A stretch of 37,195 nucleotides of DNA from an uncultured Rhodospirillaceae bacterium (GTDB taxonomy: Bacteria > Pseudomonadota > Alphaproteobacteria > SP197). The position numbers and the translations under genes are program-made. The notes under the pieces were generated by a model. The model had not been told where the DNA came from. It was given only the letters and a program-made list of their open reading frames with translations, and ran no database searches. The DNA lies in the NCBI GenBank assembly GCA_937880925.1, contig CALGGB010000080.1:1-37195 (forward strand). The letters are read 5' to 3'. This document shows positions 1-37,195 of the stretch, one piece after another. How positions within the stretch are numbered: position 1 is the stretch's first letter; each line of letters begins with the position of its first letter.

Positions 1-67
1 CGACGTACTCGGCGCCCAGCACCTTCTTGCGGTTGGCGATACCCTTGTCGAAGAGTTCGGAGGACAT
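1..67 (-). CDS. carboxymuconolactone decarboxylase family protein (N-terminal fragment, runs off window)
   Basis: Reverse-strand ATG at 67; reads MSSELFDKGIANRKKVLGAEYV..., typical PcaC/CMD N-terminus; truncated by window edge. Confidence 0.6.
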   Translation of the reverse strand, partial: MSSELFDKGIANRKKVLGAEYV

Positions 68-121
68 GGTTGGCTCCCGTTGCGTTGGTGGCGGGCACCA
101 TAGGGCCGGGGGCCGGCCGCG

Positions 122-763
122 TCAGCCTGGCCGATAGTCCGCGAACTTCGCCAGGGCCTCACCCATCTGGGCGCGGGTCAGGAGTTTCGGGCCGCCGCAC
201 TGGAGCGCCAGCAGATACTGGCGGGCCAGGGTCTCGACCTCCAAGGCAAGCGCCAGGGCGGCGTCGAGATCGGCGCCCAGGGCAATCATGCCGTGGTTGG
301 CGAGCAGGCAGGCCTTGCGCCCCTCCAGGGCGGCAAGCGCATGGTCGGAGAGTTCCTGGGTGCCGTAGGTGGCGTAGGGCGCGCAGCGGATGTCCTCGCC
401 GCCGGCCAGCGCGACCATGTAGTGGAAACGCAGAATCGGCTTGCGCAGGCAGGCCAGTGCGGTGGCATGGACCGCATGGGTGTGGACCACCGCGCCGGCA
501 TCCGGGCGGGCGGCGTAGATATCGCGGTGAAAGCGCCATTCGCTGGAGGGACGGCGTGGCCCCCTGTGGCTGCCGTCGAGCGCCATGGCGACGATGTCGC
601 CGGGCGTCGTCGCATCGTAGGGCAGTGCGGTGGGCGTGATGAGGAAACCCTTGCCCGCGCGCACGCTGACATTGCCCGAACTGCCCTGGTTGATGCCCAG
701 GCCGTTCATGGCGCGCGCCGCGGCAATCACCGCGCGGCGCAGGGCGATGTGGCTAAGCGGCAC
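122..763 (-). CDS. class II aldolase/adducin family protein (candidate 5-methylthioribulose-1-phosphate aldolase)
   Basis: Motifs [25 protein letters not shown] and LLANHG; likely GTG start at 763 overlapping the end of mtnA. The 122..1036 ORF extends upstream artefactually into mtnA. Confidence 0.85.
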
Positions 764-1844
764 GGGCAAACTCCGGGAACATGGCGGCAAGGCCCTCAGC
801 CGTGGCGGGCGCGATGCCGCGCTCGGTGATGAGGCCGGTGACCAGGCGCGCGGGCGTGACGTCGAACGCCGGGTTGGCAACCGGCGAACCCTGGGGCGGC
901 AGCAGCACGCGCATGACCTCGCCCGCCTCGGTGAGGCCGGCGATGTGGGAGACCTCCTCGCCGCTGCGCTCCTCGATCGGGATGGCCGCACCGTCCGAAA
1001 GGCTCCAGTCGATGGTCGGCGAAGGCAGGCAGACATAGAACGGCACGCCGTTGTCGTGGGCCGCCAGGGCCTTCAGGTAGGTGCCGATCTTGTTGCAGAC
1101 GTCGCCCGAGGCCGTGGTTCGGTCCGTGCCGACGAAACAGAGATCGACGCGGCCGCGCTGCATCAGATGGCCGCCGGCATTGTCGACGATCACGGTATGG
1201 GGCACGCCGTGGCGGCCCAGTTCCCAGGCGGTGAGTGCGGCGCCCTGGTTGCGCGGGCGGGTCTCATCGACCCAGACATGCACGGGGATGCCCGCATCGT
1301 GCGCCCGGTAGATCGGGGCCGTGGCGGTGCCGATGTCGACCGTGGCGAGCCAGCCGGCATTGCAGTGGGTGAGGATGTTGAGGGTGCCGCCCTTGCGTTC
1401 GTGGATGGCGCGCAGCAGGCCCAGACCGTGGTCGCCGATGGCGCCGTTGATCGCGACATCCTCGTCGCAGACCGCCGCCGCCCGGGCGAAGGCCGCGTCA
1501 GTGCGGGCCGGCGGGGCGAGCACGGAGAGGCGCGCCGTCATGTCGTCGAGCGCCCAGCGCAGGTTGACCGCCGTCGGCCGCGTCGCCAGCAGCGTGTCGT
1601 GGGCGGCCTTCAGCGCCGCGTCGGAGGGGTCGTCGCGCATGGCCAGCGCCATGCCGTAGGCCGCCGTGGCGCCGATCAGCGGCGCCCCGCGCACCAGCAT
1701 GGCGGCGATGGCATGGGCGGCATCGCCAAGGTCCGCAAGCACCACCGTCTCGAAGCGATGGGGCAATTGCGTCTGGTCGATGATGCGCACCGCGCCGTCA
1801 CCATCCTGCCAGATCGTGCGATGGGGTTTGCCGTCGATCTTCAT
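753..1844 (-). CDS. mtnA: S-methyl-5-thioribose-1-phosphate isomerase
   Basis: [13 protein letters not shown]...IIDQTQLPH...[18 protein letters not shown]...NLRWALD...[11 protein letters not shown]...[24 protein letters not shown]; canonical MtnA motifs. Confidence 0.93.
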
Positions 1845-1900
1845 GGCCCTTCCTCCCTGACCACCACACAATAGCGCGGCGCGAGCACCGTCCAAACCAA

Positions 1901-1931
1901 AGCGCCCCGGTCCTTGGCGAACCGGGGCGCT
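1901..1931 (-). terminator. hairpin downstream of the encapsulin gene
   Basis: Perfect 11-bp stem AGCGCCCCGGT / ACCGGGGCGCT with 9-nt loop, followed on the minus strand by TTGGTTTGG. Confidence 0.6.
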
Positions 1932-1953
1932 GGCAGGGGTTTCGCGCAGCAGA

Positions 1954-2769
1954 CTACTTGCTGCGGCCGTAGGTCATGGCGACGGCGGCAGCCGGCTCCA
2001 GATTGCGGAAGGTGAAGCTCTCCTCCAGATAGAGGCGGACCTTGTCGTCGGTGGCGGAGGTGAAGCCGATGGAGATGTCCTGGCCGACGACCAGCTCGAA
2101 ATCGCCGCCGCGCATGCTCATGACGCAGGCGCCGTTGACGGCGGGCGCCCAGACCAGCGGACCGTCGATCAACTGGCGGACATGCTCGATCACCGGATAA
2201 CCACCCTTGGAGGTGGTGGTCATCAGACCCTTGTAGCAGCGCGGACCGAGCGCGATGGCATAGGGGCCACCGACGCCTTCCTCGCGCAGCATGGTGAGCG
2301 CTTCCTGCACCGCCGAGGGATACTTCTCGTAGTCGGTCGAGAGCGTCACGGCCTTGTGCTCGGAGCCGCTCATGATGCCGTCGATTCCACCGGCGCTATA
2401 GCCGTCGAAGATCGCCTTGTCCTCGGCGAACGCCATCTTGCGGGCGGCCTCGACGACCTCGTCGAACGCGACGTGACGGGCGCCGCGGGCAACAGCCTCG
2501 ATCTTCTCGCGCGGTACCTCGAAGGGCACACGGAACTCAACCAGGGGCAGAGCCTGGCGCTGGCGCGCATCGACCCCGGCCTCGGGCGCCTTGGAGAGTT
2601 TCTTGGTCACGCCCAGATCGACGGCATAGGCCTGCCAGCCCAGGGGGCCGGTGAAATCGGCGAGTTTGCGGCCGGCCAGATACTCCTTGAGCGTCTCGCT
2701 GGCTTCTTCTTCGATCGCTTCCCATGCCTCTGTCGGGATGGGAGCGAGATTGCGCATGAGATGATTCAT
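1954..2769 (-). CDS. encapsulin nanocompartment shell protein (family 1, linocin-like)
   Basis: [45 protein letters not shown]...; C-terminus [34 protein letters not shown] typical of encapsulins; directly downstream of the encapsulated ferritin gene. Confidence 0.95.
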
Positions 2770-2773
2770 GATG

Positions 2774-3154
2774 TTATCCCTTCGTCCGCAGGCTGCCGAT
2801 ACCAAGCGAGCCGTCCTTGGGCTGGCTTTCGCCGCCCTCCTCGCCGCCTTCCACTGCACCATGCTCGACCCCAACAATGGGGCCGGAGGTGAAGAGATAG
2901 GTGCGCAACTGCTCATCGACGACCGGATTGCGACGGCGCAGCCATTCCAGAACCATGGCGGCGTGCTCCATCTCCTCATCGCGGTTGTGGATCAGGATTT
3001 CCTTCAGCTCGGCGTTTTCCGCCGCCTCGGCGCGCTGGTCGTACCAATCGACGGCCTCCAGCTCCTCAAGCAGAGAAACCGTGGCACGGTGACGGTCGAT
3101 GGTCTCGGACGAAAGATCCTCGAATCTCTCGTGTAGCTCGGTTGAGCCAGCCAT
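2774..3154 (-). CDS. encapsulated ferritin-like cargo protein (EncFtn)
   Basis: ELEAVDWYDQRAEA...HNRDEEMEHAAMVLEWLRR...LRTYLFTSGPI; C-terminal targeting peptide GSLGIGSLRTKG; 4-nt gap to encapsulin. Confidence 0.94.
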   Translation of the reverse strand: MAGSTELHERFEDLSSETIDRHRATVSLLEELEAVDWYDQRAEAAENAELKEILIHNRDEEMEHAAMVLEWLRRRNPVVDEQLRTYLFTSGPIVGVEHGAVEGGEEGGESQPKDGSLGIGSLRTKG

Positions 3155-3236
3155 GTGGGCAACCCCCTTTTGTGATTTCGATGCGCAGCCCCCCGGCCGC
3201 ACATCTGTCGAACGCACGGCAGCGGGCTACGCTGCG

Positions 3237-3249
3237 TAGAACGATTCTA
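3237..3249. promoter_or_regulatory. palindrome TAGAA-CGA-TTCTA, resembling an Irr-type iron control element
   Basis: Perfect 5-bp inverted repeat with 3-nt spacer about 83 bp upstream of the EncFtn start; similar to the TTAGAA-N3-TTCTAA core recalled for ICE boxes. Confidence 0.45.
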
Positions 3250-3297
3250 ATTTAGGGCCGCAGAAGACATTATCAACCACCCGATGTAACCGGCCCC

Positions 3298-3669
3298 CTA
3301 GTTCTCTTCACGAAAGTTGAGTTCCACCGCCATGCCGTCGGGATCGCGGATGAAGATCTGGCGCACAGGATTGTCCGGCACCTGGAAGTTCTCGAACGCG
3401 ATGCCGGCGCGTTTCAGGCGGCGCTTTGTGGCGTCGTACCCTTTCGCCGCAAACGCGATATGGTCGAGCGCACCGGTGCTGGCCGCGGGTTTGCGGGACG
3501 CCACCGAGATATGCACCAGGGGCGCATCATCGGCATAGAGCCAGGCGCCGGGAGCATCGAAGGGCGGCCTGTAGCCCTTCTTGAAGCCCAGCACCTTGCA
3601 GTAGAAATCGACGCAGCGATCGAGATCCTGCGTGCGGATGTTGATGTGATCGACACCGTGAATGCTCAT
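3298..3669 (-). CDS. VOC/glyoxalase family protein
   Basis: MSIHGVDHINIRTQDLDRCVDFYCKVLGF...GALDHIAFAA...QIFIRDPDGMAVELNF; classic VOC repeats. Confidence 0.88.
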   Translation of the reverse strand: MSIHGVDHINIRTQDLDRCVDFYCKVLGFKKGYRPPFDAPGAWLYADDAPLVHISVASRKPAASTGALDHIAFAAKGYDATKRRLKRAGIAFENFQVPDNPVRQIFIRDPDGMAVELNFREEN

Positions 3670-3812
3670 GATCATCTTGCCCTTTCAACCGTTGAAGGCA
3701 GTGTATGCCGATCCCGCCCGGTTGACAGGGGGCGGCCGATGCAAGAGGTTCCGCCCGCCCAAGACCGGCCCCATCCCGGCGCCCGGAGTTCGACCCATGG
3801 CCGACGACCATC

Positions 3813-4697
3813 ATGCCCGCACAAGAACAAGAACCGATCATCCGTCTGGGTCTGCCCAAGGGGCGCATGCAGGAGGCCGTGTTCGACCTGCTGGAGCATG
3901 CCGGCATTCACATCACGGCGAGCGGGCGTAACGACCGGGATTATCGGCCCAGACTCTCCCTGCCGGGCTTTGAAGCCAAGCTGCTGAAGCCGCAGAACAT
4001 TGTCGAAATGCTCCATGTCGGGAGCCGCGACCTGGGTTTCGCAGGCGCCGACTGGGTCGCCGAAAAGGGCGCAAACCTGATTGAACTGCTCGATACCGAG
4101 CTTGATCCGGTAAGTCTCGTCGCTGCGATCCCCTCGAAAATGCTGAACGACGGCGCCCTGCCAACGACCCATCTGGTGGTCGCCAGCGAATACGAGCGCC
4201 TGACCCGCGGCTGGATCGCCTCGCGCAAGCTGGATGCGACCTTCGTGAGGAGCTACGGCGCCACCGAGGTGTTCCCGCCCGAGGATGCCGACTGCATCGT
4301 CGACAACACGGCAACCGGCTCGACCCTGCGGGCCAACGGCCTGGAGATCGTCGATACGGTGATGAAATCCTCAACCCGGCTATATGCCCACCCCGCAGCA
4401 CTCGAAAACACCGGCAAGCGCGGCCCGATCGAGAGCTTCGTCACCATGGTCCGTTCGGTCCAGGATGCACGGCGCCGGGTGATGGTCGAGGTCAATGTTT
4501 CGGCCGACAACCTGGAATCGGTCATCGAGGTCCTGCCCTGCATGCGCGAACCCACGGTCTCGCCGCTGCACGGCAATGGAGGTTTTGCCTTGAAAGCGGC
4601 CATTCCCCGCGAAATGCTGGCCCGCGTGATCCCTGAGATCAAGGCGCGCGGCGGCACGGATATCGTCGTCTTCCAGATCGGCAACATCGTCGCCTGA
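3813..4697 (+). CDS. hisG: ATP phosphoribosyltransferase, long form
   Basis: [23 protein letters not shown]...; central [37 protein letters not shown]-terminal regulatory domain ...[18 protein letters not shown]. Confidence 0.93.
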
Positions 4698-4704
4698 GGC
4701 AGCC

Positions 4705-5292
4705 ATGACAGCGCGTTGCGCCACCGTCGCCCGCAAGACCAAGGAAACCGACATCTCGGTGACCGTCACCCTGGACGGCACCGGCAAGGCCGAGATTTCA
4801 ACCGGCCTGCGGTTCCTCGACCATCTGCTCGATGGCCTGACCCGCCACAGCCGCATGGACGTGAGCATCACCTGCACGGGTGATCTCGACATCGACGATC
4901 ACCACACGGCAGAGGACTGCGCCATTGCGCTTGGCCAGGCCTTCGACAAGGCACTGGGCGACAAGCGCGGCATCGCCCGTTTCGGCCATGCCTATGCCCC
5001 GCTGGACGAGGCGCTGGCCCGGGCCGTGCTCGATATCTCCGGGCGCCCTTACGCCTTCGTCGATCTGGGCCTGCGCCGCGAGAAGGTGGGCGATACGGCG
5101 ACCGAGATGATCGGGCACGCCCTGCAGTCCTTCGCCATGGCGGCCAAGCTCACCCTGCATGTGGAACTGATCCGCGGCCAGAACGACCACCATCGTGCGG
5201 AGGCGGCCTTCAAGGCGCTGGCGCTGGCGTTGCGCATGGCGGTGGCAGCCGCCGGGCACGACGACGTGCCCAGCACCAAGGGCGTGCTGTGA
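4705..5292 (+). CDS. hisB: imidazoleglycerol-phosphate dehydratase
   Basis: [18 protein letters not shown]...[15 protein letters not shown]...[17 protein letters not shown]...[18 protein letters not shown]. Confidence 0.96.
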
Positions 5293-5897
5293 GCGCGGGA
5301 CGCGAGGTCGTCGTCTGCCGCACCGGCACGGCGAACCTTGCTTCCGTTTTCGCCGGCCTGCGCCGTGCCGGCGGCGAGCCGCGCATGGCCGAGACCGTCG
5401 CCGACATCGAGAACGCCGGCCACGTCATGCTGCCGGGCGTGGGTTCGTTCGGCCACGCCATGGAGACCCTGCGCGAGGCCGGTTTGGTCGCCCCGCTGGT
5501 TGCCCGTTTCGCAGCCGGACGCCCGACCATGGCGATCTGCGTGGGCCTGCAGCTTCTGTGCGCCAGCAGCGAGGAGTCGCGAGGCGTCGAGGGTCTGGGT
5601 GTGATAGAGGCCGATGTCTTCCGCTTTCCCGAAAGCGTGCGTGTGCCCCAGTTCGGCTGGAACCACGTCACGGCGAACACCGATTGCAGACTGATCGCCA
5701 GCGGACACGCCTATTTCGCCAATTCCTACCGCCTGGCCGAACGGCCCAGCGGCTGGGCCGTGGCGACGGCCGATCACGGCGGCACCTTCGTTGCAGCCAT
5801 GGAGCGCGGCGCGCTGCTCGCCTGCCAGTTCCACCCGGAGCTTTCGGGCGCCTACGGGCACGCCCTGCTCTCGCGCTGGATTGCCATGCCATGCTGA
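5289..5897 (+). CDS. hisH: imidazole glycerol phosphate synthase subunit HisH
   Basis: [19 protein letters not shown]...[13 protein letters not shown]...[10 protein letters not shown]...GWNHV...ACQFHPELS; 4-nt overlap with hisB. Confidence 0.94.
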
Positions 5898-6673
5898 CCT
5901 GCCGCGTCATTCCGTGCCTGGACGTCGACAACGGCCGCGTCGTCAAGGGCGTGCGCTTCCAGGGCCTGCGCGATGCGGGCGATCCCGTGGAACTCTCCAT
6001 GGCCTATGAGGCCCAGGGCGCCGACGAACTGGTCATGCTCGACGTCTCGGCGACACCCCAGGGTCGCGGCAATGCGCTGGTGACCGTGGCCGCCGTGCGC
6101 GCCGAACTCGCCATCCCGCTGACCGTGGGCGGCGGCGTACGCAAGGTGGAGGACGCAGGCGCGCTGCTGGAGGCCGGGGCCGACAAGGTTGCCGCCAACA
6201 CCGCAGCGGTCGAACGCCCGGAACTCTTGACCCAGATCGCCACGCGATACGGCAGCCAGTGCGCCGTCGTCGCGATCGACGCCGCCCACCGCCTGGAGGG
6301 CCAGGCCGGCTGGGAGGTGGTCGTGCATTCGGGCAAGGACCGCACGGGGAAGGATGCCGTGGGCTGGGCGCGCGAGGCGGTGGAACGCGGTGCGGGCGAA
6401 ATCCTGCTGACAAGCTGGGACCGCGACGGTACGCGCAGCGGTTATGATACCGATCTGCTGGCGGCCGTTTCGGCAGCGGTCCACGTTCCCGTCATCGCCT
6501 CGGGCGGCGCTGCCAATGCCGACCACCTGATCGCTGCCCTGAAGGCCGGGGCCGACGCGGTGCTCGCGGCCTCCATCTTCCACGAGCGCGAGTACACCGT
6601 AGGCGACATCAAACGCGCCATGGCCCAGGCCGGCATCCCCGTTCGGCTCGACGATATCGCCTCCGGGGACTGA
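5891..6673 (+). CDS. hisF: imidazole glycerol phosphate synthase subunit HisF
   Basis: [36 protein letters not shown]...; ATG at 5891 overlapping the hisH end; the 5195 ORF start is artefactual. Confidence 0.95.
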
Positions 6674-6683
6674 GGCAGCGCCC

Positions 6684-7874
6684 GTGGACGCTTCCCCGCC
6701 CAGGCGCCTGCCGGTCATCGCCTTCTGCTTTGGCCACATGGCGGTCGACTGGCCCCATGGCGCCATCTGGATTCTCGCGCCGGCCCTGGCCGTTGCGATG
6801 AACCTGTCGCCGGGGGAACTGGGTACCCTGTTTGCCGTCACCGCTGTGGGCAGCACGGTCACGCATATTCCCGCCGGCATGATCACCGACCACTTCGGGC
6901 GGCGCGGCCTGCTCTTTGTTACGACCTTCATCTGGGTCGTTCTGGGTTATGGCGCGGCGACCCTGGCGCCGGATTTCTGGTCGCTCACCTTCATGCTGGC
7001 GCTGGCAGGCATGGGCACGTCGGCATGGCATCCGCTGGCCACCGGCACCCTGACCCAGGCCATGCCCGGCCAGCGCGCGCGCATCCTGGGCATCCACGCG
7101 ATGGGCGGCACCCTGGCGGAGGTCTTTGCCCCTCTGCTGACCGGCGTTCTGCTCACTTTTGTCGACTGGCGCACGGGCCTTGGCCTCTCGATCGTTCCGG
7201 CTGTCATCATGGGCGCCGTCTTCTTTGTCATGCGCGACCGGATGAATGTGCCCGGCCCCACGGGCGCCTCGATGCTGGACATGAAGGACCTCTGGCAGCG
7301 CTGGTCCAGCCGCACCGGCCTGGCGCTGGTCGCCATGATCAGCATCTACAACATGGCGATCATGGCCGTGCTGGCCATGGCCACGCTCTACCTGGTCAAC
7401 GACCTGGGTCTGACGACCACCGTGGCGGGCTTTGCCTTTGCCGCCATGATCCTGGCCGGGGCCCTGTTGCAGCCGCTGATGGGCCACCTCTCCGACCGGC
7501 GCGGCAGGCGCAAGGTTTTCGCCGCCTCGCTGCTGGCCGTGGCCCCACTTGGCATCGCCATGCCGTTCATCGCCAACCCCGTGATCGCCGTGGCTTTCCT
7601 GGTCGCCATGATCGGCGCCTTCTACGGCGTGCGTTCGGTGGTGCTGGCTTCGGCAGTTGACTTTGCCGGCAAGCGCGAAGGCACGACCCTGGGCCTGACC
7701 TTTGTCATGATGGACGGGATCGGCGCACTGGGCGCGCTGCTGGGCGGCTTTGCCGGCGACTTTGATCTCACCTGGGCCTTCGTGCTGGCGTCCGGCTTCG
7801 CCATTGTCTCGGCGACCATCGCGATCCTCTCGAGCCTGGCCTTCCCCGTCATTGCCCCGGAGCGCCGGACATGA
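6684..7874 (+). CDS. MFS transporter
   Basis: About 12 hydrophobic segments; GMITDHFGRRGLLF and LMGHLSDRRGRRKVFAAS MFS motifs; GTG start; 4-nt overlap with the next his gene. Confidence 0.88.
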   Translation: MDASPPRRLPVIAFCFGHMAVDWPHGAIWILAPALAVAMNLSPGELGTLFAVTAVGSTVTHIPAGMITDHFGRRGLLFVTTFIWVVLGYGAATLAPDFWSLTFMLALAGMGTSAWHPLATGTLTQAMPGQRARILGIHAMGGTLAEVFAPLLTGVLLTFVDWRTGLGLSIVPAVIMGAVFFVMRDRMNVPGPTGASMLDMKDLWQRWSSRTGLALVAMISIYNMAIMAVLAMATLYLVNDLGLTTTVAGFAFAAMILAGALLQPLMGHLSDRRGRRKVFAASLLAVAPLGIAMPFIANPVIAVAFLVAMIGAFYGVRSVVLASAVDFAGKREGTTLGLTFVMMDGIGALGALLGGFAGDFDLTWAFVLASGFAIVSATIAILSSLAFPVIAPERRT

Positions 7875-9124
7875 TCATTCCCTCGATCGACCTCATGGGC
7901 GGCCAGGCCGTCCAGCTTATCGGCGGCAAGGAACGCGCCATCGATGCGGGCGACCCGCGCCCGATTGCAGAGCGTTTCCGCCTGGCCGGCGAGATCGCCG
8001 TCATCGACCTCGACGCTGCCCTGGGTCAGGGCGACAACGCCGCGCTGATCGAGGACCTTGTGAAGATGGCGCCCTGCCGGGTGGGCGGCGGCATCCGCGA
8101 TGTCGAAACCGCGATCCGCTGGCTCGATGCCGGCGCCTCCAAGGTCATCCTGGGTACGGCGGCCAAGCCGGAAATCCTGAGCCAACTGCCGCGCGAGCGG
8201 GTCATCGCAGCGCTTGATGCCGTGGAGGGCGAGGTCGTCACCCACGGCTGGACGACCAGGACCGGCGCCTCCATCGACGACCGCATGGCCGAGCTTGCGC
8301 CCCATGTCGGCGGCTTCCTCGTCACCTTCGTCGAGCGCGAGGGCCGCATGCAGGGCACCGACATGACGGCCACGCGCCGACTGGTCGATGCCGCCTCAGG
8401 CGCCAAGCTCACCGTGGCCGGCGGCTTCACCACGGCCGAGGACATTGCGCTGGCCGACAAGGTGGGCGCGGACGCCCAGGTCGGCATGGCGCTCTACAGC
8501 GGCCGCCTGAATCTGGCCGATGCCATCGCCGCCCCGCTCAAGAGCGACCGCGCCGACGGCCTGTGGCCAACCGTGGTCTGCGACGAGCATGGCCGGGCCC
8601 TGGGGCTGGTCTATTCTGATCTCGAAAGCCTGCGCGTGGCGGTCGAACGCCGCGTCGGAGCCTACCACAGCCGTTCGCGCGGCCTGTGGGTCAAGGGCGA
8701 GACCTCCGGGGCGACCCAGGAACTGCTGAAGATCGATCTCGACTGCGACCGCGACGCCCTGCGATTCACCGTGGCCCAGGCAGGCTCGGGCTTCTGCCAT
8801 CTCGACACCTGGACCTGCTGGGGCGAGGACGCCGGCCTGCCCGAACTCGCCCGCCTGACCGCGGCCCGGCGCGAGGATGCACCGGAAGGCTCCTACACCC
8901 GCCGCCTGTTCGAGGAAGCGGGCCTTCTGGAAGCCAAGCTGGTCGAGGAAGCCGGCGAACTGGCCGAGGCCGCCACGGCCGGGGAGGTCGCCCACGAGGC
9001 GGCCGACGTCATCTACTTCGCCATGGTTGCCATGGCACGCGCCGGTGTTTCCCTGCACGATGTCGAGGCCGTGCTGGAGCGGCGCGGGCGCAAGATCACG
9101 CGCCGCCCCGGCAACGCAAAGTAG
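7871..9124 (+). CDS. hisA-hisIE: trifunctional HisA-HisI-HisE fusion (ProFAR isomerase / phosphoribosyl-AMP cyclohydrolase / phosphoribosyl-ATP pyrophosphatase)
   Basis: One 417-aa uninterrupted ORF: HisA (MIIPSIDLMGGQAVQLIGGKE...VIAALDAVEGEVVTHGW), then HisI (GLVYS...YHSRSRGLWVKGETSG...DCDRDALRF...GFCHLDTWTCWGE), then HisE (EGSYTRRLFEEAGLLEAKLVEEAGELAEA...HEAADVIYFAMVAM). Confidence 0.9.
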   Translation: MIIPSIDLMGGQAVQLIGGKERAIDAGDPRPIAERFRLAGEIAVIDLDAALGQGDNAALIEDLVKMAPCRVGGGIRDVETAIRWLDAGASKVILGTAAKPEILSQLPRERVIAALDAVEGEVVTHGWTTRTGASIDDRMAELAPHVGGFLVTFVEREGRMQGTDMTATRRLVDAASGAKLTVAGGFTTAEDIALADKVGADAQVGMALYSGRLNLADAIAAPLKSDRADGLWPTVVCDEHGRALGLVYSDLESLRVAVERRVGAYHSRSRGLWVKGETSGATQELLKIDLDCDRDALRFTVAQAGSGFCHLDTWTCWGEDAGLPELARLTAARREDAPEGSYTRRLFEEAGLLEAKLVEEAGELAEAATAGEVAHEAADVIYFAMVAMARAGVSLHDVEAVLERRGRKITRRPGNAK

Positions 9125-9134
9125 GCCGCTCCGA

Positions 9135-9623
9135 TCAGGCCAGCATCAGACCGCCGATGAGAAAGCAGATGGCGGCCAGGATCGCCGTGGCCGAACGCAC
9201 ATGGTTCCAGAAGTTCCAGCGTGAGACGTAGACGGCCCAGTAGGCCGCTGCCTTGGTACTCGTGTGTTCCAGGCCGGCAAGGCGCATGTTCATGGGGATG
9301 TTGAAGGCGACGCTGACACCCCAGACGCCCAGGATGAACAACGCGGCACCCAGCGAGAGAGGCAACACGGCCGGGCCGCTCAGCACAAGCACCGCGTAGA
9401 GTCCCAAAAGCACCGAAAGCGCAAGCGAACCCCACAAGACTACGATCGTGCCCGACCGCATGATTTCGCGATTGATGTTCTGCATCACCTCAACGCCCGC
9501 AGATAGCGTGGCAAGGCGCATGGCGCGTATCTGGAAGTCCGAGAACGTATAGAACAAGCCGGCGGACATCGCCGAGGCAATCACTGCGGCGGCGCAAGGT
9601 ATGACGATCCAGTCCTGGGTCAT
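9135..9623 (-). CDS. DUF1772/anthrone oxygenase-like membrane protein
   Basis: MTQDWIVIPCAAAVIASAMSAGLFYTFSDFQIRAM...FNIPMNMRLAGLE...W..WNHVRSATAILA; four hydrophobic segments. Confidence 0.75.
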   Translation of the reverse strand: MTQDWIVIPCAAAVIASAMSAGLFYTFSDFQIRAMRLATLSAGVEVMQNINREIMRSGTIVVLWGSLALSVLLGLYAVLVLSGPAVLPLSLGAALFILGVWGVSVAFNIPMNMRLAGLEHTSTKAAAYWAVYVSRWNFWNHVRSATAILAAICFLIGGLMLA

Positions 9624-9661
9624 GACAGTCTCCTGTTTGATGCGATTGGTTGGCCGTGCGA

Positions 9662-10291
9662 TCAGCAAGACAGGGCTGGCGCGGCATGCAGATAACGGTC
9701 GCTGGTGAGTTGCTCGAGCATGAAATCGGCAACGTCGACCTGTGCAATCTTCAACGTCAGGGAAGCGTCAGGCCGTGTGAAGCCATGGCGGTAGGCGCCG
9801 GTTCGCGGCCCGTTCGTGAAGTTGCCGGGGCGCACCAGTGTCCATTCGAGGGAACTGGCCGCAACGATTTCTTCCTGTACCTCGTGGTCGTCGAACAGGC
9901 GATTCATGACGAAGGGCACAAGGAAGGCGCGGTAGTACCAGGGCAGGATCGCGCGGCTGTCCCCCGAGCCCAGGGCCGAGAGGCAGACCAGCCGGTGTAC
10001 GCCCATGGCCGCCATGGCTTCGACGATGGTCCGGGTGCCCCGGGCACGCAGACGGCTCGCGTTCCTGAGGGGCATCCCCAGAGCGCACAGCACGGCATCA
10101 CTGCCCGTCACGGCCCGGCGCACAGCGGCACCATCGAGCGCATCGCCCTCCACGATGCGCAGGCCTGCTTGTGCCTGGCCCAATCGCTCCCTGTGCCGTG
10201 TGAAGGCGTTGACGGTGTGGCCCTGTTCCAATGCCCGGTTGATCAGATGGCGGCCAACGCCGCCCGTTGCGCCGAATATCGCGAGGTGCAT
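9662..10291 (-). CDS. NAD(P)H-binding atypical SDR / NmrA-like protein
   Basis: MHLAIFGATGGVGRHLINRALEQGHTVNAFTR... GxxGxxG Rossmann motif; ...WTLVRPGNFTNGP. Confidence 0.85.
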   Translation of the reverse strand: MHLAIFGATGGVGRHLINRALEQGHTVNAFTRHRERLGQAQAGLRIVEGDALDGAAVRRAVTGSDAVLCALGMPLRNASRLRARGTRTIVEAMAAMGVHRLVCLSALGSGDSRAILPWYYRAFLVPFVMNRLFDDHEVQEEIVAASSLEWTLVRPGNFTNGPRTGAYRHGFTRPDASLTLKIAQVDVADFMLEQLTSDRYLHAAPALSC

Positions 10292-10308
10292 CGATCTCTC
10301 CGTTTTGC

Positions 10309-10364
10309 TTGACACTATGTCAATTGACACGGCGTCAAATAGGGGCGACTTTACGCCATGTCAA
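10309..10364. promoter_or_regulatory. cluster of three operator-like 15-mers between the SDR gene and tetR
   Basis: TTGACACTATGTCAA (10309-10323), TTGACACGGCGTCAA (10324-10338), TTTACGCCATGTCAA (10350-10364); the last contains the tetR ATG. Confidence 0.65.
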
Positions 10365-10957
10365 GTTCCCCGATCGAAACCCGCACCAAAATTCTTGAGG
10401 CCGCCCTGACCCTGCTTGAGCACGGAGGCGGCCAGAATGTCCGCATGGCCGATATCGCCCGGCAGGCCGGGCTTTCGCGTCAGGCGATCTATCTGCACTT
10501 TGCCGACCGGGCGGATCTCCTCATCGCGGCAACCCGCCACTTCGACGAGATCAAGCACAGCGCGGAACGCCTGGCTCCCAGCCGCAGGGCCGCCACCGGC
10601 ATCGAACGCCTGGATGCCTTCATCGCAGCCTGGACCGCCTATCTTCCGGAAGTGCATGGCGTCGCCCGGGCCTTGCTCGCCATGCGCGATAGCGATGCAG
10701 ACGCCGCAACAGCCTGGAAGCAACGCATGGAGGACATGCGGGAGGGCTGCGCCGCTGCCATCGAGGCGCTCCACCGCGACGGCAATCTGAACACGGCTTA
10801 CAGCCCGAAGGAGGCCACGGACATCCTCTGGATGCTGCTGTCGGTGCGCAGCTTTGAGCACCTCACGATCGAAAGCGGCTGGACAGCGCATGCCTACCGC
10901 GCCGGAATGCAGGGCATTGCACACAATCTTTTCGTCGCCCCCCGGACAGGCGCCTAA
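10358..10957 (+). CDS. TetR/AcrR family transcriptional regulator
   Basis: TRTKILEAALTLLEHGGGQNVRMADIARQAGLSRQAIYLHFADRADLLIAA; N-terminal TetR HTH. Confidence 0.92.
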   Translation: MSSSPIETRTKILEAALTLLEHGGGQNVRMADIARQAGLSRQAIYLHFADRADLLIAATRHFDEIKHSAERLAPSRRAATGIERLDAFIAAWTAYLPEVHGVARALLAMRDSDADAATAWKQRMEDMREGCAAAIEALHRDGNLNTAYSPKEATDILWMLLSVRSFEHLTIESGWTAHAYRAGMQGIAHNLFVAPRTGA

Positions 10958-11031
10958 CTGGCTGGCAGCAATTTTTCCGTGCGTAAGCGCATCGAGGACT
11001 TGATCCTCCCGGCCATTGGATTAAATGGCTG

Positions 11032-11058
11032 TTAGCACTCACCCCCGGTGAGTGCCAA
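11032..11058. promoter_or_regulatory. CIRCE element (HrcA operator)
   Basis: TTAGCACTC-N9-GAGTGCCAA immediately upstream of groES; one mismatch from TTAGCACTC-N9-GAGTGCTAA. Confidence 0.93.
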
Positions 11059-11104
11059 GAACACCATTCTGGTTATACAGACACCCAAATCAGGAGACTG
11101 GAGC

Positions 11105-11422
11105 ATGTCGTTCCGACCGCTTCACGACCGCGTTGTGGTTCGTCGCGTTGACAGCGAAGAGAAGACCGCAGGCGGAATCATCATTCCCGACACTGCCAAG
11201 GAAAAGCCGATGGAAGGCGAAGTCGTCGCCGTCGGTCCCGGTGGGCGGGACGAAAAGGGCAAGGTCACCGCGCTCGACGTCAAGGCAGGCGATCGTGTGC
11301 TGTTCGGCAAGTGGTCCGGCACGGAGATCAAGCTGGACGGACAGGAGCTTCTGATCATGAAGGAAGCCGACATCATGGGCGTGATCGAGGGCAAGGCCCG
11401 CGCCGCCAAGAAATCCGCCTGA
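11105..11422 (+). CDS. groES: co-chaperonin GroES
   Basis: [46 protein letters not shown]...; RBS CAGGAGAC upstream of 11105. Confidence 0.97.
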
Positions 11423-11437
11423 ACGAGGGAGCGATAA

Positions 11438-13075
<1,638 letters not shown>

Positions 13076-13099
13076 TCCCAGCGATCAGAGCCTGCTCTG

Positions 13100-13134
13100 G
13101 GGCCGCGGTGGCAACACCGCGGCCCTTTGTTTTT
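13100..13134 (+). terminator. rho-independent terminator of groESL
   Basis: GGGCCGCGGTG-GCAA-CACCGCGGCCC perfect 11-bp stem followed by TTTGTTTTT. Confidence 0.9.
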
Positions 13135-13236
13135 GGGCTGGCCTGTCGAACAACTTCACCAATTCCTGTGCGGAGCCCCTTGCACCCTCCGCCACACGGC
13201 GCTTAACTCCCCCGCCAGCACCGAGGGAATCACGCC

Positions 13237-13542
13237 ATGTACAAGATCGACCCCGCCAAGACCGAGCTCGCCAGGGAGTTCAAGGACAAGCCCTTCGGCC
13301 CGCACAGCGCGGAGCTGCAGAAGGTGCTGAACGTGATGCGCTGGGAGCCGGTCGAGGGCAAGTACGTCCTGGTCAACACCGTGCCCCACAAGGAATGGTG
13401 CCTGGCCCAGCTTCCCGGCAAGCGCGGCATTCCGGTGAAGCTCCACGAGGACGTGAAGTTCACCGACCTCGGCGAGGCCGAGTGGTACATCTTCAAGATG
13501 CGCTGGAAGAAGCACACCGGTCAGGACCTGGCCCTCGACTGA
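13237..13542 (+). CDS. N,N-dimethylformamidase small (alpha) subunit-like protein
   Basis: 101 aa, PFGPHSAELQKVLNVMRWEPVEGKYVLVNTVPHKEWCLAQL...; layout recalls the DmfA1 small subunit and it lies immediately 5' of large-subunit homologues. Confidence 0.65.
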   Translation: MYKIDPAKTELAREFKDKPFGPHSAELQKVLNVMRWEPVEGKYVLVNTVPHKEWCLAQLPGKRGIPVKLHEDVKFTDLGEAEWYIFKMRWKKHTGQDLALD

Positions 13543-15801
13543 GTGCGCAGGGGACCCCGTCCGGTGACCGCCGGTTTCGACTACAAGCGCCGGGTGCTGG
13601 CCTACGCCGACCGCATCAGTGTACGGCCGGGCGATGAGGTTGCGTTCAAGGTCAGCCTCGAGGACCACGAACGTTTCGACTTCAAGGTCGTGCGCGTGGT
13701 CAACGGCGTCGAGACGCCGACGGGCGCACCCTACAAGGAGGTCGAGGTTGAGACCGCCGCCGACGGCAGCTACCCCGGCGGCTTCCAGCGGATCGATGCC
13801 GGCTCCTACGCCGTGGTGCCGGGCTCTCCCGCGCTCGACCGGCTCGCGAGCTTCACCTTCCAGTGCTACCTGATGCCCACCCTGCCGGGCGACGGCCGCC
13901 AGGCGATCTGCAGCCGCGGCTCCGGGCCGAAACGGCCGGGCTTTGCCGTGATCCTAGACGACAGGGGGGCGCTGGCGCTGATGATCGGCGACGGCAAGGA
14001 CCTGGTCACCGTTTCCACGAACGTGCCGATGCTGCCCTGGAAATGGGCCTTCGTCTCGGCAAGCTATGATGCACAAACCGGAGAGGTCGAACTCTGGCAG
14101 GAGCCAGACGAGCGCTACGTCACCATCGACAGCTTTGCCCATGTCACGGGCGAAGCGCCCAGGGGCGCAGTCTTCGCCGCCGACCACGACCTGCATCTGG
14201 CAGGCTGGCAGGTCGGCGTCCACGAGGACGGTCGGCCGCGTATGGCCGGTCTCTTCAACGGCCGCATCGACAGCCCGCGACTGGCCTCCAAGGTCGTGGT
14301 CTGCCACGAGATGAGCAAGCTGGCGCGCACCATCCCGCCGCGCGCGGCCTGGGTGCTGGGCGCCTGGGACTTCTCGCGCGACATGTCGGGCGACAGCATC
14401 GTTGACGTCTCCGGCAACAACCTGCACGGCCACCTCGTCAACCTGCCGGCCCGTGCCGTCACCGGCTACCACTGGGATGGCTCCTGCCACGACTGGACCA
14501 GCAAGCCTGAGCATTACGCCGCCATTCACTTCCACGACGACGACCTGCACGATGCCGGCTGGCAGACCTCGGTGACGCTGACCGTGCCGGAGGATCTCAA
14601 GAGCGGCGTCTATGCCGGGCGCTTCCGTGCGGGCGATGACGAAGCCTATGTCCCCTTCTACGTACGCACGGCAAAAGGCACCAAGAAGAAGGCCATCGCC
14701 TTTCTTGGCTCGACCGCGACCTACATGGCCTATTCCAACAACCACTGGCAGCTCGACGAGGAGAAGGCCGAGGTCAAGCGCGGCCGCATCATTGCCTACA
14801 CGGGCGACGAGCTGTTCCTCAACGAGCGCCGCGATCTGGGCCTGTCGACCTACGACAGCCACCGCGACGGCTCGGGCGTGATGTACGCTTCGCGCCTGCG
14901 CCCCGTGGTGCTCAACTTCAATCCGAAGTCGATCATCTGGAGCTTCAACGCCGACACCCATGTCACCGACTGGATGGAAGCCGAAGGTTTCGACTTCGAT
15001 GTCGTGACCGACGAGGACATCCATGCCGAGGGCGTTTCGGCCCTGGAGGGCTACAAGGTCATCGTCACCGGCGCCCATCCCGAATACTGGTCGACGCCGA
15101 TGTGGGATGCGCTGACCGCCTATTTCGATCGCGGCGGTCGCATGATGTACCTGGGCGGCAACGGCTTCTACTGGCGCATCGGCTGGAACGCCGACCTCAC
15201 CGCCATCGAGATCCGCCGCGCCGAATCGGGCGCGCGCTTCTGGGCCTCCCTGCCCGGCGAATACCACCAGAGCTTCACCGGCGAGATGGGCGGCCTGTGG
15301 AAGCGCATCGGCCGTCCGCCGCAGTCGCTGGTCGGCATCGGCACCTTTGCCACGGGCTTCGACCGCTGCGGCTGGTTCGAGCGCGCCGAGGGGGCCGACA
15401 ACCCGCGCGCCTCGTGGATTTTCGAGGGCGTGAGTGATGGTCCCATCGGCAATTACGGCGTGCTGGGCAACGGTGCCGCCGGCATCGAGCTCGACGGCGT
15501 CGACCATGCCCTTGGTTCGCCGCTCGACACCATCGTGCTGGCGCGCTCCACGGGCCATTCGGCCTATTACATGCAGAGTCCCGACGAGATCGTCTTCAAC
15601 CATGCCGCGGTCAACGGCGATGCCAACCCGCGGGTGCGCGCCGACATGATCTATTACACCCTGCCATCGGGTGCGGGCATGTTCGCCACCGGCTCGATCA
15701 GCTGGGCCGCCAGCCTGGGGCACAACGGCTACGACAATGACGTCTCGCGCATCACCGCCAACGTGCTGACCCGATTCGCCAACGAAGAGCCCCTGCCCTG
15801 A
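13543..15801 (+). CDS. N,N-dimethylformamidase large (beta) subunit-like protein, paralogue 1
   Basis: ADRISVRPGDEVAFKV N-terminus, LamG-like middle, ATYMAYSNNH, LSTYDSHRDGSG, TGAHPEYWS, YLGGNGFYWR motifs. Alternative GTG start at 13564 preceded by AGGGGA may be the true start. Confidence 0.85.
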   Translation: MRRGPRPVTAGFDYKRRVLAYADRISVRPGDEVAFKVSLEDHERFDFKVVRVVNGVETPTGAPYKEVEVETAADGSYPGGFQRIDAGSYAVVPGSPALDRLASFTFQCYLMPTLPGDGRQAICSRGSGPKRPGFAVILDDRGALALMIGDGKDLVTVSTNVPMLPWKWAFVSASYDAQTGEVELWQEPDERYVTIDSFAHVTGEAPRGAVFAADHDLHLAGWQVGVHEDGRPRMAGLFNGRIDSPRLASKVVVCHEMSKLARTIPPRAAWVLGAWDFSRDMSGDSIVDVSGNNLHGHLVNLPARAVTGYHWDGSCHDWTSKPEHYAAIHFHDDDLHDAGWQTSVTLTVPEDLKSGVYAGRFRAGDDEAYVPFYVRTAKGTKKKAIAFLGSTATYMAYSNNHWQLDEEKAEVKRGRIIAYTGDELFLNERRDLGLSTYDSHRDGSGVMYASRLRPVVLNFNPKSIIWSFNADTHVTDWMEAEGFDFDVVTDEDIHAEGVSALEGYKVIVTGAHPEYWSTPMWDALTAYFDRGGRMMYLGGNGFYWRIGWNADLTAIEIRRAESGARFWASLPGEYHQSFTGEMGGLWKRIGRPPQSLVGIGTFATGFDRCGWFERAEGADNPRASWIFEGVSDGPIGNYGVLGNGAAGIELDGVDHALGSPLDTIVLARSTGHSAYYMQSPDEIVFNHAAVNGDANPRVRADMIYYTLPSGAGMFATGSISWAASLGHNGYDNDVSRITANVLTRFANEEPLP

Positions 15802-15802
15802 C

Positions 15803-18022
15803 ATGCTGAAACTTCTTTCCTACACCGACCGGCTCTGGGCGCGCCCCGGCGAGGACGTCACGGTCTTTGCCAGCGCGGAAGGCTTCGACAGCATCGATGT
15901 CGAACTCGTGCGCCTGATCTGCGGCGACGACAGTCCCAAGGGGCCGGGTTACCGTGAAGAAGAGGTGGCGGGAACGCGCCAGACCGTGGCCGCAACCTTC
16001 CAGCCGATCCATGCCGGCTCGTGCATCGTTGCCGACGACGCCGCGCCGCTTCACACACTCGACGATGCAACGCTCCAGATTCTCGTCTGGCCGACGACGC
16101 CTGAGACCGGCGAACAGGCCGTCATGGGCATCTGGGACAGCCGCAACAAGGCGGGTTTCCTGCTCTCCATCGGACCCGAGGGCGCCGCGCTCACCACCGG
16201 CGACGGCAAGACGGTCAGCCGTGTTGCGACCGGCGCGCCGCTGGTGGCGCGCGAGTGGTATCTGCTGGCTGCAAGCCACGACGCGGTCAACGGCATGCTG
16301 CGTATCGCCCAGCACCCGCTCAACCGCGATGGTCGCGGCGAGGTGGCGCACGCAGCCGTAGCAGACAAGGCCACCCCGCCCAGGGCCTCAGCCGAGACGC
16401 CCTTCATGGTCGGTGCGGCCTGGGGCGGCCCGGGCAATGCCGATGGCCTGCGGCCCGTGCAGTGCTTCAACGGCAAGGTCGAAGCGCCCCGCGTGCTGCG
16501 CCACTACGAGACCGACCTAGCCGGGCTCAACGAGGCCGGCAGTGTGGCCCCTGGCGCGCGCGGCGTCGCGCTGGCCTGGGATTTGAGCCGTGCCATGACC
16601 GGACTGCGAGTCGAGGACGTGTCCGGCAACGGCCGCCATGGCCGTACCGTCAACCTGCCGACCCGCGCCATGACCGGGCACGACTGGACCGGCGACGAAC
16701 ATGACTGGCGTCACGCGCCGGACCAGTACGGCGCCATCCACCTGCACGATGATGACATCGGCGATGCCGGATGGCAGGCGACGGCGCGCGTCAGCCTGCC
16801 AGAGGGTCTCCGCAGCGGCATCTACTGCATCAAGCTTTCGGGTGGCGGTCACGAGGACATGCCTCCCATCGTTGTTCAGCCGCCGCGCGGCGGAAAAACA
16901 GCCGACATCGCCTTCCTCTCCTCGACGGCGACCTACCAGACCTATGCCAACTATCACCACGGCATGGACGATGCCGGTGCGGAAATGCGCTCGGCAAGCG
17001 CCACCATCCTGTCGCCCTCGGATGCCCACCTCTTCGAGCACCGGGAACTGGGCCATTCGCCCTACGACACCCACAGCGACCTCAGCGGCGTGACGGTGGC
17101 GAGCGCCCGCCGTCCCATGCTGGGCTACCGGCCCAAGGCCGGGCTGTGGAGCTTCAACGCCGACACCCATATCACCGCCTGGCTCGACGACTGCGGCTTT
17201 GCCTGGGACGCGATCAGCGACCACGCGCTCCACGACGAGGGCCTTGCCCTGCTGGCGTCCTACAAGGTGGTCGTCACGGGGACCCACCCGGAATACTGGT
17301 CGACCTCCATGTGGCAGGCGATGACCGCCTATCTCGATGGCGGCGGCCGCCTGATGTATCTGGGCGGCAACGGCTTCTACTGGCGCATCGCCTTTCATCC
17401 CGAGTTCCCCGATGCCCTGGAGGTGCGCCGGGCCCATGCCGGCGCACGCTACTGGATCGCCGAGCCCGGCGACTACCACATGGCCTTCTCGGGCGAGCTG
17501 GGCGGCCTGTGGCAGCGTATCGGCACGGCGCCCCAGAAGCTGGTCGGCATCGGCACCGTGGCGACGGGTTTCGATTCCTGCGGCTGGTACGAACGCCTGC
17601 CCGACAGCACCAACCCCCGCGCTTCCTGGATCTTCGAGGGCGTGGGCGAGGACGAGAGGATCGGCGATTTCGGCCAGCTCGGCGGCGCCGCCGGCCTGGA
17701 ACTCGACTGGGTCGACCGCACCCTGGGCACTCCCGCCCACTGCCTGCGGCTGGCCAGCTCCACTGGCCATTCCAGCCAGTATCTCCAGACCATCGACACC
17801 ATGACCTTCAACCACACGGCGGTCGCCGCGCCGGTCAATCCGGCCGTGCGCGCAGACATGGTGTTCTTCGAAACACCCAACGGCGGCGGCGTATGGTCGA
17901 CCGGCTCGATTGCCTGGGCGGCCAGTCTGGCCAGCGATGGCTACAACAACAATGTCGCTGTCATCACCGGCAATGTGCTGCGGCGCTTCGCCGACCCTAC
18001 TCCGTTCGAACAAGGAAACTGA
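15803..18022 (+). CDS. N,N-dimethylformamidase large (beta) subunit-like protein, paralogue 2
   Basis: TDRLWARPGEDVTVFAS; ATYQTYANYHH, HSPYDTHSDLSG, TGTHPEYWS, YLGGNGFYWR. Confidence 0.85.
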   Translation: MLKLLSYTDRLWARPGEDVTVFASAEGFDSIDVELVRLICGDDSPKGPGYREEEVAGTRQTVAATFQPIHAGSCIVADDAAPLHTLDDATLQILVWPTTPETGEQAVMGIWDSRNKAGFLLSIGPEGAALTTGDGKTVSRVATGAPLVAREWYLLAASHDAVNGMLRIAQHPLNRDGRGEVAHAAVADKATPPRASAETPFMVGAAWGGPGNADGLRPVQCFNGKVEAPRVLRHYETDLAGLNEAGSVAPGARGVALAWDLSRAMTGLRVEDVSGNGRHGRTVNLPTRAMTGHDWTGDEHDWRHAPDQYGAIHLHDDDIGDAGWQATARVSLPEGLRSGIYCIKLSGGGHEDMPPIVVQPPRGGKTADIAFLSSTATYQTYANYHHGMDDAGAEMRSASATILSPSDAHLFEHRELGHSPYDTHSDLSGVTVASARRPMLGYRPKAGLWSFNADTHITAWLDDCGFAWDAISDHALHDEGLALLASYKVVVTGTHPEYWSTSMWQAMTAYLDGGGRLMYLGGNGFYWRIAFHPEFPDALEVRRAHAGARYWIAEPGDYHMAFSGELGGLWQRIGTAPQKLVGIGTVATGFDSCGWYERLPDSTNPRASWIFEGVGEDERIGDFGQLGGAAGLELDWVDRTLGTPAHCLRLASSTGHSSQYLQTIDTMTFNHTAVAAPVNPAVRADMVFFETPNGGGVWSTGSIAWAASLASDGYNNNVAVITGNVLRRFADPTPFEQGN

Positions 18023-18026
18023 GACC

Positions 18027-20243
18027 ATGAAGAAGCTGCTGGGCTATTGCGACGAGATCAGTGTCCGCCCGGGCCAGGACATCAACTTCAAGGTTTCCAG
18101 CGAGGACGCCGGCGAATTCCAGCTCGACATCGTCCACGTGCGCTGCGGCGACGACACCCCCAGCGGGCAAGGCCTGAAGGAAACGGTGGTGAAGGCCGGC
18201 GTCAACGGCAGCTATCCCGCGCGCTACCAGTGGACCCAGGTCGGCAGCTTCGTGGCGGTGGAGAACACCGCGCCCTTCGCCCTGGAGAGCTTCACCCTGC
18301 AGTGTTTCATCTGGCCGACCCTGCTGGAGAAGGAAGAGCAGGCGCTGATGGGGGCGTTCAACGCCGCCGACAAGGCCGGCTACATGCTCGGCATCGAGAA
18401 CGGCCAGGCGGTGCTCAAGGTCGGCGACGGCAAGAGCGTGGAGACGCTGGCCTCCGGCGCGGCGATGGATGAGCGGCGCTGGTATTTTGTCGCCGCCAGC
18501 TTCGATGCAGAAACGGGCAAGGCCTATCTCGTGCAGGAGCCCCTGCTGCGCTACGCCGGCGACCGCGGCAAGGCGACGGTCGAGAGCACCATGAAGGTGC
18601 GCCCCGGCAGCGGCGGGCGTTTCCTGATCGCGGCCTGCAACGACCGGCGTGAGGGCGAGGTGATCGCCACGGCCCATGCCAACGGCCGCATCGACGCTCC
18701 CACCGTGGCGCGGCGCGCCCTGTCGCGCGCCACCATGGAGCGGCTGAAGCCGCGCAGCGTGCCGCGCGATGTCGCCACCGATGTCGTCGCCATGTGGGAC
18801 TTCAGCAAGGAAATGGACGGCGTCGTCGCCCACGACATCTCGGTCAACCGCCACCACGGCGCCATCGTCAACATGCCGACGCGCGCGACCAAGGGCTGGA
18901 ACCACGACAACAGCGAGATGGTCTGGACCCACAAGCCCGAGCACTACGGCGCGATCCACTTCCACGACGACGACGTCTATGACTGCGGCTGGCAGACCGA
19001 CGCTTCCTGGACCGTGCCCGACGACCTGAAGAGCGGCACCTATTGCGCCCGCCTGACCCAGGGCGACCAGTGGTTCTACATCCCCTTCTACGTCCGCCCG
19101 CACACCGGAAAGCCCAAGGCGCGGCTGGCCCTGCTGATCGCCACCGCGAGCTACTACGCCTACGTCAACAACCACATGCCGATCGGCTGGGGGTCGCTGG
19201 GCGAACACGCGGGCAACACCTTCAGCCACCTCGACCAGGTGGACCTGCACCTGCAGATGCACCCCGAGCACGGCCTTTCCATGTACGACATGCACAGCGA
19301 CGGTTCGGGTGTCGCCTACGCCTCGCGTCTGCGCCCGTTCCTGCACATGGGGCCGCGCGACAGCCTTTGGCAGTACAACGCCGACACGCACATCACCGAC
19401 TGGCTGGAGGAAAAAGGCATCGCCTTCGACGTCTTCACCGACGACGACATGCATGAAGAAGGCGTCAGCCTGCTCGAGCACTACGACTGCGTCATGACGA
19501 CGACCCATCCGGAGTACTACACCACCGAGATGATGCATGCCCTGCTGCACTACCAGGACCGCGGCGGGCGCTTCATCTACATGGGCGGCAACGGCTTCTA
19601 CTGGCGCGTTGCCTTCAATCCGAAGATGCCGGGCGCCATGGAGATGCGCCGCGCCGAGGACGGCATGCGGAGCTGGATCGCCGATGGCGGCGAATACTAC
19701 ATGAGCTTCACCGGCGAGCTGGGCGGCCTGTGGCGGCGCAACGGCATCGCACCCGAAGCGATCTGCGGCACCGGCTTCGCGGCCCAGGGCTTCAACTATG
19801 GCCGGCCCTATGAGAGGACGGCAGCGAGCGAGGACCCGCGCGCGGCCTGGATCTTCGAGGGCATCGGGCGCGACGAGAAGATCGGCGATTTCGGCACCGT
19901 CTTCGGCGCCGCAGCGGGCAGCGAGATCGACAGCGTTGATTTCGAGATCGGCACGCCGCCCCACACCCTGGTCATCGCCCAGGCCATGGACTTCGGCGTC
20001 GACTTCCACTGGGTGAAGGAGGAGCACCAGCACGCCCACTCGGCGGTCAACGGCGAGAACAACCCCTACGTCGTCTGCGACATGGTGTTCTACGAGACGC
20101 CGAACGGCGGCGCGGTCTTCTCGACCAGCTCCATCGCCTTTGCCGGCTCGCTCGCCCACAACAACTACGACAACAACGTCAGCCGCCTGCTGGAAAACGT
20201 CGTCACGCGCTTCTGCGACCCCGAGCCGATTCCGGCGCCCTGA
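18027..20243 (+). CDS. N,N-dimethylformamidase large (beta) subunit-like protein, paralogue 3
   Basis: MKKLLGYCDEISVRPGQDINFKVSS; ASYYAYVNNH, LSMYDMHSDGSG, TTTHPEYYT, YMGGNGFYWR; ATG at 18027 after AAGGAAAC (the 17910 ORF start overlaps paralogue 2). Confidence 0.86.
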   Translation: MKKLLGYCDEISVRPGQDINFKVSSEDAGEFQLDIVHVRCGDDTPSGQGLKETVVKAGVNGSYPARYQWTQVGSFVAVENTAPFALESFTLQCFIWPTLLEKEEQALMGAFNAADKAGYMLGIENGQAVLKVGDGKSVETLASGAAMDERRWYFVAASFDAETGKAYLVQEPLLRYAGDRGKATVESTMKVRPGSGGRFLIAACNDRREGEVIATAHANGRIDAPTVARRALSRATMERLKPRSVPRDVATDVVAMWDFSKEMDGVVAHDISVNRHHGAIVNMPTRATKGWNHDNSEMVWTHKPEHYGAIHFHDDDVYDCGWQTDASWTVPDDLKSGTYCARLTQGDQWFYIPFYVRPHTGKPKARLALLIATASYYAYVNNHMPIGWGSLGEHAGNTFSHLDQVDLHLQMHPEHGLSMYDMHSDGSGVAYASRLRPFLHMGPRDSLWQYNADTHITDWLEEKGIAFDVFTDDDMHEEGVSLLEHYDCVMTTTHPEYYTTEMMHALLHYQDRGGRFIYMGGNGFYWRVAFNPKMPGAMEMRRAEDGMRSWIADGGEYYMSFTGELGGLWRRNGIAPEAICGTGFAAQGFNYGRPYERTAASEDPRAAWIFEGIGRDEKIGDFGTVFGAAAGSEIDSVDFEIGTPPHTLVIAQAMDFGVDFHWVKEEHQHAHSAVNGENNPYVVCDMVFYETPNGGAVFSTSSIAFAGSLAHNNYDNNVSRLLENVVTRFCDPEPIPAP

Positions 20244-20246
20244 CGC

Positions 20247-21170
20247 CTAGGCGGGCTGCGCCTCGATGGGCTCGCCGCTGAGCAGGGTGGAGGGCCGCCC
20301 GTCGACGCCGACCGGCACCTCGCCGTTGAGCGTCACGCGGTAGAACTGGCGTTCGAAGTCCGTGGCGAAGATGTCGACGGGGGCGAGATGGGCCGTGGCG
20401 CGGTTGTCCCAGAAGGCGACGCTGCCCGGCGCCCAGCGGAAGCGCACCGTGAACTCGGTCGAGACCGCGTGTTCCCAAAGGTTCTCGAGCAGCGCGCGGC
20501 TCTCGGACGGCTCCAGCCCGACGATCTCCTTCACGAAGCCGGGGCTGACGTAGAGAACCTTCTCGCCGGTTTCGGGATGCATCGTCACCAGGGGATGCTC
20601 GGCGGCCAGATCGCGGGCGCCCACCCTGCGCGCATAGTCCCCGTCGCCCGCGGGCGCATCGAAACGGTGGACGGCGCGCAGCCCCTCCACGAAACGCTGC
20701 ATGGGCGTCGAGAGGCGGGCGAAGGCCAGCGCCAGGTTGGTCCACTGGGTGTCGCCGCCATAGGGCGGCACGGTGACACCGCGCAGGATCGAGGCCCAGG
20801 GCGGGTTGATTGCCGCCGTGATGTCGGTGTGCCAGCCGCTCCAGCAGCGTGTGGCGCTGGTACGCCCGTTCTGCGCCGTGCGGTGCTTGGCGATGGAATA
20901 GACTTCCGGGTGGCTCTCGTTGGTGCCGAAGACGATGTGGGCCGGCGTGGGCGCACCGAAGTGCCTCGCCAGACGGACATGAGCTTCGTGGTCGAGAGCC
21001 TGATCGCGGAAGAACACCACCTTCCAGCGCAGCAGGGCCCGGCGGATGGCAGCGACCTGCTCATCGGTCAAGGAGCCCGCCAAATCGACGCCGAACAACT
21101 CGGCGCCGATGTGGATCGTCATCGGCCGGACTTCGATGACGTCCCCGGCAGTAGACTGCGTCACGTCCAT
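20247..21170 (-). CDS. TauD/TfdA family Fe(II)/2-oxoglutarate-dependent dioxygenase
   Basis: FRDQALDHEAHVRLARHFG; SGWHTDIT (HxD) and WDNRATAHLAPVD distal His; RQFYRVTLNGE. Confidence 0.9.
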   Translation of the reverse strand: MDVTQSTAGDVIEVRPMTIHIGAELFGVDLAGSLTDEQVAAIRRALLRWKVVFFRDQALDHEAHVRLARHFGAPTPAHIVFGTNESHPEVYSIAKHRTAQNGRTSATRCWSGWHTDITAAINPPWASILRGVTVPPYGGDTQWTNLALAFARLSTPMQRFVEGLRAVHRFDAPAGDGDYARRVGARDLAAEHPLVTMHPETGEKVLYVSPGFVKEIVGLEPSESRALLENLWEHAVSTEFTVRFRWAPGSVAFWDNRATAHLAPVDIFATDFERQFYRVTLNGEVPVGVDGRPSTLLSGEPIEAQPA

Positions 21171-21189
21171 GGTTCAGATCTCCAGCCGT

Positions 21190-21663
21190 TCAGTAGGGAC
21201 GCCCATCCTTGTGCGTGAAGCGAAAGTCGCCCTCACCATCGGGCTCCAGATGGAGGTCGATGTCGGGATAACTACAGTGATCCTGCGCCGAACGGCTGCC
21301 GACCTCCAGATAGACCGCGTCCGCGCCACTGCGGTTGATCAGGTGGTGGCCGTCCTCCCGGCCCGCCGGAAAGGCCGCGGCCATGCCCGGCCCCAGCACC
21401 TGTTCGCCCGCATCGCTCACCAGCACCAGTTCGCCCGAGACGACCCAGGCGAACTCGTCCTCGCAGGAGTGCCAGTGGCGCTGGGCCGACCATTCGCCAG
21501 GCGCCAGGGTGACCAGATTGACGCCGTACTGCGTCAGGCCGCCGGCATCGCCCAGGGCGCGCTTGCGCCGGCCCTCGCAATTGGCATCGTAAGGAGCGGG
21601 ATAGCCGTTGCCGACACGCTCGGGCACATCGGCCGGATCGATGGCGGGCATGCGGAGCGCCAT
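21190..21663 (-). CDS. cupin domain protein
   Basis: LAPGEWSAQRHWHSCEDEFAWVVSGELVLVSDAGEQVLGPGMAAAFPAGREDGHHLINRS; cupin motifs 1 and 2. Confidence 0.88.
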   Translation of the reverse strand: MALRMPAIDPADVPERVGNGYPAPYDANCEGRRKRALGDAGGLTQYGVNLVTLAPGEWSAQRHWHSCEDEFAWVVSGELVLVSDAGEQVLGPGMAAAFPAGREDGHHLINRSGADAVYLEVGSRSAQDHCSYPDIDLHLEPDGEGDFRFTHKDGRPY

Positions 21664-21666
21664 GGT

Positions 21667-22449
21667 TCAGCTTGCCTTCTGATCGAGGTTGGCGCTGCCC
21701 GCGGCCATGCCGCCATCGGCCAGCAGGGCCGCACCGGTGATGTAGGTGGCGCGCGGCGAGGCGAGGTAGAGGATGACGTCGGCCATCTCCTGGGCCCGGG
21801 CGACCCGCTTGAGCGGCGTGTGCGCGCTCATCATACCGTAGCCGGTTTCGACGTCATCGCCCATGCGGATGGCCAGAGACTGCAGCATGTCGGTATCGAT
21901 GGCGCCGGGCAGCAGGGCATTGACGCGGATCTCGGGCGCGAACTCGATCGCCATGGCCTTGGTCATCGAAACGACGCCGCCCTTGGAGGCGCAATAGATC
22001 GAGGCGCCCGCCGCGCCCATCACCGCGCGGACCGAGGCGATGTTGACGATGGCGCCGCCGCCATCACGCAGCGCCGGCAGGGCGTACTTGGTGCAGAAGA
22101 AGGTGCCCTTCAGGTTGGTATCGACGACCTTGTCCCAGAGCGCTTCGTCGAGATCGCCGACCGGGCCGCCGCCGCCAGAACCCGCGTTATTGACCAGAAC
22201 GTCGAGACCGCCCAGCCCCGCCACGGCGGCATCCACCACCGCCTTGCAACCGGCCGCCGTTGCCGTGTCACCCGGCGCGGCAATGACGCGCTCGCCTGCA
22301 GCCAGCTCCTTCAGGGCGGCGGCCACCGACTCCGCCGTGCGGCCGTTGACCGCAACCGTTGCGCCAGCCGCCAGAAAGCTCTCCACAGCCGCACGGCCAA
22401 TGCCGCGTGTGCCGCCGGTGACCAGCACCCTGCGATCTCTGAATTCCAT
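21667..22449 (-). CDS. SDR family oxidoreductase
   Basis: RRVLVTGGTRGIGRAAVESFLAAG...LVNNAGSGGGG...YCASKGGVVSMTKAMAIEFAPEIRVNALLPG. Confidence 0.93.
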   Translation of the reverse strand: MEFRDRRVLVTGGTRGIGRAAVESFLAAGATVAVNGRTAESVAAALKELAAGERVIAAPGDTATAAGCKAVVDAAVAGLGGLDVLVNNAGSGGGGPVGDLDEALWDKVVDTNLKGTFFCTKYALPALRDGGGAIVNIASVRAVMGAAGASIYCASKGGVVSMTKAMAIEFAPEIRVNALLPGAIDTDMLQSLAIRMGDDVETGYGMMSAHTPLKRVARAQEMADVILYLASPRATYITGAALLADGGMAAGSANLDQKAS

Positions 22450-22493
22450 TGATTCTCTCCTTGTTGCTGTGTTGGGCGCGATGGTGTTGCCGG

Positions 22494-24560
22494 TCACGAC
22501 AGCGCCATGTGCTCGCGGCGGTAGGGCACGTCCGGATTAACGGATTCGGGGGCATCAAGGTCCCGGGCATAGCTGTGGCCGTCATAGACCGCCGCCGCGA
22601 TCGTCTGCGGCGATAGGCAGTCACCGATCAGCGCAATGCTGCGGAGACCCGCGGCCTCCATCAGATCGGGCCTGCGCACCAGCGCCTGATAGACCTGTTC
22701 GTTAGGCACACGGGCCGTGACCAGCACGATGCTCGTCGCCGCAACCATCTCCCTGCGCCCGGTATAGACGCAGGCGAGTTCGGCATGACCGGCCTCAATG
22801 GCGGCAAGATTGACCTGCTGGCGGATCGTCACGCCAAGTTCCAGCAGGCGTTTCTGCACAAAGCCCTGCTCCAGGGTGAGCACGGTGAACTCCGAGACCA
22901 TGGCGGCGGGAGTGACAAGCATGACCTCCATCCCGTTCGCCACGAGTTTCTCGGCCAGGACTCCCGCCATGTAGCCGTGGTCGTCATCAAAGATCAGCAC
23001 CGGCCCCTTGTCGATGCGCCCGGCCATGACGTCCTCGGGCCCGAAGACATGGGAGCGCCCCGCCCCGGGTATGGTCTTGTGATTGGCGTGACCGACACCG
23101 TCGCGCCGCCAGGTGGCGCCCGTGGCGAAGACGACATGGGGCGCGCCGAAACGCAGAATCTCGTCCTTGCCCATGTTGCTCTCGAGGTACATCTCGACAT
23201 GGGCCATGCGTGCAATCTGGGTGAGTCTCCAATCGCGCACCCGCGCCCAGGCGGCCAGTCCGGGCAGAGCCGCCTCGCGGGTCACACGTCCACCGGGTTG
23301 GCTGGCGCGCTCGGCCAGGGTCACGGCATAACCGCGCTCCCCCAGAGCCCGGGCAGCCTCCAGACCGGCGGGCCCGGCGCCGATCACCAGTACGCGGTCG
23401 TCGCTGCCCTTGACCGGCAGGTTTTCAGGATGCCAACCGCGCCGCCATTCCTCGCCCATGGTCGGGTTCTGGGTGCAGCGCATCGGCACGAAGCTGTTGT
23501 TGCCCGAGATGCAGATGTTGCAGCCGATGCACTCGCGGATGTCCTCGATCCGCCCTTCCTCGATCTTTCTGGGGAGAAAGGGATCGGCGATGGAGGGCCG
23601 CGCCGCGCCGATGAAGTCGGCAATGCCGCTCCTGATGACGCGGACCATGGCATCCGGGCTGGTGTAGCGCCCGACGATGACCACCGGCTTGCTGGTCAGC
23701 TTCTTGACGAAGGAAACCGCATCCTCCTGATAACCCTCCTGGGCGAAGCGGCTGGTCTTGCTGTCGTGCTCCCAGCCCGAGACATTGACGTCCCACAGGT
23801 CGGGCAATTCGGCGAGCATCTCGACGACCTCGCGGCCCTCCTTCTGCCATTCCAGGCCGGCCTCGCCCATGCGCTCATCGACGGCAAAACGCAGGGCCAC
23901 GGCCACCGTGTCGCCGACCGCCTCCTTCGTATCCTCGATCAGCTCTCGGATCAGGCGCACACGGTTCTCCAGGCGGCCGCCGTACGTGTCGTTGCGCCGG
24001 TTATAGCGCGGCAGCAGGAAGTGCATCGGCAAGGCGATGTTGTGGGCGGCATAGACATAGACGAGATCGGCCCCGGCCCGCTTTGCCCGCAGCGCGGCGT
24101 CACGGTGCCAGCGGCGCAGCTCGGCGATGTCGTGGAGGTCCATGGCGCGCGCCTGGGGCCGCATGGGGTATTTGTTCGGGCTGGCCGAGGGGGCGAGCGG
24201 GGCCATGCGGCTGGTACGGTTGGCGCGCGAGAGGCCGCCGTGGACCAGCTCGATGCCGAACAGGCCGCCGTGTTCGTGCACCCTGTCTGCCGCAGCCGCA
24301 AAGACAGGGATGTCGTCATCGTCCCAAAGCCGCATGGAGGCCCCGGGCAGGGCGTCCGTGGTGGGATGGATCATGGTCTCCTCGGTGCAGACCACAGCCC
24401 AGCCGCCCTCTGCCTTCTGGCCGCGCATCTCGGCATGGCTCATGGGCCAGTTGCTGCCCATGCCCGTGCAATGGGGGACCTGGAAGAAGCGGTTGCGGGC
24501 CGTCACCGGGCCGATCTTCACCGGTTCGAAGAGAACGTCGTATCGTGGATCGCGTGCCAA
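22494..24560 (-). CDS. trimethylamine/dimethylamine dehydrogenase-family FMN/FAD/[4Fe-4S] oxidoreductase
   Basis: (M)ARDPRYDVLFEPVKIGPVTARNRFFQVPHCTGMGSN...ARPSIADPFLPRKIEEGRIEDIRECIGCNICISGNN...CTQNPTMGEEWRRGWHPE...VLVIGAGPAGLEAARAL; likely TTG start at 24560 after GGGGGG. Confidence 0.88.
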   Translation of the reverse strand: MARDPRYDVLFEPVKIGPVTARNRFFQVPHCTGMGSNWPMSHAEMRGQKAEGGWAVVCTEETMIHPTTDALPGASMRLWDDDDIPVFAAAADRVHEHGGLFGIELVHGGLSRANRTSRMAPLAPSASPNKYPMRPQARAMDLHDIAELRRWHRDAALRAKRAGADLVYVYAAHNIALPMHFLLPRYNRRNDTYGGRLENRVRLIRELIEDTKEAVGDTVAVALRFAVDERMGEAGLEWQKEGREVVEMLAELPDLWDVNVSGWEHDSKTSRFAQEGYQEDAVSFVKKLTSKPVVIVGRYTSPDAMVRVIRSGIADFIGAARPSIADPFLPRKIEEGRIEDIRECIGCNICISGNNSFVPMRCTQNPTMGEEWRRGWHPENLPVKGSDDRVLVIGAGPAGLEAARALGERGYAVTLAERASQPGGRVTREAALPGLAAWARVRDWRLTQIARMAHVEMYLESNMGKDEILRFGAPHVVFATGATWRRDGVGHANHKTIPGAGRSHVFGPEDVMAGRIDKGPVLIFDDDHGYMAGVLAEKLVANGMEVMLVTPAAMVSEFTVLTLEQGFVQKRLLELGVTIRQQVNLAAIEAGHAELACVYTGRREMVAATSIVLVTARVPNEQVYQALVRRPDLMEAAGLRSIALIGDCLSPQTIAAAVYDGHSYARDLDAPESVNPDVPYRREHMALS

Positions 24561-24689
24561 GAGCTGCCCCCCATAATCGCCACCGCGGGAGCCTAGAACA
24601 GAACCTGATCCTTCGGTATTGCCTTGGCGCAACAGCTCTCGCCTCGCACCCTGTCGGGCCCTATCCTTCCAGCTTGCAGGGGGACAATC

Positions 24690-26108
24690 ATGGCGCAGAC
24701 ACGGACCCGCTTTGCCAACTACTGGCTGGAGCAGGCACTGGCCGAGGAGGGTGACAGCACTCTTCCCGCGCCGCCGCTGGAAGGCGATGCAAGCTGCGAC
24801 GTTGCCATCGTCGGCGGCGGCTATACCGGCCTGTGGACGGCCATCGAACTGAAGGCGCGCGACCCCGTCCTGGACGTGCGGCTGATCGAGAAACACATCT
24901 GCGGCTGGGGAGCCAGCAGCCGCAATGCCGGCTACCTGCTCAACATGTGGGCGAAGTATCCGACGATGCGGCGTCTGTTCGGCACGGAACGCGCGCTGGC
25001 CGTGGGGCGGGCCGCCGATGCGGCGCTGGAGGAGGTCGTCAGCTTTTGTGCCCGAAACGGCATCGATGCCGAGATCGCGCGCCGCGGCTGGCTGTGGGGC
25101 GCAACGCTGCCGCAGAGCGCAGCCGAATGGCGGCCGCTCGTCGATGCACTGGAGCCCTATCAGGTCGCCCCTCTGCGTGAACTCAGCGCTGAGGAGATTG
25201 CGGATCGCTGGGGTCTGACCGGCCTGCATGGCGGCGCCATCGACGACAAGGCAGGACACCTGCAACCGGGCAAGCTGGTGCGCGGGCTGCGCCGCGTCGC
25301 GATCGAACGGGGCGTGACGATCCACGAGAACACGCCCATGACCCGCCTGCACCGCGCTTCGCCACCGCGCCTGGAGACACCGCGCGGAACCTTGCGCGCA
25401 AAACGCATCGTTCTGGGCATCTATGCCTGGGCCGCCCAGCTTCCCGAGCTGCGCCGCAGCCTGGCGGTCACCGGTTACGCCAATGCCGTCACTGCGGCGA
25501 TGCCGGAGCGGCTCGAGAAAAGCGGCTTTGCCGATGCCCCGGCCTTCAACGACACGCGCAACATGATCAACTCCCTGCGTCCCACCGCCGGAGGGCGGGT
25601 GATGTTCGGCAAGCCGGGTACCGCGCTCGCCTGGGCCGGCAACACGGGCGAGGCCTTTGAACACGACACGGCCTGGCTGCTGGACGGACAACGGCGCCAT
25701 CGCGAGCTGGACCCCATCATGCCGGGCCTGGAGGCCGCCTATGCGTGGTCCGGTCCGATCGACCGGACACGCGACGGCCTGCCGTTCTTCGGCCGCCTGC
25801 CCGGCGCGCCCGACATTCTCTACGCAACCGGGTTCTCCGGCGACGGTGTCGGCCCCTGCCGCATGGCGGGCAAGGCGATGGCGGCCATGGCGATGGACGA
25901 GGACGGTGCATGGGCAGATTTCGGGCTTGTGCGACCGCCCATGCAGGACCTGCCACCCGAACCGGTGCGCTGGATCGGCGTGCGCATGGTCCGTGCCGCG
26001 CTGAGGCGCAGCGATGACGCGGTGCATGCCGGCCGCAGGCCCGAGCCACTGACCCGCGGCCTGACCGGCCTGATATCGGTCGGCATCGCCAGCCGCAGTG
26101 ACGAATGA
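24690..26108 (+). CDS. FAD-dependent oxidoreductase (DadA/amine-oxidase-like)
   Basis: CDVAIVGGGYTGLWTAIELKARDP...GWGASSRNAGYL...TRDGLPFFGRLPGAPDILYATGFSGDGVG; ATG after AGGGGGA. Confidence 0.88.
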   Translation: MAQTRTRFANYWLEQALAEEGDSTLPAPPLEGDASCDVAIVGGGYTGLWTAIELKARDPVLDVRLIEKHICGWGASSRNAGYLLNMWAKYPTMRRLFGTERALAVGRAADAALEEVVSFCARNGIDAEIARRGWLWGATLPQSAAEWRPLVDALEPYQVAPLRELSAEEIADRWGLTGLHGGAIDDKAGHLQPGKLVRGLRRVAIERGVTIHENTPMTRLHRASPPRLETPRGTLRAKRIVLGIYAWAAQLPELRRSLAVTGYANAVTAAMPERLEKSGFADAPAFNDTRNMINSLRPTAGGRVMFGKPGTALAWAGNTGEAFEHDTAWLLDGQRRHRELDPIMPGLEAAYAWSGPIDRTRDGLPFFGRLPGAPDILYATGFSGDGVGPCRMAGKAMAAMAMDEDGAWADFGLVRPPMQDLPPEPVRWIGVRMVRAALRRSDDAVHAGRRPEPLTRGLTGLISVGIASRSDE

Positions 26109-26135
26109 CCCGTTTGTGCCGATACTGAGCCCGTC

Positions 26136-26849
26136 ATGCCACGCTCCCTGATCGTTCTTCTTGCCTTTGTCGCCGGCTGGGTCGATGCCTCGTCCTTCGT
26201 CGGTCTCGATCACGTCATGGCGGCCCATGTCACGGGCAACCTGGTGGTTCTGGCCAGCGACATCGCCACAGGGTTCACGCCTACCGATTCCCTGAAGGTG
26301 GTGATCCTGCCGGTGTTCTTCCTCGGCGTGATGCTGGTGACCGTGCTGCACGACCGCCATATCGTTGCGATCCCCGATCGCAAGCGCCAGCTTGCCCGTC
26401 TTCTCCAATGGGAAGCCGGGCTGATCGCAATCACCGGATTGCTCGGCGTCTGGGTCAGTCTTGCCGGCATCGAGGCGGGTTTCTGGCTTTCCCTGCTGGT
26501 CGTCACGCCGGTGACCTTCGGCATGGCGATGCAGAACGCCGCCCACCGGCTCTACCCGGCGATCGGCCCGGCGACCACGGTGATGACGGGCAACATCACC
26601 CAGTTCTTCATCGACAAGACGCGAGCGCTGGCCGGGCGCAGTTCGGTCTCCAAGATCGATGACATGCCGAGGAACGAGAACATTCTGCCGCTGCTGATCC
26701 TGGCTTTTGCCGGAGGCTGCATCCTGGGCGCGCTGGCCACCGCTGCCGTGGGCAACGGCGCCTTTCTGGTGGCCGCCGCCGTGGTTCTGGCCAATGCCAT
26801 CCTGCTGCGGCAGCATGCGCCCGAGAACACGCAGGAGCACGGATCATGA
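26136..26849 (+). CDS. DUF1275 (YoaK-like) membrane protein
   Basis: LLAFVAGWVDASSFVGLDHVMAAHVTGNLVVLASDIA...GMAMQNAAHRL...TTVMTGNITQF. Confidence 0.88.
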   Translation: MPRSLIVLLAFVAGWVDASSFVGLDHVMAAHVTGNLVVLASDIATGFTPTDSLKVVILPVFFLGVMLVTVLHDRHIVAIPDRKRQLARLLQWEAGLIAITGLLGVWVSLAGIEAGFWLSLLVVTPVTFGMAMQNAAHRLYPAIGPATTVMTGNITQFFIDKTRALAGRSSVSKIDDMPRNENILPLLILAFAGGCILGALATAAVGNGAFLVAAAVVLANAILLRQHAPENTQEHGS

Positions 26850-27754
26850 CGGAAGTTCTGCCCGGACTGGAGCGCCAGCCCGATGCCATGGAGCGCATCG
26901 CGGTGGAGGGCGGCACGGTGCAGACCTACAGCTTCGGCAGCGGTGACGAGGTTCTGCTCCTGGCCAATGGCGGCCCCGGCCTGCCCTGCGACTACATGCG
27001 CGACAGCCACAGCCATCTGGCCGACCGGGGCTGGCGCGTCGTCACCTGGGACCAGCTCGGCACCGGCCGTTCCGACCGCCCGACAGACCCGGCGCTGTGG
27101 ACCATCGAACGCTACGCCCGCGAGCTGGAGCAGGTGCGTACCGGCCTGGGGCTGGGTCCGGTTCACCTGCTGGGACAATCCTGGGGCGGCTGGCTCGCCA
27201 TTGAGTATGCGCTGACCTTCCCCGATGGCCTGCGCAGCCTGATCCTCTCGAACACCGCCGGCGACCTGCCCCATCTGGTGGAGGAACTGAACCGCCTGCG
27301 CGCCGCCCTGGGAACGGAAACCGTGACCATGATGCTGGCGCGCGAGGCCGACGGCAGCATCGACCATCCTGAATACAAGGCCGCCGTCGATGTTCTGAAC
27401 TGGCGCCACGTCCATCGCATGGAGACCATCCCACCGGCGCTGAAGCGCTCGGAGGACGGCATGGTCTTCGACATCTACAACGCCATGCAGGGACCCAACG
27501 AGTTCGTCTATATCGGCAACCTGAAGGACTGGAACCGCATCCCCGACATGGGGCGTATCACCTGCCCCGCCTTCATCATCGTGGGCGAACACGACGAGCT
27601 GACCCCGGCCTGCGCCATGCGCATGCACCACGCTCTGCCCGACAGCACGATCAGGGTATTCAAGAACGCCAGCCACTCGACCTGCTTCGAGACACCAGAA
27701 CCCTATTTCGCCGCCTTGACGGCCTTTCTCGAAGCCAACCGCGCCCCGGCGTGA
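26846..27754 (+). CDS. alpha/beta hydrolase, proline iminopeptidase-like
   Basis: LANGGPGLPCDYM...WDQLGTGRSDRPTD...LLGQSWGGWLAIEYAL...; 4-nt overlap with the preceding gene. Confidence 0.88.
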   Translation: MTEVLPGLERQPDAMERIAVEGGTVQTYSFGSGDEVLLLANGGPGLPCDYMRDSHSHLADRGWRVVTWDQLGTGRSDRPTDPALWTIERYARELEQVRTGLGLGPVHLLGQSWGGWLAIEYALTFPDGLRSLILSNTAGDLPHLVEELNRLRAALGTETVTMMLAREADGSIDHPEYKAAVDVLNWRHVHRMETIPPALKRSEDGMVFDIYNAMQGPNEFVYIGNLKDWNRIPDMGRITCPAFIIVGEHDELTPACAMRMHHALPDSTIRVFKNASHSTCFETPEPYFAALTAFLEANRAPA

Positions 27755-29337
27755 GCGCGGAGAAGGCAAACAACCGCGTCGCCACCCTGCTGGCCGAGGC
27801 GCAGCGCCTGATGGCCCTGCAGCGCAGCGAGCAGGCCGTTCCACTGCTCAATGAAGCGCTGAAACTCGACCCCTGGAACAGCGAACTGCGTCTTCAGGTC
27901 GGCAGCTTTGCCCTGCGCCAGGGCAGCCACAAACAGGCGCTTCGCCATTTCGAGATCTGTGTCGCCGAAGACCCCGGGAAGTCCGCTGTCTGGCTGCAGA
28001 TCGGCAGCTGCCACATGCTGGCTGGCCGTCACGTCGAAGCAGCACAAGCCTATGCACAGGCACGCCAGGGCAATGGCGATGCAGGCGCACCAAGCTGGCG
28101 CTACGCGCGCGCTCTGCGCTTGTCGGGCCAGACCGCGCAGGCCGCACAGGAAATACAGGCAACGGTCGCCCTGCCCAACGCCGAAACCGCGGCCTACCAC
28201 GAGTGCGCCCAGCTCTGCATGGAGCTCGGCAAACGCAACGATGCAGAGCGCATCTGGCGGCGGCTGGCCGCGCTCGGCAGCAAGAGTCTGGTGGGTGCCT
28301 GCGCCCGTGCGCGTCTGGCCATGCTCGACGATCCCCCGGTCACCGCACCGGATGCCAAACGTGTCGCCTTTCATCTGAAGTCGGCGTTCCATGAGGCAAT
28401 CATCACGCCCGGTTACATGGCCTGCCGGTCGTCCCATCATGTGCTGGTGAGCCATGACGCCGAGGAACTTGTGGCCTTCGATCCCGACGTGATCGTTGCC
28501 TGTGACAGCCATCTGGCCGCCATGAAAACCCTGATGCCGCGCGCCATCACCGTGCAGACCCGGCACGGCATGGGGAGCAAGGGCCATGCCCCTCTGCTGG
28601 CCCAGACCTGCGACTATCTCTGCCTTTCCCATCAGCGTCAGGAAGGGTTCTTCACCGGGCGCGGCGTGCGTCCCGCGCGGGGCTTCTGGCCGATCGGCTA
28701 TCTCCAGCTCGATCCCCTGCTGAACGGCAGCCTGGCGCCGGCCGCCCTGCCGGGCAAACCCTGGATGCGCTCGGTGCTGTTTGCCCCCACGATCGGCGAA
28801 TCGGTCTCCGCGCTGGGCATGCTGGGTGACGATCCGGTTGCGGCGCTTCGGCCGGATGCCGAGGCGTTCATGCTGGTCATCAAGGCGCACCCGGAAACCG
28901 CGATGCGCCACCCCGACTGGTGGGCCAGGCTTTCGGCCAGCGCGCGGCGCCACGCCAACGTCGTGCTGGTGAACGACCCCATGGCCGACATCATGCCCTA
29001 TGTTGCGGCCTGCGACCTGATGGTGACCGATGTCTCCAGCGTCATGTTCTTTGCCGCTGCGGTCGACATGCCGCTGGTCCTGCTCTCCAATCCGGCCCGC
29101 CACAGCCACCCCGAGCGCTTCGATCCCGAGGGACCGGAATGGCGCTGGCGCAACATGGGTGAAGAGGTCGAAGACGCGGCGGACCTGCCATCGGCCATCG
29201 CCGCGGTCCTCGCCAGCCCGGAACGGCACGGTGCAGCGCGCCAGGCATGCCGCGACGACATGCTGGGCGATCTGACCGACGGACGCGCCGGCGAGCGCCT
29301 GTCGCGCCGCATCGCCGCCCTTGCCCCCGGCGGCTGA
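27751..29337 (+). CDS. TPR repeat protein fused to a CDP-glycerol glycerophosphotransferase-like domain
   Basis: N-terminal TPR-like helices ([40 protein letters not shown]); C-terminal [15 protein letters not shown] and [28 protein letters not shown] as in TagB/TagF proteins. Confidence 0.7.
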
Positions 29338-29372
29338 CAACGCCATATCTGCTGTCCCACGGGAGACACGCC

Positions 29373-29795
29373 ATGACCGACAAGATCGTCAAATCCGATG
29401 CCGAGTGGCGCCAGCAGCTCACGCCCGAGCAGTATCAGGTGACCCGCAAGAAGGGCACCGAACGCGCCTTCACCGGCGAGTATCACGCAACCAAGGATCC
29501 GGGCGTCTATTGCTGCGTATGCTGCGGCGAGGCCCTGTTCGATGCCGCCACCAAGTTCGAATCCGGCACCGGCTGGCCGAGCTTCTGGCAGCCCATCGAC
29601 GAGGAATCGGTAGCGACCGAGAGCGATCGCAGCCTCTTTTTCATGCCGCGCACGGAAGTGCTCTGCGCCCGCTGCGACGCCCACCTGGGCCACGTCTTCC
29701 CCGACGGGCCCCAGCCGACGGGCCTGCGCTACTGCCTCAACTCCGCCGCGCTGACGCTGGAGGAGAAGGAAAGCGCGGAGGACGCGGCCGAATAG
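29373..29795 (+). CDS. msrB: peptide-methionine (R)-S-oxide reductase
   Basis: [37 protein letters not shown]...[11 protein letters not shown]...[30 protein letters not shown]. Confidence 0.96.
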
Positions 29796-29799
29796 GCGA

Positions 29800-30249
29800 T
29801 CAGGGATCGAAGCGCGGCATCTCCGGCACCGGAGGCTGGCGTGCGAACACCACCTCGCCTTCGCCGAACACCACCCAGGGCTGGGCGTTTTCCGTCCAGA
29901 CGTGGCAGCCGGGTTTGAGCCAGGATGTATCGTCGAGCGTACCCGGCTTGATGTTGAAGAAGGGCGCGTCACCCGCATCGCCGTACCACTGGTGATAGAT
30001 GCGGCTGCCGCAGTCAGGGCAGTAGTAGCAGCGGAAGCGACGGCCTTCGTGGCCATCGCGCAGGAAGACCGCAGGCTCCTTCCCCTCCATCGTCATGCTG
30101 CCGCCGGGAAAGGCTGCGGCCATGGCGAAGGCGCTGCCCGACTGTCGCTGGCACAGCGAACAGTGGCAGGCGTAGACCATCACCGGACGGGCGTGGATCG
30201 CGTAGCGGACGGTGCCGCACTGGCAGCCGCCGGTGTGATGGTCAGGCAT
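29800..30249 (-). CDS. GFA family protein (glutathione-dependent formaldehyde-activating enzyme-like)
   Basis: GGCQCGTVRYAIHARPVMVYACHCSLCQRQSGSAFAM...CPDCGSRIYH; GFA zinc-binding pattern. Confidence 0.9.
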   Translation of the reverse strand: MPDHHTGGCQCGTVRYAIHARPVMVYACHCSLCQRQSGSAFAMAAAFPGGSMTMEGKEPAVFLRDGHEGRRFRCYYCPDCGSRIYHQWYGDAGDAPFFNIKPGTLDDTSWLKPGCHVWTENAQPWVVFGEGEVVFARQPPVPEMPRFDP

Positions 30250-31184
30250 GATGAGCTCCGTCGTTGGGTGCGCAGGATGGCAATGCCGGCGCCACCGATC
30301 AGCAGCATTCCTGCAAGCGTGATGAGGTCGGGGACCGTGGCGAAGAAGACGAATCCCCATAGTCCCGCGAAGGGCAGATAGACATAGTCGAAGGTCGCGA
30401 TGATCGAGGAAGGCGCGATCTGATAGGCCCGTGCGACGCCGGTGGTGATGGCGACGATCAGCACCGCCAGCAGGGCGACCGACGCCCAGGTTCCCGCATC
30501 CATGCCCCTCCAGTTGCCGAACAGGAAAGGATGGGCCGCAACCAGATTGTCAGGCGCCGGGAGCAGGACCAGCACAACACTCCCGAGCAGACCCACGGCG
30601 AAAAATGCCAGGTTGAGCGAGGCAGAAAGCATGAGGGATGATGCGCCCGACAGCCGGGTGCGCGTCAGCACCGCCGCCACGGCGTAGAAGAAGCCCGAGA
30701 GCACCGCGAAGGCCACGGGCCAGTCGAGGCCGGACTCGCCCGGCCGCAGCATCAGCACGACGCCGGCAAAGCCTGCGCAGACCGCAAGCCAGCGCCGTGC
30801 GCCGACCGTCTCACCGGCGAGCCATGCCGAAAGCAGCGTGATGATAATCGGGCCGGTGTAGTAAGCCGTCGCCACCGTGGCGAGATCGACCATGGTGAGC
30901 GCGGCGTAGAACGACACCCACATGCCGATCAGCAACAGGCTGCGCAGCCCGCCCCAGAGGAGCAGGCTCCGGCTGACACGCCGGTCGCGGATCGTGGCGC
31001 GCACCAGCAGGGCCAGCAGCGGCAGGGCAAACACCGAACGCAGCACGAAAAGCTGCCAGAGTCCCAGATCGGCGCTCATCTTCTTGACCAGTGCGTCACC
31101 GAAGGCCATGCCCGCGGCGGTGGCAATCATGGTGATCACACCGGCCGCAAGCTGGTCCCTGTCCATCGCCGTTGCCTGCGCCAT
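30180..31184 (-). CDS. EamA/DMT family transporter
   Basis: About 10 TM segments with two EamA halves; 3' end overlaps the GFA gene by 70 bp. Confidence 0.86.
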   Translation of the reverse strand: MAQATAMDRDQLAAGVITMIATAAGMAFGDALVKKMSADLGLWQLFVLRSVFALPLLALLVRATIRDRRVSRSLLLWGGLRSLLLIGMWVSFYAALTMVDLATVATAYYTGPIIITLLSAWLAGETVGARRWLAVCAGFAGVVLMLRPGESGLDWPVAFAVLSGFFYAVAAVLTRTRLSGASSLMLSASLNLAFFAVGLLGSVVLVLLPAPDNLVAAHPFLFGNWRGMDAGTWASVALLAVLIVAITTGVARAYQIAPSSIIATFDYVYLPFAGLWGFVFFATVPDLITLAGMLLIGGAGIAILRTQRRSSSCLTITPAAASAAPSATRSTPVR

Positions 31185-31279
31185 CGTGCCGATCCTAATT
31201 CAGAGAGTGCGATATAGACCACTGCCTTTAGGTCCGGTAGCCTTCTCAATATGATCTTTGAATGAAGGAAAACTTCATA

Positions 31280-32176
31280 ATGGCGCGTCACGGCCTGAGC
31301 GGCATCGATGTCTTCCTGAGCGTGGCCGAACACGGCTCCCTGCGGGCGGCGTCACGGGCGCTCGGTGTGCAGCCCCCGGCCGTCAGTCAGCAGCTGAAGG
31401 CCCTGGAGGAGGAACTTGGCACCATGCTCTTTGCCCGCACGACGCGGGCGCTCCACCTGACCGACGCCGGACGGGCCCTGCTGCAGCGGGCTGGCCCGGC
31501 CTTTACCGAACTGCAGGCCGCCATGGCCGATGCCCGCAACCTGGCCGGCAGGCACCGCGGCGTCCTGCGTATCACCATGCCCTGGGTCGCCTACCGGCTG
31601 ATCGTGGCCACAGGTCTTGCCGAATTCCAGGCGGCATGGCCCGACATCGAACTGGAGCTGTCGATGAATGAAGCCTTCGTCGACATCGTCGCCGAAGGCT
31701 TCCACGCTGGCATCCGCATGGGCGACCGCATCCACCCCGACATGATCGCCCTGCGCCTGACGGCGCCGCTGGAGGAGGTCTGCTTTGCCGCCCCCTCCTA
31801 CATCGCACGGCGCGGCAAACCCATGAGGCTTGCCGACCTCACCGCGCATAACTGCATCCGCTACCGCTTCCAGGGATCGGGCCAGTTGCAGCCCTGGCGC
31901 TTCGATAGCCGCCAGGGTGCGATCGAGGTGGCGGTGGGCGGCAACCTCATCGTCAACAGCTTCACCGCCGTCGTGGAGGCGGCGCGCGATGGCGTGGGTA
32001 TCGGCAAGTTCTTCCGGGACGATGTCGCGGGCGACATGGAGCAGGGAACCCTGAAGCCCGTGCTCGCGGGACAGACCTACCGCTATCCCGGCTTTCACCT
32101 GTTCTATCCGCGCCACAACGCGCGGCTGCCGCTGTTGCGCGCGTTCATCGACTTCCTGAAGGAGCGCGCAGACTGA
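31280..32176 (+). CDS. LysR family transcriptional regulator
   Basis: GLSGIDVFLSVAEHGSLRAASRALGVQPPAVSQQLKALEEELGTMLFARTTRALHLTDAGRALL; ATG at 31280 preferred (AAGGA RBS); upstream ATG at 31262 lacks an RBS. Confidence 0.92.
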   Translation: MARHGLSGIDVFLSVAEHGSLRAASRALGVQPPAVSQQLKALEEELGTMLFARTTRALHLTDAGRALLQRAGPAFTELQAAMADARNLAGRHRGVLRITMPWVAYRLIVATGLAEFQAAWPDIELELSMNEAFVDIVAEGFHAGIRMGDRIHPDMIALRLTAPLEEVCFAAPSYIARRGKPMRLADLTAHNCIRYRFQGSGQLQPWRFDSRQGAIEVAVGGNLIVNSFTAVVEAARDGVGIGKFFRDDVAGDMEQGTLKPVLAGQTYRYPGFHLFYPRHNARLPLLRAFIDFLKERAD

Positions 32177-32182
32177 AGCGTT

Positions 32183-33586
32183 TCAGCCGCGTCCGAAGCG
32201 GCGCCAGCGCAGCAGCAGCATGGCGCCGGTGGCGGCAAAGCCCAGCGTCATGCCGATCCACAGGGCGTCCGGGCCGCCGCCCAGCGGAAAGGCAAGCACC
32301 CAGCCCGCGGGGATTCCGATGACGAGGAAGCCCAGGGCCGACATGGCCATGGGCACCATCATGTCCTTGAATCCGCGCAGGGCGCGCGACAGCACCACCT
32401 CGCCCGCCTGCACCAGGAAGAAGATACCCGCAGCCCAGCGCATCTCCCGGACCAGCGCAAAGGCTTCAGCGTTCGCCGGATCGTCGGCATCGAGCACGAT
32501 GGCGGTGATCGCATCCGGCGCGATCCACAGGGCGAGACTCACCGGCAGAACCACCAGCGCGACGCCACTGACGCCGAACCAGCCGGCCCGCACCGCGCCC
32601 TTGATGTGTCGCCCGCCGAACTCCTGGGCGACGCGCACCGAGGCGCCGTGACCGAAACCCACCGCGATGGAACCGCTCAGCATGGCGACACCGGTGAGCA
32701 CGCTGTGGGCGGCGAGAGCCGAGGCGCCGAAGAGGCCCATCAGCACCGTCGTCGCCTGGGACATCGAACCCTCGATGACACGCACACTGGCCACCGGCGG
32801 CCCCAGGCGCAGCACCTGCTTCCACATGGCGGGATCGAAGCTGAAGAGATTGCGGAACGGACCGAAGGCGTCGAGCTGGGGCTGGCGCAGGATATAGACG
32901 ACCATCACGGCAAGCTTCAGCCAGGAGACGATAGTCGTTGCCCATCCCGCCCCGGCCACGCCCAGAGCCGGCATGCCGAGGAAGCCGAAGACCAGCACGA
33001 TGTCGAGCGCCAGGTTGGTCGGCACGGCCGCCGCCGTGATTACCGTGATGACCACGGGACGCGAGAGGCCGGTGACAAGCTGGCGCAGCACCATGAACAG
33101 GAAGGTCGCCGGCAGGTGCCAGATCATGGCGTGGAGATAGTCCTCACCGATGGCGACAACCTCCGGATCCTGACCCGTAGCGAGCAGAATGTCGGGCAGG
33201 AACCAGCCGAAGGCCATCCACGGCACGCTGATCGCCACGGCGAGCCACAGGCCCGTGCGCACGCCCGCTCCGACCTCCGAAAGACGATCGGCGCCGAAAC
33301 CGTGGGCGACGATCACCGAGACCACCGTCAGCATGGAAAAGCCGACATAGGTCGCTTCCCACAGGATGGCGCCGGCCAGTCCCACACCGCCCAGCGCCAG
33401 GGTGCCCAGGCGCCCGATCACCAGGATGTCGGTGTAGTAGATTCCCAGTTCGACGAGGAAAGCAGCCAGCAGCGGCAGCGTGACGCGCCGTTGCAGGCGG
33501 ACCTCGTCACGCAGGTTTTCGGCGAACTCGGCCTTGAGCGGGTTGGCGGCGATGACCTCAGCCGCCCCGCGGCACCACAAGCGCAT
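32183..33586 (-). CDS. MATE family efflux transporter
   Basis: LAAFLVELGIYYTDILVIGRLGTLALGGVGLAGAI...; about 12 TM segments; start uncertain (ATG 33586 or TTG 33580), overlapping the upstream gene. Confidence 0.88.
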   Translation of the reverse strand: MRLWCRGAAEVIAANPLKAEFAENLRDEVRLQRRVTLPLLAAFLVELGIYYTDILVIGRLGTLALGGVGLAGAILWEATYVGFSMLTVVSVIVAHGFGADRLSEVGAGVRTGLWLAVAISVPWMAFGWFLPDILLATGQDPEVVAIGEDYLHAMIWHLPATFLFMVLRQLVTGLSRPVVITVITAAAVPTNLALDIVLVFGFLGMPALGVAGAGWATTIVSWLKLAVMVVYILRQPQLDAFGPFRNLFSFDPAMWKQVLRLGPPVASVRVIEGSMSQATTVLMGLFGASALAAHSVLTGVAMLSGSIAVGFGHGASVRVAQEFGGRHIKGAVRAGWFGVSGVALVVLPVSLALWIAPDAITAIVLDADDPANAEAFALVREMRWAAGIFFLVQAGEVVLSRALRGFKDMMVPMAMSALGFLVIGIPAGWVLAFPLGGGPDALWIGMTLGFAATGAMLLLRWRRFGRG

Positions 33587-35651
33587 CGAGCGCCACCGCA
33601 CCCTGCGGCAGGACACGCAGCGGGTTGACGTCCATCTCGGCGATCAGGTCGCCCAGATCGGCAGCCAGGCGCGAGAGGCCCACGACCGCATCGACGGCGG
33701 CGGCACGATCGAGCGGCGGCCCGCCGCGCACGCCATCGAGCAGGCGCGAGATGCGCAGTCCACCGAGCACCTGCTCGACCTCATGGCGCGGAGCGGGTGC
33801 AACCAGGGTTGCGGAATCGCGCAGGACCTCGACAAGGATGCCGCCGGCACCGAGCACGACCATGGGGCCGAACTGCTGGTCGATGACGATACCCGCGACC
33901 AGTTCGACGCCCTCGCCCGCCATGGGCGCAATGATGGCGCGCGCTCCAAGGCTCGCGTTCAGCGCCTGCCAGGCGGCGGCCACCTCCTCCCCACTCTTCA
34001 GGTTCAGCTTCACGCCGCCGACATCGGTCTTGTGGGCAATGCCGGGCATGGCAGTCTTCATCACCACGGGCAGGCCGAGCTCGGTAGCGGCGGCGACAGC
34101 TTGCGCCTCACTTGTCACGACACGATGGGCCATGGCGCCGATGCCGTAGTCGGCCAGAAGGGTCAGGGCTTCGGCTTCATCCAGCGGTGCCCCTTCGGCC
34201 AGCCGCTTGCGCCAGCGCGGCGCTGCGGCGTTGGGGGCTGGTGCCGCCTCGCGCGGGTAGCTGCGCTGGTCGCGGCGGGCGAATGCATTCGCCACGGCCT
34301 TCAGCGTCGGTTCGGTGCCGTCGAGCACGGGAATGCCCTTGCGCGTCAGCTCGATCGCCAGCTCCCGGTGGTCGACGCCGCAGTAGTTGGTCGCGAGCGC
34401 CACGGGCTTGGTTGTCGTCGCAGCGGCGGCGACGCAGGCCTCGACACAGGCGATGCTGTAGCTGTTGTGCTGGTTCACATCGAGGAAGAAGACGCCCAGC
34501 GCCGTGTCGTCATCGGCCATCAGGGCGGCAAAGCAGTCGCGCATGATGCCGTCATGGTCGCGGCCCGTGCCGAAGGCATCGCAGGGGTTCTCCGGCTCCA
34601 GGCCAAAGTCGAGGCGTTCCTCCAGACGAGCGCGGGTGGCCGGGCCGATGTGGGCGAAGGGCACGCCCGCGGCCTCCGCCGCATCGACCACCAGTTCCCG
34701 TTCGCCACCGGAGTCGTGGATCGTCGCCAATCCACCGGGGCCGACATCGCCCGCCCGCTCCATCAGCAGCATGGAGGCGGCCAGTTCGTCGAGCGAGTCC
34801 GTGCGCAGCACGCCGTAGCGGCGGAAGAGGGCGTCGTAGGCGGCGTCGTCGCCGGCCAGCGCGCCCGAGTGGCTGACCGCCATGCGCGCGGCCGTCTCGG
34901 TGCGCCCGGCCTTGACCGCGACCACGGGTACGCCGCGCGCATCGGCCTTCTCCAGGGCCGCTACAAAGCCCTCGGGATCGCGCACGGTTTCCAGGAACAT
35001 GCCGATGACGCGGGTCGATTCCAGCTCCAGCGCATAATCCATGTAGTCGGCGACGGAGGTCGACAGTTCGCGCCCGCAGGAGACCGCGAAGTTCAGCCCC
35101 AGGCGCGCGCTGCTGCCGGTGATCGCGCCGAACACTGAACCCGACTGGGCAAGGAAGGTGATGCCCCCGGGGTCGCGATCGGCGAAGGGATAGGAATTGA
35201 TGCGGATGCGGGCTTCATAGTTGCAAAAGCCCATGCAGTTGCCACCGTTGATCGGCAGGCGGGCCTCCTGCGCCATGGCCGAGAGGCGGTCCGCCAGGCG
35301 CGGCGACCCGCTCTCCTCAACCACGCAGCTTGCAAAGATGCTGGCCGCACCGGCGCCAGCCTCGATCGCCAGGCGCAGGGCTTCCTCGATACGCTCGTCG
35401 GACACGGCCAGCACCGCCAGATCGACCTTCTGGGGCAGTTCGGCCAGGGAGGGGTAACAGGTCTGTCCGTCGATTTCCTCATAGCGAGGGTTGACCGCGA
35501 ACACGGGGCCATCGAAATCGAGCCCCGCAAGGGTCTGCATGATGGTCAGGCCCGTGCTGCCCTCACGGGGCGAGGCGCCGACCACGGCAACCGAACGGGG
35601 GGTCAGCAGCGGCGAAAGCCGATGGTTGATACGCGTCCTCTGGAAAGCCAC
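33558..35651 (-). CDS. acyl-CoA synthetase (NDP-forming), acetate-CoA ligase family
   Basis: LLTPRSVAVVGASPREGSTG CoA-binding; SHSGALAGDDAAYDALFRRYGVLR; ATP-grasp ...LPVVMKTAMPGIAHKTDVGGVKLNL. Confidence 0.92.
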   Translation of the reverse strand: MAFQRTRINHRLSPLLTPRSVAVVGASPREGSTGLTIMQTLAGLDFDGPVFAVNPRYEEIDGQTCYPSLAELPQKVDLAVLAVSDERIEEALRLAIEAGAGAASIFASCVVEESGSPRLADRLSAMAQEARLPINGGNCMGFCNYEARIRINSYPFADRDPGGITFLAQSGSVFGAITGSSARLGLNFAVSCGRELSTSVADYMDYALELESTRVIGMFLETVRDPEGFVAALEKADARGVPVVAVKAGRTETAARMAVSHSGALAGDDAAYDALFRRYGVLRTDSLDELAASMLLMERAGDVGPGGLATIHDSGGERELVVDAAEAAGVPFAHIGPATRARLEERLDFGLEPENPCDAFGTGRDHDGIMRDCFAALMADDDTALGVFFLDVNQHNSYSIACVEACVAAAATTTKPVALATNYCGVDHRELAIELTRKGIPVLDGTEPTLKAVANAFARRDQRSYPREAAPAPNAAAPRWRKRLAEGAPLDEAEALTLLADYGIGAMAHRVVTSEAQAVAAATELGLPVVMKTAMPGIAHKTDVGGVKLNLKSGEEVAAAWQALNASLGARAIIAPMAGEGVELVAGIVIDQQFGPMVVLGAGGILVEVLRDSATLVAPAPRHEVEQVLGGLRISRLLDGVRGGPPLDRAAAVDAVVGLSRLAADLGDLIAEMDVNPLRVLPQGAVALDALVVPRGG

Positions 35652-35684
35652 TGATTCCCCCCGGTGTTTGTGCCGGACGCATCG

Positions 35685-36539
35685 TTAGGGGAGCCAGGCC
35701 CTGTGTTCAAGCCGGTCCAGCACGAAAGCCTCAACATCCTTGAGCTCGCCCCTGCGGAAGCAGGCGCTCCACCAGTAGAAGTGGGCCTCCGGTTCATCGA
35801 TGCACAGCCTTCCCTCTCCATCGACATCCCGGATGGTCACCACCTCGACGTTGGGCTTGTTGGCCAGGAACATGGCATCGCCGGGTGGAGCATAGAGGTC
35901 GCCCTCGTAGAGAAGAACAAGGGCCGACATGTCATCTGCGTTCTCCAGACGACGGCGCCACTTGTCGTATTCGACCGGCATCCAGGCATAACTCTCGCCC
36001 TCGGTCTCCAGCCAGGCAAAGCCGTAGCCGGGTGCGCTGACGATCGCCGAATTGAACTTCGCAGGCGCGCGTTCGGCCGTCATCAGCGCGGTGCTGGCGC
36101 CGCCCGAATGGCCAAACACAAAGATGTCACGCGGCGGCACGCCGGCGGCGATCAGCCGGTCGAGCACGGCTTCGTTCTCCTGGGAGCGCGCCTTGCCCAT
36201 GGCGAAGCGATCTTCAACCTCCTGGGTGCAGAGATAGAGGACGACGACCTGATGTCCGCCGAGCCCCTTCTTGGCCCAGCGTTTGAGGAAGCTGGGCATG
36301 GTGCCGGGATCACAATCCTGGAAATGCCCGCCCCAGTCGGTGCCGTGGTTGTAGATCATGACGAGTGGGCTTGCCGGATCGGGCAAGGCCGTGGCGATGC
36401 CCTGGGAAAGCGGCACAACGCCGGCGGTGCTGTTCTCGTCGGCAAAGAGCTGAACCATGGGCTCGCGGCTGCTGCCCGCGGAAGTGCAAGCGGCCAGCAG
36501 GCAGCATGCCAGTACGACAAGACACGGATGGACGCGCAT
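35685..36539 (-). CDS. secreted lipoprotein with alpha/beta hydrolase fold
   Basis: Signal peptide with lipobox LLAAC; VMIYNHGTD, FVFGHSGGAST nucleophile-elbow-like motif. Confidence 0.7.
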   Translation of the reverse strand: MRVHPCLVVLACCLLAACTSAGSSREPMVQLFADENSTAGVVPLSQGIATALPDPASPLVMIYNHGTDWGGHFQDCDPGTMPSFLKRWAKKGLGGHQVVVLYLCTQEVEDRFAMGKARSQENEAVLDRLIAAGVPPRDIFVFGHSGGASTALMTAERAPAKFNSAIVSAPGYGFAWLETEGESYAWMPVEYDKWRRRLENADDMSALVLLYEGDLYAPPGDAMFLANKPNVEVVTIRDVDGEGRLCIDEPEAHFYWWSACFRRGELKDVEAFVLDRLEHRAWLP

Positions 36540-36600
36540 GGGTTACCTCCGATCCGATCCCACCGACACACGACCTGATAGCAAGCCCAAGAGCCTATTG

Positions 36601-37195
36601 CTACCCAGACTGGTTTGGGCGGCGGCCATTGGCCAGGCGGCGGCCGGAGCGCAGATAGGCGAGCGCCAGTTCCTCCTCGTCGAAGGAAAAGCGGGCCACC
36701 AGCCTGGCGAGCGCATCCTTTTCCTTGTCGCCGAAGAAGTTCTGGCCGCTTTCGTTGCGCGGCGGCGGGCAGGCGACAGGTTTTGCGGGCGCCAGTTCCA
36801 TGGCATCGAACAGCGCCTGCGCGCCCTCGGGCGCGGCGATCTGCTTGAGGTCCACGCTGTGGAAACGCAGGCCGGCATGGTCGGCCATCAGATGGCGGTA
36901 ATAGGCTGCGCGCACCCGCATCTCATAGATGTACCACAGGGCACGGCCGGCGACGCCGTGGGAACGGAAGGGCGTCGCATCGACAATGACGTTGGGATAG
37001 GCAAGGTCGAGGTAAAAGGCCCAGGCCAGCCCGTTGTTCACGAAATCGAAGCGATTGTAGAAGCTCCAAAGGGTTGCCAGCACGTCGCGATGCAGAACAA
37101 TCATCTCCACGGTGACGCCCTGACCGGTGAGCAGGCCGATATTCTCCAGCAGGCCCGCCTTGGCAAGCAGGTGCGAGGCCTCTGCGTGGACCCGC
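36601..37195 (-). CDS. sulfotransferase family-like protein (C-terminal part; start outside window)
   Basis: Open frame from the window edge: ...RVHAEASHLLAKAGLLENIGLLTGQGVTVEMIVLHRDVLATLWSFYNRFDF...; RDVLATLWS recalls the sulfotransferase PAPS-binding region. Confidence 0.5.
   Translation of the reverse strand, partial: RVHAEASHLLAKAGLLENIGLLTGQGVTVEMIVLHRDVLATLWSFYNRFDFVNNGLAWAFYLDLAYPNVIVDATPFRSHGVAGRALWYIYEMRVRAAYYRHLMADHAGLRFHSVDLKQIAAPEGAQALFDAMELAPAKPVACPPPRNESGQNFFGDKEKDALARLVARFSFDEEELALAYLRSGRRLANGRRPNQSG

Follow-up and report, generated by a model that had tools for sequence, protein, structure and literature searches.

Fusions among the genes of histidine synthesis have been described repeatedly, and the arrangements closest to the one considered here come from bacteria, archaea and eukaryotes. 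One account lists five his fusions, none of them HisA-HisIE, and reports that no HIS4-like protein was found in prokaryotes (PMC1963479). The bacterial HisIE proteins (E. coli; Shigella, 6j22) and plant HISN2 (7bgm) share with our protein the HisI and HisE domains, their order and their metal ligands, but are without HisA. A similarity network built around HISN2 mentions, in a single sentence, a trifunctional PRA-PH/PRA-CH/ProFAR-isomerase in some Gammaproteobacteria and Spirochaetia (PMC8102479, 2021); those sequences combine the same three activities per chain and are said there to have a common origin with HIS4 of fungi and with Myxococcales sequences, but no domain order, residues, operon or wider phyla are given there. 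HisA/F-HisIE fusions from four archaeal metagenome assemblies likewise join a barrel to HisIE, are scarce and uncharacterised, and are set beside our family by description only (PMC11237513, 2024). Finally, the heptafunctional His protein of Acanthamoeba (1682 aa; PMC6029752, 2018) is a single eukaryotic polypeptide in the order IGP synthase/cyclase, HisA, HisI, HisE, HisD, HisG, which, by this described order, is collinear with the bacterial genes hisH-hisF-hisAIE-hisD. The HisA-HisI-HisE architecture is thus unusual but previously seen in print: the initial annotation did not know it as a standard arrangement, and it is indeed uncommon, but it is not unknown, given these three mentions (the last inside the larger Acanthamoeba protein).

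The gene we examined, hisAIE, lies on contig CALGGB010000080.1 of an uncultured Rhodospirillaceae bacterium, of which positions 1 to 37,195 are called the window here. It is one intact, ATG-initiated reading frame whose three domains had been proposed from the letters alone, and a conserved-domain search recovered all of them (Table 1), each far above its Pfam cut-off: HisA with 143 bits for PF00977 (cut-off 23.6), HisI with 78 bits for PF01502, far over the threshold, and HisE with 66.8 bits for PF01503 (cut-off 21.3) and 68 for TIGR03188 (cut-off 42.7). The chain carries no HisD domain and so does not have the HisI-HisE-HisD composition of HIS4. Against the NCBI equivalog models the scores stay below the cut-offs, both for the HisA part (TIGR00007, 146.8 against 228.95 bits; NF010112, 154.1 against 243 bits) and for the HisIE part measured with the full-length model (127.4 against 187 bits); both halves are therefore divergent members of their families, and these shortfalls count against reading the protein as trifunctional.

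Table 1. Features of the his region, in window coordinates.
Feature	Position	Strand	Basis or remark
hisG, long form with HisG_C	3813..4697	+	
hisB (IGPD)	4705..5292	+	
hisH	5289..5897	+	tblastn to HisH
hisF	5891..6673	+	
MFS transporter gene, between hisF and hisAIE	6684..7874	+	seen only in the alphaproteobacterial family
hisAIE, HisA-HisI-HisE fusion, 417 aa	7871..9124	+	Pfam domains, full-length homologues, AF2 model
HisA (ProFAR isomerase) domain, residues 1-213	7871..8509	+	PF00977, residue table, Foldseek to PriA/HisA
HisA-HisI junction, residues 214-245	8510..8605	+	well ordered in AF2 model; DRxDGLW conserved (family alignment)
HisI (PR-AMP cyclohydrolase) domain, residues 246-317	8606..8821	+	PF01502, invariant ligand columns
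HisE (PR-ATP pyrophosphohydrolase) domain, residues 324-405	8840..9085	+	PF01503, TIGR03188, invariant columns

About 100 collinear homologues were found. Within the same family, all 15 other genomes searched carry a full-length hisAIE at 69-92% identity, and a scan in which each species was represented by a single genome added 80 loci, 56-92% identical, each in a single frame and nearly all matching end to end. By record taxonomy these 80 belong to Myxococcota, Pseudomonadota, Planctomycetota, Actinomycetota (Acidimicrobiia), Gemmatimonadota, Acidobacteriota, Armatimonadota, Spirochaetota and Sumerlaeota, although most are metagenome bins, for which single assignments may be wrong. A protein search (E up to 1e-50) placed the fusion in 9/290 alphaproteobacterial, 41/141 myxococcotal and 17/150 planctomycetotal genomes, and in one Pseudomonadota sample every other genome having HisI (58/58) kept a separate HisI or HisIE. 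A more distant subfamily at 42-52% identity was also recovered. Two single reading frames go further and run HisA-HisI-HisE-HisD, one in a member of the Polyangia (locus L061, from 6001, + strand) and one in Planctomycetota (L115, from 5237, + strand); they form a tetrafunctional bacterial counterpart of HIS4, but with a HisA domain. Along with the more distant subfamily, two genomes of the Planctomycetota group (L233, L234) have HisA-HisI fusions without HisE on the same frame.

In most of the 80 loci the genes follow the order hisG-hisC-(gap)-hisB-hisH-hisF-hisAIE-hisD, whereas the alphaproteobacterial family of the window has hisG-hisB-hisH-hisF-MFS-hisAIE, with hisD on another contig of the window's genome; in several Acidimicrobiia hisAIE is flanked by no other his genes. 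The stop codon of the MFS gene overlaps the hisAIE start as ATGA, which suggests that the two may be translationally coupled. Elsewhere in the window, an encapsulin shell gene (1954-2979, minus strand; PF04454, 297 bits) adjoins an encapsulated ferritin-like gene (2774-3217, minus strand; PF22277, 129 bits), the latter ending in the likely targeting peptide LGIGSLR; the pair points to an iron-storage nanocompartment. Three paralogues, roughly 740-750 aa long and arranged in tandem, occupy positions 13543-20243 (plus strand); all of them carry PF20254, the C-terminal domain of the N,N-dimethylformamidase beta subunit, and such a triple array is unusual.

An AlphaFold2 model (62 family members; mean pLDDT 92.6, pTM 0.88) shows a complete barrel followed by HisIE. 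In Foldseek searches the barrel matched PriA and HisA (best target TM 0.82-0.84) and the remainder matched plant HISN2, and among the matches listed there was no PDB entry for a fused HisA-HisIE. Plant HISN2 is a dimer (PMC8102479), and HisAIE would presumably dimerise through its HisIE part as well.

Most of the catalytic residues are in place. In the HisA barrel D7, D116 and T152 (Asp7, Asp129 and Thr171 in E. coli numbering) are invariant in 104/104 sequences, as are the phosphate-binding equivalents, and the GGG/R76 and W127 positions are conserved. HisI keeps D291, C292, D293, D295, C309, H310 and C316 across the fusion alignment; aligned by motif, these are the counterparts of the plant HISN2 ligands Asp125, 127 and 129, Cys126, 142 and 149, and His143 (PMC8102479). 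In HisE, E359, E360, E363, E376 and D379 are invariant, with E360, E363, E376 and D379 as the Glu/Asp metal ligands. The initial annotation had named the HisA Asp, Asp and Thr and the HisI DCDRD, CH and C motifs, all of which stand, but in calling the key HisA residues present it missed a replacement: canonical Asp176 is Glu157 in the window gene (codon 8339-8341), and Glu in 103/104 fusions, against Asp in 15/15 ordinary HisA and 7/7 HisF of the comparison set. Asp176 is the catalytic aspartate of S. enterica HisA (PMC9088769), and its change to Ala or Val abolishes HisA activity there (PMC7591586), which counts against the trifunctional reading, as do further substitutions seen across the family (R15 to Q, D172 to F in most members, S202 to A, R226 to M); R15S, on the other hand, leaves S. 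enterica HisA active (PMC7591586). Because Glu157 retains a carboxylate, HisA activity of the fusion is plausible.

Whether other genes could supply these steps was addressed by searching for separate hisA, hisI and hisE. The window's genome, a 91%-complete draft, contains a single match each to HisI and HisE, both within hisAIE, and no other HisA was found in it; since it is a draft, a separate hisA in the missing part keeps a small probability. Its four strong HisA/HisF-type matches are hisAIE, hisF and two further PF00977 proteins, which we considered as backup HisA enzymes and rejected, for they are HisF paralogues adjoining HisH paralogues. These two pairs lie on contigs C158 and C245, the former next to a gene resembling a sugar-nucleotide cytidylyltransferase and the latter next to one resembling WbpG-type sugar amidotransferases, both recognised by eye. 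Across the family, 55/60 fusion-bearing genomes have no other HisI.

The evidence favours three working domains, and we consider it very probable that hisAIE encodes a single protein with three activities, catalysing steps 2-4 of the histidine pathway, and that it belongs to a distinct family that has spread between phyla, usually together with the operon. The C-terminal HisE domain would remove pyrophosphate from PR-ATP to give PR-AMP, the middle HisI domain would turn PR-AMP into ProFAR by opening its adenine ring, and the N-terminal barrel would isomerise ProFAR to PRFAR, to be consumed by HisF-HisH from the same operon; substrate might also be handed over between the domains. To judge from conservation and genome content, hisAIE most likely performs these steps in vivo, and all three domains would be catalytic, with Glu157 in place of the usual Asp.

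The main competing account is that only HisIE is active and that the barrel is a structural remnant, or acts on another substrate, with HisA activity coming from another gene. The Glu at position 176, joined by the R15Q, D172F and R226M swaps, speaks for it, as do the seemingly decayed or lost barrel of fungal HIS4 and an extra orphan HisA-like gene, away from the operon, in eight relatives (L182-L189). We nevertheless hold it to be improbable, given the invariance of the remaining catalytic and phosphate-binding positions and the lack of another HisA in the window's genome. Nor do the orphan genes help it: at the positions of HisA Asp7, Asp129 and Thr171 they encode Glu, Ala and Val/Ile, and because these three residues are lost they probably encode no working HisA that could serve as a backup. 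Still less probable is a PriA-type barrel that also catalyses the TrpF step, an idea that draws on the nearest PDB relatives by sequence and fold, which are actinobacterial PriA/HisA; the window's genome has a separate TrpF (PF00697, 124.7 bits), so that no such dual role is needed, and TrpF is present in 10/11 genomes tested (the 11 include one without the fusion). That two genes were merged by a frameshift or an assembly error, one of the outcomes by which the initial annotation would have been overturned, can be rejected even for a draft metagenome assembly, for the same uninterrupted reading frame recurs in about 100 independent assemblies, complete chromosomes included.

Having weighed these accounts, we return to the fusion and its relatives. 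In a HisIE tree the fusions separate from ordinary HisI/HisIE (support 99/88), including the clade of E. coli and Priestia HisIE, and in a HisA tree they lie on one side, with weak support. Fungal HIS4 was compared through provisional S. cerevisiae and Pichia sequences, written out without a database record when the window protein was already known. Three checks speak for them. Their lengths are 799 and 843, where PMC1963479 gives 799 and 844, and the yeast sequence has domain positions and scores as expected. Their HisD half is 46-49% identical to E. coli HisD and 33-38% to the operon HisD; this nearness to E. coli makes it less likely that they were drawn towards the window protein. It also led us to reject descent of HIS4 from the bacterial HisA-I-E-D fusions, and the fungal and bacterial HisD fusions are thus probably independent. 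The HisIE half of the provisional sequences, by comparison, is 46-53% identical to the fusions and about 35-37% to bacterial HisIE, and these sequences branch among the fusions (support 100/99 for the crown; in an AU test, p 0.042 against a topology of fusions excluding fungi), so that HIS4, which has no recognisable HisA, would be nested there by its HisIE half. Independently of the provisional sequences, published work places HIS4 near Myxococcales, with HisA-containing trifunctional sequences of similar ancestry (PMC8102479).

According to PMC1963479, fungal HIS4 begins with a region to which no function has been assigned. Against the HisA family profile the provisional N-termini gave a weak collinear match over 35 columns (best P 0.0014), which is suggestive only; the Pichia N-terminus alone scored 21.3 and the yeast-Pichia pair 28.4, against at most 17.3 for shuffles of the Pichia N-terminus. 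No fungal HIS4 chain was found in the PDB, and a plasmid search returned bacterial HisIE only, among the matches listed. Judged on these comparisons, the N-terminal region may be a decayed HisA. We lean slightly towards the wider proposal that HIS4 arose from a bacterial HisAIE-family fusion, with its N-terminal region as the decayed barrel, and that eukaryotic His multi-enzymes (in Acanthamoeba, HisHF-A-I-E-D-G) keep the operon order hisH-hisF-hisAIE-hisD.

In the literature consulted we found no description of the breadth of the family, its operon context, its HisA signature or the two bacterial HisA-I-E-D fusions, and we regard these as new, together with the evidence for HIS4 inside the HisAIE clade. 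A fusion mentioned only in passing thus turns out to be a widespread bacterial enzyme family that has an operon of its own and a changed HisA active site, and that is suited to probing the role of the catalytic Asp and any coupling of three consecutive steps. The same family offers a hypothesis, open to test, on the origin of fungal HIS4, of the unexplained N-terminal region of that protein and of the domain order of the Acanthamoeba His protein.
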